54,275 bases of DNA, taken from positions 1 through 54,275 of the forward strand of contig CANEVR010000011.1 of NCBI GenBank assembly GCA_947442505.1, given 5' to 3'. A program made the translations under genes and the position numbers. Within the stretch, counting starts at the first letter, position 1, and every line of letters starts with the position of its first letter. The notes below the pieces were generated by a model. The model saw only the letters and a program-made list of their open reading frames with translations. It was not told where the DNA came from and did not search any database. Shown here in pieces: positions 1 to 54,275 of this stretch. The DNA is from Flavobacteriales bacterium. GTDB taxonomy: Bacteria; Bacteroidota; Bacteroidia; Flavobacteriales_D; Sanyastnellaceae.

Positions 1-660
1 ACCATAGCCTATCAAGGAAAGGTGAGTCACCATGACAGTGGTGGAAACAGCGGTACAATAGGCGAAGGAGAAGTACAATGGATGACAGCCGCATCTGGAG
101 TATTGCACAAGGAATACCATGAAAAGGAATTTGCAGCGCAAGGAGGCGTGTTCCAAATGGTGCAACTTTGGGTCAATTTACCAGCGGCCAATAAAATGGA
201 TCCACCCAGTTATCAAGCCATCACGAGGGATCAAATCACAGAAGTGAATTTGCCCGGTGATGCCGGTGTGGTGAAAATCATCGCTGGAACATTTCAAGGT
301 AATCAAGGACCGGCCAAGACACACACCAGAGTTGATTTGTTCAATTTGTATTTAAATGCAAATAAAACTACCGAACTGAACTTCCCCCAACATGATCACA
401 CCGCGATGGTGGTGATCAAGGGTAGCGTTAAAGTTAATGGCCATGAAATTTTAAAAGGCAATGACTTAGGTGTCTTTTCTGATTCAGGTGAGAATATTTA
501 CATCGAAGCACTCGAGGAAAGCATTGTATTGATGCTGAATGGAGAGCCCATCATGGAACCCATTGCGGCGTATGGTCCCTTTGTTATGAACACAAGAGAA
601 GAAATTATCCAAGCTTACCAAGACTTTCAAATGGGAAAGTTTGGTCAGTTGGAAGATTGA
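1..660 (+). CDS. Pirin family protein (5' partial)
   Basis: The reading frame is open from base 1 and continues a protein whose start lies before the window; the GTG at 22 is internal, because the residues before it (TIAYQGK) match the pirin core that follows the HPHRG metal-binding motif. Pirins are double-cupin proteins that bind iron or another metal; some have quercetinase activity and others act as transcription cofactors. Visible here are the rest of cupin 1, including VQWMTAASGVLHKEYHE with the second His/Glu metal ligand pair, and a complete second cupin. The C-terminus (AYGPFVMNT, then a short helical tail) is typical. The family is very likely; the substrate is unknown. Confidence 0.9.
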   Translation, partial: TIAYQGKVSHHDSGGNSGTIGEGEVQWMTAASGVLHKEYHEKEFAAQGGVFQMVQLWVNLPAANKMDPPSYQAITRDQITEVNLPGDAGVVKIIAGTFQGNQGPAKTHTRVDLFNLYLNANKTTELNFPQHDHTAMVVIKGSVKVNGHEILKGNDLGVFSDSGENIYIEALEESIVLMLNGEPIMEPIAAYGPFVMNTREEIIQAYQDFQMGKFGQLED

Positions 661-670
661 TGAAGAATTA

Positions 671-1357
671 CTACTTGTAATTATCTACTGCTAACCACAA
701 GGCATCTGTTTTGGCACCTTCAAAGAGCAAAGAAGATCCGGCCATGACTAATCCCAAACCAATAAATGGTTTGTTGTAGTTCCCTGACTCGCTGTTGATA
801 TAGAACTGATGAGCAATAACACCAGCTCCTATTGCAGCCAAACCAATTTGTAAACCGCTCAATCTTCTGTATGATTTCAAATACGTTTGACAATTGGGAT
901 TGTCTTGTAAGTCAATTTTTAGATTTTTATAGTTGCCTTTTTTCAAGATCCCTTCATCCTTAGCATAGAACTGCCATACCTCACCAGAGGCAAGTCTGCG
1001 CGGATTGGATGTGTTTAAATCCAAACCGCCATAGGCAGTAATATCAATTTCTTCAAACAATTGAATTCGTCCAGTATTCTTGATGCGCATGGCATAGCGC
1101 TCAGCGCGTTCACCATAAAATTCAGACAGGTTGGCAAAAAAACCATGGTTATTTCTAAAAAATGCTACACCTTCAGCCTCAAAATGTTTTCCATCCAAAT
1201 TGAAAAAGGCGGGTTGCATGATGGGATATTCATAGGTCAATTTCTCCCCTTCTTTGATTTGGCCGTTGTATAGACGCAATATCTGTTTCTTAGGAGTAGG
1301 CTGCGCTATCAATAGGCCCACACTCAAGGATAAAAGAACAACCAAAATATTTTTCAT
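671..1357 (-). CDS. Hypothetical exported protein with C-terminal hydrophobic segment
   Basis: A 228-residue protein I do not recognise. It starts with a clear signal peptide (MKNILVVLLSLSVGLLIAQ), so it is exported. A soluble middle region of about 130 residues is followed by two hydrophobic stretches near residues 165-185 and 197-215, which could be membrane segments or a hairpin. It converges on the pirin gene with a 10-base gap and is divergent from the lectin-domain gene at 1503. A CTAAAGTA at 1374-1381, read on the minus strand as TACTTTAG, is a plausible weak -7 box 16 bases before the ATG. It is a real gene by its signal peptide and isolation; its function is unknown. Confidence 0.7.
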   Translation of the reverse strand: MKNILVVLLSLSVGLLIAQPTPKKQILRLYNGQIKEGEKLTYEYPIMQPAFFNLDGKHFEAEGVAFFRNNHGFFANLSEFYGERAERYAMRIKNTGRIQLFEEIDITAYGGLDLNTSNPRRLASGEVWQFYAKDEGILKKGNYKNLKIDLQDNPNCQTYLKSYRRLSGLQIGLAAIGAGVIAHQFYINSESGNYNKPFIGLGLVMAGSSLLFEGAKTDALWLAVDNYK

Positions 1358-1502
1358 ACAATCAATTAGGCGTCTAAAGTAGTTTTAATTTTTTAAATCT
1401 CAAACAACCCATTTGCATTCTGCGAAGTCTTGCATTCAGATTGTTTATATTAGCAGATTGTTAACCAAACAGCATCCAATCAAATATTATCGTTGCATTG
1501 AA

Positions 1503-4500
1503 ATGAAGAAATTATTTGTTTTAACCCTATTATTCAATTTCTTTTGGAATTCCCTTTTGGGGCAATATCAAATTGCAACAGGATTTAACAACACCGCCAC
1601 AGTATCAGGTGCGTGTTACACGCTAACAACACAAACCCAAGGAAGTGCTACAGGTGTCATTTGGAGCAATTCAACCTTGGATTTGAATTGCAATTTCACA
1701 AAAACCTTCAACATGAAATTCAGTGCATCGGCAACAGATGGCGCTGATGGTGTTTGTTTTATCATGAAGAACATTCCTAATTACGTTCCTGGTGCAACGG
1801 GAAATGGAGGCGCTTTGGGATTTGCTTGGCCTGGAAATGGAAATTCTTTCGCCATTGAATTTGATACTTATGTCAATGATGCTTCACCAAGTTTTGACCC
1901 TGGACAAGGTTCACAAAATGACCACATCGCTTTTTTGAGGAATGGATCGAACGACCACAGTTCAGCAAATAATTTGGCCGGTCCATTGCTTGTTGGCAAC
2001 CTCGAGAATGGTGCCTTTCATCCCGTGACCATCACCTGGATAGCTGCAACACAAACGTTGACATGCACCATCGATGCTTTCAATCTAACATCAGTTGTCA
2101 ATCTTCCAACCATTTTGGGATCGTCGACTACATATTTTGGATTTGCGGGAGCCACTGGTGGGCTCATGAACCTGCAGCAAGTATGCCCATTACCAAGTGT
2201 ACCAACAGTTTTGCCACCTTCAACTGAAAACATTTGTCCTGGAACAAATTTCACCCTTGATGCGACAGTCATCGATTTGACCAATACCAATAACTTTAGT
2301 TGGACCATTACCGCAGGCCCTGGTACCATTACCACTCCCAATCCAGCTCAAACAGGCATTATCGATGTTACTGGTTCTGGTGTAGGAACTGTTATTCAAA
2401 TGACATATACTGATAATTGTGGATTGGTATATACTCGAATTCACAATGTACAACCCAGCGCGACACCAACCGTTACTGTCGCCAATTTGAGCATTTGCGC
2501 AGGGTCCAATTGGACATTGACACCGACAGGTGGAAACTACACGACATTAACCTGGGACATTACGGCAGGAAGCGGTTCCTCCAATCCCCCTGTCAATGGA
2601 ACAACTTTCAGTGGAACTGGGGCTGCAACAGTAGAAGTTACACCTGCCATTACAGGTTGCGCAAGTGCAGGTACTCCTGTAACGGTTACCATCAGCGAAA
2701 CCAGCCTTATTCCATTTGATGCAGGGAACAACGTTACATTTTGTACTTCACCCACTAATTTAACCTACACCCATACTCCGGCAAGCATAACCACCCAAGC
2801 AGGTTTTCCAATAACATGGAGTGTTGAACCTGGGAATACAGGAAACATCGTGAGTTCGGCTGCGGATGGAACATTGGTGGTTGATCAAACAGGTACTTAC
2901 ACCCTCACTGCGACAGGAGGTCCCGGTTGTGTAGTCACGGATAACGTTTATATTGAATTGGTGACCAATCCTACTGTAACCATTATTCCAGGTGGTCTGA
3001 ACAATGATGAAAACATTTGTCCAGGTGAGACCATGCCGTTGAACGTTGTGGGTAATTTTGATCATGTCACCTGGTCAACTGGTGATTTGGATATCAACAC
3101 AACGAACATAACAGCTGCAGGTAATTACTCCGTTGAAATCGCCATTGGAACTTGTACCGCAACTGACAATATTACCATCACAGAATCTCCCGCAATTGTG
3201 CCAAGTGCTGGTGGTGATCAATTGGACATTTGCACCAATGGAAACATTACATTAAATGGAAGTACTGAGCCAACCTATACCGCTGCTTGGACCATCACCA
3301 GTCCAACCGGAAATATAGTTTCTGGTCAAAGCACCACAGACCCTGTGGTTTCCTCTAGCGGTACCTACATGATAACGGTTACCAATCCCGAAGGTTGCAC
3401 AGCCAATGCTTCTGCCGTGGTTGACTTGTTGCCTGTCCCCATCATTAACCTGGGCAATAATTTTCAAGTTTGTGCCAATATTCCTTTTAACATCACATTA
3501 AACAATACCAACTGTCCGAACCTCAATTTGGTCACCAGTGTTTTGTGGTCCGATAATACAACAATCAATACATTCTCTTCTCAAGTTGCACCGAACGGAA
3601 GTAATACCATTACCGTAACGCTTAACATCAATACTTGCGCTGCGACAGACAACATTGTGGTATCTGCTTTTGTTCCTCCTTTATGGGATTTAGGACCTAC
3701 CCAAACAGTATGCGGTGATCAGCCCTTCGTTGTCAATTCTACAGAAAATGTTTCATGGGCTACAAGTGCCAATTCCACCATCACCACTGGAACGAGCTAC
3801 ACCCAAAACAATCCATCACCAGGTACTGAATCATTGACCGCAACCTTAACCTATGGTAACGGTTGTATCATTTTTGACAATTTGGACATTGACATAGTAC
3901 AACCATTTACAGTAAATCTGCCTGCAACAGCAGATTTTTGCGAAGGCAGCGCCATTCAAATTGATGCGGGTAATACAGTCTCTTGGTCCAACGGTGATAT
4001 GGGTCAAACAACAATGGCCAATGAAGTTGGATTGCTTACCGCCACTTACACAGATGGTCCATGTACCAGTCAAGATCAAATGACCATCACCATGACTTAT
4101 CTACCCAACATTGAGTGGACAGATAATACAACCTATTGTGAGGGAACTACTGTAACTCTGGGCGCTCCGGGGTCTCATGCCACAAGCTTTTACTGGAGCA
4201 CAGGTGAAACTACGGAAACCATCATTGTATCAGAATCGGGTTATTATTCCCTTACCGCAAGTAATTCCTGCGCTACAGTGAATAGAGACATTGTTTTGGA
4301 TTTTGAAATTTGTGATGCGTATGCATTTATACCCAACACCTTTACGCCTGATAAGGACGGAATCAACGAAGTATGGCAACCCATCATTTACAATGCCAAG
4401 AACTATGAAGTTTTTATCTACAACAGATGGGGTGACATTATATACCACTCGAATGATCCTGAGGAAAATTGGTTGGGTGAAGCCCATGAAGGTCAGCATT

Positions 4501-4595
4501 ACGTTCAGGATGGTGTATATTCTTATCGCTTGATATTGGAAAGTCCACAAAGAGAAAAAAAGGAATACTTTGGTTACTTTAGAATGCTGAGATAG
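1503..4595 (+). CDS. T9SS-secreted protein: L-type lectin domain, Ig-like repeats, gliding-associated C-terminal domain
   Basis: A 1030-residue cell-surface or secreted protein. The ATG at 1503 is chosen over an upstream in-frame start at 1413 because it begins a good signal peptide (MKKLFVLTLLFNFFWNSLLGQ). Residues about 22-230 look like a legume (L-type) lectin domain: DGVCFIMKN, FAIEFDTYVND and a later DHIAF strand. Then come roughly eight Ig/PKD-like segments of 80-95 residues, Thr/Asn-rich with paired cysteines and TWS/VLWS/WSTG strands. The last ~90 residues (IPNTFTPDKDGINE, IYNRWGD, DGVYSYRL) form the type B T9SS sorting domain (CHU_C, gliding motility-associated). It probably binds a carbohydrate ligand as an adhesin; the ligand cannot be deduced. 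A TATATTAG at 1446-1453 may be the -7 box. Confidence 0.88.
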   Translation: MKKLFVLTLLFNFFWNSLLGQYQIATGFNNTATVSGACYTLTTQTQGSATGVIWSNSTLDLNCNFTKTFNMKFSASATDGADGVCFIMKNIPNYVPGATGNGGALGFAWPGNGNSFAIEFDTYVNDASPSFDPGQGSQNDHIAFLRNGSNDHSSANNLAGPLLVGNLENGAFHPVTITWIAATQTLTCTIDAFNLTSVVNLPTILGSSTTYFGFAGATGGLMNLQQVCPLPSVPTVLPPSTENICPGTNFTLDATVIDLTNTNNFSWTITAGPGTITTPNPAQTGIIDVTGSGVGTVIQMTYTDNCGLVYTRIHNVQPSATPTVTVANLSICAGSNWTLTPTGGNYTTLTWDITAGSGSSNPPVNGTTFSGTGAATVEVTPAITGCASAGTPVTVTISETSLIPFDAGNNVTFCTSPTNLTYTHTPASITTQAGFPITWSVEPGNTGNIVSSAADGTLVVDQTGTYTLTATGGPGCVVTDNVYIELVTNPTVTIIPGGLNNDENICPGETMPLNVVGNFDHVTWSTGDLDINTTNITAAGNYSVEIAIGTCTATDNITITESPAIVPSAGGDQLDICTNGNITLNGSTEPTYTAAWTITSPTGNIVSGQSTTDPVVSSSGTYMITVTNPEGCTANASAVVDLLPVPIINLGNNFQVCANIPFNITLNNTNCPNLNLVTSVLWSDNTTINTFSSQVAPNGSNTITVTLNINTCAATDNIVVSAFVPPLWDLGPTQTVCGDQPFVVNSTENVSWATSANSTITTGTSYTQNNPSPGTESLTATLTYGNGCIIFDNLDIDIVQPFTVNLPATADFCEGSAIQIDAGNTVSWSNGDMGQTTMANEVGLLTATYTDGPCTSQDQMTITMTYLPNIEWTDNTTYCEGTTVTLGAPGSHATSFYWSTGETTETIIVSESGYYSLTASNSCATVNRDIVLDFEICDAYAFIPNTFTPDKDGINEVWQPIIYNAKNYEVFIYNRWGDIIYHSNDPEENWLGEAHEGQHYVQDGVYSYRLILESPQREKKEYFGYFRMLR

Positions 4596-4598
4596 CTG

Positions 4599-4606
4599 TA
4601 ACTTTG
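4599..4606 (+). promoter_or_regulatory. -7 promoter box for the Cys/Met PLP enzyme gene
   Basis: TAACTTTG matches the Bacteroidota -7 consensus TAnnTTTG exactly and lies in the 27-base gap between the lectin-domain gene and the PLP enzyme, 16 bases before its ATG. A weak TTT at 4578-4580 is the best -33 candidate. The downstream gene may therefore be transcribed independently of the T9SS gene. Confidence 0.5.
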
Positions 4607-4622
4607 GACAAACATCAATGAA

Positions 4623-5879
4623 ATGTCCAAAAAGAATTACGCCCCAGAAAGTTTAATGATGAGCCATGGCTACACCCCTGAGTGGAGCGAAGGAGCCATT
4701 AAATGTCCCATTTATCAAACATCAACCTTTGTTTTTAAAACAGCCGAAGAGGGGAAATCATTCTTCGAAATTGCTTACGGAATTAGAGAGAAAAGAGAAG
4801 GAGAGCGCATTCCTGGTTTGATTTATAGCCGATTGAATAATCCGGACATTGAAATTCTTGAAAATAGAATTGCTCTTTGGGACAATGCAGATGATTGCGC
4901 CAGCTTTGAATCTGGGATGTCTGCCATCTCCACCGTAATGTTAGAATATTTGGCCCCAGGAGATGCCATATTATTCTCCTCCCCTATTTATGGCGGAACA
5001 GATCACTTCATCAAGCATTTTTTAACCAAAATGAAGATTGATCATATCGAGTACTTTCCTTGGGATAATCAAGAGGACATTTTGGAACGAATTAAAAGCT
5101 TTGACGCCATTGACCGCGTTAAATTGATTTATACTGAAACACCCGCTAACCCCACCAACGATTTGTTCGACATTGCGATGTTGGTGGATTTGGGAAAGAA
5201 ATTGAGTCATGGTGAGCATGTGGTGAAAGTAGCAGTGGACAATACCTATATGGGACCACTTTGGCAACGTCCATTGGAATTGGGCGCTGACTTCTCCATC
5301 TACTCTGCAACCAAATATATCGGTGGTCATAGCGACGTTATTGCCGGTGCAGTATGTGGCCGAAAGGACGACATGATTCGCATCAAAACGCTACGTACAT
5401 TTCTAGGAAACATGGCAGGCCCCTGGACTGCATGGTTACTGATGCGCAGTTTGGAAACGTTGAAAATCCGAATGGAGCAACAAGCATACAATGCAGAGAA
5501 AGTGGCCGATTATTTAAACAATCATCCAAAAATTGAAAAGGTATTTTACTTAGGGAATTTAAAACCCGAGGATGGAAAAGCCTTTGAGATTTATCAAAGA
5601 CAATACACCAGTGCTGGTGCTATGATGAGCTTTTGCGTAAAAGGTGGTGAAGAGGAGGCTTTTCGATTATTGAATGCGCTTCAATTGTGCAAATTGGCTG
5701 TGAGCTTGGGTTCTACAGAAAGTTTGGCAGAACATCCCGCCACGATGACACATGCCGGTGTAGATGCAGATCTCAAAGCCAAAATAGGGATAACACCCAG
5801 CTTAGTTCGTTTATCTGTTGGTGTTGAGCGCGCTGAAGACCTCATTGATGATCTGAGACAAGCTTTGGAAAAAGTTTAA
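4623..5879 (+). CDS. Cys/Met metabolism PLP-dependent enzyme (cystathionine gamma-synthase / methionine gamma-lyase family)
   Basis: A 418-residue fold-type I PLP enzyme of sulfur amino acid metabolism. The pyridoxal lysine is K231 in SATKYIGGHSD. Other family motifs are YSRLNNP, the SGMSAIS phosphate-binding loop, SSPIYGGTDH, TETPANPTN and AVDNTYMGP with the cofactor-binding Asp. The C-terminus has the SLGSTESLAEHPATMTH motif. Members act as cystathionine gamma-synthase, cystathionine beta/gamma-lyase or methionine gamma-lyase; sequence reading alone cannot choose among these, although SLGSTESLAEHPATMTH is common in gamma-lyases. The length is normal. It stands alone between the lectin-domain gene and htpG. 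No SAM riboswitch fits in the short upstream gap. Confidence 0.9.
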   Translation: MSKKNYAPESLMMSHGYTPEWSEGAIKCPIYQTSTFVFKTAEEGKSFFEIAYGIREKREGERIPGLIYSRLNNPDIEILENRIALWDNADDCASFESGMSAISTVMLEYLAPGDAILFSSPIYGGTDHFIKHFLTKMKIDHIEYFPWDNQEDILERIKSFDAIDRVKLIYTETPANPTNDLFDIAMLVDLGKKLSHGEHVVKVAVDNTYMGPLWQRPLELGADFSIYSATKYIGGHSDVIAGAVCGRKDDMIRIKTLRTFLGNMAGPWTAWLLMRSLETLKIRMEQQAYNAEKVADYLNNHPKIEKVFYLGNLKPEDGKAFEIYQRQYTSAGAMMSFCVKGGEEEAFRLLNALQLCKLAVSLGSTESLAEHPATMTHAGVDADLKAKIGITPSLVRLSVGVERAEDLIDDLRQALEKV

Positions 5880-5906
5880 TCTACAATCTTAATGTCAAAC
5901 TGTCAC

Positions 5907-5937
5907 CTAGGCAATCGATGGCATATCGGTTGCTTAG
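5907..5937 (+). promoter_or_regulatory. RNA hairpin in the htpG 5' leader
   Basis: As RNA, the arms 5907-5919 and 5925-5937 pair over 13 positions (11 Watson-Crick, 2 G-U) around a 5-base loop GGCAU. No run of T follows, so it is not a standard intrinsic terminator. It ends 24 bases before the htpG ATG. It could be a terminator of the upstream gene without a U tract, a leader stabiliser or a temperature-sensing element; the sequence does not decide. Confidence 0.45.
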
Positions 5938-5961
5938 ATGCATTTTGTCAAAAAAAATATT

Positions 5962-7836
5962 ATGAAAGCAGGAAATATCTCCGTTCAAACCGAAAACATT
6001 TTTCCAATCATTAAAAAATTCTTGTATTCAGATCAAGAAATTTTTCTCAGAGAATTGGTCTCCAATTCAGTGGATGCTTGTCAAAAAGTAACCACACTTT
6101 CTCGACTTGGAGAAATACCAGAGCCAAAAGAAAGTCCCAAAGTTGAAGTCATCTTGGATCAAGAAAAGAAACGATTGATTATCCGAGATAACGGAATAGG
6201 TATGACTGAAGCTGAGGTTGAGCAATACATCAATCAAATCGCATTCTCAGGTGCTGAGGAATTTGTATCCAAATACAAAGACGCTCAAATCATTGGACAC
6301 TTTGGATTGGGATTTTATTCAGCCTTCATGGTGGCCAAAGAAGTTGAAATCCACTCTCTGTCGCACAAGAAAGATTCACAAGCAGTGAAGTGGGTTTGTG
6401 ACGGAAGCCCCTCCTACTCCATTGAAAATATTGAAAAATCAACTCCCGGAACGGATATAATTCTTCATCTGGCAGATGATGCACTTGAATACAACGAAGA
6501 ATTTAAACTCAAAGAAATTCTAGATAAGTATTGCCGATTCATGCCCGTCGAAATTTACTTTGGCGAGGAAACCAAATGGGAAGAAGATCCATCTGGTGAA
6601 AAAGATGAGAAGGGCAATGCCAAGCGAATTGAAGTCAAGACACCGCGTGTTATCAATTCCACCCATCCACTTTGGACGCAAAAGCCCAATGAGCTTTCGG
6701 ATGAAGATTACAAAAACTTTTACCGCGATTTATACCCATCTAGTTTTGAAGATCCTCTTTTTCATATTCACATCAATGTAGATTATCCATTTAATCTCAC
6801 TGGAATATTGTTCTTCCCCAAGATTAAAAATCAAATGGAAGTGCAGCGCAATAAAATTCAATTGTATTGCAATCAAGTGTTCATCACGGATGAGGTGAAG
6901 AACATCTTACCCGACTTCTTGACGTTGCTGCATGGTGTCGTTGACAGCCCAGATATCCCCTTGAATGTCAGCCGTTCCTATTTGCAAGCAGATAGCAATG
7001 TCAAAAAGATCTCAGCGCACATCACCAAGAAAGTTGCTGATAAGTTGCAAAGCATGATCAATTCTGACCGCACCGACTTTGAACAGAAATGGGATGACAT
7101 CAGCATGTTCATTCAATACGGTGTTTTGACAGAAGAAAAATTTGCAGAGAAAGCGCAAGCATTCACGTTGTACAAAAACACAACCGGCGAATTCAAAACC
7201 ATCGAGGAATGGAAAGAGAAAATTGGTGAAACACAAAAAGACAAGAATGGAAAAATTATCTTCTTGTATGCAACAGATGAGCACCAGCAAGATGCTGCAA
7301 TTAAAATGGCCAGAGAAAGATCTTGGGAAGTTTTTCTTTTGACAAGTCCATTTACGGCACCATTTCTTTCTCAAATTGAAAGCAAACACAGCGACATTCA
7401 ATTCAAAAGAATTGATAGCGACATCCCAGAGAAATTAATAGAGAAGGATATTACCAGTCATAGCGCTTTGAATGATGCTGAAAAAGACGAAGTAAAGAAG
7501 CAATTGGAAGGGTGGATCAATACCCAAAAGTTCAATATTCAATTTGAAAACATGTCGCCCAATGATCCACCAATGATTATAACGGAGAATGAGTTCATGC
7601 GCCGAATGAAGGAGCAACAAGCTTTAGGAGGTGGAGGTTTCTTTGGTAGTCTTCCAGAAACCTATCAATTGATCATCAATACCAATCACCCTGCTGCTCA
7701 AAATATGCGTTCTGAAGATGGCAGAAGCAAAGCAGAAGAAGCATTGGCACTGGCTCAATTGTCCAAAGGATTGTTAACCGGTAGCGAACTGACTGCCTTT
7801 TTACAAAAGAGTTATCAGAGATTACAAAACACTTAA
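5962..7836 (+). CDS. htpG: Molecular chaperone HtpG (Hsp90)
   Basis: A 624-residue cytosolic ATP-dependent chaperone. The ATG at 5962 (MKAGNISVQTENIFPII) fits the family N-terminus better than the in-frame ATG at 5938, which overlaps the 3' end of a leader hairpin. The N-terminal GHKL ATPase domain shows FLRELVSNSVDACQK (catalytic Glu and Mg-binding Asn), RDNGIGMT and IGHFGLGFYSAFMVA. The middle domain carries NVSRSYLQ with the arginine that contacts the ATP phosphate. The dimerisation domain is complete and ends in SYQRLQNT, without a eukaryotic MEEVD tail. It is the bacterial length. As a heat-shock gene it may be controlled through its leader, but no known operator such as CIRCE is visible. 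Confidence 0.97.
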   Translation: MKAGNISVQTENIFPIIKKFLYSDQEIFLRELVSNSVDACQKVTTLSRLGEIPEPKESPKVEVILDQEKKRLIIRDNGIGMTEAEVEQYINQIAFSGAEEFVSKYKDAQIIGHFGLGFYSAFMVAKEVEIHSLSHKKDSQAVKWVCDGSPSYSIENIEKSTPGTDIILHLADDALEYNEEFKLKEILDKYCRFMPVEIYFGEETKWEEDPSGEKDEKGNAKRIEVKTPRVINSTHPLWTQKPNELSDEDYKNFYRDLYPSSFEDPLFHIHINVDYPFNLTGILFFPKIKNQMEVQRNKIQLYCNQVFITDEVKNILPDFLTLLHGVVDSPDIPLNVSRSYLQADSNVKKISAHITKKVADKLQSMINSDRTDFEQKWDDISMFIQYGVLTEEKFAEKAQAFTLYKNTTGEFKTIEEWKEKIGETQKDKNGKIIFLYATDEHQQDAAIKMARERSWEVFLLTSPFTAPFLSQIESKHSDIQFKRIDSDIPEKLIEKDITSHSALNDAEKDEVKKQLEGWINTQKFNIQFENMSPNDPPMIITENEFMRRMKEQQALGGGGFFGSLPETYQLIINTNHPAAQNMRSEDGRSKAEEALALAQLSKGLLTGSELTAFLQKSYQRLQNT

Positions 7837-7860
7837 TATCTTCGTTATAAATAATAAAAC

Positions 7861-8442
7861 ATGAATACCATTACCAAATCCATATTGATATTGTTAGGCG
7901 TCATTGTCGGAGCATTTATCTTATTTTACCTTTACGGTACAAGCGTTTACAGCGGTGCCGTTGAAAAACAAGAAGCTGTAAAAAAAGAATGGGGAAATGT
8001 GCAGGCCGCATACCAGCGCAGAGCTGATTTGGTTCCCCAGTTGGTGGAAACCGTGAAAGGAGCCAGAGACAATGAAAGAACCATCCTGGAGAACGTCACC
8101 AGAGCGAGATCAGGAATGGGTGCAGCACAAACGCCAGCAGAGTTGCAAAAATTGGGAGGCGAAATCAATAAAGCCATCAGTATCGTATTTGAAAATTATC
8201 CTGAGATAAGATCAACCCAAAACTTTGGTGAGCTTCAAGCGCAATTGGAGGGATCAGAGAATAGAGTGAACAAAGCACGAACAGATTACAATGAAGCCGT
8301 TGAAAAATCCAATTCCTTCATCAGAGGTTTTTGGAAAAAGAAAGCACTTTCATTGGTAGGAGATGAAGAATTCAAGGTATACGATGCCTTTGCCGCTAGT
8401 GAGGGAGCTGAGAATGCGCCTAAAATTGATTTTTCCAAATAA
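7861..8442 (+). CDS. LemA family protein
   Basis: A 193-residue protein anchored by one N-terminal membrane segment (residues about 7-26, ILILLGVIVGAFILFYLYG). The LemA signature follows: a coiled-coil bundle with WGNVQAAYQRRADLVPQL, VKGARDNERTILENVTRARS, ENYPEIRSTQNF and NKARTDYNEAV. LemA proteins have an unknown envelope role and are usually encoded beside TPM-domain genes, as here. Its stop TAA shares one base with the next gene's ATG (TAATG), pointing to translational coupling. TATCTTCG 16 bases before the ATG is a one-mismatch -7 box. The membrane topology implies a periplasmic helical domain. Confidence 0.95.
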   Translation: MNTITKSILILLGVIVGAFILFYLYGTSVYSGAVEKQEAVKKEWGNVQAAYQRRADLVPQLVETVKGARDNERTILENVTRARSGMGAAQTPAELQKLGGEINKAISIVFENYPEIRSTQNFGELQAQLEGSENRVNKARTDYNEAVEKSNSFIRGFWKKKALSLVGDEEFKVYDAFAASEGAENAPKIDFSK

Positions 8443-8879
8443 TGGCTGATCACGTTTTATTGGATGACAAATTAACAATGCAGTTCGAGGACTGCATTGT
8501 TGCTTTTGAAAAAGCAACACGTTGTGAGTTGCGCATTCACATTGAAGAAGAGAATGACACTCCTGTTTTAGATCGCGCAGCATTTGTATTTGACCACCTG
8601 GGTATGCGCAAAACCAAAGAGCGCAATGCCCTTTTGATTTACATTCAGCTCTACCCCTCTGCATTGGCCATCATTGGTGACATTGGGATTGATCAACACG
8701 TAGATAAAACAGATTGGGAAGGTTGGAAAAACACCTTGATTGAATCATTCAAAACGGAAGATTATTTGAAAGGCATTGCTAATGTAACGCAATCCATGAC
8801 AGAGAAATTGAAAGTTGCATTTCCTTGGAATGAAGAAGATAAAGATGAATTGAGCAACACCATTTCTCGCGCCAAATGA
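8442..8879 (+). CDS. TPM domain protein without signal peptide
   Basis: A 145-residue protein with a TPM (DUF477) domain: ALLIYIQLYPSALAIIGDIGIDQHVDKTDWEGW matches the core, quoted here only in part as LIYIQLYPSALAIIGDIGID. It has neither an N-terminal signal nor a membrane segment, so it is likely cytosolic or peripheral, unlike its downstream paralogue. It overlaps lemA by 1 base and the next gene by 4 bases (ATGA), making a three-gene translationally coupled operon. TPM domains have been linked to phosphatase activity in plant homologues and to membrane-protein quality control in bacteria; which applies here is not clear. Confidence 0.85.
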   Translation: MADHVLLDDKLTMQFEDCIVAFEKATRCELRIHIEEENDTPVLDRAAFVFDHLGMRKTKERNALLIYIQLYPSALAIIGDIGIDQHVDKTDWEGWKNTLIESFKTEDYLKGIANVTQSMTEKLKVAFPWNEEDKDELSNTISRAK

Positions 8880-9673
8880 AGAACCACATTCTACTTACCG
8901 CTGTTTTTTTGTTGTCATTGATAACAAATGCGCAAGAATGCATGGTTCAAAAAAAGGACAATCAATTGGTCTACGATGCAACAGGAACTTTAAGTGCCAA
9001 TGAAATTGCTGCCTTCGAAAGTGATTTGCAACAATTTGCGAAGAATACTTCTAACCAAATTGTTCTTATTGTCACCAATGATTTGTGTGGCTATGAACCT
9101 GCAGATTATTCATTCAAAATCATTGATGATTGGGGAGTTGGTCAAGCTGATTTGGACAATGGAATGGTGATTCTCATCAAGCCAAAAACCGCTGGTGAAA
9201 AAGGGCAAGCCTTCATCGCTACAGGTCGGGGATTAGAAGGCATTATTCCTGATGGTAAAATTCATCTCATTTGGGAAAATGAAATGATTCCGGCTTTCAA
9301 GAAAAACCAATACGGACTGGGCATTCAGAACGCACTAAAAGTCTTAAAAAGTTTGGCCCAACAGGAGTACAACTTCGATACATATGCCAAGAAACACAAG
9401 AAAAAGGGAGACAAAGGAGGTTGGATTGGCTTAATCATATTTGGATTGGTTTTCCTATTCATGATTTTTGGAAAGGCACGTGGATCAGCCAGAAGGAACA
9501 ACATCCCCTTTTGGACAGCATTCTGGTTAATGAATTCCGGCCCAAGAAGTGGCTATTGGGACGACTTTAACGGAGGTGGTGGCTCATATTGGGGAGGTGG
9601 CGGAGGTGGTGGAGGTTTCGGAGGCTTTGGAGGTGGAAGCTCAGGAGGTGGTGGTTCGGGTGGAAGCTGGTAA
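8876..9673 (+). CDS. TPM domain protein with membrane anchor and glycine-rich tail (YgcG family)
   Basis: A 265-residue membrane-anchored protein. It has a signal peptide (first ~20 residues, ending ITNAQ), a TPM domain at about 25-165 (VYDATGTLSANEIAAFESDL, QIVLIVTNDL, WGVGQADLDNGMVILI, FIATGRGLEGIIPDG), a lysine-rich linker, a membrane helix near residues 181-197 and a low-complexity C-terminus of Gly/Ser/Trp/Phe. This layout is standard for the YgcG branch. The TPM domain should face the periplasm and the Gly-rich tail the cytoplasm. It is the last gene of the LemA-TPM-TPM operon. No strong terminator follows; the 114-base gap to the convergent LOG gene contains only an A-rich stretch. Confidence 0.9.
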   Translation: MKNHILLTAVFLLSLITNAQECMVQKKDNQLVYDATGTLSANEIAAFESDLQQFAKNTSNQIVLIVTNDLCGYEPADYSFKIIDDWGVGQADLDNGMVILIKPKTAGEKGQAFIATGRGLEGIIPDGKIHLIWENEMIPAFKKNQYGLGIQNALKVLKSLAQQEYNFDTYAKKHKKKGDKGGWIGLIIFGLVFLFMIFGKARGSARRNNIPFWTAFWLMNSGPRSGYWDDFNGGGGSYWGGGGGGGGFGGFGGGSSGGGGSGGSW

Positions 9674-9787
9674 CTCACTAAAAAAAAATTGCGGATCACA
9701 TTTGCATTGAACAATGAAATCAGTCCATCACTGCATTGGAAAAATATGCAAAAAGTGAAAACATAAACTGTTACCCATTGCCAATTA

Positions 9788-10366
9788 CTACCGCAACGTC
9801 CCCGCCTGTGTTAACTCAATTTTTTGTGTTTTAAAATCACGAATACAAGTAATGACGTCCTCTGGTTCATTGACCATTTTCCAAACCGATTCACCATCGT
9901 CCGTCATGAATTTTTCCGTAACGGCTTGCTGCATCAAATCGGCGAACAGGTTAAAATAGCCATTGGTGTTTAATACAACTATTGGGGTTGAGATTTGCCC
10001 CAACTTGCGCAAAGTAATGGCTTCAAACAACTCCTCAAATGTTCCAGGACCACCAGGCAATGCAATGATTGCATCTGTCCCTTCCAAAAATTTGGCTTTG
10101 CGTTCATGCATGGTATGGGTGTAAATAAAGTCGGAAACACCCTTGTGACCCCACTCTACTTCATTCATGAATTGAGGCATAATTCCCCTAATTCTTCCTC
10201 CATTCTCCAAAACAGTATCCGCTAGTTTACCCATTAATCCAGAGCTTCCTCCACCAAATACAACCTGACAATCACTGGCCACTAGTGATTTTGCCAAAGC
10301 CTCCGTTGCTTCAAAATAGGCTGAATCGATTTTGGCGCTAGAAGCGCAATACACACATACTTGCAT
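9788..10366 (-). CDS. LOG family protein (cytokinin riboside 5'-monophosphate phosphoribohydrolase / TIGR00730)
   Basis: A 192-residue Rossmann-like hydrolase. Visible motifs are FGGGSSGLMGKLAD at about 38-51 and the catalytic PGGPGTFEELFE, which carries the Glu of PGGxGTxxE. Family members split nucleoside monophosphates (AMP or cytokinin nucleotides) into base and ribose 5-phosphate; older annotation calls them lysine decarboxylases, which is misleading. The length is typical. Its promoter lies inside the 3' end of the neighbouring phosphatase gene and ends 4 bases before the ATG, suggesting a leaderless transcript. In bacteria the role is probably purine nucleotide turnover. Confidence 0.92.
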   Translation of the reverse strand: MQVCVYCASSAKIDSAYFEATEALAKSLVASDCQVVFGGGSSGLMGKLADTVLENGGRIRGIMPQFMNEVEWGHKGVSDFIYTHTMHERKAKFLEGTDAIIALPGGPGTFEELFEAITLRKLGQISTPIVVLNTNGYFNLFADLMQQAVTEKFMTDDGESVWKMVNEPEDVITCIRDFKTQKIELTQAGTLR

Positions 10367-10370
10367 TCGT

Positions 10371-10399
10371 CAAAGATAAAGCAACATCTATGATCTCAA
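10371..10399 (-). promoter_or_regulatory. Promoter of the LOG gene, spaced for a leaderless mRNA
   Basis: On the minus strand there is TTG (10397-10399), an 18-base spacer, then TATCTTTG (10371-10378), a perfect -7 match, followed by only 4 bases (ACGA) before the ATG. The -33 element lies within the last codons of the phosphatase gene. With the normal distance from box to start point, transcription would begin at or beside the A of the ATG. Confidence 0.7.
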
Positions 10400-10840
10400 C
10401 TTGGCATGATTCATCCAAAAAACTGCATGCTCACTTAATACATGATACATATTCATGAAGCCATCATCACCGCCATAATATGGATCGTCCACATCCAAGT
10501 TGTCAGAACGGTATAATTTAACTTTCTCCACAGCATTTGTATTTGGCGCCAATTGCAATACGTCCGTGAGGTTCTTACGATCCATCACTAAGATGAAATC
10601 AAACATTTCAAAATCATCCAATTCAAATTTCCTTGCTCTTTGATGGGAGAGGTCCAATCCAAATTTCTTGGCAGATTTTATTGATCGATCATCCGGCTTC
10701 TCACCAATATGATATCCAGCAGTTCCCGCGCTATCAACTGTGATATTCAATCCTTCCGCCACTGCCAACTGTTGCAGAACACCCTGAGCCATTGGTGACC
10801 GACAAATATTCCCCAAACAAACACACAATATTCTTATCAT
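10388..10840 (-). CDS. Low molecular weight protein-tyrosine phosphatase
   Basis: A 150-residue cytosolic phosphatase. The P-loop CLGNICRSP (residues about 8-16, CX5R motif) gives the catalytic Cys and Arg, and DPYYGG at about 116-121 is the conserved general-acid Asp loop. DRKNL and the C-terminal WMNHAKL region also fit. Such enzymes remove phosphate from tyrosine, often in partnership with BY-kinases of capsule synthesis, but no BY-kinase is encoded nearby. It lies upstream of the LOG gene, which has its own promoter. Confidence 0.95.
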   Translation of the reverse strand: MIRILCVCLGNICRSPMAQGVLQQLAVAEGLNITVDSAGTAGYHIGEKPDDRSIKSAKKFGLDLSHQRARKFELDDFEMFDFILVMDRKNLTDVLQLAPNTNAVEKVKLYRSDNLDVDDPYYGGDDGFMNMYHVLSEHAVFWMNHAKLRS

Positions 10841-10844
10841 GATT

Positions 10845-10852
10845 CAAATATA
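10845..10852 (-). promoter_or_regulatory. -7 promoter box of the LMW phosphatase gene, 4 bases from ATG
   Basis: TATATTTG on the minus strand is a perfect TAnnTTTG box. It is followed by AATC and then the ATG, the same 4-base spacing as at LOG, mnmE, pyrE and the AbiE-type antitoxin. No good -33 TTG is seen at the usual distance. Confidence 0.6.
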
Positions 10853-10998
10853 ATCTACTCCAAAAGGAGTAGAGAAATTTTAGAAAATTTAAAAGTACTT
10901 ACAATGATACCTGAAAATGTTTATATCTATTTTCGCATTGTATTAAAAAACTACTAATATTGCAGCGTTAAGAAAAAAAAAACAATTGATATAATTGA

Positions 10999-11205
10999 AT
11001 GTCTGATAGAAAAAATCAAAACACTCCACTACGCCGAAAAATAGGATTAATCGTTTTCAGTATCGGGCTCATCAGCTCCATGATAGGTTACCACGAAAAC
11101 ATCATTCAAGATCCCACTTGGGCTCCTTTGATGCTCATTCCCTTGTTTTGCTTTTTGTTGGCCATTCTCATTCTTCAAAGCACTTGGGACCAAAGAGGGA
11201 AATAA
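10999..11205 (+). CDS. Small hypothetical membrane protein
   Basis: A 68-residue protein with two probable membrane helices (about residues 14-30, KIGLIVFSIGLISSMIGY, and 42-60, PLMLIPLFCFLLAILILQS) and charged ends. It is not recognised. TAATATTG at 10955-10962, with TTG at 10938-10940, is a one-mismatch promoter, giving a leader of about 35 bases that is very A-rich just before the start. The stop is 1 base from the stop of the convergent TcdA gene. The hydrophobic pattern and promoter make it likely real. Confidence 0.6.
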   Translation: MSDRKNQNTPLRRKIGLIVFSIGLISSMIGYHENIIQDPTWAPLMLIPLFCFLLAILILQSTWDQRGK

Positions 11206-11206
11206 T

Positions 11207-11929
11207 CTAACCTTTCATTAAATCTCTAATGGCTACGGAAGCCACCACCGCTCCAAACGTAGCCGGTATGTATGAAATGGTTCCATACGCCGATTTCTTG
11301 TAATTGGTACCATCGGTTAACATGATACTGTTGGGATCTGGCAATTCATCACTGAAAACGGCCTTAATGCCCTTTCTGATTCCCATTTTCCTTAATCGTT
11401 TTCTAATTTGATGTGCAAAGGGACAATTGTATGTTTTTGATATGTCCACAACATGCAACCGCGTGGGATCTACCTTTCCTCCTGCCCCCATGCTGCTCAC
11501 CATTGGTATGCGGCTTTCATAAGCCAACTTCATAAAGGTTAGTTTGGGCGTGATGCTATCGATGGCATCAATGATATAATCTGGCTTAAAATTCAATTGC
11601 TCAGCTACAATCTCTGGATTAACAAACTCTTGGATGACATTCAGCTCTATTTCAGGATTAATTTCTCTAATCCGCTTGGCCATTATTTGAACCTTTGGTT
11701 CTCCATGATTGGTGGCCAAGGCAGGCAATTGTCTGTTGCGATTGGTCGGGTCCACTACATCTCCATCAATGATGGTCATTTTCCCAACGCCTGAACGGGC
11801 CACAAATTCAGCAGCAAAGGAGCCTACTCCACCCATGCCCACCACCATGACATGCTTGGTTGTTAATTGTCGCAAAGCGTTCTCACCAACCAATAATTGT
11901 GTTCTTGACAACCATGATAAATCTTCCAT
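11207..11929 (-). CDS. tcdA: tRNA threonylcarbamoyladenosine dehydratase (TcdA/CsdL, ThiF family)
   Basis: A 240-residue E1-like enzyme that uses ATP to dehydrate the t6A37 base of ANN-decoding tRNAs to cyclic t6A. The nucleotide-binding GMGGVGSFAAEFVARSG (about residues 31-47) and IDGDVVDPTNRNRQLPAL, including the RQ(L/x)PAL stretch distinctive of TcdA against ThiF/MoeB, are visible, as is DAIDSITPK. The usual E. coli length is about 268, so this is a short version. It is the second gene of a two-gene unit: its start is 1 base after the stop of the TatD gene, and both are presumably read from the box at 12596. Confidence 0.9.
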   Translation of the reverse strand: MEDLSWLSRTQLLVGENALRQLTTKHVMVVGMGGVGSFAAEFVARSGVGKMTIIDGDVVDPTNRNRQLPALATNHGEPKVQIMAKRIREINPEIELNVIQEFVNPEIVAEQLNFKPDYIIDAIDSITPKLTFMKLAYESRIPMVSSMGAGGKVDPTRLHVVDISKTYNCPFAHQIRKRLRKMGIRKGIKAVFSDELPDPNSIMLTDGTNYKKSAYGTISYIPATFGAVVASVAIRDLMKG

Positions 11930-11930
11930 T

Positions 11931-12581
11931 TCAAGTTTCTATTAATCCAATTTCTAGCGCATTATCATACAATTGTAAGGCAATTTCCTCCAAGTCAACC
12001 CCCAACAATTCACTGAGGCAAATGTACGCCCCTTGTACAGAAATTGGTTCATTGTCGGTTTCCAAAAACAATCGATCCAACGGAATGTGCTTCGCAACAA
12101 TTCTACCCTGCTGCGTCCTTAAAAAAGATTCGTCCAAGGATAAATAACCTCCCTGATTGACTATTGAATGGGCCATCTCCAAGTTACGATTAAAACCATG
12201 AAAAACATATCCTCCCGTAAATCCCTTCAATTCCTTTAGCACCTCTTGTTGACTTCTAACACAATGAATTATCAAGGGCTTCTTAAATTCTATGGCCCAT
12301 TGAATCTGCATGCTAAACGCCTCCAACTGCAATTCCCAGGGTGTTGAACAAAACTTATCCAAGCCACATTCTCCAATGGCCCTAACATTCTTATTTTGAA
12401 TCAACCTGTAGAAATCATCTACCCGATCATGATCAAAAGCTTCTTGGGCATACCAGGGATGAATTCCAACAGAACACAACTGACTGGAATTAAAACGCAA
12501 AGTATCATGAATATTCATGATACTCCATTCTTGGGAATCATAAACTTGATGACAATGCGCGTTGATGATGGGTAATTTCAT
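11931..12581 (-). CDS. TatD family metal-dependent hydrolase
   Basis: A 216-residue TIM-barrel hydrolase. The metal-site residues can be followed: NAHCHQ at the N-terminus (HxH), SVGIHPWYA, AIGECGLD (the bridging Glu), PLIIHCVRS, VFHGFNRN, and FLETDNEP with the last Asp. TatD proteins are DNases or exonucleases, some implicated in DNA repair and D-Tyr-tRNA processing. It is shorter than typical TatD (~260), and the GECGLD region is followed by a shortened stretch. It forms a unit with tcdA downstream. Substrate is unproven. Confidence 0.88.
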   Translation of the reverse strand: MKLPIINAHCHQVYDSQEWSIMNIHDTLRFNSSQLCSVGIHPWYAQEAFDHDRVDDFYRLIQNKNVRAIGECGLDKFCSTPWELQLEAFSMQIQWAIEFKKPLIIHCVRSQQEVLKELKGFTGGYVFHGFNRNLEMAHSIVNQGGYLSLDESFLRTQQGRIVAKHIPLDRLFLETDNEPISVQGAYICLSELLGVDLEEIALQLYDNALEIGLIET

Positions 12582-12595
12582 TTGTGCTAACTTCT

Positions 12596-12603
12596 CAAAG
12601 TTA
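12596..12603 (-). promoter_or_regulatory. -7 promoter box of the TatD-tcdA unit
   Basis: TAACTTTG on the minus strand is a perfect TAnnTTTG match, 14 bases before the TatD ATG. No clear TTG is found at the usual upstream distance. The rest of the 129-base gap to the glycosyltransferase gene shows nothing else. Confidence 0.5.
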
Positions 12604-12710
12604 TCTCAATTTTTGGAGATGAGACCATCCATTCAACTCCAAAATGTTGTTTAAGAAAAGATCACTGCGAAACAATTCAAAACTCCAAATTTCAATCCTT
12701 TGAAGAATCT

Positions 12711-14228
12711 TTAATGTGACAGCTCTATAGAATAAACGAAGCCATTAGCAACAATGTTTCCATTTCGAAGAATGGGAATCTTAGCCAGTAATTGACAATT
12801 CTTAAATTTTGGATTGTCAGATGGATTGGTAAAAAAATGTGATGTTGTTACATAAAACAATTTATCTACTTGCTCAATATCTGGCAAGCTCTCATTAAAA
12901 TATACAAACTGATGCAGCTGTTCCAACTCGCCCACGCCGTAAGTAGGCCAGTTCATTCTTTGACCCAAGTAAAATTGGATATGTCCACCAGGAAACCACT
13001 TGTCAACCACAAATGCAGCTTTTTCTTGGTCACTGCAAGCCAACAATCTCTTGCTGTATAATTTTTCAAATTCATTAGACAATTGCTCCCAACCATACAT
13101 ATCCAAGGTGAAATCATTTCTACCAACACGAATTTCTTGGGTATTGCCATTGTCTTTCATACAACCATAATTGATTAGCCATGGAGCCAAAGCCAAAACA
13201 ATCAGAAGAAATATCAAAGAATACTTCACAAACTCTTGCCTTTTAAAGATAACGGTAGAAAGCGGCAAAATAAGCAATGACACTCCTGGTGCTGACCAAT
13301 GGGGCAAAGTTGGTTTAAACAATGATGACAAAAGGAAAAACAAAATGATAGGAAGTCCCATAAACAAATGAATCCGGGAAAAAACAAGCACTTTGACATT
13401 CCAATTTTTATTGTAACGCAGCAGAATAAAAAAAGCAATTAACAATACCAAAAATGGGTTGTTGTAAAATACAATTCCTAAAAACTCCCTCAAAAAACTT
13501 AGCCATTGAATACCTTCTGACATACCAACCCGCTTGCCATGAAATTGAAAGGATGCAAAGCCATTCTGAGCGTTCCAAAACAAAATGGGTAAAGCGCAAA
13601 TACAAAGTACAAGTAAAGATATCCAAGGCCCTTTGGTTCTTAGTAAACTGCGCTTGTACAATAAAGTGTAGACAAACAATCCAAAGACAATAAAAACTAT
13701 ACTGTACTTGGATAACATGGCCAAACCCAAAGCCCCTCCTAACATAATCCATTGTTTCATGGAATGATCATCGGATAAGTAGATAGAATAAATAGGATTC
13801 AATGCCAACACCACAAAAAACATGAGCAACGTATCAGGTAAAATAAAGAACCCTGAAATGATTTGCAAATAGATAGATGAGGACCACAAAATAGCTGCTG
13901 TAATGGCTATGGGTTTATTAAAGGTTCTCAGCATTAACCTATAAATCACAACCAAACCCAATGAGGCCAATACAATTGGAGCCAAACGAACAAAGAAATC
14001 ATCACCGAACCAACCTCCAAGCGTCGTTAAAAAAATAGCAATTCCAACCATGGGAGGATGATCAAAATAACTCCATTGCAATTTTTTTGCATAAAGGGTA
14101 TAGTAAACTTCGTCATTTCCCAACTCCAACATCAGAGCGGCCAAGAGCTTGAGCACCAATAAAATTGTCAAAAGATAATAAATGAATTCTTTTGACTGAA
14201 TAAAACGGAAATACCACTTATTGAACAT
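12711..14228 (-). CDS. GT39/ArnT-like membrane glycosyltransferase
   Basis: A 505-residue multi-pass membrane enzyme of the dolichyl-phosphate-mannose mannosyltransferase/ArnT (GT-C) type. The first loop has NDEVYYTLYAKKLQWSYFDHPPM, containing the acidic metal-binding pair and the YFDHPPMVG motif conserved in the family. About ten membrane helices follow, then a soluble C-terminal domain with WFPGGHIQFYLGQRM. It transfers a sugar from a polyprenyl-phosphate donor to lipid or protein on the periplasmic side; substrate unknown. The ATG at 14228 (MFNKWYF) is preferred over 14255 because TCTATTTG, a one-mismatch -7 box, ends 4 bases before it, as at other genes here. The 14255 start would add nine residues. 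Confidence 0.88.
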   Translation of the reverse strand: MFNKWYFRFIQSKEFIYYLLTILLVLKLLAALMLELGNDEVYYTLYAKKLQWSYFDHPPMVGIAIFLTTLGGWFGDDFFVRLAPIVLASLGLVVIYRLMLRTFNKPIAITAAILWSSSIYLQIISGFFILPDTLLMFFVVLALNPIYSIYLSDDHSMKQWIMLGGALGLAMLSKYSIVFIVFGLFVYTLLYKRSLLRTKGPWISLLVLCICALPILFWNAQNGFASFQFHGKRVGMSEGIQWLSFLREFLGIVFYNNPFLVLLIAFFILLRYNKNWNVKVLVFSRIHLFMGLPIILFFLLSSLFKPTLPHWSAPGVSLLILPLSTVIFKRQEFVKYSLIFLLIVLALAPWLINYGCMKDNGNTQEIRVGRNDFTLDMYGWEQLSNEFEKLYSKRLLACSDQEKAAFVVDKWFPGGHIQFYLGQRMNWPTYGVGELEQLHQFVYFNESLPDIEQVDKLFYVTTSHFFTNPSDNPKFKNCQLLAKIPILRNGNIVANGFVYSIELSH

Positions 14229-14370
14229 GACGCAAATAGAGCAAAGATTGGCCAATTGAAAAGAGAAAGAACTTTAACAAATGCATAATTGACCGTTATC
14301 TTTTTGTATAAGCAGACAAAAGTCATGTGATTCGAAAGTGGGTCGTTAATTAAATTAGCAGCAAAAAGAA

Positions 14371-14727
14371 ATGAGCGATAGCACCCTACCCCCTTGTCCC
14401 AAATGCCAATCTCCATATACCTATCCAAACGATAACCTATTGGTTTGTCCAGAATGTTTTCATGAGTGGAGCCCTGCAGAAGAGGCAGAGGAAGCAGCTG
14501 CAGCCGCTGCATCCTCTCAAGTTTTAGATTCCAATGGAACGCCATTGGTGGATGGGGATAGTGTTATCGTGGTAAAAGATTTGCCCGTAAAAGGCGCTCC
14601 AAAACCCGTTAAAGCGGGAACCAAAGTGAAGAACATTCGCATTGTGGATGGAGACCACAACATCTCCTGCAAGATCGATGGTTTTGGTTCTATGGGATTG
14701 AAATCTGAATTTGTAAGAAAGGCTTAG
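14371..14727 (+). CDS. yjdM: PhnA/YjdM family zinc-ribbon protein
   Basis: A 118-residue protein with the two-part PhnA layout: an N-terminal zinc ribbon ([12 protein letters not shown]...[10 protein letters not shown], four Cys) joined by an acidic/alanine-rich linker to a C-terminal beta-barrel domain ([48 protein letters not shown]). Although named for alkylphosphonate utilisation in E. coli, the family is not part of phosphonate breakdown proper and its function is uncertain. It is monocistronic here. TAAATTAG at 14351-14358 is a possible -7 box 12 bases upstream of the ATG. Confidence 0.95.
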
Positions 14728-14830
14728 CCTTCAACTGATCACGATTTGACCTTTACGCTACCTCAGCAGATTTAACACCTCCGTTGTTTAGCAAGAAAAG
14801 GAATGTCTTTTTTGTTTGTACCGAAGCGAT

Positions 14831-14838
14831 TATATTAG
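14831..14838 (+). promoter_or_regulatory. Probable -7 promoter box of the lipoprotein-DUF2147-barrel operon
   Basis: TATATTAG differs from TAnnTTTG at one base and is preceded by TTG at 14812-14814 (16-base spacer). It lies 17 bases before the ATG of the lipoprotein gene. The same octamer occurs at 1446-1453 before the lectin-domain gene. Confidence 0.45.
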
Positions 14839-14855
14839 CAAAACAAACAAAAGTC

Positions 14856-15353
14856 ATGAAAAAAATATACAGTCTACTTTTATTCGCCATACTCTTTTCA
14901 GCTTGCCAACAAGGAGAAAAGAAAATGTATGTCATTAAAAACATCGATTTAATTGCTGAAGGACCACTTTTTGATGGTCCCAATACCATGCAAGCCAAAC
15001 ATGTCATTGACCTCAATCAAATAGAATCCGGACTGGATGCATCGAAACTTGAAGCTGTAAAACTTGTCAGAGCGGAGGTTTCCACTAAGGACAGCTCTGG
15101 ATTTGATTTAATCCGAAACTTTGTACTTCAACTCACTTCAAGCGATGCCAAAATGGAAAAAGTGGCTGTTTTAAATCCTGTAGAGAAGGGAAATAAAAAG
15201 GTGAATTTGAATCCTGCTTCTGAGGGCGAATTGTTGGACAATTTTCAGCAAAAGGAAATCATCCTCATCCTGGATGCTGACTTGATTGGTGACAAGGATG
15301 AAAATCTTACTTACCAAGGAGATTTTGAATTTGAAATAACTTTTAAAAAATAA
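14856..15353 (+). CDS. Hypothetical lipoprotein
   Basis: A 165-residue predicted lipoprotein. The ATG at 14856 starts a short signal peptide with lipobox LFSACQQ, so the mature protein would begin at the lipid-modified Cys; the in-frame ATG at 14784 would bury this signal and overlaps the promoter. The mature part appears to be a beta-sandwich-like domain that I cannot name (IDLIAEGPLFDGPNTMQAKHV, then VKLVRAEVST). It is first in an operon with the DUF2147 gene 4 bases downstream. Its co-occurrence with an outer membrane barrel suggests an envelope role. Confidence 0.7.
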   Translation: MKKIYSLLLFAILFSACQQGEKKMYVIKNIDLIAEGPLFDGPNTMQAKHVIDLNQIESGLDASKLEAVKLVRAEVSTKDSSGFDLIRNFVLQLTSSDAKMEKVAVLNPVEKGNKKVNLNPASEGELLDNFQQKEIILILDADLIGDKDENLTYQGDFEFEITFKK

Positions 15354-15357
15354 AAAA

Positions 15358-15816
15358 ATGAACATGAAGTCATACTTTTTTATCGGAGCATTTTTCTTGC
15401 TTCAAACATTTGCTTTTGGTCAAGCTACCAATGGCGATCAACTCCTTGGCGTTTGGGAACCAAGCAATGGAAAAGCAAGGGTGAAAATTGAAAAGATTGG
15501 GGAGAAGTATTACGGAAAAATAGTTTGGTTGAAAGAACCCAACGATCCCAATACAGGCAAACCCAAAGTGGATAAGAATAATCCAGATGCCTCATTGAGA
15601 ACAGTTCCATTAAAAGGATACCGCATGCTCAAGGATTTTAAGGTTTTAGGCAACAATCAATGGGATAGTGGAACAATTTATGACCCTGAGAATGGTAGCA
15701 CCTACAAATGCATCATCAAAATGACCAACAGCAATACCTTGGATATACGCGGATACATAGGTGTAGAAGCTTTGGGTAGAACCGATGTTTGGAAAAGATT
15801 AAGTACAAACAAGTAA
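15358..15816 (+). CDS. DUF2147 family exported protein
   Basis: A 152-residue secreted protein with a signal peptide (ends FAFGQ) and a DUF2147 domain: LLGVWEPSNGKARVKIEKIG, KYYGKIVWLKEPNDPNTGKP, KDNNNPD-type lysine/asparagine loop, LKGYRMLKDF and a C-terminal GYIGVEALGRTDVWKR strand. The family adopts a lipocalin-like barrel and its role is unknown; it is frequent in Bacteroidota and Proteobacteria. It is 4 bases downstream of the lipoprotein gene and 11 bases upstream of the barrel gene, so is in one operon with both. An ATG at 15364 is an equally possible start. Confidence 0.9.
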   Translation: MNMKSYFFIGAFFLLQTFAFGQATNGDQLLGVWEPSNGKARVKIEKIGEKYYGKIVWLKEPNDPNTGKPKVDKNNPDASLRTVPLKGYRMLKDFKVLGNNQWDSGTIYDPENGSTYKCIIKMTNSNTLDIRGYIGVEALGRTDVWKRLSTNK

Positions 15817-15827
15817 ATCATATCAAC

Positions 15828-16925
15828 ATGCGCATGCGGCTTTTTCTTTTCCTGATTGTTCTTCTAACCTCTTTTTCCATCAAAGGGCAAACCGATACCA
15901 TTTCAGATGGAGAAGAGGATTACTCTATGTATGAGAACTTGAACTTCGTGGATGAAGGTGCGAAAAGATTTTGCACACCAAAAGTCTTTGACATAAGTCC
16001 TGCCAAGCTTATCAGTGTTGGTTTTGATCATCAAGGTGCTTTCGACATTGATTACGGTGCTTGGGGGAATACAGACAAATCCGCTATTGGTCCACAGACC
16101 GGAAAGTTTAATGGTGCCAGCGGAATGCGAATAGGGGCAAATATCCCAGTCATTGCCAAAACGAATATTGTATTACAACTGGGATTCAATTATTTGAGAA
16201 CTGCTTATTCCGGTAACGGAGTAACCAGTAATAATCCGTTGGATCAACAGTTAAGGGAAGAAGGTTTGCGCAGCACAGGGATAAACACAACTTTATTCAA
16301 ACCCCTTAACGAGCAAAATTTTTTTATTTTTCAATCTTCCGCTGATTTAAGTGGAGACTACAATTTTAATCAATTGATACCGCTGAAATATACCCGTATC
16401 AGCGCGGCACTCATTTTTGGTAAAAAAGTCAATGATCGAAAAATGATTGGTTTCGGTATATCAAGAACTTACCGAGTAGGAGAATTGAATTACATTCCTG
16501 TCATGTTGTTCAACTGGACAGCTCCCAACAGAAAATGGGGTGTTGAAATGTTGGCTCCAGCTCGAGCAAACATTCGAAAAACAATATCACCAAGAAACAT
16601 CTTGCTATTCGGCTATGAATTGGAGGGAAATTCCTATCGGATATTAAGTCAAAATTTCAGCAATGATCAAGGAGCAGACATCAAGAATATCGAACTTAGA
16701 CGCAGTGAGTTGCGCTTTAGAGCAACATGGGAGACCTCATTGCATCAGTTTTTATGGATGTCATTTCAGTTGGGATATCGCTATGGTTATGGTTTTCAAT
16801 TGGATCAATTCTCCAATAACAAAGAATTTTTCAGAGGATTCTTTGGTGATCAAGTTTACTACCAAGAAAACAATTTGAATGGCACTTGGTATGCCCAGGT
16901 ATCATTGAATTTGGTTAGTCCTTGA
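15828..16925 (+). CDS. Outer membrane beta-barrel protein (DUF6268-like)
   Basis: A 365-residue protein with signal peptide (ends SIKGQ) and many alternating hydrophobic/aromatic strands: MRIGANIPVIAKTNIVLQLGFNY, ALIFGKKVNDRKMIGFGISR, MSFQLGYRYGYGFQL, and a final strand TWYAQVSLNLVSP that resembles a barrel insertion signal. It looks like the DUF6268 barrel family. The ATG at 15828 is used; the one at 15789 lies inside the DUF2147 gene and spoils the signal peptide. ATG at 15834 is possible too. Last gene in the lipoprotein-DUF2147-barrel unit, followed by a terminator. Confidence 0.75.
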   Translation: MRMRLFLFLIVLLTSFSIKGQTDTISDGEEDYSMYENLNFVDEGAKRFCTPKVFDISPAKLISVGFDHQGAFDIDYGAWGNTDKSAIGPQTGKFNGASGMRIGANIPVIAKTNIVLQLGFNYLRTAYSGNGVTSNNPLDQQLREEGLRSTGINTTLFKPLNEQNFFIFQSSADLSGDYNFNQLIPLKYTRISAALIFGKKVNDRKMIGFGISRTYRVGELNYIPVMLFNWTAPNRKWGVEMLAPARANIRKTISPRNILLFGYELEGNSYRILSQNFSNDQGADIKNIELRRSELRFRATWETSLHQFLWMSFQLGYRYGYGFQLDQFSNNKEFFRGFFGDQVYYQENNLNGTWYAQVSLNLVSP

Positions 16926-16964
16926 TATTCATTTGGTCAAACCACTCACGTATTGGAGAATATG

Positions 16965-16993
16965 AAAAAAGAGGACCAGGTCCTCTTTTTTTA
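16965..16993. terminator. Bidirectional intrinsic terminator
   Basis: The arms 16965-16977 and 16979-16991 are perfect complements: A6 then GAGGACC, and GGTCCTC then T6. The A run and T run serve as U tracts in both directions. It lies between convergent genes (barrel protein at 16925 and the giant T9SS gene ending at 17081), fitting a shared terminator. Confidence 0.9.
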
Positions 16994-17080
16994 TTGCCCT
17001 TTTTTGCCTTCTTCTCAACTGAAAAGAGCACATCATGATTATCGTTGGTAACAATGATACAATGTAAGTAACGCATACCC

Positions 17081-20000
17081 TTATCGGGTAAAGGTTACTT
17101 GTCCTTTATGGACTTTTTCGTCTTCGTCATATACAGAGCGATAAGTTATAATGACGGCATAACTTCCATCAGGAGCATAATTCCCAGTGCCCAATGCATT
17201 GCCGTCCCAACCTCTGTTTGGATCATCAGTAAAAAATACCTTTTGTCCCCATCTGTTGAAAATTTCCAATTGGTATTTCTCAATCAAATTGTCATTTGAA
17301 AAAACGGGACGATAACCATCGTTAATGCCGTCATAACCTGGAGTAAAAGAAGTTGGAATATAAACCTGCAATGACTCCTTGACTGAAACGATCTGACATT
17401 CTTGACTTTGGCAGATATCTGTAAAGAAAGCATTTAGGCAAACTTCAAAATTTTCAGGAGTAAAACTGGGTAAATCAAAAGTGACATTGTTTAAATCAGA
17501 AATCATTTCGCCATTCATATACCAAGAATAGACAATGTCCGTCTGATCTGGACCATCCAAAGAAATGGTTGGATTGTCGTCCCAGATTTCAAATGGCGAA
17601 TACGTAAAATTTGAATCAGGATAAAAACGATTGACTATTAAATTGATGGATTCTTGGGTGGTACAACCATTGGCTGCCGTACCCGTTACTGAATACAATC
17701 CTGATTGATTACAATTGATAACCGTATTTGTTCCCAATCCATTGGACCAAGCGTATCCAATGGCATTGCCACTGGCTGTCAATGTAATATTTGAAGTGTA
17801 ACAATCAAATTCCGGATGACTAGATGTTATTGTTACAATTGGGGGAACTACATCTTGAAAAATCTCATAAGAGACCGTATCCAAACAGAAATTGGCGCCG
17901 GTAACTTCGCATTCCACTAAGCCGGGTAGTATGACATTTTGAGTGGCCGTATTTCCTCCATTCACCCAGTCATAGGCTACACCACCACTTGCTTGAAGCA
18001 ATATATTGGGCATGGTACAGGTCAGGATATCTGAGGGACTTGTATTTTGAATCACACCTACGGGAGATATTGTATCTTGGAAAATATCAACATTTAAAAT
18101 TCTAGAACAACCATTATCGAAGAGAATGTCTACCATGTAATTCCCGGGTTCAGATACCGCAATTAAGCTGGTGACTTCTCCATTGTGCTGCCAAGAGTAG
18201 GACTGACCACCCACAACGTTTATGTCAATCACCGTTGTCAAACAGTTCAACACATCAGTACTATAGTTTAACTGAGAAGTTGTTGCTGTATCCATAGGAA
18301 CACTGATGGATGCCACATTTACACAACCATTGATATCCGTAACTTCAACATCCACTGGATCACTGTTGAATACATCAAAAACATCGGATACGCTTCCATC
18401 AGACCAAAGGTAAGTTACTCCTCCACTTGCTGTAATACTAACCAATGGAATGTTACAAGATATGAATGGATCAGAAAGTGAAATCAATGGCGTGGGCAAA
18501 TCAAATACATCAACGGTTAAAGTAAAATCTGAATAACAATTGCCTGGATTAGGAGTGTAAACATATTGCTGGATTCCTGCAGCATTGGTGTTAACCAAGC
18601 TGGGACTCCATGACCCCGGAATCAAATCATCATTTTCAATAGGTAAAATTTGCGCCAAATCATTCAAACAATATTGTGCATCTAATCCTGAAACAACAGA
18701 CGCAATAGGATCATTCACAACAATGGTAAAATCAGTTGGATTACCGCATTCACCAATATTAGGTGTGAACGTATGCACAAAAGTTCCTGCTGAGGTAGTA
18801 ACAACATTCGAAGGCCCCCAAGTACCTAACATACCGCCATCTTCCAAAACTGGGAGATTGGGAACCACCTCATTCAAGCAAAAATCAAAGTCAACAGAAG
18901 TGAAAACGGCATCCAATGGAGCGTTAATGATGACAGGTAAAGTCACATTGTTGGCGCATTGTCCTGCATCAATTGAAAAAGAAAAATTGGTTGTGGTTGC
19001 TGCACTCGCGTCAATAGAAGAAGGAGACCAAGCGCCTGAAATCAAATCATCCGAAATACTGGGCAATAGATCCGTTGCATCTCCAACGCAATAGTTGGTT
19101 GTAAAAGAAAACAACGGATTGACAGGTGCAATAACTTCAACATTCAAATCTACATTGCTTGCGCATTGATTGGGGTCCGGTGTAAAAGTATAAGCATTGA
19201 TACCAATAGCGCCCATATCCACAGTTCCTGGATTCCAATTACCCGTGATGCCATTATTGGCCGCATTGGGAAGCAAAGGAGCTGATGCCGTAGAACACAA
19301 AATGGGTATTGCTGTGAAACTAGGAGTAATCTGACTATCAACGGTGACTTGAATTGTTTCGTTAGTCGCGCAAGCTCCAGCGGAGGGGGTAAATGTATAA
19401 GACGTATTGCCCGCTGCCGCAGTGTTAATCGAACCAGGACTCCAAGTACCTGCAATGTTTTCAATGGAGTTAATGGGAAGACCTGGAGCGACAGAATTTA
19501 TACAAAATGGACCAATGGCATTGAAGGTTGGCGATTGATTAGAAATTACATCGATGGAATAATTGTAATCTGTAGCACAAGAAGCGGGGTTGTGCGTAAA
19601 AACAAAATTTTGAACACCAGTTAAGGCGGTATTGATATTACTTGGCGACCACGAACCCGAAACGCCATTGGTGCTATTTGCAGGCAGTGAAGAGGCAGTA
19701 CCGTTTTCACATACCGTCAATGGCAAACTGAACACAGGAGCCAATGGTGCATCAATGGTGACTCCAACAGTAGTCACATTTGCGCAGCTTCCTGCATCGG
19801 GCGTAAACACATAATTGGAAGGACCCGCGTTATTGGTCGCTATAGCATTGGGTAACCAAGAACCTGAAAAACCATTGAGCGAATTGCTCGGCAATGAAGC
19901 GGGTGCATCGCCCTGGCAATAGGTGGTTGAGAAATTAAAGGTGGCATCAATGGCATCCAAAACAACGACATTTAACGTTCCGGAGTTGGCACATTGGTTG

Positions 20001-23000
20001 GGATCAGGCTGAAAAGTAAATGATTGACCCGCAGCGCTAAAATTGGTCATGTTGATAACTGCAGGAGTCCAAGTCCCAGTAAATCCTTCTGCGGAAACGT
20101 TTGGTAAAGAAGGATTTTCTGTTTCACAAAATGGGCCAATTGGTACAAAAGTAGAAGGCGTTCCGTTGGTGATATTAAAGTTCACTGTTGAAGGAACAGC
20201 ACAAGCATGAGCAGGGTCAGGTGTTGGGGTAAAGGTCAATGATTGATTGCCCAAAACTGCTGTGTTCACTGCCCCACTCCAAGAACCTTGAATTCCATTA
20301 TCATCACTAACGGGCAAGATTGGGATCGTTGCATTTTGACACAACGAGGTAACCATTGAAAAAACTGGATTTTCTGTGGGGTTGACAGTTACCGTAAGCG
20401 TATAATCCGTAGCACATTGATTCAAGCTGGGAGTAAACACGTAATTCAACGGTGCTGCAACCGCTGTGGCGTTGGTAGTTATGGCTGCTGGAGACCATGT
20501 TCCAGTGATAACTCCGTCAGAACCTGGCAAAATATCAGGTGTTTCTCCTTGACAATAGGCATCATCGATATTGAAAATGGGTACTGCAGGACTAATAACA
20601 TTGACAGCAGTTGTGCCATCTGCATAACATCCCGCTAAAGCATCCGGTGTAAAAGAATACAAACTGTTACCAGCGTTAGAAACATCAATCGACGAAGGTG
20701 TCCAAACACCACTTACACCATTCACTACCGAATTCAAAACAAATGGATTTGATGAATTGATACACTGGTCTGGTATCGATGGTAAAGTAATCGGTTGGCT
20801 AGGAGAAATCATCAAACAATCCTCCAAATAACAATTACCTGATCCAATAACATAATGAACGGGATTGGGATCTGCCACACTAAAATTTACTGGACCATCA
20901 CCGTAACTCAATTCTCCATCACTAGCAGGGGATAAAAACTGATTGCTCAAAGTAGTTGTTATTCCAGCACTTCCTGGATTATTAACCAACATGGCGAAAA
21001 TTGATATCTGCCCTTGGGGATTATTCAATTCAGCCAAATCAAACTGAAACTCATAACCAGAATTCACATTGAATGCATTACCAGAAGGGACATAACCGCA
21101 AAAACCTGCATTGGCAGAAGATCCCAAATAATTGTTGGTATTGGAAGCCATGTGATACAGATCCACATATGACTCTCCGCTTGCACCCGTATTGACAGCT
21201 AGCACATAATCTGGTTCAAAACCTGGATCAAATTGAATATCATTGGAGAGGTTTTCCAAAGAATAATAAGGAGCATTGCTTCTATTGGTCCAAGAAGACA
21301 ATTGATTAAAACCACCTGCTTCGGTATCTAAAAAAATGAGCAATCGATTGTTTGAGCCCGACTCCAATTGACCCGCCACACCAATAGAAAGTGTACTTTG
21401 AAATTGCGATAAATACAAAGCATCAATGTGACTGCCTGTTCCAAAACTAGAAGCCAAGTTAGGATTACCTGCAACCAATGGGCTTCCCCAATAAGCCTCC
21501 GTAAGATTGCCATCAATAACAATTTCTGGACCTTGGTATCCTTTCACACACCAATCATCAGCCAACGCCAATGCAGGGGATACCGCAGCAGAACTGGCAG
21601 AAGGCGATCCCTGACTAATACCATTCAGAAAGTATTCATATTCAAAAGCAATCTGTGCATCACCTAGAAAACTTTGTCCCTCGCAAACGCTCGAGGGTGA
21701 AAGAGTTAACGTTTCGGGGATATCCTGTATGGTTAGACCAACTGATGTCGTCCGTGTGCAACCGCCACTTGTTTTGGTATAAGTAACAACATAGGTACCA
21801 GGAGTGCTTGTATTGGTCTGAATATTTCCGTTACTGGATATGGTTAAACCAGCGGGAGTGGAAGTATATTGTCCTCCGTTGGGTCCTGTAAAGATGGGAG
21901 ATATAGAACCACTTCCTTCGCACAAGGTTAAAGGATAAGATAGAGACAATGGAGAAACATTACTGTTACTAAAAACAACATCATCAAAAAAAGCACAATT
22001 TGCGGTTCCTACATTAACAGCAATAGTATAAGTAAAAACATCACCGCTAGCAGCAGACAATGCATCAGTAGAAAGAGCATTGGCATCAACCAAAAGTGAG
22101 GTTCCTGAGGTTGTCCAGTTCCCTGTTATAGTTGCAGACAAATTAATGGGTGTTGTCAATGACGATGAAGGAGGAACTGTAAAATCAGAAGCCGCATTTA
22201 CATTACATGAGTTATCACTAATTGGAGAATTCATTGGGCCTGAATCGTACTCAATTATACTATTTGCCCCGCAAAATGTTTGCAAATTTTGAAATTGAAT
22301 ATCTGCATGAGTCAAAACCCCTATATCAAATTGCTCACAATCAAAAACCATCACTGACCAACCTGACTCTGCTGCATTACAACCATATAAAGGAGACCAA
22401 TTAATAGCATTTCCATAAGCAGAATCAAATGTTCCGGACAATGGCGTCGGCTGACTACATACATTGAAATTGGGAGCATTCTCCGTAGTAAAACAGAGAT
22501 TATCAAAATTATTGCCTTGATTACAAATTGAGCCATTATTATCGGCAAGAGTTACAATTGGGGATCCACAAGAAGCTGGTCCTTTTAGAAAATATCCCAA
22601 ATCTGAAACCCATGAATGATTACCTGAAAAACAAACGGTAATTTCAGTATTCGCATCAATTAATGCCTCTGGATTTGGAGGATTAAAATATGTAAATTGA
22701 GTATTTGTTATTACAGCATTTAAATCTGCATCCGAGCAGCCTGTTAGATTTGCGGTTGTATTGATTGAAATGTTCAAATTCCAAACCCAAGCAATGTCAC
22801 AAACGGCGGCGCTTCCCGAATTGTCTGCAACCTCTACACGATATCCACCATTGGCCAAATTTGAAATGGAAGCCCCCACCTGACCTGCCATTACAACCCA
22901 ACTATGAGAGGTTACATTGTATTGATACCATTGATAGGTATATGGAGCTGTCCCAGAAGAAACATTAACCTCCAATGCCCCATTGTTACCCGCTCCACAA

Positions 23001-23146
23001 AAAACAAAAATATCGTCATTGGCTGATCCATTTGTGTACGCTGTTATAGCTAAACCATCTGCCGAAGGAGATGCAATTTGCCCCGATACATTCAGAGAAG
23101 TCATTGCTATTAAAACAAGAAAAAAAGAAACTAGAACTCGACTCAT
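17081..23146 (-). CDS. Giant T9SS-secreted protein with eleven ~70-residue tandem repeats
   Basis: A 2021-residue surface or secreted protein, the largest gene here. The ATG at 23146 (MSRVLVSFFLVLIAMTSLNVSGQ) gives a clean signal peptide; the start at 23203 would put 19 residues before it. In order: an Ig/SprB-like segment (~25-130); a P-domain-like segment (~135-295, VCFSGNHSWVSDLGYFLKGP); Ig-like segments; a CBM9/DOMON-like domain (~540-770, IVIDGNLTEAYWGSP); eleven tandem repeats (~785-1555) with the pattern C-x7-LP-x5-G-x2-G-x-W-x-P-x15-Y-x-FTP-x5-CA; further Ig-like segments with VTYLWSDGS; and a C-terminal type B T9SS sorting domain (IPTSFTPGYDGINDG, IFNRWGQKVFFTDDP, GSYAVIITY). Probably an adhesin, gliding-surface or matrix protein; partner unknown. 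Confidence 0.9.
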   Translation of the reverse strand: MSRVLVSFFLVLIAMTSLNVSGQIASPSADGLAITAYTNGSANDDIFVFCGAGNNGALEVNVSSGTAPYTYQWYQYNVTSHSWVVMAGQVGASISNLANGGYRVEVADNSGSAAVCDIAWVWNLNISINTTANLTGCSDADLNAVITNTQFTYFNPPNPEALIDANTEITVCFSGNHSWVSDLGYFLKGPASCGSPIVTLADNNGSICNQGNNFDNLCFTTENAPNFNVCSQPTPLSGTFDSAYGNAINWSPLYGCNAAESGWSVMVFDCEQFDIGVLTHADIQFQNLQTFCGANSIIEYDSGPMNSPISDNSCNVNAASDFTVPPSSSLTTPINLSATITGNWTTSGTSLLVDANALSTDALSAASGDVFTYTIAVNVGTANCAFFDDVVFSNSNVSPLSLSYPLTLCEGSGSISPIFTGPNGGQYTSTPAGLTISSNGNIQTNTSTPGTYVVTYTKTSGGCTRTTSVGLTIQDIPETLTLSPSSVCEGQSFLGDAQIAFEYEYFLNGISQGSPSASSAAVSPALALADDWCVKGYQGPEIVIDGNLTEAYWGSPLVAGNPNLASSFGTGSHIDALYLSQFQSTLSIGVAGQLESGSNNRLLIFLDTEAGGFNQLSSWTNRSNAPYYSLENLSNDIQFDPGFEPDYVLAVNTGASGESYVDLYHMASNTNNYLGSSANAGFCGYVPSGNAFNVNSGYEFQFDLAELNNPQGQISIFAMLVNNPGSAGITTTLSNQFLSPASDGELSYGDGPVNFSVADPNPVHYVIGSGNCYLEDCLMISPSQPITLPSIPDQCINSSNPFVLNSVVNGVSGVWTPSSIDVSNAGNSLYSFTPDALAGCYADGTTAVNVISPAVPIFNIDDAYCQGETPDILPGSDGVITGTWSPAAITTNATAVAAPLNYVFTPSLNQCATDYTLTVTVNPTENPVFSMVTSLCQNATIPILPVSDDNGIQGSWSGAVNTAVLGNQSLTFTPTPDPAHACAVPSTVNFNITNGTPSTFVPIGPFCETENPSLPNVSAEGFTGTWTPAVINMTNFSAAGQSFTFQPDPNQCANSGTLNVVVLDAIDATFNFSTTYCQGDAPASLPSNSLNGFSGSWLPNAIATNNAGPSNYVFTPDAGSCANVTTVGVTIDAPLAPVFSLPLTVCENGTASSLPANSTNGVSGSWSPSNINTALTGVQNFVFTHNPASCATDYNYSIDVISNQSPTFNAIGPFCINSVAPGLPINSIENIAGTWSPGSINTAAAGNTSYTFTPSAGACATNETIQVTVDSQITPSFTAIPILCSTASAPLLPNAANNGITGNWNPGTVDMGAIGINAYTFTPDPNQCASNVDLNVEVIAPVNPLFSFTTNYCVGDATDLLPSISDDLISGAWSPSSIDASAATTTNFSFSIDAGQCANNVTLPVIINAPLDAVFTSVDFDFCLNEVVPNLPVLEDGGMLGTWGPSNVVTTSAGTFVHTFTPNIGECGNPTDFTIVVNDPIASVVSGLDAQYCLNDLAQILPIENDDLIPGSWSPSLVNTNAAGIQQYVYTPNPGNCYSDFTLTVDVFDLPTPLISLSDPFISCNIPLVSITASGGVTYLWSDGSVSDVFDVFNSDPVDVEVTDINGCVNVASISVPMDTATTSQLNYSTDVLNCLTTVIDINVVGGQSYSWQHNGEVTSLIAVSEPGNYMVDILFDNGCSRILNVDIFQDTISPVGVIQNTSPSDILTCTMPNILLQASGGVAYDWVNGGNTATQNVILPGLVECEVTGANFCLDTVSYEIFQDVVPPIVTITSSHPEFDCYTSNITLTASGNAIGYAWSNGLGTNTVINCNQSGLYSVTGTAANGCTTQESINLIVNRFYPDSNFTYSPFEIWDDNPTISLDGPDQTDIVYSWYMNGEMISDLNNVTFDLPSFTPENFEVCLNAFFTDICQSQECQIVSVKESLQVYIPTSFTPGYDGINDGYRPVFSNDNLIEKYQLEIFNRWGQKVFFTDDPNRGWDGNALGTGNYAPDGSYAVIITYRSVYDEDEKVHKGQVTFTR
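18480..20795 (-). repeat. Eleven tandem coding repeats of about 210 bases
   Basis: Inside the giant gene eleven consecutive units of 68-72 residues share Cys near the start, a Leu-Pro pair, G-x-W-x-P, a Y/F-x-FTP strand and a Cys-Ala. Units are diverged at the sequence level, so the array is ancient rather than freshly expanded. The first unit lacks Leu-Pro and the third has SGAV in place of the S-P. Confidence 0.8.
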
Positions 23147-23376
23147 TGATTTATAAAATTCAGCACATTCATTGCAAAGAAAAGCAAAGGCAATATAGTT
23201 CAATTTTTAATAAAATATGAAAACAAAAACATCGGATTGATACAAATCAGAAAAAAAATTGATGGTTATAAGTCATTACCAATGGGCTTGAGAGAAGATT
23301 CTCATTTGCATAGCTACCGAAAAAACATGGTCCACTCTTTTCGCATTTTGATGACCGATGCCCGTATTTGCCGTAC

Positions 23377-23392
23377 ATTAACATACGTTAAT
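23377..23392. promoter_or_regulatory. Inverted repeat, possible operator upstream of the DoxX gene
   Basis: ATTAAC (23377-23382) and GTTAAT (23387-23392) are perfect inverted 6-base arms with a 4-base spacer, ending 15 bases before the DoxX ATG. The position fits a repressor site. No dedicated regulator gene is adjacent. The rest of the 261-base gap from 23147 shows nothing else convincing. Confidence 0.4.
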
Positions 23393-23407
23393 ACAACAAC
23401 AAACAAT

Positions 23408-23785
23408 ATGAAATCAGAAAAAACAAAAAAGATCATTTACTGGGTACTTACTGGATTGGTATCCTTTGTATTCTTGGGCAGTGCCACTGGGAAATTAACG
23501 GGCAATGAAGAAGCTTTTAAGATGGCTGCCGACTTTGGCATAGATGCCAAGACCTACACCATGATTGGAGTAGCAGAGCTCATCAGTTTAATCCTATTCA
23601 TATTGCCCCGCACAGGAGTAGTTGGTACCATATTGCTATCTGCCTATATGGGCGGAGCCATCGCCAGCCATGCGCAACACGGATTACCCATACTTGCGCC
23701 AAGCGTGATCTTGACCTTTGTTTTATTGGTATCCTTTTATCGTTTCCCTGAATTGGTTAACCGTTTATTGAACCGCCAATCATGA
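23408..23785 (+). CDS. DoxX-like family membrane protein
   Basis: A 125-residue protein with four predicted membrane helices: YWVLTGLVSFVFLGSATGKL, TMIGVAELISLILFILP, VVGTILLSAYMGGAIASHA and PSVILTFVLLVSFYRFP. GSATGKL and the AYMGGAIASHA helix are typical of the DoxX-like/DUF4267-type family, often linked with stress and thiol redox control. The ATG at 23408 is chosen; the in-frame open stretch upstream from 23237 has no coding character and contains the inverted repeat. The stop overlaps the next start by 4 bases, so both genes are co-translated. Confidence 0.88.
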   Translation: MKSEKTKKIIYWVLTGLVSFVFLGSATGKLTGNEEAFKMAADFGIDAKTYTMIGVAELISLILFILPRTGVVGTILLSAYMGGAIASHAQHGLPILAPSVILTFVLLVSFYRFPELVNRLLNRQS

Positions 23786-24051
23786 ACAGGGTATTGGTCA
23801 TTCTCACCATCGATTTGGAAAACTTGCCCAGCAATTTTCCAGAAATCTTGCAACAAGAACGCGCAGTGGTGGCGCAATGGAAGCAAGAAGGATTTTTGGA
23901 GCAGTTGTATTTAAGACCCACAAAGAATGGGGCGGTACTTTTGTTCAAAGACAAGACAGAAGAGGAGGTCAATCAACTCATGACCACCCTACCCTTTTAT
24001 CCCTTGCGGAAGTCCATTGAGACGCTACCGCTGATTAAGGATGATATGTAA
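23782..24051 (+). CDS. Small protein with muconolactone isomerase-like (ferredoxin-like) fold
   Basis: An 89-residue protein beginning inside the DoxX stop (ATGA). The pattern ILTIDL, then RAVVAQWKQEGFLEQLYLRP, GAVLLFKDKTEEEVNQLMTTLPFYPL and ETLPL resembles muconolactone delta-isomerase and YciI/DUF3303 dimeric alpha-beta barrel proteins; LPFYPL corresponds to the LPLFPYM stretch of the isomerase. No other aromatic catabolism gene is nearby, so a catabolic role is not supported. Followed by a terminator. Confidence 0.7.
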   Translation: MNRVLVILTIDLENLPSNFPEILQQERAVVAQWKQEGFLEQLYLRPTKNGAVLLFKDKTEEEVNQLMTTLPFYPLRKSIETLPLIKDDM

Positions 24052-24059
24052 TGAAAAAG

Positions 24060-24080
24060 AGGACTGAGGTCCTTTTTTTT
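24060..24080 (+). terminator. Intrinsic terminator after the DoxX pair
   Basis: AGGAC (24060-24064), loop TGAG, GTCCT (24069-24073), then a T run to 24080. An A/G-rich tract precedes the stem and pairs partly with the T run. It lies 8 bases after the stop of the DoxX-pair operon. Confidence 0.8.
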
Positions 24081-24132
24081 ATTTTACAGGTATTTTGATT
24101 TGATAGCATTCATTACGTTGAATTATTTATTT

Positions 24133-24297
24133 AACGCAGAGGGCGCTATGCATGCGCAAAGTTCGCAAAGGGAAAAATAAATATCGGCAATACCCCTAAC
24201 ACCACTGGTTACTTTGCAGGATGCAAATAAATGGATGAACTCATGAATTTCTAGAATTTCTCTGTGCACTCTGCGCGTTCTTGGCGCCCTCTGCGAT
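24133..24297. repeat. Dispersed-type inverted-repeat element (CGCAGAGGGCGC ends)
   Basis: CGCAGAGGGCGC at 24135-24146 is repeated in perfect inverse at 24284-24295. Next to each arm, further GCGCAAAG / GCGCAGAG-like copies run inward, so the ends form imperfect inverted arms of about 35 bases enclosing ~90 AT-rich bases with no reading frame. CGCAGAGGGCGC-AAGAACGCAGAG-like strings recur as dispersed noncoding repeats in many genomes. The element sits in the 366-base gap between the DoxX pair and mnmE, the only noncoding gap of this size except 46000-46374. No transposase is present. Confidence 0.6.
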
Positions 24298-24417
24298 AAA
24301 AAAACTCAAACCAAAATTCTTAGAGTGACTAAAACAGTTGATGGTAGTAATCCTTCATTATTAATACTATTAGGTTACAAACGGTTATGTACTTGAGACT
24401 TGATTCTTTTGTAAGTG

Positions 24418-25782
24418 TTACTTCCCGATACAAAACTTACTAAAAATCGAATGCAATATATCATCCGCTGAAACAGCCCCGGTGATGCTGGCGAGATGAT
24501 ACAGGGTGTTGCGGATGTCAATGGCCAGCAGATCACTGGTGAGTCCCTGTTGCATGCCGCTCTGAACATCGTGCAATGAGGTCAAGGCCAAGCCCAAGGC
24601 TTCGTGGTGGCGGGCGTTGGTGACAATCGTGTCTTGTCCTTGCAAATCTTCCAAATAACGCTGACTCATTTCAGCGGTCAAGGTTTCCAATCCTTGCTTG
24701 TCTTTGGCGCTGATATAAAAAACAGGCGTTGTATTCCAAGTCAATGCGCTGGTGCCCACATCTTGCTTGTTCACGACCAATAAAACCTGTGCCTCTTCGC
24801 GCTTGATCTTGGCGATAGCATTCCACTCGTCTTGTAATTGCTGTGCGGTGCAATGACTGCCATCGACCAACCACAAGATCAACTCGGCATGTGAGGCCTT
24901 CTCCCAACTGCGCGCTATCCCCATCTGCTCTATCGTGTCCCGGGTTTCGCGGATTCCCGCGGTATCAATCAATCGAAACTGTACGCCATTCAAATGCAAC
25001 ACTTCCTCTACTGTATCTCGCGTGGTGCCGGCAATGTCACTGACAATAGCGCGCTCTTCATTCAACAAGGCATTCAACAAAGTGGACTTGCCCGCATTGG
25101 GCGCTCCGAGAATGGCCGTGGGTATTCCATTCTTGATGGCATTGCCCAAACGAAAACTCTCGCGCAAGCGAACCACCACTCTTTCAATCTCTGTCAATAA
25201 TTTGACCAGTGCCGTGCGATCGGCAAACTCCACATCTTCCTCCGCAAAGTCCAACTCAAGCTCTAGCAACGATGAAAACTGTATCAACTTTTCTCGCAGA
25301 CCATCGATCTCTTGTGAAAATCCTCCACGCATCTGATGCACCGCTTGTCGGTGCGCCGCGGCACTCTCTGCGGCGATAACATCACCAACTGCCTCTGCCC
25401 GACTCAAATCCAACTTCCCATTCAAATACGCACGCATGGTATACTCTCCAGGTTGTGCCAAACGACAACCTTTCTCCAACAACACCTGCAACAATCGCTG
25501 CTGTATGTAACGCGAACCATGCACCGCAATCTCCACGACATCTTCGCCGGTAAAACTCGCGGGACCTTGAAAATAGGTCAACACCGCTTCGTCCAAAATC
25601 TGATCTCCATCCATGATGGCCCTGAATTGTGCTTCACGTACCTTGGTCTCATTCAAAGGCTTTTTGACGATGGCCTGACTCACTGAAAGGGCCAAAGGAC
25701 CACTCACCCGCACCACAGCGATACCTCCGACACCGTGTGGTGTGGAGAGAGCGCAAATGGTTTCTGAAGTCAAATTGGACAT
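24418..25782 (-). CDS. mnmE: tRNA uridine-5-carboxymethylaminomethyl(34) synthesis GTPase MnmE
   Basis: A 454-residue GTPase that, with MnmG, installs cmnm5U at wobble position 34 of tRNA. The N-terminal tetrahydrofolate-binding domain (TICALSTPHGVGGIAVVRVSG; PGEYTMRAYLNGKLDLSRAEAV) is followed by helices and the inserted G domain with Walker A GAPNAGKS at 226-233, TTRDT, DTAGIRET, NKQD and SAKD. The protein ends in FCIGK, the C-(I/L)-GK motif needed for modification. ATG 25782 is chosen because MSNLTSETICAL fits the family start and a perfect -7 box ends 4 bases upstream. The gene is clearly richer in GC than its neighbours (counted 55% in one 60-base line). Confidence 0.97.
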   Translation of the reverse strand: MSNLTSETICALSTPHGVGGIAVVRVSGPLALSVSQAIVKKPLNETKVREAQFRAIMDGDQILDEAVLTYFQGPASFTGEDVVEIAVHGSRYIQQRLLQVLLEKGCRLAQPGEYTMRAYLNGKLDLSRAEAVGDVIAAESAAAHRQAVHQMRGGFSQEIDGLREKLIQFSSLLELELDFAEEDVEFADRTALVKLLTEIERVVVRLRESFRLGNAIKNGIPTAILGAPNAGKSTLLNALLNEERAIVSDIAGTTRDTVEEVLHLNGVQFRLIDTAGIRETRDTIEQMGIARSWEKASHAELILWLVDGSHCTAQQLQDEWNAIAKIKREEAQVLLVVNKQDVGTSALTWNTTPVFYISAKDKQGLETLTAEMSQRYLEDLQGQDTIVTNARHHEALGLALTSLHDVQSGMQQGLTSDLLAIDIRNTLYHLASITGAVSADDILHSIFSKFCIGK

Positions 25783-25786
25783 GTGA

Positions 25787-25794
25787 CAAAGATA
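25787..25794 (-). promoter_or_regulatory. -7 promoter box of mnmE, 4 bases from ATG
   Basis: TATCTTTG on the minus strand, a perfect TAnnTTTG, followed by TCAC and the ATG. Spacing equals that at LOG and pyrE, pointing to a leaderless mnmE transcript. Confidence 0.65.
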
Positions 25795-25901
25795 GGCCTT
25801 TGATTGGTGCGCGGCAATAAAGTGGGACAATGAATAAAACGCAACTTTCCCTCAACTTGAGCAAAGAGAAAGAAGGGATGACCATGGAAAATTAAATCAA
25901 C

Positions 25902-26432
25902 TTACTCCCCCATCGTCTCTTTCAATACTACATTCATCATGATTGCGATGGGCGCGATCATTGCCGCGCGCTGATTGAAAATGCGCATGGCAGCTATGAT
26001 AACAATGGGCAACAATTCATCTTGCGTTGGTATATCATCACGATTAATGTGGGTCACCAAATAGGGGCGACTCTTCCACCACTTGCCTTGCTTCTCCATC
26101 ACCAACACCTCCACACCTTGATCATTGATCAAACACAATCGATTCTCTGATGCGCCTTTCTTTTTAAAAACATACTCACGACCTTCTTTCGAAATCACTT
26201 TGATGTCCTTGAAGATCTTGGACTTGAATTGCAATTCAACTCCCTGATCATTGCTAAAACTTAAATCAAATTTCCAGTAATTGTCCTTGGTTAACAACGC
26301 TATTATTTGGTCTTCCTTTTTAAAAGCGATATCCGTCTTCCACCATTTGTGCAAGGCCGAGTTAGCCAATACAACTCCATCCATTTCCAAGGAAGTTTTA
26401 AAACTCCCTATGTTTTTCACCATTATTTCCAT
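25902..26432 (-). CDS. Hypothetical protein, possibly LURP-one/scramblase-like fold
   Basis: A 176-residue protein I do not recognise. It has no signal peptide. The first two thirds alternate strands with many Lys/Phe/Trp (ALHKWWKTDIAFKKEDQIIA, DNYWKFDLSFSNDQGVELQF), loosely like beta-barrel LURP-one/Tubby proteins; the similarity is impressionistic. The last 40 residues (LLPIVIIAAMRIFNQRAAMIAPIAIMMNVV) are hydrophobic and could form a membrane-bound helix, as Tubby-like proteins do. ATG 26432 is supported by TATCCTTG, a one-mismatch -7 box, 4 bases upstream; GTG/ATG at 26423 is possible too. Confidence 0.65.
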   Translation of the reverse strand: MEIMVKNIGSFKTSLEMDGVVLANSALHKWWKTDIAFKKEDQIIALLTKDNYWKFDLSFSNDQGVELQFKSKIFKDIKVISKEGREYVFKKKGASENRLCLINDQGVEVLVMEKQGKWWKSRPYLVTHINRDDIPTQDELLPIVIIAAMRIFNQRAAMIAPIAIMMNVVLKETMGE

Positions 26433-26511
26433 TCAACAAGGATAACCGAATGGGAAGACAAAAAAAATACTCCTATAGGAGTATTTATGGATGCGATTTT
26501 ATTTCCGATAC

Positions 26512-27153
26512 TCAAGGCGCCAAACGGATTTTACACCATTCGAAATCTGCATCCACCTGATATACCAATCGGTCATGCAATCGGCTGGGACGGCCTTGCC
26601 AAAATTCAAAATTATGCGGGATGATGCGGTACCCACCCCAATATGGCGGACGGGGAACTTCTTGTCCTTCAAATCGATCCGTTGTCTCTTGAAACAACTT
26701 CTCCAATTCCTCTCGACTGTGTAAGGCCTTACTTTGCGGTGAGGCCCATGCACCCAACTGACTCTCGCGGGGACGACTCGCAAAATACGCATCACTCTCA
26801 ACATCGCCCATGCGCTTTACCACTCCGGTTACTCTAACTTGTCTTTCCAAATTATTCCAGAAAAAGTTGACGCCAACTTTCTCATTCAACTCCATTTCTT
26901 TTCCCTTGTCGCTGTTGTAATTGGTATAAAAGACCAATCCATTGCGGGTGGCTTCGCGAAGCAATACAATTCTTGAATGCGGATAACCTCCGGTGCCTAT
27001 GGTACTCAATGTCATCGCATTGAAATCATGCACTCCATCCTTCTGCGCATCCATCAACCAATCGTTCAATTGATCAATCGGGTGATTTTTTGCATCGGAC
27101 TCCAACAGTATATTTTGGGTGTAGTCTTTTCTTTGGTTGTACAATTCTTCCAT
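26512..27153 (-). CDS. pdxH: Pyridoxamine 5'-phosphate oxidase
   Basis: A 213-residue FMN enzyme that oxidises pyridoxamine or pyridoxine phosphate to pyridoxal phosphate. Recognisable parts are RKDYTQNILLESD (N-terminal arm), FNAMTLSTIGTGGYPHSRIVLLRE, GLVFYTNYNSDKGKEM (FMN-binding), RPRESQLGAWASPQS and the C-terminal FEWCKIRLAP with the Arg/Pro tail. ATG at 27153 begins just after the stop of the upstream glycosyltransferase (13-base gap); the longer frame to 27201 would overlap that gene and has no family match. It is the last gene of the epimerase-GT-GT-pdxH run. Confidence 0.96.
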   Translation of the reverse strand: MEELYNQRKDYTQNILLESDAKNHPIDQLNDWLMDAQKDGVHDFNAMTLSTIGTGGYPHSRIVLLREATRNGLVFYTNYNSDKGKEMELNEKVGVNFFWNNLERQVRVTGVVKRMGDVESDAYFASRPRESQLGAWASPQSKALHSREELEKLFQETTDRFEGQEVPRPPYWGGYRIIPHNFEFWQGRPSRLHDRLVYQVDADFEWCKIRLAP

Positions 27154-27166
27154 TTGACGAATGTCG

Positions 27167-28336
27167 TTATTTTTTATTAAACATCTCCTGATAAATTTCA
27201 TTCAATCGCATCGCATGGCTTTCAGGGCTGTGCTCTTGCTCAATCCTATCAACGGCCATCCTTCCCTTAGATTCCATTTCTTCGGGATTAGATAATATTC
27301 TGCGAAGCTGTGTTTTAAAAGAATTGACCAACTCTTGACTGATGAAGGATTCTCTGGTCGTTGGTATTTCCGACCATTCTCCCCAAACATTGGTCTCATG
27401 CTGGACGCGCCATCCCACCTCTTCAGTATTAATTTCAGGCAATGAACGAATGCTGGTGGTAAGAACAGGACATCCATTGGCCTGCATCTCCAAAACACTG
27501 TAACCGTAAGTATCCTGCCATGTGGGCAACAATCCCAAATGACTTTCTTGCATCAATGCCAGAACCTGTTCATTGGGCAACTGCGCATGCCTAGTAATCC
27601 AGTCTTGTTCGCGCAGCCATTGCATGTCCTCCTCTCTTTGTTTGTAGTCAATGCCTGGCCATCCAGATTCTACGTCCATTGATGAAACGATGGTCAGGTG
27701 CAAAGGAAATTCCTTGCGTATTTCCTCTAAAGCATGCACCATCTCCTGACCGCCTTTGCGGTAAAAAGCCCTTCCGACAAACAAGAGTCTAAACTCCCCT
27801 TCCCAATTTCTTGGCTGATAAGTTTGGGCTTGCTGCGGCGGATGCAGAACTTGGATTTTGCTCGAAATGATTTCCTCATACTCCGGAAAATACTGCAAAA
27901 CACTTTTTTGAATTTCCATTGTACTTTGAGACAACGCCAAAAGCGCTTTGCAACTGGGCTGAATCATTGCATCCATTGCCTTGTGTATGATAGGATCGAC
28001 AGTCAGCATTTGCAAACCACCCTCTTGTTTAAAGCCTGATTTCATTTTGTTGAAATATGGCAACACCGTTTCAAACGTGGCGATCCACGGGGTATTTCCG
28101 TAACTCACCGAATTGAAAAAATGCATCCCATCCACATTCAAAGGCAATAGGTTTTTGAACTGGTAATAATCGGTATCAATGGGCGGTGAAAATCCTTTTT
28201 GGATGAACCAAAAATTGATGCGGTTCATGTAAGCATAATAATTGTTTCGACTTACATTCTTGTATTCCACTTGCGCAACACGCTGGATGATGTTTCGTTT
28301 CTCGGGATAATTATTTCCGGTATAGCCCACCTTCAT
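27167..28336 (-). CDS. GT4-type glycosyltransferase
   Basis: A 389-residue cytosolic GT-B enzyme (glycosyl transferases group 1). The C-terminal donor domain is clear: LLFVGRAFYRKGGQEMVHAL, LPNEQVLALMQESHLGLLPTW, YGYSVLEMQANGCPVLTT with the EX7E-like arrangement, and SLPEIN. The acceptor domain (LPLNVDGMHFFNSVSYGNTPWIATFETV) is unusual and probably specific. It follows the 419-residue glycosyltransferase with a 1-base gap and precedes pdxH. Likely adds a sugar to a surface polysaccharide or lipid; substrate unknown. Confidence 0.9.
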   Translation of the reverse strand: MKVGYTGNNYPEKRNIIQRVAQVEYKNVSRNNYYAYMNRINFWFIQKGFSPPIDTDYYQFKNLLPLNVDGMHFFNSVSYGNTPWIATFETVLPYFNKMKSGFKQEGGLQMLTVDPIIHKAMDAMIQPSCKALLALSQSTMEIQKSVLQYFPEYEEIISSKIQVLHPPQQAQTYQPRNWEGEFRLLFVGRAFYRKGGQEMVHALEEIRKEFPLHLTIVSSMDVESGWPGIDYKQREEDMQWLREQDWITRHAQLPNEQVLALMQESHLGLLPTWQDTYGYSVLEMQANGCPVLTTSIRSLPEINTEEVGWRVQHETNVWGEWSEIPTTRESFISQELVNSFKTQLRRILSNPEEMESKGRMAVDRIEQEHSPESHAMRLNEIYQEMFNKK

Positions 28337-28337
28337 A

Positions 28338-29597
28338 TCAAGCGTGCATTATGGCATCCGCATATCGCTCCCAACTCATCATGGCCGTTTTATCCTTTAC
28401 GTTGTTTCGATCAATGGGATGATCCAAAAACTTCATCATGACTTTCGCCATGTCATTAATATCGCCATCCTTGGCCAAATACCCATTAAAACCATCAGTA
28501 ATGGTTTCTGGAAAATGGCCCACGTTGGTGGCCAACAATGGCAGTGCGAAATTATAACTGAGCGATTCAATGCCGCTGGGAGTTGCTGTTCTATAAAACA
28601 ACAAAACCGCATCACTTACTTGAAAAAATGGAGGAACTTCTTCATTGCCGATGAAGCGATTCACGACATAACAATCTTTCTCTATCCCCAACTTCTGTAT
28701 CCATTCCAAGGGTTGGTCTTCCCTTTCATCGTCTTTCTTATTGAGCAAAATTCTTTTGGCCCAACCAAAGACCATTTGCTTAAAACGCGTGGACCACTTG
28801 GATTGATCCAAAGTGTTCCAAAACGATTCACCGGCAATGACCAAACTCACGTCGTCGCGTTGGGCACGAACTTTCGCAAACGCCTGTATCGCTTGATCCA
28901 ATCCTTTGTATCTGCGAATAAAACCGAAAAACAAAAAGACGTTTTTCTTCAAACCCCATTGTTTCTTCAAGGCCTCAATGTCCAAATCCGCCTGCGGCTT
29001 GAACAAATCATAAATGGGATGAAACAATTTGATGACTGTATTCTTTCCCCTATCTCCAGTTTCAGTCAAATGAAATGCCTTATCGGGAAAAACACTTTTT
29101 AGTTCTTCAAAGGTTTTTAACGCATGGACCAAAATCGTATCAGCCTTTCCCAATGCCCATTTGGTGAGCACTTTGTCAATGGCAGAATGTTCCTTTTGCT
29201 GAACAAAATGTACGTCAAAGATTACTTCGCAATGCCCCTTTAGTCCCTTTGCTATAAAATACAACGGCAAGCCTTGCAAAGCAATGCTCCATTGAATGAT
29301 GACTTTGGATGCACGAAGGGATTTGATTTTCTGGACGGTTTCTCGCCAGGTCAAAGGATTGTTGTAATTGGTGACATAATGAACCTGAACACATGATCCT
29401 TGAAGCAAGTCTGACTTGCTGGATTTATCGACAAACTCTCTTGGGATAATAGCAGGGTATTGCTGGGTCCATGAAACGATGTGTACCTCACAATCGCCGC
29501 GTTTGTCCAATGCCAAAGCCAAAGAAGTGTTGTAATTCTGAATCCCTCCTTTGAATAAAGGGCCAGGACCAAAACACACCACTACTTCTTTGCTCAT
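28338..29597 (-). CDS. GT4-type glycosyltransferase
   Basis: A 419-residue glycosyltransferase with CFGPGPLFKGGIQNYNTSLA (N-terminal acceptor-side glycine loop), FLFFGFIRRYKGLDQAIQAFAKV, VSLVIAGES, and SDAVLLFYRTATPSGIESLSYNFALPLLAT, where the SGIESLSYNF segment takes the place of the usual E-(F)-G-(L/I)-x2-x-EA loop. This is the GT-B fold. It overlaps the upstream epimerase by 4 bases and is 1 base from the second glycosyltransferase, so the three genes are co-translated. Its presumed role is surface glycan synthesis using an epimerised nucleotide sugar. Confidence 0.9.
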   Translation of the reverse strand: MSKEVVVCFGPGPLFKGGIQNYNTSLALALDKRGDCEVHIVSWTQQYPAIIPREFVDKSSKSDLLQGSCVQVHYVTNYNNPLTWRETVQKIKSLRASKVIIQWSIALQGLPLYFIAKGLKGHCEVIFDVHFVQQKEHSAIDKVLTKWALGKADTILVHALKTFEELKSVFPDKAFHLTETGDRGKNTVIKLFHPIYDLFKPQADLDIEALKKQWGLKKNVFLFFGFIRRYKGLDQAIQAFAKVRAQRDDVSLVIAGESFWNTLDQSKWSTRFKQMVFGWAKRILLNKKDDEREDQPLEWIQKLGIEKDCYVVNRFIGNEEVPPFFQVSDAVLLFYRTATPSGIESLSYNFALPLLATNVGHFPETITDGFNGYLAKDGDINDMAKVMMKFLDHPIDRNNVKDKTAMMSWERYADAIMHA

Positions 29598-30640
29598 GCG
29601 TTCAATTGTTTTAGCGCGGCCTCATACACACGACGCATTCCTTCCTCCGTGCTGATTTTGGCCTTCCATCCCAATTTCTCTTGAACAAAGGTCATGTCAC
29701 AGTAACGGGAGTGTACTCCAACGGGCTTGTCCAATAGGGGTTTGATGGTGGGCTCATAGCCAGCAAACTGGCAGAACAATTGAATGATTTCACGGAATGA
29801 AGTCAATTTGCCCATTCCTATGTTGATGGCTGTTCCATCATGGATGTGATCCATGGCCAACAAAATACAATCTATCACATCATCGATGTGAACGAAATCA
29901 CGACCCTGATGGCCGCTGCCCCACACTTCAAAAGGATCTTCCTTTCGAGCCGCTCTGGATGCAATGGCAGGAACAGGATAGGTCAAATCTTGGTCTTCAC
30001 CATATCCACTGAATGGACGGATACAAGTCACTTTTAATCCGTAATGAGAGGCGGCAATTTTGGCCAAGAACTCCCCGGTCAATTTGCTCCAACCGTAGGT
30101 CATGTCAGGCTCGCCCATTTTCTTAAAATCGATATCACTTTCTTTGAGGGCAATGGCGCCGTCCACCGTTTGCAAATCCACTGGATAAGCGGCGGACGAG
30201 CTGGGATACAACAAACGCTCTGGTTTGTAATTCACTGCCCAATAAAACATCTCCGCATCGATGGCCAAATCCAAGGCCACCATCATGGGGTCGCCATCAA
30301 TCTTGGCACGACCACCAACAATGGCTGCGAAATGAAACACGTCTGCTATGCGGTCGCAATCAAAAGGAAAATCATCAGCGAAATGCTGCGGATTGTCCAT
30401 CAAGCGGCGCATCACTTTCAGTGCGTCATCATGAATAAACAAAGCTCTGGAATCGTAGACTACATAATCTTCACCACGAACAGCCGTTTCATGCTTCAAC
30501 CAAGTGTCTGGGTGAGTCCCCACCATCAAGTTGTCAATAAAAACAACTTGATCTTGGGTTGTATTCAATAATCTTTTGACCATATTGCGACCCACAAAGC
30601 CACAGCCGCCGGTCACCAAATGCGTTTTTACATTCTCCAT
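29594..30640 (-). CDS. NAD-dependent epimerase/dehydratase (extended SDR)
   Basis: A 348-residue extended SDR enzyme acting on nucleotide sugars. Seen are GGCGFVGRN (NAD-binding glycine motif, residues 10-18), VFHFAAIVGG, YPSSSAAYP and the catalytic YGWSK (YxxxK), and IRPFSGYG. GFVGRN is close to dTDP-glucose 4,6-dehydratase/GDP-sugar epimerases, but the product cannot be fixed. The first in-frame codon at 30652 is TTG; ATG at 30640 is preferred. It opens the epimerase-GT-GT-pdxH run and overlaps the next gene by 4 bases. The start is 46 bases from the divergent MGMT-like gene. Confidence 0.92.
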   Translation of the reverse strand: MENVKTHLVTGGCGFVGRNMVKRLLNTTQDQVVFIDNLMVGTHPDTWLKHETAVRGEDYVVYDSRALFIHDDALKVMRRLMDNPQHFADDFPFDCDRIADVFHFAAIVGGRAKIDGDPMMVALDLAIDAEMFYWAVNYKPERLLYPSSSAAYPVDLQTVDGAIALKESDIDFKKMGEPDMTYGWSKLTGEFLAKIAASHYGLKVTCIRPFSGYGEDQDLTYPVPAIASRAARKEDPFEVWGSGHQGRDFVHIDDVIDCILLAMDHIHDGTAINIGMGKLTSFREIIQLFCQFAGYEPTIKPLLDKPVGVHSRYCDMTFVQEKLGWKAKISTEEGMRRVYEAALKQLNA

Positions 30641-30669
30641 TTCAGTCGGCAAATTACGAAGGAATGCGC

Positions 30670-30677
30670 TACTTTTG
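30670..30677 (+). promoter_or_regulatory. -7 promoter box of the MGMT-like gene
   Basis: TACTTTTG is a perfect TAnnTTTG match, 8 bases before the ATG, within the 45-base gap to the divergent epimerase gene. Confidence 0.5.
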
Positions 30678-30685
30678 AATCCATC

Positions 30686-31009
30686 ATGAACGAGTTTTAC
30701 GCAGCCATTTATGAATTGGTAAAAGTGATTCCGAAAGGAAAAGTAACAACCTATGGCGCCATAGCTGCTGCATTGGGAAAGCCCAAGGGAGCGCGTTTGG
30801 TGGGATATGCCATGAATGCATGTGATAAAAATTTACCGGCACATCGTGTGGTCAATCGCAACGGTATGTTGACAGGAAAAGTCCATTTTCCTGGACCTGA
30901 TGAAATGGCCAATCGATTGCGGGCTGATGGAATTGAAGTGATTGGAGACCAAATTATCGGCTTTGAAAACCACTTTTGGGACCCTGGTTTTGAATGGCAA
31001 TCAATGTAA
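30686..31009 (+). CDS. Alkyltransferase-like (ATL) protein of the MGMT family
   Basis: A 107-residue protein consisting of the C-terminal DNA-binding half of O6-alkylguanine-DNA alkyltransferase: YELVKVIPKGKVTTYGAIAAALG, GARLVGYAMNAC, LPAHRVVNRNGML. The active-site motif PCHRV is PAHRV: the acceptor cysteine is alanine, so alkyl transfer is not possible. ATL proteins bind O6-alkylguanine and recruit nucleotide excision repair; uvrA lies 3.3 kb downstream on the other strand. ATG at 30686 is chosen over 30620 because the family begins about here. It converges with the PAP2 gene (9-base overlap of the 3' ends). Confidence 0.9.
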   Translation: MNEFYAAIYELVKVIPKGKVTTYGAIAAALGKPKGARLVGYAMNACDKNLPAHRVVNRNGMLTGKVHFPGPDEMANRLRADGIEVIGDQIIGFENHFWDPGFEWQSM

Positions 31010-31585
31010 ATCCAATCGGATTCTTTGCTTTGCCCATGAGGTTTTTAATCCTCGCCACAAAGTCCAAGCAGACAAACCTCCCATCAACCAACCCATGAGG
31101 ATATCCGTCAAATAATGCACCCCCAAATACATCCTAGAGAAACCGATCAACATTACCCAAATGGCCAAAATGACGGTCCATGCTCGATGAACAGGTCGCA
31201 TCACCAAAATAAAAAACAAAGCTACAGCCATGGTATTGGCAGCATGACTCGAATAAAAACCAAACTGCCCTCCCTTGTAATCATTGCCGTTGTTGTCTTT
31301 GACAAAATGCAATAAGCCCTCCAAGGCAGGCTCATGGCTCGGACGGAGACGCTCCACCAAGGGTTTGAACACCGAAGAGGCAACCTGATCATTGAAAAAA
31401 ATCAACAATCCAAAAAGCAAAATTAGTTTCCAAACTGAAATTTGAAACCTCCTCAATAACATAAAAATCATCAACAAATACAAGAAGAAACTCGTATCCC
31501 GATAGCTGACCCACCACATGAACCGATCTCCGAAAGGAGTGTGGTACTCATGAATAAGGGCAATGAGGGATTGGTCGATATTCAT
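31001..31585 (-). CDS. PAP2 family membrane phosphatase
   Basis: A 194-residue integral-membrane lipid phosphatase. The three PAP2 motifs are present: KPLVERLRPS (motif 1, K-x6-RP), YSSHAANTM (motif 2, SSH for PSGH) and SRMYLGVHYLTDIL (motif 3, SR-x5-H-x3-D). Five or six helices surround them. Family members dephosphorylate undecaprenyl pyrophosphate or phosphatidic acid; here undecaprenyl-PP recycling or lipid A modification are both possible. It is 3 bases downstream of the acyl-CoA synthetase gene and probably transcribed with it. Confidence 0.92.
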   Translation of the reverse strand: MNIDQSLIALIHEYHTPFGDRFMWWVSYRDTSFFLYLLMIFMLLRRFQISVWKLILLFGLLIFFNDQVASSVFKPLVERLRPSHEPALEGLLHFVKDNNGNDYKGGQFGFYSSHAANTMAVALFFILVMRPVHRAWTVILAIWVMLIGFSRMYLGVHYLTDILMGWLMGGLSAWTLWRGLKTSWAKQRIRLDLH

Positions 31586-31588
31586 GCT

Positions 31589-33358
31589 TTAATCTTGACC
31601 AAACATGGCCTCTATTAAGTGGCGGTAATTTTCCATGATGCGTTTGCGCTTCAACTTCAAAGTTGGCGTGATTTCGCCTTTGTTGATTGAGAACGGCTCA
31701 CCTACAATTTGGAATGATTTGACTTGTTCCCATTTTCCAAATCGAATATTGATTTTCGAGATGTCTTGCCAAATCAACTCCTTGATGGTATCGTGGTGCA
31801 GCCATTGGTCTCCATGATCTTGTGCAATACCTTTTTGACGTGCAATCTCAGCTAGGACCAAACGATCCGGAACAATCAATGCTCCTGGAAATTTTTGGTT
31901 CTCCCCAATGACCATACATTGTTCGATATACAAAGATTCTTTTAACGCATTCTCAATCACTTGCGGAGCGACATATTTTCCGCCACTGGTCTTGAACATT
32001 TCTTTTTTGCGATCCGTAATGAACAAGAATCCATCTCTGAACTCCCCTATGTCTCCAGTATGAAACCAACCGTCCTTGATGACTTCCGCTGTCAATTCAG
32101 GTTGCTTAAAATACCCCATCATGACATTGGGACCTTGAACCGTGATTTCGCCATCTTCCATGATTTTGACTTGGACACCATCGATCAACTTACCCACAGA
32201 ACCTACACGCAACATGTCCTCGCCGCGCACTGTATTGACCGTGACAACAGGTGAAGTTTCAGTAAGACCATACCCTTCCAAAACAGTCATTCCAGCCGCA
32301 TTGAAAAAACGAGCCAAGCGGGGCTGTAAAGCGGCGCTGCCTGAAGCAATGGCACCAATACGCGTTAATCCCAACGCTGCCTTGACTTTACTAAAGACCA
32401 ATTTTCGTGCGATGCCCAATTGAAAATAATACCAAGTTGATTTGCCAGAAGGTTCCCATTCCAAGGCCAAATTCAAAGCCCATTGGAACAAGACTTTCTT
32501 GATACCCTTATTGGCCAATCCCTTTTGAACAATGCCATCATACACTATCTCCAACAAACGCGGAACTGCTGAGAAAATATGAGGATGACTATGATTCAAG
32601 TCATCTTTGATGGTCTCCATATTGGTCATATAAATGGTCACACCATTCAACATGTACAAATAATGTAGCATACGCTCGAAAATGTGGCAACACGGTAAAA
32701 AGCTGAGGGCTACAGAATTTCCTTTTTCCAAGAGGGGCAAACGAGGATCTGAGGAGACGACGTTGGTGGCAATATTTTCATGACTGAGCATGACACCCTT
32801 TGGAAGACCTGTGGTTCCAGAAGTATAGATAATAGTGGCCAAATCCTGGGCATTCACTGCATCACGGCGTGACTTTAATTCAGTCAAACGCTCGTTGTTC
32901 TTTAATGCAAAACTGTTCCAGGCTTGCAAACCTTCCACTTCATCAAATGAAAACACTCTGGGCTGCGCGGTTAACTTGGGATAAATGCACTTCACTTTGT
33001 CATACAAAGCAGCATCGGACAAAAAAATCAATTTGGCCTCAGAATGGTTGAGAATGTATTCGTAATCCGATTCTGTCATGGTGGGATAAATGGGTACATC
33101 CACTGCGCCAATTTGCAAAGCGGCATGATCCACGATATTCCATTCAGCGCGATTGTATGAAGTAATCAACGCAATTCGATCACCAGGGGCAATGCCCATT
33201 TCCAAGAGACCTTGGGCCAATTGTTCCACCTGCTGAATAAAAGATGAAGTGGACAAAGATTGCCATTGCTCACCTCTCTTTGTCACAATCATTTCCGACA
33301 ATGGATAATGCTCCATTTGGTGGTACGGAAAATCAAATAAACGATTTGTTAGGGTCAT
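31589..33358 (-). CDS. Long-chain acyl-CoA synthetase (AMP-binding enzyme)
   Basis: A 589-residue ANL-family ligase. Motifs: IIYTSGTTGLPKGVMLSHENI (ATP/AMP-binding P-loop; only IIYTSGTTGLPKGVM considered here), LEGYGLTETSPV, WFHTGDIGEF and ITDRKKEMFKTSGGKY. The C-terminal lysine motif (SINKGEITPTLK) is present. This is the FadD15-like FACS branch that activates fatty acids to acyl-CoA through an acyl-AMP; it lacks a signal peptide and is cytosolic or membrane associated. TATATTCG 4 bases before the ATG is a one-mismatch -7 box, so the mRNA may be leaderless. Confidence 0.95.
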   Translation of the reverse strand: MTLTNRLFDFPYHQMEHYPLSEMIVTKRGEQWQSLSTSSFIQQVEQLAQGLLEMGIAPGDRIALITSYNRAEWNIVDHAALQIGAVDVPIYPTMTESDYEYILNHSEAKLIFLSDAALYDKVKCIYPKLTAQPRVFSFDEVEGLQAWNSFALKNNERLTELKSRRDAVNAQDLATIIYTSGTTGLPKGVMLSHENIATNVVSSDPRLPLLEKGNSVALSFLPCCHIFERMLHYLYMLNGVTIYMTNMETIKDDLNHSHPHIFSAVPRLLEIVYDGIVQKGLANKGIKKVLFQWALNLALEWEPSGKSTWYYFQLGIARKLVFSKVKAALGLTRIGAIASGSAALQPRLARFFNAAGMTVLEGYGLTETSPVVTVNTVRGEDMLRVGSVGKLIDGVQVKIMEDGEITVQGPNVMMGYFKQPELTAEVIKDGWFHTGDIGEFRDGFLFITDRKKEMFKTSGGKYVAPQVIENALKESLYIEQCMVIGENQKFPGALIVPDRLVLAEIARQKGIAQDHGDQWLHHDTIKELIWQDISKINIRFGKWEQVKSFQIVGEPFSINKGEITPTLKLKRKRIMENYRHLIEAMFGQD

Positions 33359-33404
33359 ATTGCGAATATAACCAAAACGGATTAGACAATTTTTAGCAAC
33401 AGAG

Positions 33405-34013
33405 TCAAATGTGTTTTAACTGTTCCGATATGAATGCCTTGATTTCATCCCATTGAACATCGATATACATTTTCGGACTTAATTCTAAATCTGCATCTTC
33501 GAAATAGCTCAGGCTCTTTAAAACCATAAAAAGGGAACCATCATGGTACTTTTCATTGTAAAAACTTATCACTTCATTCAAAGAGAAACGTTGTAAGATA
33601 AAATACAAATCAATAAAATCCTTTTTACTACCTCTTCCTGCAATTGCGTTCAATTTCATTGCTGCGATATCCCTATCCGAAGCCAATCGCACTTTGTTGA
33701 CATGAATAACAGGCCCTATCCATTTGTATTGATAGGAAACCAAATCAACTTTAATATCATTTACAGAACAAATAAGAACATTATCTGATTTCTTAATCAA
33801 TTGAACACAGCCAAACAACGAAAGTTTAGAGAGGAATAAATCTTCATCAATGGGTTGGTTTCCGAAAAAATCCAAATCAATTGAATCTCTGTGTCCGTAC
33901 TGAAGCGCCAACGAAGTACCACCCACCAAAACAAATGAATCAAAAGTTGACTCATTCATCACTGCGTTTAACAATTCCAGAAGTTCGGGCTTGACTGTTG
34001 CTGTGAATAACAT
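33405..34013 (-). CDS. AbiEii/AbiGii-type nucleotidyltransferase toxin
   Basis: A 202-residue MNT-fold protein with VLVGGTSLALQYGHRDSIDLDFFG: the GG-x12-S-x-DLDFF arrangement holds the two catalytic metal-binding Asp. A second conserved part is VRLASDRDIAAMKLNAIAGRGSKKDFIDLYFI, quoted as two pieces (DIAAMKLNAI; KKDFIDLYFI), typical of AbiEii/AbiGii. AbiEii toxins add nucleotides to tRNA or other targets and block growth during phage infection. It is shorter than classical AbiEii (~300). The start overlaps the upstream antitoxin-like gene by 46 bases. Confidence 0.88.
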   Translation of the reverse strand: MLFTATVKPELLELLNAVMNESTFDSFVLVGGTSLALQYGHRDSIDLDFFGNQPIDEDLFLSKLSLFGCVQLIKKSDNVLICSVNDIKVDLVSYQYKWIGPVIHVNKVRLASDRDIAAMKLNAIAGRGSKKDFIDLYFILQRFSLNEVISFYNEKYHDGSLFMVLKSLSYFEDADLELSPKMYIDVQWDEIKAFISEQLKHI

Positions 34014-34270
34014 CTAAATTTAGTTTTATCGATGTTTAAAACCAAAGATAAATAGGCGTGAGTCCTTTTATCCAACGATCTCAAATTGGTAACCACTTCA
34101 ACAATTTCTTCCTTGGAATACAATCTCTTTATTAGCTCCCAATCACTCAAAAAACCAAACTCCACAACTTTAAAAATGATTTGAGCTTTATGCTGACTTA
34201 AGTTCAGATGAGCCTTATCAACATCCCAGAACAGGTGATTAGAAAATTGATTTAGGATGTCCTGATTCAT
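33968..34270 (-). CDS. Antitoxin-like partner of the AbiEii toxin (DUF6922-like)
   Basis: A 100-residue protein upstream of and overlapping the toxin. Its N-terminal stretch (FSNHLFWDVDKAHLNLSQHKA, then VEFGFLSDWELIKRLYSKEEI) matches the small protein found beside nucleotidyltransferase toxins in Bacteroidota, known to me as DUF6922; I take it to be the antitoxin. The unusually long 46-base overlap implies coupling by restart. TATTTTTG at 34275-34282 ends 4 bases before the ATG. The last ~15 residues, in the overlap, are unlike the rest and may be under weak selection. Confidence 0.75.
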   Translation of the reverse strand: MNQDILNQFSNHLFWDVDKAHLNLSQHKAQIIFKVVEFGFLSDWELIKRLYSKEEIVEVVTNLRSLDKRTHAYLSLVLNIDKTKFRCYSQQQSSPNFWNC

Positions 34271-34274
34271 GAGT

Positions 34275-34282
34275 CAAAAATA
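34275..34282 (-). promoter_or_regulatory. -7 promoter box of the AbiE-type TA operon, 4 bases from ATG
   Basis: TATTTTTG on the minus strand followed by ACTC then ATG; identical octamer and spacing to the pyrE promoter (TATTTTTG-CAAC-ATG at 42434). Located in the 32-base gap after uvrA's stop. Confidence 0.65.
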
Positions 34283-34302
34283 GAATAAATAAATCTAATT
34301 AA

Positions 34303-37116
34303 TCACTTCAACTCGTCTTTTAAGAATCTCCCCGTGTGACTGGCTTTGATCTTGACCAACTCTTCTGGTTTTCCTTGCCCCACAATCACGCCACCTCCTT
34401 CTCCACCTTCTGGACCCAAATCAACAATATAATCAGCCACTTTAATCACATCCATGTTGTGCTCAATAACAACAACAGAGTTTCCTCTCTCCACCAAACG
34501 ATTCAATACGTTGATCAACATTTCGACATCCTGAAAATGCAATCCTGTTGTAGGTTCATCCAAAATGTAAATGGTATTCCCAGTATCTCTTTTGGAAAGC
34601 TCCGTACTGAGTTTTACCCTTTGCGCCTCACCACCACTGAGGGTGGTGCTGTGTTGACCCAATGAAATATATCCCAAACCCACATCCTGCGAGGTTTTCA
34701 ATGTGTTGTGGATGTTTCGGTGGTTTTCAAAAAACACAACTCCTTCCTCCACCGTCATGTCCAACACATCAGCAATGCTCTTTCCTTTGTACTTCACTTC
34801 CAAGGTTTCCCTATTGTATCGTTTGCCATTGCAACTCTCACACTGCACCATGACATCGGGAAGGAAGTTCATTTCTATCACCTTGACACCACCACCTTTG
34901 CATGTCTCACATCTACCTCCACTCACATTGAAACTAAATCGTCCTGGTTGGTATCCACGAATCTTAGCTTCTGGCAACTGAGCAAACAATTGTCGTATGT
35001 CGGTAAAAATCCCGGTGTAGGTGCTGGGATTGGATCGGGGCGTACGACCGATAGGACTTTGATCAATCTCCACCACTTTATCCAAATGCTCCAATCCTTT
35101 GATGGTCTTATAGGGCAACGGCTTGCGTTGATTGTCGTAAAAATGATGAGCGAGTATTGGATATAGAGTATGGTTAATCAAACTGGACTTGCCTCCTCCA
35201 CTCACTCCTGCAATACAGGTAAACGTTCCCAAAGGAATCTTTAGATTGACATTCTTCAAATTGTGTCCACGTGCGCCCAACAACTCCAAAAAATGTCCAT
35301 TTCCCCTCCGTCGTTCTTTGGGAATCTCAATCTTTCTTTTTCCACTTAAATATTGACCTGTGACACTTTTCCCTTTCAGGTGCTCTTTGGGCGGTCCTTC
35401 CGCAACCACTCTACCACCATGCACACCAGCATGCGGACCAATGTCTATCAAATAGTCGGCGCTGAGCATCATGTCCTTATCATGTTCAACAACCAAGACA
35501 CTATTGCCCACATCGCGGAGAGCCTTTAAGCTATTGATGAGTCGCTGATTGTCTCGCTGGTGCAAACCAATGCTGGGCTCATCAAGGATGTACAATACAC
35601 CAACCAACTGCGCACCAATCTGCGAAGCCAATCGAATGCGCTGTGCCTCGCCGCCGCTGAGCGTTTTTGAACTGCGGTGCAGGGTCAAGTAATCTAGCCC
35701 GACATCCATCAAAAAACGCAAACGATCTTTGATTTCCTTCAATGGTTCACGGGCTATCTTGAGCTGTCGCTCATTCATGGCCTCGTGCGCCGTCTCCATC
35801 CATTCAGCAAGGACTTTCAAATCCATCGAGGCCAATTCGTAAATGTGCTTGCCGTTGATCTTAAAATACAACGCTTCTTTTTTCAATCTCGCTGCATTGC
35901 ACTCTGGACAGTTCACTTTATTCATGAAACTTTCCGCCCATCGTCTGATGGAGGGACTGGCATCGTCCTCTGCCTGCTTTTCTATAAAGGCAATGATTCC
36001 GTCGTAACGGGTTCGCATGCTTTGGCCATTGTTTAAAGTCACCACCACTTCATCATCCGTTCCATAAAAAAGAACTTGAATGGCATCTTTGGGGATGTCT
36101 TTGATGGGCGTTGTTAATGAAACTTCATACCCTTGAAGGATGGATTCTATTTGCTGAAAAATCCAAGTTTGTTTCGATTCTCCCAAAGGTGCAATGCCAC
36201 CTTTCTTGATGGATACTTTGTCATCTGGGACAATTTTCTTCAAGTCAATTTCCGCAACATTTCCCAACCCATTGCAATGGGGACAAGCGCCGTAAGGACT
36301 GTTGAAGGAAAACAAATTGGGCTCAGGTTCTGGGTACGAAATCCCCGTCTCTGGACACATCAGAAATTGACTGTAATGCTGCAACTTTTGATTGCTTTCT
36401 TCCATGGGAACCACCATCATTGAACCCTTTCCCATTTTCATGGCCAATCTTACTGATTCTTTCAGCCGACTGTCTGGCTCGTTGCCAGCCAATCGATCGA
36501 TGACAATTTCTATATCATGAATTTTGTATCGATCCAATTTCATGCCTTTGGTCAATTCCACCATCACCCCATCTACCCTTGCTCGCACAAATCCTTGACG
36601 CATGAATTGCTCGAACAATTCTCTATAATGACCTTTTCTTCCTTTGATAATCGGAGCCAACAAAACCATCTTCTTTCCTTTGAAAGCTTTCTTAATCCGC
36701 TCAATGATTTCCTCTTGGCTATACTTGACCATTGGTAAACCCGATACATGGCTGTATGCTGTTGAAGCCCTAGAATAAAGCAACCGGAGAAAATCGTAAA
36801 TTTCTGTAATGGTTCCAACGGTAGAACGCGGATTCTTGGATACCGTTTTTTGCTCGATGGAAATAACAGGAGACAAACCGTTGATCTTGTCAACATCTGG
36901 TCTTTCCAACTCTCCCAAAAACTGACGGGCATAAGCATCAAAAGTTTCAATGTACCTTCTTTGCCCTTCGGCGTAAATGGTATCAAAAGCCAACGATGAT
37001 TTACCACTGCCACTCAGTCCAGTGATGACCACCAACTCATCCCTAGGGATGACCAAATCAATGTTTTTTAAATTGTTTTCTCTGGCCCCTAAAATCTCTA
37101 TGTACTCTTTCTCCAT
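34303..37116 (-). CDS. uvrA: Excinuclease ABC subunit UvrA
   Basis: A 937-residue ABC ATPase that finds bulky DNA lesions in nucleotide excision repair with UvrB/UvrC. Walker A GLSGSGKSS at about 33-41 (ABC I) and GVSGGGKSSLIN (ABC II), Q-loop ISIEQKTVSKNPRS, signature motifs TLSGGEAQR twice, Walker B ILDEP twice, and zinc-finger cysteines (CPHCNG, CPEC, CETCKGGG, CESCNGKRY). Length and domain order are normal. Stop is 32 bases from the TA operon. The presence of an ATL protein nearby is compatible with an ATL-to-NER link, not proof of it. No LexA box is seen. Confidence 0.98.
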   Translation of the reverse strand: MEKEYIEILGARENNLKNIDLVIPRDELVVITGLSGSGKSSLAFDTIYAEGQRRYIETFDAYARQFLGELERPDVDKINGLSPVISIEQKTVSKNPRSTVGTITEIYDFLRLLYSRASTAYSHVSGLPMVKYSQEEIIERIKKAFKGKKMVLLAPIIKGRKGHYRELFEQFMRQGFVRARVDGVMVELTKGMKLDRYKIHDIEIVIDRLAGNEPDSRLKESVRLAMKMGKGSMMVVPMEESNQKLQHYSQFLMCPETGISYPEPEPNLFSFNSPYGACPHCNGLGNVAEIDLKKIVPDDKVSIKKGGIAPLGESKQTWIFQQIESILQGYEVSLTTPIKDIPKDAIQVLFYGTDDEVVVTLNNGQSMRTRYDGIIAFIEKQAEDDASPSIRRWAESFMNKVNCPECNAARLKKEALYFKINGKHIYELASMDLKVLAEWMETAHEAMNERQLKIAREPLKEIKDRLRFLMDVGLDYLTLHRSSKTLSGGEAQRIRLASQIGAQLVGVLYILDEPSIGLHQRDNQRLINSLKALRDVGNSVLVVEHDKDMMLSADYLIDIGPHAGVHGGRVVAEGPPKEHLKGKSVTGQYLSGKRKIEIPKERRRGNGHFLELLGARGHNLKNVNLKIPLGTFTCIAGVSGGGKSSLINHTLYPILAHHFYDNQRKPLPYKTIKGLEHLDKVVEIDQSPIGRTPRSNPSTYTGIFTDIRQLFAQLPEAKIRGYQPGRFSFNVSGGRCETCKGGGVKVIEMNFLPDVMVQCESCNGKRYNRETLEVKYKGKSIADVLDMTVEEGVVFFENHRNIHNTLKTSQDVGLGYISLGQHSTTLSGGEAQRVKLSTELSKRDTGNTIYILDEPTTGLHFQDVEMLINVLNRLVERGNSVVVIEHNMDVIKVADYIVDLGPEGGEGGGVIVGQGKPEELVKIKASHTGRFLKDELK

Positions 37117-37149
37117 CCCTTTGAAAACAACTCAAACGCAACTTTGTTC

Positions 37150-37809
37150 CTAAGAAACCTTAACCAAAATTCCTTCCATCACTGAGGCTGCAACCTCAGC
37201 GCTATCCGTGGATTTCGTCAATGTGGTGATGATCTCTTTGATCTTTATTTTCTCAATCACATCGTCATCTTCATTGAACAATGCAACCAATGTCTCATCT
37301 CTTAACTCCTCTGCTCTTTTCTCGTTGTTTCTGATTTCTGCAATGCACTTTTGCACACGCTCTGAATAATACATTTCAGGTAATTCATGAACAATCTGAT
37401 TCAAAGAATGACATTGCTCCTCAATCAACTTGGCGATGGCAATCATATTGGGATGAATCTGCCTTGGCTTATATAAATTGATTTTCTTAGCGGCACTGTG
37501 CATAAAGTCTGCGACATCATCCAATACGACAGCCAATTCATGGATATCCTCTCTATCAAATGGAACCAAAAAAATAGCGTTGGCTTCGTGAACTATGGCA
37601 TTGGTAAAAGCATCACCTTGCTTTTCGAATTGAGAAATAGTGGTCAGCATGTTGATACGCTCAACGTCATTTCCAGACAGACCTTGAACCATCGCTTTTG
37701 ACATCTCTGTCAAGCTATGTGCACTCTTCTCAAAAAGTGGAAAAAAACGTTTGTCCTTGGGGACCAACATTTGTAGTATGCTATTGATATCTGCCATGGT
37801 AATTTTCAT
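37150..37809 (-). CDS. DUF47 / PhoU-like regulatory protein
   Basis: A 219-residue all-helical protein of the DUF47 (TIGR00153) family related to PhoU: FFPLFEKSAHSLTEMSKAMVQ, EKQGDAFTNAIVHEANAIFLVPFDREDIHELAVVLDDVADFM (only partly quoted as PFDREDIHELAVVLDDVADF), NEKRAEELRDETLVALF. DUF47 genes normally sit beside a PiT phosphate transporter; none is next to it here. ATG 37809 is used; 37797 (MADINSI) is equally likely, and the in-frame start at 37830 is TTG. It has its own upstream gap with a terminator for the next gene. Confidence 0.9.
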   Translation of the reverse strand: MKITMADINSILQMLVPKDKRFFPLFEKSAHSLTEMSKAMVQGLSGNDVERINMLTTISQFEKQGDAFTNAIVHEANAIFLVPFDREDIHELAVVLDDVADFMHSAAKKINLYKPRQIHPNMIAIAKLIEEQCHSLNQIVHELPEMYYSERVQKCIAEIRNNEKRAEELRDETLVALFNEDDDVIEKIKIKEIITTLTKSTDSAEVAASVMEGILVKVS

Positions 37810-37899
37810 TCGGCGATGATGGACCGCCAATCTTTTTCAAAGATGAACCAAAGATGTTTTAATTGTTAGGATTTTTTCGATTTTTTATCACCCATTCAT

Positions 37900-37929
37900 C
37901 AAAAAAAAAGGCCACACAAAGGTGGCCTT
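37900..37929 (-). terminator. Intrinsic terminator of the starch-binding protein gene
   Basis: Read on the minus strand: GTGGCCTT-like stem arms 37922-37929 and 37908-37915 (perfect 8 bp, AAGGCCAC/GTGGCCTT, 6-base loop), followed by a T run (the A tract at 37901-37909). Located 17 bases after the stop at 37947. Confidence 0.85.
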
Positions 37930-37946
37930 CTTATTAAAAATATTTC

Positions 37947-39755
37947 TTACTTCACAGCTACACGGAAAGTCTCATTCAATTGAGTTCCGGTAACTTCAAC
38001 GATGTACAAACCAGTTGGTACATTGTTCAAGTTCAAATTCAAGTTGTTCTTACCAGCAGCAACTTTATTGAATTTCTCCACCATGATGAATTGACCCATT
38101 GCATTGTACACTTCAACTTTTACATCTTGAGTATTGGTACTTTGAACAGCGATGTTCAACATACCTTCAGTTGGGTTAGGATAAACTTGAACATTGCTAT
38201 TTAAAGCAACTTCATCCACACCGATTACTGGGTTACCATCACAATCTGTGCACTGATCAAAACAATAAACACCAGTAGCCTCATCATTGCCAGATCTGAT
38301 AAAGGTACGGTTCCATCCACCAACACCGTTGTCGATACCACAACCTGTAGAGTCAATACCAGCACCTTCTTCCAAGATTGGAGCATTAACATCAGCACCC
38401 GTCAAATACTTATACTGAATAGCGCCAGGTCCACTCAATAACTTTGTACACTCATAAACTTGATCGCCGTCTGCATCTGTCATTACTGTTTTACCTGCCT
38501 GCCACTGCGGAGAGGTAGCGCCAGAAATCATCCACAATGTATCTACTGCAGGATTAAACGCTGCAATAGCAATCATGCTCGCCATATCCACTTGGAAAGT
38601 TAGGTTTGCTGGATTTGGATCTTGAATACATCCTTGTGAACATTGGGTAAAGCAGTATTCCTCTGTCATTGCAGTTGCTCCAACAGTTACACCGCGATTT
38701 CCTCCAACATTACAGTCAGCAGGAATTGACTCATCACTACCCCAAGCATTACCATTGATAAACTTGTATTGATAATTTCCTTGAGCCAAGTTTAAAGTAA
38801 CTTCAAAGATATTTGGATCCGCAGTTGGTAATAGCTCAATCACACCAGGATTCCAAGATGGATAAGGATTTCCGTTATCTGCAAAACTTCCCGCAATGTG
38901 AACACCGTTGGCAGATGGGGTCTGCAAACTCAAATTAACTCGGAAGGTCACAGGAGTGGGTAACATGCATGTTGCACATGATCCAAAACAATAATTAATA
39001 GTTGAAATCACTGGTGAAGCTACGTCAATCACACGATTGCTGTTCACAAAACACTCAGCAGTTGATGGCTCTTCAAAGCCCCAAGTATTACCATTGATGA
39101 ATTTGTAATTGTATGTTCCATAGCCAAGGACTACAGTTGCTGCATAAATGCCATTTCCGAGTGGCAAACACTCCGTAGCATCTGTTGCCCAAAAATTAAA
39201 ATCACCAGCTATGTGTACTCCATTAGGACTAATGTCTTGACCAGGCTCGGCAAAAATACCGTCACCATCGGCATCCACCATGCTCATATCTACTTTGAAG
39301 GTTACAGTACCCGCTCCGCATGGGATACACGCTCCAAAACATACCATGTAGTTACCTGGAGTTGCACCTACAACAATTTCGCGATTTAAGTCCCCACCTA
39401 CACCACAATCAACAGGGACAGACTCAACATTGCCCCAACCAATTCCATTGATGAACTTAAAGTTGTAGGTCTCTGGCATGAGATTCAATGTTACAGAATA
39501 AACACCTGAACCAGCACCACCAACCTCAGTTAAGGCAATGGAATTGGGAGAATCACCAGGGCTCCAGTTGATTAATCCAGGATTCACTACGCTTCCGTCG
39601 TAGTTGGGATCAGCAAAGTTTCCTGCGATAAAAACTCCGTCAACGCTCGGTGTCAATCCAGCGCCGGCAATGTCAACTGTGAAGGTTACTGGCGTTTGTG
39701 CGCTCATCACTGCAGCAGCCAACACAGACATAACGAATGTGTAAATTTTTTTCAT
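37947..39755 (-). CDS. T9SS-exported protein with four tandem glycan-binding-like domains
   Basis: A 602-residue secreted protein: signal peptide (first 19 residues, ends MSAQ), then four related domains of ~115-130 residues (about 20-145, 147-265, 268-385, 388-510). Each begins VTFxVD(M/L/I), includes a GVHIAG(S/D/N)F strand, and then a Y-x-(Y/F)-KFINGNxWG-x2-E strand, Cys-rich end and YCFxxC. YKFINGxxWG resembles AMPK/CBM48- and CBM20-like starch-binding modules. The C-terminus (VQVYPNPTEGMLNIAV, VYNAMGQ, GLYIVEVTG) is the type A T9SS sorting domain. It is divergent from an alpha-amylase (75 bases between ATGs), so a role in binding starch-like glycan is likely. The fourth domain is the most divergent. 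Confidence 0.85.
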   Translation of the reverse strand: MKKIYTFVMSVLAAAVMSAQTPVTFTVDIAGAGLTPSVDGVFIAGNFADPNYDGSVVNPGLINWSPGDSPNSIALTEVGGAGSGVYSVTLNLMPETYNFKFINGIGWGNVESVPVDCGVGGDLNREIVVGATPGNYMVCFGACIPCGAGTVTFKVDMSMVDADGDGIFAEPGQDISPNGVHIAGDFNFWATDATECLPLGNGIYAATVVLGYGTYNYKFINGNTWGFEEPSTAECFVNSNRVIDVASPVISTINYCFGSCATCMLPTPVTFRVNLSLQTPSANGVHIAGSFADNGNPYPSWNPGVIELLPTADPNIFEVTLNLAQGNYQYKFINGNAWGSDESIPADCNVGGNRGVTVGATAMTEEYCFTQCSQGCIQDPNPANLTFQVDMASMIAIAAFNPAVDTLWMISGATSPQWQAGKTVMTDADGDQVYECTKLLSGPGAIQYKYLTGADVNAPILEEGAGIDSTGCGIDNGVGGWNRTFIRSGNDEATGVYCFDQCTDCDGNPVIGVDEVALNSNVQVYPNPTEGMLNIAVQSTNTQDVKVEVYNAMGQFIMVEKFNKVAAGKNNLNLNLNNVPTGLYIVEVTGTQLNETFRVAVK

Positions 39756-39810
39756 TTTTTAAAAGGTTTAGTTTTACTTGGTGTACTTTTAACACTTTCC
39801 AAAAATAAAA

Positions 39811-39818
39811 TAACTTTG
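39811..39818 (+). promoter_or_regulatory. -7 promoter box of the amylase gene
   Basis: TAACTTTG matches TAnnTTTG exactly and lies 12 bases before the amylase ATG at 39831. No clear TTG at -33 (TTTTA at 39787-39791 is nearest). No convincing box was found for the divergent partner. Confidence 0.5.
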
Positions 39819-39830
39819 CCTAGCCAAAAA

Positions 39831-41729
39831 ATGATTTTTTCAAAATTTCTTAAAACGCTGTTCATTCTTGCGGCCTTACTCGTTTCATCAGTCAATTACG
39901 CAAGCGACATAGAAGACAAAAAAAAACCGACCAAACAGGATTCCTTGGCTTGCGATCCTCCCAATTGGTGGGTAGGAATGCAAACCACCCATTTGGAATT
40001 GCTGGCCAGAGGAACGGATTTTACAGGTTTACAACAAATCACAACCGTCGGTATCAATGTTCGATTAAATCAATGGAAATGGTTGCCAAATGGACAGTAC
40101 ATTATTTTAGACTTAGACATCTTGGACAATTGTCCGGTTCAAAATATCAGTTTTAATTTTCAATTTAAAAACGGAAATATATTGTCCTTGAATTTCCCAT
40201 TGCTACAGCGCTCTGGATATGTTCCGCAAGGTCTCAATGCAAATGACATCATTTACATGGTTTATCCCGACCGCTTTGCCAATGAAAACCCCGACAATGA
40301 CAGTGTTCCGGGTCTTTATCAGGGTGCCCACAGAAATGGTCGAAAAACCCGTCATGGCGGTGATTTGGCCGGAATAGCTGCCCACTTGGATTACATTCAA
40401 TCCTCAGGAAATTCGGCCATTTGGCTCAATCCGGTTCTTGAGAATAACCAACCCATTGATAGTTATCATGGTTATGCCACTACTCACTCTTACAAGATAG
40501 ATGCAAGATTCGGTACCAATGAGCAATACCAACGATTGGCGCTGTTGTGTCACGAAAGAAAAATGAAAATGGTTTGGGATGCCATTTACAACCACTGGGG
40601 AAATGAGCACTACCTCTTTAAAAATATCCCAGATTCCAGCTGGTTTAACTTCTTCCCGACTTTCACCAAAACCAACTACCGCGCAGAGACCTTGATGGAT
40701 CCTTATGCCAGCGATTTGGATAAAAAATTAATGAGCGACGGATGGTTTGATACGCACATGCCCGATCTCAATCAACAAGACCCCAACTTGGCTACATACC
40801 TCGTTCAAAATACCATTTGGTGGATGGAATACGCAGGGATTGATGCCATTAGAATTGATACCTACAGCTATCCGGATCAAACCTTTATGTCCCGCTTGAA
40901 CAAGGCAGTTAAAAGAGAATTTCCCAGTGCATTTCTTTTTGGCGAAACATGGGTTACTGAACCCACTGTTCAAGCCTGGTTCGTTAATGACTTTAAATAC
41001 AACAAGGATAAAACTTACCTTGACGGTGTCACCGACTTTCAATGGTTCTTCGGGGTGAGCAAAGGTCTGAACGAAAACTTTGGCTGGGAAGAGGGTTTGA
41101 GAAGAATGCAACTGACCCTTACCCAAGATGTCATCTATGAACATCCTGAGAACAATGTGATTTTTCTTGACAATCATGACTTGAGTCGTTTCTTCTCCGT
41201 TGTGGGCAAAGACCTTAGAAAATGGCAAGCGGGAATTGGCTTATTGATGACACAGCGCGGGATTCCTTGTACCTATTACGGAACAGAATATTTGTTTGAA
41301 GGGTATACCAATCCGGATGATCTGGTCAGGCAAGAATTCAAGGGTGGGTGGAAAGGTGATTCCATCAATTATTTTAAACAAATCAACATTACGGATCAAG
41401 AAAAAGAAGCTTTTGACTTCTATACACATTTAACCCAATTGAGAAATAAACACCAATGGGGTACAATGTCATTAAAACAATTTGTACCAGAAGACAACAT
41501 CTACGTTTATTTCAGGTACAATGAGAAGAAGACTTATATGATGGTCGTCAATTTAGGAGATAAAACAAATATTGATCTATCTCGATTCCAAGAAATGCTT
41601 CAAAAAGGCACTAAGATGACTTCTCTTATGACTACTAAAGAATACGCTGCCCAAGGAATTCTAAATTGGAAAACGGGACAGGCTTTTGACATCTTTGAAT
41701 TGACTACCACTCCATCACCTTCAAAATAG
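39831..41729 (+). CDS. Alpha-amylase family glycosidase, SusA/neopullulanase-like (GH13)
   Basis: A 632-residue GH13 enzyme. Signal peptide at 1-24 (LFILAALLVSSVNYAS); ATG 39831 is used because the earlier frame from 39696 overlaps the divergent gene. The N-terminal PPNWWVGMQ and N-domain of cyclomaltodextrinase type are as in SusA. Catalytic residues: nucleophile D343 in IDAIRIDTYS, acid/base E372 in FGETW, and D450 in LDNHD. DRFANENPDND is the calcium/entrance loop, and the C-terminal beta domain is complete. It hydrolyses alpha-1,4 glucans. Located at periplasm or outer surface. Its 3' end overlaps the NUDIX gene by 26 bases on the other strand. Confidence 0.95.
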   Translation: MIFSKFLKTLFILAALLVSSVNYASDIEDKKKPTKQDSLACDPPNWWVGMQTTHLELLARGTDFTGLQQITTVGINVRLNQWKWLPNGQYIILDLDILDNCPVQNISFNFQFKNGNILSLNFPLLQRSGYVPQGLNANDIIYMVYPDRFANENPDNDSVPGLYQGAHRNGRKTRHGGDLAGIAAHLDYIQSSGNSAIWLNPVLENNQPIDSYHGYATTHSYKIDARFGTNEQYQRLALLCHERKMKMVWDAIYNHWGNEHYLFKNIPDSSWFNFFPTFTKTNYRAETLMDPYASDLDKKLMSDGWFDTHMPDLNQQDPNLATYLVQNTIWWMEYAGIDAIRIDTYSYPDQTFMSRLNKAVKREFPSAFLFGETWVTEPTVQAWFVNDFKYNKDKTYLDGVTDFQWFFGVSKGLNENFGWEEGLRRMQLTLTQDVIYEHPENNVIFLDNHDLSRFFSVVGKDLRKWQAGIGLLMTQRGIPCTYYGTEYLFEGYTNPDDLVRQEFKGGWKGDSINYFKQINITDQEKEAFDFYTHLTQLRNKHQWGTMSLKQFVPEDNIYVYFRYNEKKTYMMVVNLGDKTNIDLSRFQEMLQKGTKMTSLMTTKEYAAQGILNWKTGQAFDIFELTTTPSPSK

Positions 41730-42303
41730 AAGGATAAGTATTGGCTCTCCAATCATTCTCTTTTGATGGCATCCATTGAATTTGCATGATGTCTTCTTCG
41801 TGCTGAGGAATCAATACATCTTCAATAGAGCCTTGCATTTTGAACCAATGGGTATCTTTCAAAATCCATTTTCCTTTGTGATGATAGAGGTGGTAAATGA
41901 TACCCAATTTTGAACCGAGCGTTAGCTGATTCACTCCACACTCCTCCTTTACTTCGCGCAGCGCCGCTTCTGGAATGGTCTCACCTTCATCCACTTTTCC
42001 TTTGGGCAAATCCCATTTGTCTCTTCGGTAAATCATGAGTACATCTTGCTGTTCATTCTCTACCCTGCCACCAGCTGCGGTAATGGATTTGAAATTGTCT
42101 GAAAAATCGAGCCAATTGGATGCCGCAGAATGATGAACACCTTTGCAATAATATTTTCCCTTTTGATTTTGTATTGATTCAACAATGGACTCCCAATCAG
42201 AACAGTCCACTCCCAATTGAATAAAAGTATCATTATCGCTTTTAGGTTCATCACTAAAAATGATCAACGCCTCGTTTAAAAAAACTTCTTGATAGAAAGC
42301 CAT
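41704..42303 (-). CDS. NUDIX hydrolase
   Basis: A 199-residue protein whose second half carries the Nudix box GKVDEGETIPEAALREVKEECG (GX5EX7REVKEECG, pattern exact) binding Mg2+ for pyrophosphate hydrolysis. The N-terminal ~75 residues (FSDEPKSDNDTFIQLGVDCSDWES) are not part of the Nudix fold and are unrecognised. Typical substrates are nucleoside diphosphate derivatives or mutagenic nucleotides; unknown here. The start is ATG at 42303; the longer frame to 42309 begins with TTG. The box TACATTTG at 42307-42314 ends 3 bases before the ATG. The neighbour pyrE is divergent. Confidence 0.92.
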   Translation of the reverse strand: MAFYQEVFLNEALIIFSDEPKSDNDTFIQLGVDCSDWESIVESIQNQKGKYYCKGVHHSAASNWLDFSDNFKSITAAGGRVENEQQDVLMIYRRDKWDLPKGKVDEGETIPEAALREVKEECGVNQLTLGSKLGIIYHLYHHKGKWILKDTHWFKMQGSIEDVLIPQHEEDIMQIQWMPSKENDWRANTYPSILKVMEW

Positions 42304-42306
42304 GGC

Positions 42307-42314
42307 CAAATGTA
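42307..42314 (-). promoter_or_regulatory. -7 promoter box of the NUDIX gene, 3 bases from ATG
   Basis: TACATTTG on the minus strand, a perfect TAnnTTTG, followed by GCC then ATG. Supports the ATG at 42303 and suggests a leaderless transcript. Confidence 0.6.
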
Positions 42315-42433
42315 AAAACGAAAGGAGTTATCAATGATTGCAAAAGTTAATATTTCAATAGGTCAATCAAATGTTGACTGAGCATCCTTCATTAATTTTT
42401 TTATTGCGTTGATATCCATTGCTACAACCATCG

Positions 42434-42441
42434 TATTTTTG
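42434..42441 (+). promoter_or_regulatory. -7 promoter box of pyrE, 4 bases from ATG
   Basis: TATTTTTG followed by CAAC then the ATG at 42446. The -33 element is unclear (TTG at 42409-42411 leaves a 22-base spacer). The arrangement is the same as before the AbiE-type antitoxin gene. Confidence 0.65.
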
Positions 42442-42445
42442 CAAC

Positions 42446-43111
42446 ATGAGCATCGAAAAGAACATTGGACATTCTGTCGCACAGCACTTGCTGCAAATTG
42501 AGGCGGTCAAACTAAGCCCTGAACAGCCCTTCACTTGGGCCAGTGGCTTAAAATCACCCATCTATTGCGACAACAGAAAAATCATGTCATTTCCTGCCAT
42601 TAGAAAAGAAGTGGCCAAGGCTTTTGCAGAAATGGTCTCAACTTTTCCCATTCAACCCGAGATCATTGCAGGGGTAGCCACTGGAGGTATCGGCATTGGG
42701 GCTCTGGTTGCCGAAGAATTGAATTTGCCTTTTATCTATGTTCGCAGCGAAGCCAAGAAGCACGGCCTCAATAATCAGGTTGAAGGCATCTGCCCAGAGG
42801 GAGCTAAAGTATTGGTGATTGAAGATTTGATTTCAACAGGAAAAAGCAGTTTGTTGGCCGTTGATGCGCTTTTGGAAAGAAAAGCTGAAGTAGTGGGAAT
42901 GATTGCCATTTTCACTTACCAATTCCCCGATGCCATTGCACGCTTTGAGACCTACTCATTTCCAGTAAAAACCCTTTCCAATTACAGCTACCTATTGGAA
43001 AAAGCTTTGGAAATGGATTACATCCAATCCGCGCAGCACGAGGCATTGAAAGTATGGAAAGAAAATCCTGCTGCATGGTCTGAACAATTTCTTTCTTCGC
43101 ATGGAAATTAA
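42446..43111 (+). CDS. pyrE: Orotate phosphoribosyltransferase
   Basis: A 221-residue enzyme that couples orotate to PRPP in the pyrimidine pathway. Motifs: FTWASGLKSPIYCDNRKI (orotate/PRPP loop), GVATGGIGIGALVA, FIYVRSEAKKHGLNNQVEG (flexible loop with catalytic Lys) and the PRPP-binding VLVIEDLISTGKSS. ATG 42446 fits both family start and promoter; the 42419 start is upstream of the promoter. It overlaps the next gene by 11 bases and is divergent from the NUDIX gene. A pyrimidine-responsive attenuator would need more leader than is available. Confidence 0.97.
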   Translation: MSIEKNIGHSVAQHLLQIEAVKLSPEQPFTWASGLKSPIYCDNRKIMSFPAIRKEVAKAFAEMVSTFPIQPEIIAGVATGGIGIGALVAEELNLPFIYVRSEAKKHGLNNQVEGICPEGAKVLVIEDLISTGKSSLLAVDALLERKAEVVGMIAIFTYQFPDAIARFETYSFPVKTLSNYSYLLEKALEMDYIQSAQHEALKVWKENPAAWSEQFLSSHGN

Positions 43112-43493
43112 TTCAGAACCGTTTGTTTTAAACAACAACGAGGAAAACGTTCATGCTTTTTTGAACGACATGAACAATTTCCAACAGTTCCTTCCTGCCG
43201 ATTGCACGGACTGGTCCAATGATGCTGACAGTTGTCAATTCAAAATCAAGTCATCGATTGATTTGAAGATTCGGAAAAAAATCATTTCGCCAAACGAAAT
43301 TCACTTCATCACAGAAAACAATCCGTTGTTGCCTGCGACCATTGTTTTCCAATCTTCAGCTTCGGGAAATGCAACATCAGCGCAGATTTTCATTAAAGCC
43401 AATGTCAATTTTCTGATGGCCGGAATGATTAAGCCCATTTTGGAAAACCTCATGCACAATTTCCAAAAGCAGCTTCAAGCGCATTTTGCCTAG
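43101..43493 (+). CDS. SRPBCC-like protein downstream of pyrE
   Basis: A 130-residue protein with the alternating strand pattern and long C-terminal helix of SRPBCC/START ligand-binding domains: NNFQQFLPAD, SCQFKIKSSIDLKIRKKI, TIVFQSSASGNATSAQIFI, ANVNFLMAGMIKPILENLMH. It overlaps the end of pyrE by 11 bases, showing operon structure. Function unknown; a lipid or hydrophobic ligand is likely by fold. Its stop is 4 bases into the convergent nitroreductase gene. Confidence 0.8.
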   Translation: MEINSEPFVLNNNEENVHAFLNDMNNFQQFLPADCTDWSNDADSCQFKIKSSIDLKIRKKIISPNEIHFITENNPLLPATIVFQSSASGNATSAQIFIKANVNFLMAGMIKPILENLMHNFQKQLQAHFA

Positions 43494-44215
43494 TCAACTT
43501 GCTTGATCATTTCCGCCAAAGGAATTCTGAAGCGTTCGCCATAAATGCCTTCAGGAATGCGTTTGCCACAAGAGATGACCATGTTGATCTCCGCCTTGGA
43601 AGGCAATTGCAACAACTTCTTCAAACGCTTGCTATCCATACCTTCCACCGGACAGGTATCATGACCTGCTGCAGACATGGACAACATAAAAGTTTGCGCC
43701 GCCAATGCTGCGCTCTTGTGGACAACAATGCGCATGTCTGTTCCTGTAACCTGTCGAACCATTGGTCTTTTGAAGCCTGCTATTGTCACAAAAATCTTCT
43801 TCATCAATCCGCGAAACCCTAAAAAGTCATTGTTGTACAACAAGGGCATTAGTTTGCTATAATATTTCAAAGCGCTTTGCCCTCTGAAACTGGGACGATC
43901 ACCATGCACACTTTTGACATGGTTCAAGTTGGCTTCAGCGCGGGATTTCCAAAGATCGGGACGTGCGACAACAACAACAATCTCTTTGGCCGTCTCTGTG
44001 GTATTTTGTCCCAAACAACAAAATGAAACTTCTTTGATTTTCTCGGCTGAACTCACGCGATACATCTCCCACAATTGCATATTGCTGCTAGAAGGCGCCA
44101 ACTGAGCGCGTTCCAGACTGCGGGTCACTGCATCTGGATTGTAATCGGTTGAATGGTATTTTCGCACCGCACGGCGTGTGCGAACGATTTCGTCAAAAGT
44201 CATTGTATGATTCAT
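43490..44215 (-). CDS. Nitroreductase family protein
   Basis: A 241-residue FMN-dependent oxidoreductase: VRTRRAVRKYHSTDYNPDAV (N-terminal FMN phosphate motif, R-R-S/A-x-R), LAPSSSNMQLWEMYRV, AALAAQTFMLSMSAAGHDTCPVEG and CGKRIPEGIYGERFRIPLAEM. Such proteins reduce nitro compounds, quinones or flavins with NAD(P)H. ATG at 44215 is preferred since it sits just beyond the upstream acyltransferase stop; the start at 44230 would overlap it by 14 bases, and 44203 is possible. Followed by convergent pyrE-SRPBCC. Confidence 0.92.
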   Translation of the reverse strand: MNHTMTFDEIVRTRRAVRKYHSTDYNPDAVTRSLERAQLAPSSSNMQLWEMYRVSSAEKIKEVSFCCLGQNTTETAKEIVVVVARPDLWKSRAEANLNHVKSVHGDRPSFRGQSALKYYSKLMPLLYNNDFLGFRGLMKKIFVTIAGFKRPMVRQVTGTDMRIVVHKSAALAAQTFMLSMSAAGHDTCPVEGMDSKRLKKLLQLPSKAEINMVISCGKRIPEGIYGERFRIPLAEMIKQVD

Positions 44216-44216
44216 C

Positions 44217-45296
44217 TTAATTTCTTTCATCCCTCTTCTTCAACCAAAACCGTTCATGGTAATGATACAGGAGATGAGAGGCGGCAAAGGTAATCACCCA
44301 AAAAAGCAAATAGCGAAAAAACCATCCTGCGGATGAAACCGGCTGAAAGAAATGGTTCAGCAATGTGTATACAACGCCCAAATTCAACAAGTACATCGAG
44401 TAGGAAATTTTAGAGGTCCACTCTACCGCCTTTGCCCACCAGACCATCGGACGGGTTTGCCATTGATACAACAACGGAATCAGCATGGAAACCGCTAAAG
44501 GTTTGATGGAGAAAGAAAAAAACTTTTCGTAGATGCCGTTGGGGTCATTCATGCATTGCGCATCCAACAACAATAATCCAATACCCAAAACAAACAGAGG
44601 CTTGGCCCATTGGGAAAAAGCAGTATTGAAAAAACGGGAAACATAAACGGCCAACAAACCGAAAGCAATGGCATCCAATCGAAAAGCCACAACCTTTCTG
44701 CATTGCACATCCCAGGAATACCAGTCCAACGTCACATCGGACAACAGCACCCACCTCAACAAGAGAGGAGCCAAAAGCAGGGTGAACGATGCGGCAAGAA
44801 ACGCCGCTGACTTATTGAACAACCGAGACAAAAGCCACAAGACAAAAGGAAAGAGCAAGTAGAACCATTCCTCAACAGACAGGCTCCAACTTTCCCAGAA
44901 GAAACCTTGAAATCCTGAGAATAGATTTTGCGTGAAGAAAAAGAAATGGGCATCCACGCCATCCAGTGTATCATTGGACCAACCCAAAGCAACAATCAAA
45001 ATCTGCAACAGCAATACCAAGTAATAGTTGGGAAGGGTTCGGTACCAGCGGCGTTTCCAAAAATGAAGAATGGACATGAAGTTCCAAGGGGAAGGTCCAT
45101 CCAAAGACTTAAGAATAATGCCACCGATTAAAAAACCACTGAGCACAAAAAACAACTCAACACCATCGATGGTAGAGATGCTTGGCCAATTGAAAAAAAG
45201 ATCACCCGCCAACAATTTCGCATGCCCTTTCAGTACCAGCAGGATGGCGATGGCCCTTAAAACATCTAAACCAAAAACACGTTGCTGGATGTGCAT
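44217..45296 (-). CDS. Acyltransferase family 3 membrane protein (OafA/YrhL-like)
   Basis: A 359-residue protein with about ten membrane helices: LRAIAILLVLKGHAKLLAG holds the conserved H of motif R-x10-H, VELFFVLSGFLIGGII follows, then NYYLVLLLQILIVALGW, SLSVEEWFYLLFPFVLWL (acyltransferase EEW motif) and ISYSMYLLNLGVVYTLLNHFF. Members O-acetylate surface polysaccharides or peptidoglycan using acetyl-CoA. Its first ATG at 45296 is preceded by TACCTTTA (45301-45308), a one-mismatch -7 box 4 bases upstream. It and the nitroreductase are probably co-transcribed. Confidence 0.92.
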   Translation of the reverse strand: MHIQQRVFGLDVLRAIAILLVLKGHAKLLAGDLFFNWPSISTIDGVELFFVLSGFLIGGIILKSLDGPSPWNFMSILHFWKRRWYRTLPNYYLVLLLQILIVALGWSNDTLDGVDAHFFFFTQNLFSGFQGFFWESWSLSVEEWFYLLFPFVLWLLSRLFNKSAAFLAASFTLLLAPLLLRWVLLSDVTLDWYSWDVQCRKVVAFRLDAIAFGLLAVYVSRFFNTAFSQWAKPLFVLGIGLLLLDAQCMNDPNGIYEKFFSFSIKPLAVSMLIPLLYQWQTRPMVWWAKAVEWTSKISYSMYLLNLGVVYTLLNHFFQPVSSAGWFFRYLLFWVITFAASHLLYHYHERFWLKKRDERN

Positions 45297-45355
45297 GCAT
45301 TAAAGGTATAGAAATCCAATAAAGGAACCAAAATCAACACCCCAAGAAACAGTCA

Positions 45356-45766
45356 TTAAAATGCCAGTACACGTTCTGGACCAAGAAGAGGAATCTTGGA
45401 TCCCTTAAAATCTTTGATGTTTCTGGTAACGATTCCATCCAAGTTTCTGATGGAGTAAGCGCACTCCAGCTGCATGGCATCTTCCACATCTTTCCAACCT
45501 GACCTGAGAGAACGCACAATCATTTCATCATTCAATGCAATAACGCTGCTGTTTTCCATTAAAGCCAAAATGGCCATCCGCAATGGTTTTTCTTCACTGT
45601 ACTTCCGTAAAACGTAATAAACAGATGCTATAGAATGAGAGGAAACAAAAACCTTTATCCTACCCTGCTCTGCAGCTTCAAAAATTTGCTGCGCGTGATG
45701 AGCGAAGGGCAATCGACAAGCCAAAAAATCAATGAGAATATTGGCGTCTAAAAAATAGCGTTTCAT
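45356..45766 (-). CDS. PIN domain ribonuclease toxin
   Basis: A 136-residue type II toxin. The PIN fold is visible from RYFLDANILIDFLACRLPF (first Asp), the SSHSIASVYYVLRKYS helix, GWKDVEDAMQLECAYS (acidic pair) and DGIVTRNIKDFKGSKIPLLGP, where the last Asp lies in the TRN-xxDF motif. PIN toxins cleave RNA, often tRNA or mRNA, and are neutralised by a DNA-binding antitoxin. Starts at 45766 with a 4-base overlap (ATGA) onto the antitoxin stop. Confidence 0.9.
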   Translation of the reverse strand: MKRYFLDANILIDFLACRLPFAHHAQQIFEAAEQGRIKVFVSSHSIASVYYVLRKYSEEKPLRMAILALMENSSVIALNDEMIVRSLRSGWKDVEDAMQLECAYSIRNLDGIVTRNIKDFKGSKIPLLGPERVLAF

Positions 45767-45999
45767 TGATGTTTGGTTTTCAAGTAGGCATTGCATTCTG
45801 CTTTCTCATCAAAATTTTTGGGCAATTGAGCCACACCCATGTACTTTGAAATCCCTTCCTTTGCGGTGGAGTTAGGTTGATTAATCAATTCCGTCAAATA
45901 GGTTTCAATCAACGATGACAAACTCCGACCTGATGCTCGTGCAAAATCTTTGGCTTTAGATGCAATCTCTTCGTTGATGGATAAAGTAAGCTTGTACAT
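45763..45999 (-). CDS. Antitoxin, ribbon-helix-helix / DUF6364-like
   Basis: A 78-residue protein. MYKLTLSINEEIASKAKDFARASGRSLSSLIETYLTELI matches the N-terminal RHH-like helix-strand pattern of DUF6364 antitoxins (partly quoted: LTLSINEEIASKAKDFARAS). The C-terminal tail (YMGVAQLPKNFDEKAECNAYLKTKH) probably wraps the toxin. ATG 45999 is chosen over the 46056 start, which lies beyond the operator. It is first in the operon and should repress its own promoter through the inverted repeat at 46004-46032. Confidence 0.85.
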   Translation of the reverse strand: MYKLTLSINEEIASKAKDFARASGRSLSSLIETYLTELINQPNSTAKEGISKYMGVAQLPKNFDEKAECNAYLKTKHQ

Positions 46000-46003
46000 T
46001 TTG

Positions 46004-46032
46004 TTACGTATTATTTCATCAAATATACGTAA
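46004..46032 (-). promoter_or_regulatory. TA operon promoter and operator (inverted repeat over -7 box)
   Basis: TTACGTAT (46004-46011) and ATACGTAA (46025-46032) are perfect 8-base inverted arms separated by 13 bases. The -7 box, TATATTTG on the minus strand, lies at 46020-46027 and is partly covered by the right arm; a TTG at 46044-46046 (16-base spacer) may be the -33. This is the arrangement expected for autorepression by an RHH antitoxin. Confidence 0.7.
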
Positions 46033-46107
46033 ATTATTTGTAGCAAAATTTCTCATTTCATTTTTTTTGCAAAATTGCGGCTAAGCATGGTACGAAAAAA
46101 GAAATGC

Positions 46108-46257
46108 TTAACAGGCATATAACGGGCATATAAATGCAAATAATTCTATTGAAGTGAATTTGTGCTTATATCCCGAAACTGCAGAAAAGCTAATCGCAGT
46201 CTCCAAATCTAATTTTCCTTTTACCCAATTCTCGTATGTTATTCCCAACTTAGCCAT
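46108..46257 (-). CDS. Possible small ORF (49 residues), doubtful
   Basis: An ATG-started frame with 49 codons in the 375-base gap between the TA operon and the tRNAs. It starts MAKLGITYENWVKGKLDL and ends FICPLYAC. I do not recognise it. The first half is mildly hydrophilic with typical composition, which could be a remnant of a longer gene. No promoter is visible. May be chance. Confidence 0.25.
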   Translation of the reverse strand: MAKLGITYENWVKGKLDLETAISFSAVSGYKHKFTSIELFAFICPLYAC

Positions 46258-46328
46258 TGCATAAAAAAAATGAATAACTGCGGGTTTCGAAATTTGTTTG
46301 GAAAATGTTTAGAAAGTTGAGAAACAAA

Positions 46329-46359
46329 AAACCCTTGAATCTAAGAGAATCAAGGGTTT
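46329..46359 (-). terminator. Intrinsic terminator of tRNA-Leu
   Basis: On the minus strand AAACCCTTGA (46350-46359) and TCAAGGGTTT (46329-46338) form a 10-bp stem with an 11-base loop, followed by a T run (A tract 46325-46330). It lies 16 bases after the tRNA 3' end. Confidence 0.85.
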
Positions 46360-46374
46360 CTGCATTTAACTAAG

Positions 46375-46459
46375 TACCCCGGGCGGGACTTGAACCCGCA
46401 CGACCGCAATGGTCACAGGATTTTAAGTCCTGCGTGTCTACCGATTCCACCACCAGGGC
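46375..46459 (-). tRNA. tRNA-Leu (TAA)
   Basis: 85 bases, class II. Acceptor 5' GCCCTGG pairs with CCGGGGT through G-U wobbles; anticodon loop CTTAAAA contains TAA (reads UUA); a long variable arm (GACCATTGCGGTC) is typical of Leu; the T arm GCGGG-TTCAAGT-CCCGC is perfect. The 3' CCA is not encoded. Confidence 0.95.
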
Positions 46460-46483
46460 ATTTGGTTTTCGGCTATTAGATAT

Positions 46484-46509
46484 AAAAAATCCCGACTAGG
46501 TCGGGATTT
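46484..46509 (-). terminator. Intrinsic terminator between tRNA-Gly and tRNA-Leu
   Basis: AAATCCCGAC (46487-46496) and GTCGGGATTT (46500-46509) make a perfect 10-bp stem with a 3-base loop. On the minus strand the T run is the A tract 46484-46489. It would end a tRNA-Gly transcript before tRNA-Leu. Confidence 0.85.
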
Positions 46510-46515
46510 ACCTTG

Positions 46516-46588
46516 AGCGGGAGACGAGACTCGAACTCGCGACCCTAACCTTGGCAAGGTTATGCTCTACCAACTGAGCTACTCCCGC
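46516..46588 (-). tRNA. tRNA-Gly (GCC)
   Basis: 73 bases. Acceptor GCGGGAG/CTCCCGC, D arm AGCTCAGTTGGTAGAGC, anticodon loop TTGCCAA with anticodon GCC, T arm GCGAG-TTCGAGT-CTCGT. CCA is not encoded. Preceded by a strong promoter at 46609-46638. Confidence 0.96.
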
Positions 46589-46608
46589 TTAAAAGAACGT
46601 TTGGGATG

Positions 46609-46638
46609 CAAAAATACACTCAATTTCTATTTGCGCAA
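46609..46638 (-). promoter_or_regulatory. Promoter of tRNA-Gly
   Basis: On the minus strand TTG (46636-46638), a 19-base spacer, then TATTTTTG (46609-46616): a full match to the Bacteroidota TTG-N19-TAnnTTTG promoter. It lies just after the waaA stop, so the tRNAs do not depend on the upstream operon. Confidence 0.75.
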
Positions 46639-46646
46639 GTGTTTTT

Positions 46647-47918
46647 TCATCTTTTTTTCCCTTCCCATTTTTCCACTATGGTTTTCAATACTTTGTCCGT
46701 CGCTCCGGCTCCTCTCCTCACCAACTCTCGGGCATTCTTTCCCACTTCTTTGCCTTTCTCTGTATGCTCAATCCAATCCTCCAATTGTCGCTTTGCTTGC
46801 TGCATATCTTCTACTCTTGAACCTCCCCCGAGCTCGACCATCAACTTGGCCTCCATAAATCGTCCATCATTGGGTCCCCAAAGCACCGCACATCCATGGG
46901 CCGCGGGCTCCAAAATATTGTGTATTCCCTTTCCCCATCCTCCTCCAACAACTGCCATCTCCCCCAATCGATACAAACCACCCAAATCCCCCATAGTATT
47001 CAAAATCAATACCCGCTTCTCCAATCCCTTTCCTGTCTGTAGCATCTCCGTTGCCCGAACCGTCTCTCCCAAAAAACGCTGCTCAATGGATGCAATGCGA
47101 TGCTCTTCAATGTGGTGAGGCGCAATGACCCATTTGACATCGTTGTATTTTAATACCAAAGACTGAATCATGGTCTCTTCCTCTTCATAGGACGAACCCA
47201 ATACCACCACCCGATTTTGTCCTTTCCAATTCGCAAATTCAGTTTTCAAAACTGCCTCTTGTGCCACCTTCCAAACACGGTCATAACGCGTATCCCCACT
47301 CACCGTCCATTGATCTATTCCTATTCCTGACAACAACCGACCAGAGGCTTCGTCTTGTAAATGAAAGTCCCCTATGCGCTGCAAGATTCCTGACCAATAA
47401 ACTTTGAGCAACCCCGAAAAAAAACGATGCTGTGGTCGGAAAATAGCCGAAAATAAAATGACAGGAATACCTATTTCTTGCAGAATGCGGAGCATATTGG
47501 GCCAAACCTCATACTTCACAATGGCAACTGTACTGGGCCGCATTGCCTTTATAAAACTAGACATCGCTCGCGATGTATCTGCAGGCAAATAAAGAATCAA
47601 ATCTGCACCCGAATAATTCTTTCGCACCTCATAACCACTCGGGGAATAAAAAGTCAGCACCACCTTGGCGGTTGGATAGCGTGCTTTGAATTCCTCAATA
47701 ACTGGACGACCTTGCTCAAACTCACCCAAAGATGCGGCGTGGATCCAAAACACTTTCGCGTCCGGATTTTGCGCACGCCATTCTTCAATCATCGCAATGG
47801 AATGACGCTGTCCTTTGAACAATTGAGCGGCTTTTAAGGAAAACAGAGAGGCTAGGCCCAATAATATCTGATAGACTTTTAAGACAACACCCAAAATATG
47901 ATCCAAGACCACCATCAA
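46647..47918 (-). CDS. waaA: 3-deoxy-D-manno-octulosonic acid transferase
   Basis: A 423-residue membrane-associated GT30 enzyme that adds Kdo to lipid IVA in lipopolysaccharide assembly. After an N-terminal membrane helix (YQILLGLASLFSLKAAQLF) come WIHAASLGEFEQGRPVIEEF (catalytic Glu in the GEF motif; the family's conserved start), FYSPSGYEVRKNYSGADLILYLPAD and, at the end, GGGWGKGIHNILEPAAHG with donor-binding GxGKGIHN. Length is normal. It overlaps the outer membrane protein gene by 4 bases, ending an operon that starts at fabD. Confidence 0.96.
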   Translation of the reverse strand: MMVVLDHILGVVLKVYQILLGLASLFSLKAAQLFKGQRHSIAMIEEWRAQNPDAKVFWIHAASLGEFEQGRPVIEEFKARYPTAKVVLTFYSPSGYEVRKNYSGADLILYLPADTSRAMSSFIKAMRPSTVAIVKYEVWPNMLRILQEIGIPVILFSAIFRPQHRFFSGLLKVYWSGILQRIGDFHLQDEASGRLLSGIGIDQWTVSGDTRYDRVWKVAQEAVLKTEFANWKGQNRVVVLGSSYEEEETMIQSLVLKYNDVKWVIAPHHIEEHRIASIEQRFLGETVRATEMLQTGKGLEKRVLILNTMGDLGGLYRLGEMAVVGGGWGKGIHNILEPAAHGCAVLWGPNDGRFMEAKLMVELGGGSRVEDMQQAKRQLEDWIEHTEKGKEVGKNARELVRRGAGATDKVLKTIVEKWEGKKR

Positions 47919-48667
47919 TTCATGTAAAATTTATCTGGTGCGCGCCGGTACAAATGCAAAACCCAACCCAACTTCAATCCCACATATCCATCAGATCGCT
48001 TTCCTTGGTCCGCTTGCTGGGTATCGTAATTGTAGCCACGAACACTATGCGTTTGGCCTTGAATCCACTCTACTCCACCCACCAAATTAATCAACTTGTT
48101 GTTGCTCATGTAGAAGTAACCCAAGAAGACACGCCCCATGAATCCTGCTGTGAGTCTGTCATATCCTCGAATATAGTCACCCTGTAAGGCATTGATTTCA
48201 TGGCTTTGGTGCTCCAATCTGATTTTGTGTGTCATATAACCCAAACCCACTGTCGCCAAAAGGCCACTGTTCAAATTGGGGCCCAACTTATTGAACAAAT
48301 GTCCAGCCTCTAAACAAGCTGACCATCCCCTTTGCTGCACATAGACGATAGATGGTTGTCCCTGATTGTCCAGAATCTCTCCTTGATCGGTATACAAATT
48401 TTGCATCAAGCCGGCCTCGGTAACTTTATTTCCAAAATGATATTGGAATTGCGCTCCCCAATAGTGACTCTTTTTGTCTTTGATATCAAAGGCCATTCCC
48501 AAGGATCCGGATGGACCAAATCGTTTGGCCAAATCTGCCACCGGTGAATGGTGTCCGTACAAAATGGAAATGTGCGGATTAAACAACACACTGTCTCTCA
48601 CCTGATATTGAGCCTGCAACTGAGACACAAAAAAAATCAATCCCAAAACCAAATACAACTTCTTCAC
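47915..48667 (-). CDS. Hypothetical outer membrane beta-barrel protein
   Basis: A 250-residue exported protein with signal peptide (ends VSQLQAQ). The rest alternates aromatic strands (HYWGAQFQYHFGNKV, LLATVGLGYMTHKIRLEH, FMGRVFLGYFYMSNN, GYVGLKLGWVLHLYRR) suited to a small outer-membrane barrel. Family not identified. Overlaps by 4 bases both the response regulator gene upstream and waaA downstream, so it sits in the middle of a translationally coupled operon. Confidence 0.75.
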   Translation of the reverse strand: MKKLYLVLGLIFFVSQLQAQYQVRDSVLFNPHISILYGHHSPVADLAKRFGPSGSLGMAFDIKDKKSHYWGAQFQYHFGNKVTEAGLMQNLYTDQGEILDNQGQPSIVYVQQRGWSACLEAGHLFNKLGPNLNSGLLATVGLGYMTHKIRLEHQSHEINALQGDYIRGYDRLTAGFMGRVFLGYFYMSNNKLINLVGGVEWIQGQTHSVRGYNYDTQQADQGKRSDGYVGLKLGWVLHLYRRAPDKFYMN

Positions 48668-49356
48668 TGTACCACCAATTTAAATCCAACTCCGTGAATA
48701 TTGACTATTGATATGTTTTCATCTTGCGACAAATACTTTCGCAGACGCGTGATAAAAACATCCATGCTTCTTCCGACAAAGTAATTGTCATCTCCCCAAA
48801 CCATGTTGGACAAAAGTTCCCGCTCTAAAACTTGCCCCTGATGATCGACCAGTAACTTCAACAAATCCGCTTCCTTCTTGGTCAACTTTCGCTGCGATAT
48901 AGGACCAATCAACTCGAAATTTTTGAAATCAAACTGATACTTGCCAAGCGTCTGAATGGTCTGCGTCTTGGTCGAAAACTTCTCATTCCTTTTTAAGATG
49001 GCCTTGATTCTCAGAATCAACTCCTCACTAGAAAATGGTTTGGTGATGTAATCATCGCCACCCAATTGAAATCCTTTGATCTTGTCTTCTGACAAACCTT
49101 TGGCGGTTAAAAAAACAATGGGTATGGTTTCGTTGATTTTGCGAATATCCTCAGCCAATGAAAAACCATCCTTCTTGGGCATCATTACATCCAACAAACA
49201 GAGGTCGTAAGATTGCTTATTGAATTGCACCAATCCCTCTTTGCCATCTGTAGCCAAATGCACAACATACCCCTCCTCCTTCAAGGTGTCCTGAATGACA
49301 AAACCCAAGTTTCGATCATCCTCGACCAACAAGATATGTGGCAGTTGATTTTCCAT
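48664..49356 (-). CDS. OmpR-type response regulator
   Basis: A 230-residue two-component regulator. The receiver domain has the acidic pair D13/D14, phospho-acceptor D56 in LCLLDVMMP, T in FLTAKG and K in YITKPFSSEEL. The C-terminal winged-helix domain (LTKKEADLLKLLVDHQGQVLERELLSNMVWG, VFITRLRKYL) binds DNA. Partner kinase is next to it (13 bases). TATCTTTC, a one-mismatch -7 box 4 bases before the ATG (49361-49368), allows separate transcription. Confidence 0.96.
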   Translation of the reverse strand: MENQLPHILLVEDDRNLGFVIQDTLKEEGYVVHLATDGKEGLVQFNKQSYDLCLLDVMMPKKDGFSLAEDIRKINETIPIVFLTAKGLSEDKIKGFQLGGDDYITKPFSSEELILRIKAILKRNEKFSTKTQTIQTLGKYQFDFKNFELIGPISQRKLTKKEADLLKLLVDHQGQVLERELLSNMVWGDDNYFVGRSMDVFITRLRKYLSQDENISIVNIHGVGFKLVVQ

Positions 49357-49369
49357 GAACGAAAGATAA

Positions 49370-50641
49370 TCAATTTTTACTCAAGGGAAGTTCAAGTGTA
49401 AACACGGATCCTTTTCCCAATTCACTCTTTACAAAAATCTTCCCCTTCTGCGCTTTGAGCATGGTCTTTACATAGAACAATCCCAAGCCAAATCCTTTGA
49501 CATCATGAATATCACCGGTTGGAACACGATAAAACCGATCAAAGATCAATCGCTGTTGACGCCTATTGATACCAATTCCGTTGTCTTTAAAGTCTATACG
49601 AATACTATTCTTGGTGTTGTAGGTGCTGACTTGTATTTGCGGAACTTTATCCGTGTACTTGATGGCGTTGTCCATCAAATTGTAGATGATGTTGGAAATG
49701 TGGACGCGATCCGCCTTGATTCTGCCATTCTCCGCATCCAATGATAAATGCAAATGTCCTCCGACATCTTCCACCCGACCCAAATTGGCCTGATACGCAT
49801 CCCGAATGATTGCATGCACATCAAAACTTTCCCATTGGATATTTCTTTTTCGTGGTGTCAAAGAAGACAACTGCAAGACCTTCTCCAATTGATCTTTGAG
49901 ACGCTGGGTTTCTGTTTCGATGATGCCGATATAGGTGTTCATGCGTTCGACATCCAATCTGGTTTTGTCTTGCTTCAGCACCTCCGCGCTCAATTGAATG
50001 GTGGCCAAGGGCGTTTTGAGCTCATGGGTCATGTTGTTCACAAAATCATTGCGAATAGAACCCAAGCGTTTCTCCCGAAACAACACGCCGATGGTGTAGG
50101 CAAAAAAGACAAAAATGAGAAAGATGATGCCGGTGCTGTACATCCAGAAATCAATGCGCTTGAGCAGGTAAACATTTTTTTGCGGAAAGTAAAGACTAAG
50201 GTAATGGCCCTCTTCTGGAGAAGCTATCAATCCGCTTGGAATGTTTGCTTCCTTAAACAAACTATCAGAAAACAACCAACCACTGACTTCAAATTGTCCA
50301 GTAAAACAATCGTACAAACCATACTCCACTGGTTCCACCAATCCCTCTAAAATGAGTTCCTTCTCCAAAAGCGTTCGCAACAAAAAAGAATCAGGGGTAT
50401 GATTGATCACCACCAAAAAACGAGAATCATTGATTCGCTTGGCAGGAGTCAATAATGATTTATCATTCTCAATCAAATGAATTTTGGTCGCAACATCCGT
50501 CAAGGCAGTTGTCACCTTTGATTCAAAAACCCTTTCTTGTAATTGGTAGGCTTGACGCACCCAATAGACCTGACCTGCGGTGATCAATCCAAGAGAGATC
50601 ACCGCAATCAGAATAATAACAACGATACTTCTTTTAATCAT
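49370..50641 (-). CDS. Sensor histidine kinase
   Basis: A 423-residue membrane kinase: helix at about 7-25, a periplasmic domain of ~130 residues, helix at about 165-187 (YSTGIIFLIFVFFAYTIGVLF region), then HisKA with H206 in MTHELKTPLATIQ and a HATPase_c domain (LMDNAIKYTD N box, DNGIGI, FGLGLFYVK). Phosphorylates the adjacent OmpR-type regulator. The periplasmic sensor (TPDSFLLRTLLEKELILEGL) is not a named domain. Overlaps fabD by 4 bases, an unusual neighbour for a kinase. Confidence 0.96.
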   Translation of the reverse strand: MIKRSIVVIILIAVISLGLITAGQVYWVRQAYQLQERVFESKVTTALTDVATKIHLIENDKSLLTPAKRINDSRFLVVINHTPDSFLLRTLLEKELILEGLVEPVEYGLYDCFTGQFEVSGWLFSDSLFKEANIPSGLIASPEEGHYLSLYFPQKNVYLLKRIDFWMYSTGIIFLIFVFFAYTIGVLFREKRLGSIRNDFVNNMTHELKTPLATIQLSAEVLKQDKTRLDVERMNTYIGIIETETQRLKDQLEKVLQLSSLTPRKRNIQWESFDVHAIIRDAYQANLGRVEDVGGHLHLSLDAENGRIKADRVHISNIIYNLMDNAIKYTDKVPQIQVSTYNTKNSIRIDFKDNGIGINRRQQRLIFDRFYRVPTGDIHDVKGFGLGLFYVKTMLKAQKGKIFVKSELGKGSVFTLELPLSKN

Positions 50642-51528
50642 TCACCCCACTCCGCTGAACGAACAGGAAGATCTCGATTGACTTTCTTAAATAGACCTTG
50701 CAATACTTTTCCGGGTCCAACCTCGATTACTTCAGTACAACCATCGGCAATCATGTTCTCCATGATTTGTGTCCAACGCACGGGAGCTGTTAATTGCTCA
50801 ATCAATAAATTCTTAATGGTTGCTGGATCTGTTTGCGGTTGTGCATTCACATTTTGATAAACCGGACAAATGGGCGCTTGAATGGGCGTTTGTGCAATGG
50901 CCGACATCAACTCTTCTTGCGCTGGCATCATGAGTGGACTGTGAAAAGCTCCTCCAACTTGCAATTTCAAAGCGCGCTTTGCTCCCGCTTCTGTCATTTT
51001 TGCACAAGCCAAATCAATGGCTTCATTGCTACCTGAAATAACCAACTGACCGGGACAGTTGTAATTAGCGGCAACGACCACCCCATCAATACCTGCGCAA
51101 ATCTCTTCCACTTTCGCATCCTCCAAACCAAGTATAGCCGCCATTGTTGAAGGATTGATTTCACATGCTTTTTGCATGGCCATGGCGCGAGCTGAAACCA
51201 AACGTAAACCATCTTCAAAACTAAGCGCCTTAGCGGCAACCAATGCCGAGAATTCACCCAAACTGTGACCTGCCACCATGCTGGGTTGAAAAGCATCACC
51301 CAAGCAAGCCGCCATGACCACGGAATGTAAAAAGATGGCGGGCTGAGTAACCTTGGTTTGTTTTAATTCTTCTTCCGAACCATGGAACATGATTTCGGTA
51401 ATATTGAAACCTAAAATTTCATTGGCACGATCCAACATGGATTTCGCCAATTCATTCCCTTCATAGAGATCCTTGGCCATGCCGGGGAATTGAGCACCTT
51501 GACCAGGAAATACGTAAGCCTGCTTCAT
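50638..51528 (-). CDS. fabD: Malonyl-CoA:ACP transacylase
   Basis: A 296-residue enzyme that loads malonyl onto acyl carrier protein in fatty acid synthesis. YVFPGQGAQFPGM, catalytic S89 in GHSLGEFSALVA, the Arg of VSARAMAMQ, and the His of GGAFHSPLM are all visible, as is TGVTxP-like CPVYQNVNA. Length is normal. It begins the operon and overlaps the kinase gene by 4 bases. TAAATTAG (51536-51543), a variant -7 box, covers the stop codon of the upstream T9SS gene and ends 7 bases before the ATG. Confidence 0.97.
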   Translation of the reverse strand: MKQAYVFPGQGAQFPGMAKDLYEGNELAKSMLDRANEILGFNITEIMFHGSEEELKQTKVTQPAIFLHSVVMAACLGDAFQPSMVAGHSLGEFSALVAAKALSFEDGLRLVSARAMAMQKACEINPSTMAAILGLEDAKVEEICAGIDGVVVAANYNCPGQLVISGSNEAIDLACAKMTEAGAKRALKLQVGGAFHSPLMMPAQEELMSAIAQTPIQAPICPVYQNVNAQPQTDPATIKNLLIEQLTAPVRWTQIMENMIADGCTEVIEVGPGKVLQGLFKKVNRDLPVRSAEWGE

Positions 51529-51540
51529 AACTTTTCTAAT

Positions 51541-52596
51541 TTATTTTTTCATCCATTTTTTAGTTACACCATTGATCTCAATGAAATATGTTCCTTGAGC
51601 AAGTGAAGACGCATCCCATTGGCCTAAAGCACTCACATTGTCATAAAAAACAACAGACCCTTTCTCGTCTACAATCTTCACCTTAGATGGTGATTCTGTT
51701 TTAATGTTCAATGATGAACCTGGGTTGGGGAATACCGTCCAATCAGACTGTACATTTAAATCGATTGAATTGGGACCAGTTGAATAAATCAATGCGCCTG
51801 TTGTTGCACCCAAGGCTGTATTGATTTGCAATAATGGCACTTTGATTCCGGGAGTCAACCATTTATACTCTACCGCCTCTGGTCGAGGAAAAGAAAATCC
51901 AAAAGAGAATTGAGAAATGTACAATGAGTCATTGCCCGTCACAGTTGATTTGACTTTGATAACAGGATAATCTGTCCCGAAAAAATTCATTGTGCCTTCA
52001 GCGAGCACCTCTGTTCTTCTTGTTTGAGCAGTGGTATAAGATCCCAATGTGGGGATGTCATATTGAAAATAAGAATCATTGGTTTGATCCAGAGGATAAG
52101 TTAATGGCAATGGATAAATAACATCAATGGGATTCCCTTGTGCACCAGTTGGAAATCCACTGATGCTTGCGCCAAAACCTGTCAGTGCATAACGCGCTGC
52201 AGTTACTTGATAAAACGCATAAGTGTTTTCTATAGTGATAGGAATAGGAATGGGCAATTGATCGGTTGGTAAAGCTGGCGGCGCAGTAATGGTGGTGTAA
52301 TCACTGTTGTGATCGGGATCAAAAGGCGAATTGAAAAAGAATTGATAAGCAAAGGGTGCATTGGTCAATGGTTCGCAATTGACTGTTGTATAAGTTCCCA
52401 ATGGCGCTAGCACAGAAGCGCTGACATTCCAACTCTGTCCAGTGCCCGTTTGATCCAAATTCCAATTGCCATTCCATGTGGCATTTTCTTGAATCAGCAC
52501 ATCACCAGATGCAGGCATATCTGATGAGGTAATATACACTTGCGCAAAAATTTGAAATTGACTTAAAAAACAACCGACCAATAAAATACTCTTCAT
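51541..52596 (-). CDS. T9SS type A sorting domain protein
   Basis: A 351-residue exported protein with signal peptide (ends QIFAQ), an uncharacterised body of beta strands (QENATWNGNWNLDQTGTGQSW; PLPLTYPLDQTNDSYFQYDI) and a C-terminal type A T9SS sorting domain (WTVFPNPGSSLNIKTESPSK, VFYDNVSALGQWDASSLAQGTYFIEI ending in KKWMKK). It is secreted to the surface or medium; function unknown. Followed by fabD after 12 bases. Confidence 0.85.
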   Translation of the reverse strand: MKSILLVGCFLSQFQIFAQVYITSSDMPASGDVLIQENATWNGNWNLDQTGTGQSWNVSASVLAPLGTYTTVNCEPLTNAPFAYQFFFNSPFDPDHNSDYTTITAPPALPTDQLPIPIPITIENTYAFYQVTAARYALTGFGASISGFPTGAQGNPIDVIYPLPLTYPLDQTNDSYFQYDIPTLGSYTTAQTRRTEVLAEGTMNFFGTDYPVIKVKSTVTGNDSLYISQFSFGFSFPRPEAVEYKWLTPGIKVPLLQINTALGATTGALIYSTGPNSIDLNVQSDWTVFPNPGSSLNIKTESPSKVKIVDEKGSVVFYDNVSALGQWDASSLAQGTYFIEINGVTKKWMKK

Positions 52597-52717
52597 GACA
52601 TTTTTTTTCGAAGGTAATAAATCGTTGAAAACTTGTGGGGAATTTTTTCAGAAAATCTCCAACCCATGACACTCCATGATTAGTTTCGTGCCTAGTCAAA
52701 ACCGCATTGAATTGAGT

Positions 52718-52990
52718 ATGATAGACCATTACGATTTTGTTATTTTGGACATCATCCAAAACTTTAAGAAGAACAACAAAAATCAGTTGATTAAGCTATC
52801 ACAACTGGAAGCCAATTTTTGGGTGAAAGTTGAAAGAGAGTTGGCACATCAAAATCAATCTGCACAATTGGGAGAAAGAATCTCCAAACTTTATTTAGAA
52901 GGATTTATCATCAACAAACCCAATTTGGGTTATACGATCACGAGAAAAGGGAAAGAATTACTTTTGAGCACTCGTCCAGTCCAACAATAA
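52718..52990 (+). CDS. Small hypothetical protein, winged-helix-like
   Basis: A 90-residue protein. ATG 52718 (MIDHYDFVILDIIQN) is preferred to 52676. HYDFVILDIIQNFKKNN, QLGERISKLYLEGFI and LGYTITRKGKELLLS look like a winged helix with a C-terminal wing (xGYxITxKGxEL). Could be a small DNA-binding regulator or a remnant. Its stop is directly against the stop of convergent ribH (no gap). Confidence 0.6.
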   Translation: MIDHYDFVILDIIQNFKKNNKNQLIKLSQLEANFWVKVERELAHQNQSAQLGERISKLYLEGFIINKPNLGYTITRKGKELLLSTRPVQQ

Positions 52991-53482
52991 TTACAAAGCG
53001 TTGAGCTTTGATCTCAAAGCGGCCATTTTTATCACTGTAGCAGCAGCTTCTGATCCTTTGTTTCCTTTTTTTCCGCCACTTCGGTCTTTGGATTGCTGAA
53101 TGTTGTCATCGGTCAAGACACCAAAAATAACAGGCATTGCATACTGAAGACCTACGTTCATAACACCTGTTGCTGTTGCTTGCGAAACAAAATCAAAATG
53201 AGCGGTCTCTCCCCTAATCACACAACCCAAACAAATCACACCATCCAATGGCTGTGACTCTATCAACAGCTGCGCTCCATGCGGCAACTCAAAGCTGCCA
53301 GGGACATAAACGATTTTGATTTTGGACTTTTTTACACCAGCCTTTTTCAATACATCCATTGCTCCTTTGAGCAATCCATTGGTGATTTCATTGTTCCACT
53401 CGGACACAACAATACCAAAAGAGAAATGCCCGGCTTCGGGCATTTGACTCCAATCGATATTCGATAAATTTTTTGTTGCCAT
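52991..53482 (-). CDS. ribH: 6,7-dimethyl-8-ribityllumazine synthase
   Basis: A 163-residue enzyme condensing 5-amino-6-ribitylaminouracil with 3,4-dihydroxy-2-butanone 4-phosphate in riboflavin synthesis; icosahedral or pentameric. Visible: FGIVVSEWNNEIT, YVPGSFELPHGAQLL, ICLGCVIRGETAHFDFV (with catalytic His) and VIFGVLTDDNIQQ. Start overlaps the TPR protein gene by 1 base (TAATG-type). No FMN riboswitch in front. Length is normal. Confidence 0.97.
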   Translation of the reverse strand: MATKNLSNIDWSQMPEAGHFSFGIVVSEWNNEITNGLLKGAMDVLKKAGVKKSKIKIVYVPGSFELPHGAQLLIESQPLDGVICLGCVIRGETAHFDFVSQATATGVMNVGLQYAMPVIFGVLTDDNIQQSKDRSGGKKGNKGSEAAATVIKMAALRSKLNAL

Positions 53483-54168
53483 TATTTTCCTTGGGCTTCA
53501 ATCCATCCCAACATTTTTTGTGCTTCACCTATTTCTTGGCTGCGCTTGAAATTGTCAACCACCTCTTGCAAAAGTTCTTTAGCAGAAGAAAAATCCTGAC
53601 GCTCAACTTGAACGCGGGCTGCTTTCATCAAATATACTGGCGCCAAAGCATCTTTTGAATCAGAAGACATGGCTTTCTTTGCAGCCTTTTGCAACCAATC
53701 AGCGGCATCGTCAAATTGTCCCAATTCAACATACATATCGCCTGCATTGCCTATCGCTTGAACACCAACTGTGTTATCATCAAAATCTACATCCTTAAAT
53801 AAATCCAAGGCACCTTGAAAATCACCATTGTTGCGTTTGGCGCAAGCTGTATAATACTTCGCTTTCTCAGCTGCTGGAGTACCTGAGTATTTGTTCATCA
53901 ACTCTTCTGCACCGATAAACTCACCGTTCCCTTGAAGAACCCAATTCATACTATCCATCTCCACCCATTGCTCAACGCGCCACAAAGCTTCATTGGCCTC
54001 TTTGTTTTTTGGACCCAAATATAAAAATTGATAAGCCAACCAACCACCGACGACCACAACCAATGCGCCACCAGCAATTTGAACATTTTTCTTATTCTTG
54101 GCATAAAACCCAGACCATCCTGTTGTTAGAGCCTTAGACTCTGTGCTTGTTTGTAAATTTTCTGACAT
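53482..54168 (-). CDS. Membrane-anchored TPR protein (YfgM/BamD-like)
   Basis: A 228-residue protein with one membrane helix (about residues 30-50, VQIAGGALVVVVGGWLAYQF) and a C-terminal part of helical TPR-like repeats (AEELMNKYSGTPAAEKAKYY, FQGALDLFKDVDF, DDAADWLQKAAKKAM, FSSAKELLQEVVDNFKR). The repeats would be outside the cytoplasm if the N-terminus is inside. It resembles YfgM-type ancillary proteins. Coupled to ribH; TATTTTCG about 20 bases upstream is a one-mismatch -7 box. Divergent from the probable recF. Confidence 0.85.
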   Translation of the reverse strand: MSENLQTSTESKALTTGWSGFYAKNKKNVQIAGGALVVVVGGWLAYQFLYLGPKNKEANEALWRVEQWVEMDSMNWVLQGNGEFIGAEELMNKYSGTPAAEKAKYYTACAKRNNGDFQGALDLFKDVDFDDNTVGVQAIGNAGDMYVELGQFDDAADWLQKAAKKAMSSDSKDALAPVYLMKAARVQVERQDFSSAKELLQEVVDNFKRSQEIGEAQKMLGWIEAQGK

Positions 54169-54223
54169 GTTTTAGAACTTTCGAGGGCCGAAAATAAGAC
54201 ATTTTATCAAATCTTTGCAAAAT

Positions 54224-54275
54224 ATGTCAGTGCTAAATCAAAATCTCTTTGAAGGGATCCGACTTTATCAATTCA
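54224..54275 (+). CDS. recF: Probable start of recF (3' partial)
   Basis: ATG at 54224 opens a frame to the window end with 17 codons, MSVLNQNLFEGIRLYQF. The IRLYQF ending fits the L-x-L-x2-F-(R/K)-N-(Y/F) start of RecF, and recF often lies next to a TPR protein and ribH in Flavobacteriia. The call rests mainly on position. A one-mismatch -7 box AATCTTTG precedes it by 6 bases. Confidence 0.45.
   Translation, partial: MSVLNQNLFEGIRLYQF

Follow-up and report, generated by a model that had tools for sequence, protein, structure and literature searches.

The described systems closest to the locus studied here are the RprX/RprY two-component pair, the PhoPR pair of R. anatipestifer and, for the barrel protein of the locus, the lipid A 3-O-deacylase PagL. 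In the parts of the published accounts available to us, PhoPR is described as conserved in Flavobacteriaceae, loss of PhoP lowers survival in peroxide, and the PhoP regulon is broad, with 583 peaks and 764 genes (PMC9603813, PMC5399024). In the DAP-seq study, as available in part, the most conserved bases of the PhoP motif are TTTAACA, and PhoP binds its own promoter (PMC9603813).

The locus described below joins a two-component pair, which we call TCS-2, to genes for fatty acid synthesis, an outer-membrane barrel and Kdo transfer. At the level of titles and abstracts, literature joining at least four of fabD, waaA, histidine kinase, operon and Flavobacteriales contained no such operon, and none was apparent among the papers listed for DUF1573 with two-component systems, for waaA/kdtA with barrels and for Flavobacterium regulons. 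We consider it reasonably probable that the run is a genus-specific composite envelope operon that took in TCS-2, and that the main conserved target of its response regulator is an exported CGC-motif DUF1573 protein.

Genes and junctions of the run

The window, by which we mean the whole stretch of 54,275 nucleotides that was analysed (contig C11), belongs to a 2.64-Mb draft genome (G000; 106 contigs, 96.7% complete). The preliminary description had placed fabD, a histidine kinase (HK), a response regulator (RR), a barrel gene and waaA in one run on the minus strand, and open reading frames, protein families and sequence all agree with it on this (Table 1). The Glycos_transf_N match of the waaA product is the sole one in the genome, and its matches to NCBIfam equivalogs are all under cut-off (best 165.8 versus 438 bits). 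Kinase and regulator carry the domains expected of an OmpR/PhoB-family system, with PF00072 at 102, PF00486 at 64.9, PF00512 at 54.2 and PF02518 at 82.2 bits, all above cut-off.

Table 1. Features of the run and its flanks, in the order of transcription (window positions).
Feature	Position	Strand	Evidence
T9SS-sorted exported protein	51541-52596	-	Por_Secre_tail PF18962 / TIGR04183
fabD, malonyl-CoA:ACP transacylase	50638-51528	-	TIGR00128, 319.2 bits, above cut-off of 260.9
TCS-2 histidine kinase (HK), periplasmic sensor	49370-50641	-	HisKA + HATPase_c; H-, N- and G-box strings
TCS-2 response regulator (RR), OmpR/PhoB type	48664-49356	-	Response_reg + Trans_reg_C
8-strand outer-membrane beta-barrel, signal peptide	47915-48667	-	AF2 model, PDB neighbours, waaA linkage
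waaA, Kdo transferase	46647-47918	-	Glycos_transf_N (PF04413), 138.1 bits, above cut-off of 23.9
tRNA-Gly (gcc)	46515-46588	-	ARAGORN
Terminator-like hairpin, between tRNA-Gly and tRNA-Leu	46487-46509	-	Consensus scan (11 found in the region versus 6.1 expected)
tRNA-Leu (taa)	46374-46459	-	ARAGORN

As had been reported, fabD and HK overlap by 4 bases (ATGA), RR and the barrel gene likewise (GTGA), and 13 bases separate HK from RR. The third 4-base overlap claimed, between barrel and waaA, depends on the start codon: with a TTG start at 47918 the junction is TTGA, and with an ATG start at the next codon (47915), which is at least as likely, it is TGATG, a 1-base overlap. Because this spacing is operon-like, the genes are presumably co-transcribed; a sigma-70 promoter scan performed at chance level (15 found versus 13.5 expected). 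The run also extends beyond the genes first listed, with a T9SS-sorted gene on the 5' side of fabD and two tRNA genes on the 3' side of waaA. The T9SS-sorted gene ends 12 bases before the start of fabD, stands upstream of fabD in loci L022-L025 of its genus (g1), and probably opens the run.

The barrel protein matched no family of Pfam or NCBIfam at E 0.001, and a sequence search of solved structures gave a chance match only (E 0.46). The PDB neighbours of its AF2 model (8 strands, pLDDT 89.5) are general 8-strand barrels; PagL is among them (2erv_B: Z 15.0, rmsd 2.7, 133 aligned), with NspA, OmpA, OmpW and others tied or higher. The catalytic triad of PagL is His/Ser/Glu. At the triad-like positions 186/188/200 of 47 barrels, H is found in 27 (the window has Y), S in 36 and E in 36. 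Three of the 47 members have a weak Pfam hit to PagL, the one examined scoring 19.8 bits against a cut-off of 23. We rejected a PagL-type lipid A deacylase as the identity of the barrel, since the H-x-S...E triad is not conserved and the window has Y-x-S. R113, D170, R210 and D226 are present in all 47 members and, judging from strand order in the model, would lie near the extracellular strand ends. From its partner waaA one might guess at a role with LPS.

TCS-2 and its neighbourhood among relatives

RprY is the best-scoring NCBIfam response regulator model for the window RR, at 278.7 bits and thus under its cut-off of 370. The same genome holds a second, RprY-like pair on contig C78 that reaches 319 bits, versus ~280 for the window RR, and is also under that cut-off. 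In midpoint-rooted RR and HK trees, 17 RprXY-like rows form one exclusive clade; in the RR tree, the f1, f2, f3 and f4 rows fall on the window's side of the root, and five rows from f5, f6, f10 and f11 on the RprY side. With a score under cut-off, a better-scoring pair on C78 and a position outside the RprY-like clade, the window RR was rejected as the RprY orthologue. On sequence grounds we regard it as a second paralogue of RprY.

The cysteine C112 is invariant in the TCS-2 sensor (39 of 39 sequences) and is its only cysteine in 38 of these. This motif was not seen in the RprX-like rows inspected, several of which are incomplete and two of which have other cysteines. The AF2 model of the sensor (pLDDT 85.0) had no match in the PDB at E 0.001, and therefore no ligand can be named. 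In G025 (genus g20) a diverged pair stands head-to-head with fabD (L217, 6330-7292, plus strand); its RR is 52% identical, and its kinase is without the periplasmic sensor and its cysteine.

The preliminary description had suggested a survey of the gene order across Flavobacteriales and took restriction to close relatives as refuting its proposal. Such a restriction is what we find: the whole run of five co-directional genes was found in G000-G003 only, all of genus g1. These are four of the five g1 genomes in which the locus is assembled. The fifth, G006 (92% complete), has the T9SS gene, fabD, the barrel gene and waaA with HK and RR missing between them, and the one kinase that it matches at E 1e-40 groups with the RprXY-like rows. 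Neither fabD nor the barrel gene was found in G004 and G005 (60-64% complete). What does hold more widely is proximity: several further genera of the family also have parts of the run close together, in other orientations.

Two sets of genes can be followed through these relatives. One is the barrel gene with waaA. The barrel was found in 51 of 60 relatives, and tblastn placed a waaA match beside it in 48 of the 50 loci fetched (the exceptions are L064 and L070). In a set of 130 loci that was not de-duplicated, waaA follows the barrel gene on the same strand, starting within 700 bases, in 124; L064, L070, L103 and L150 fail this rule, whereas L034 and L049 miss it solely because the distance was measured to the wrong match, waaA being ~20 and ~180 bases away. 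Both tRNA-Gly and tRNA-Leu come directly 3' of waaA, on its strand, in 12 of the 17 loci that were scanned; one further locus has tRNA-Gly only. A DegT-family aminotransferase gene is found beside barrel-waaA on the opposite strand in L035, L039, L044, L050, L054, L062 and L069 (PF01041 match in L044), with further surface-sugar genes in some of those loci.

The other is TCS-2, which passes E 1e-80 in 38 of 114 family genomes, a lower bound because five g10 genomes below this threshold have TCS-2 by tree. HK lies within 220 bases of fabD in 16 of the 38, co-directionally in four (g1) and head-to-head in 12 (eight of g8, three of g11 and one of g17); the distance is 3.6 kb in G024. It lies within 13 kb of the barrel gene in 15 of the 38, representing 8 of 15 genera and both orientations: the same strand in g1, g10 and g18, opposite strands in g8, g11, g16, g19 and g21. 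The two genes are >2 Mb apart in G017 and G079 (g12), and in the remaining TCS-2 genomes they are on separate contigs or one of them was not found. To judge from these sequence comparisons, the neighbourhood predates genus g1 and the single co-directional run does not.

Other neighbours of TCS-2 were also seen. An ACP phosphodiesterase gene lies near it in many genera (cluster c4, 11 loci; PF04336 in L195, the one member tested), including L195, L196, L197, L199, L200 and L204-L206, and is a second acyl-carrier link of TCS-2 beside fabD. Other genera have a gene for a secreted protein placed divergently from HK. In other families, the genes before a TCS-2-like kinase are what we take to be groES-groEL (L184, L192, L193), and genes nearby in L192 and L193 are presumably ftsZ/ftsA.

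A candidate box and the DUF1573 genes

Upstream of HK in several genera there is a direct repeat, TGTTAAT-N4-TGTTAA, with an 11-base repeat. Direct repeats of this geometry resemble OmpR/PhoB sites, and the candidate box looks like a Pho box. Exact copies number 31 in 28 genomes, versus 4 for the reversed control, with three of the 31 forming one overlapping array in G060; ten genomes, G000 among them, have none. Of the 31 exact boxes, 19 precede one of two genes: the TCS-2 kinase in ten cases (one of these, in G060, assigned from its coordinates) and a DUF1573 gene in the other nine. The others are scattered, two of them beside phosphate genes (G006, G045).

Whether the kinase has its own box differs with its linkage to fabD. 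By a matrix of HK-promoter sites, the box is present at 20 of 29 loci unlinked to fabD (12 of these sites built the matrix; L157 was excluded as a duplicate and L042 as incomplete) versus none of 15 linked loci. A mixed matrix at score 12 finds the box before HK in 19 of 46 loci overall; background hits at this score number 78 for the reversed matrix versus 15 for the matrix.

Before DUF1573 genes, the box is present in 24 of 26 genomes with TCS-2 (20 of 22 without four g10 genomes that were reclassed as TCS-2-present by tree after their boxes had been seen), in 1 of 21 without it (11 checked at E 1e-40, 10 at 1e-80 only) and in 0 of 6 g20 genomes with diverged TCS-2, which were set apart after the tree on the evidence of one, G025. 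DUF1573 sites contributed to the original matrix; the counts do not change when only HK-promoter sites are used to build it. From background and reversed-matrix rates, ~0.0006 to 0.003 of such upstream regions would be expected to reach score 12. Fisher's test gives p = 4.6e-10 with ancestry not corrected for, and the absences of TCS-2 and box cluster by ancestry into perhaps about three losses. The exceptions are G053, which has the box with no TCS-2 found, and G022 and G026, which have TCS-2 with weak half-boxes only. Within g1, G006 is without both TCS-2 and the DUF1573 box, and G000 and G003 have both. G131, without box, was scored in the HK-promoter matrix run only; G097 has only 67 bases upstream; and TCS-2 genomes with no usable DUF1573 orthologue, such as G001, G023, G055, G072 and G073, are outside these counts.

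The two DUF1573 proteins tested match PF07610 at 98.0 and 98.6 bits (G071, L242 and G003, L264), above the cut-off of 26.1, and GSCGCTVP is present in 16 of 16 proteins parsed. DUF1573 is tabulated as a selenoprotein family with the motif UGC in the available part of a survey (PMC9312934), which together with GSCGCTVP hints at a redox role for the protein.

G000, the window's genome, has a single occurrence of the relaxed pattern TGTTAAWNNNNNGTTAA, at 5162-5178 of contig C71 and thus outside the window; it starts 76 bases before a DUF1573 gene. Across 12 genomes this pattern has 15 hits, 9 of them before DUF1573, versus 32 for the reversed control; because the control is commoner, the number itself is no evidence. 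Upstream of the window's own T9SS gene, fabD, HK, barrel gene and waaA, all matrix scores are below 3. Among relatives, no barrel gene (0 of 113) and no fabD gene (0 of 12) has an upstream region that reaches score 12; two of the 110 waaA genes do, in each case on the other strand and ~200 bases up. The suggestion that RR may sense envelope state and set both fabD and waaA is thus not supported by the distribution of the box. By sequence, the DUF1573 gene appears as the better-supported RR target than the operon genes. Elsewhere in the window, a box-like word, CGTTATATGCCTGTTAA, lies at 46108-46124 on the minus strand (matrix score 14.1). It precedes by ~50 bases a DUF6364/PIN-domain gene pair (45356-46056) resembling a toxin-antitoxin module.

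Readings of the locus and comparison with described systems

In the composite-operon reading that we favour, an old barrel-waaA(-tRNA-Gly-tRNA-Leu) block and the conserved TCS-2 pair would have been rearranged behind fabD into one co-directional run; several related genera already have these two modules close to each other and to fabD. HK and RR would then be expressed along with housekeeping genes of the envelope and would lack the autoregulatory promoter that TCS-2 appears to have elsewhere. A periplasmic signal would activate the kinase, and RR would bind the direct repeat TGTTAA(T)-N4-(T)GTTAA and act mainly on the small exported CGC-motif DUF1573 protein encoded on C71, not on fabD, barrel or waaA. 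The gene order, its distribution, the box and the co-occurrence of box and TCS-2 are observed, and from them co-transcription, binding, direction of regulation and signal are inferred. The motif core and self-binding of R. anatipestifer PhoP, another flavobacterial OmpR-family regulator, speak for this reading; if PhoP were the TCS-2 orthologue, its 583 DAP-seq peaks would argue against a one-target regulon. As TCS-2 lies near waaA and fabD in several genera, a functional link to them is still conceivable.

A rival reading is the one first proposed, in which TCS-2 senses envelope state and directly balances fabD (fatty acid synthesis) against waaA (lipid A) through this operon. In its favour, 16 of the 38 TCS-2 genomes have the pair linked to fabD and 15 have it linked to barrel-waaA, and genus g10 also shows HK, RR, barrel and waaA in co-directional order. 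Given the near absence of the box at fabD, barrel and waaA, the location elsewhere of the sole relaxed box of the window's genome, and a G006 that keeps fabD, barrel and waaA without TCS-2, we find direct balancing quite improbable. Alternatively, a different regulator of the OmpR family (RprY or PhoB) could own the box, and shared ancestry would explain why it coincides with TCS-2. The recognition helices of RprY-like and TCS-2 regulators are related, the box lies near phosphate genes in G006 and G045, and G053 has a box with no TCS-2 found. Yet RprY-like pairs occur in genomes with and without the box, in many genera it is the TCS-2 kinase itself that follows the box, and box and TCS-2 vanish together in G006 within its genus; another owner seems unlikely to us.

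Placement might also have been selected for supply, tying the amounts of sensor and regulator to growth and fatty acid synthesis with no control of the operon by RR. All 15 fabD-linked loci lack the kinase's own box, most of those lineages retain the DUF1573 box, and the starts in the run overlap. Neutral rearrangement accounts for the same facts, however, and many relatives manage without such an arrangement; we treat selection for supply as a speculative and rather unlikely idea. Equally speculative is a bolder reading in which TCS-2 is a periplasmic thiol- or redox-responsive system of Flavobacteriales: its lone invariant cysteine would control a very small regulon centred on an exported CGC-motif DUF1573 protein of redox function, and some genera would have swapped the autoregulatory promoter for that of fabD, sensor supply following fatty acid synthesis.

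For a regulator conserved in flavobacteria, the composite-operon reading offers a candidate binding site and a candidate target that can be tested, and it ties DUF1573, an exported family of unknown function, to a sensor pair. It also singles out the uncharacterised barrel as a constant genomic companion of waaA, and illustrates how a regulator can enter a housekeeping operon with no sign that it controls the operon.

Among described systems, PagL resembles the window barrel in being an 8-strand barrel and differs in its H-x-S...E motif, which the barrel family does not conserve; other 8-strand barrels fit equally well or better. R. anatipestifer PhoP is, like the window RR, an OmpR-family regulator of the Flavobacteriales, and in the motif cores, which alone were compared, its TTTAACA is the reverse complement of TGTTAAA; its regulon is broad, and the available parts of its description make no mention that we found of DUF1573, fabD or waaA. 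RprX/RprY shares with the window TCS-2 the combination of an OmpR-type regulator and a HisKA kinase. TCS-2 differs from it in a regulator score below the RprY cut-off and in its separate clade, and the genome has a better RprY-like pair of its own on C78.
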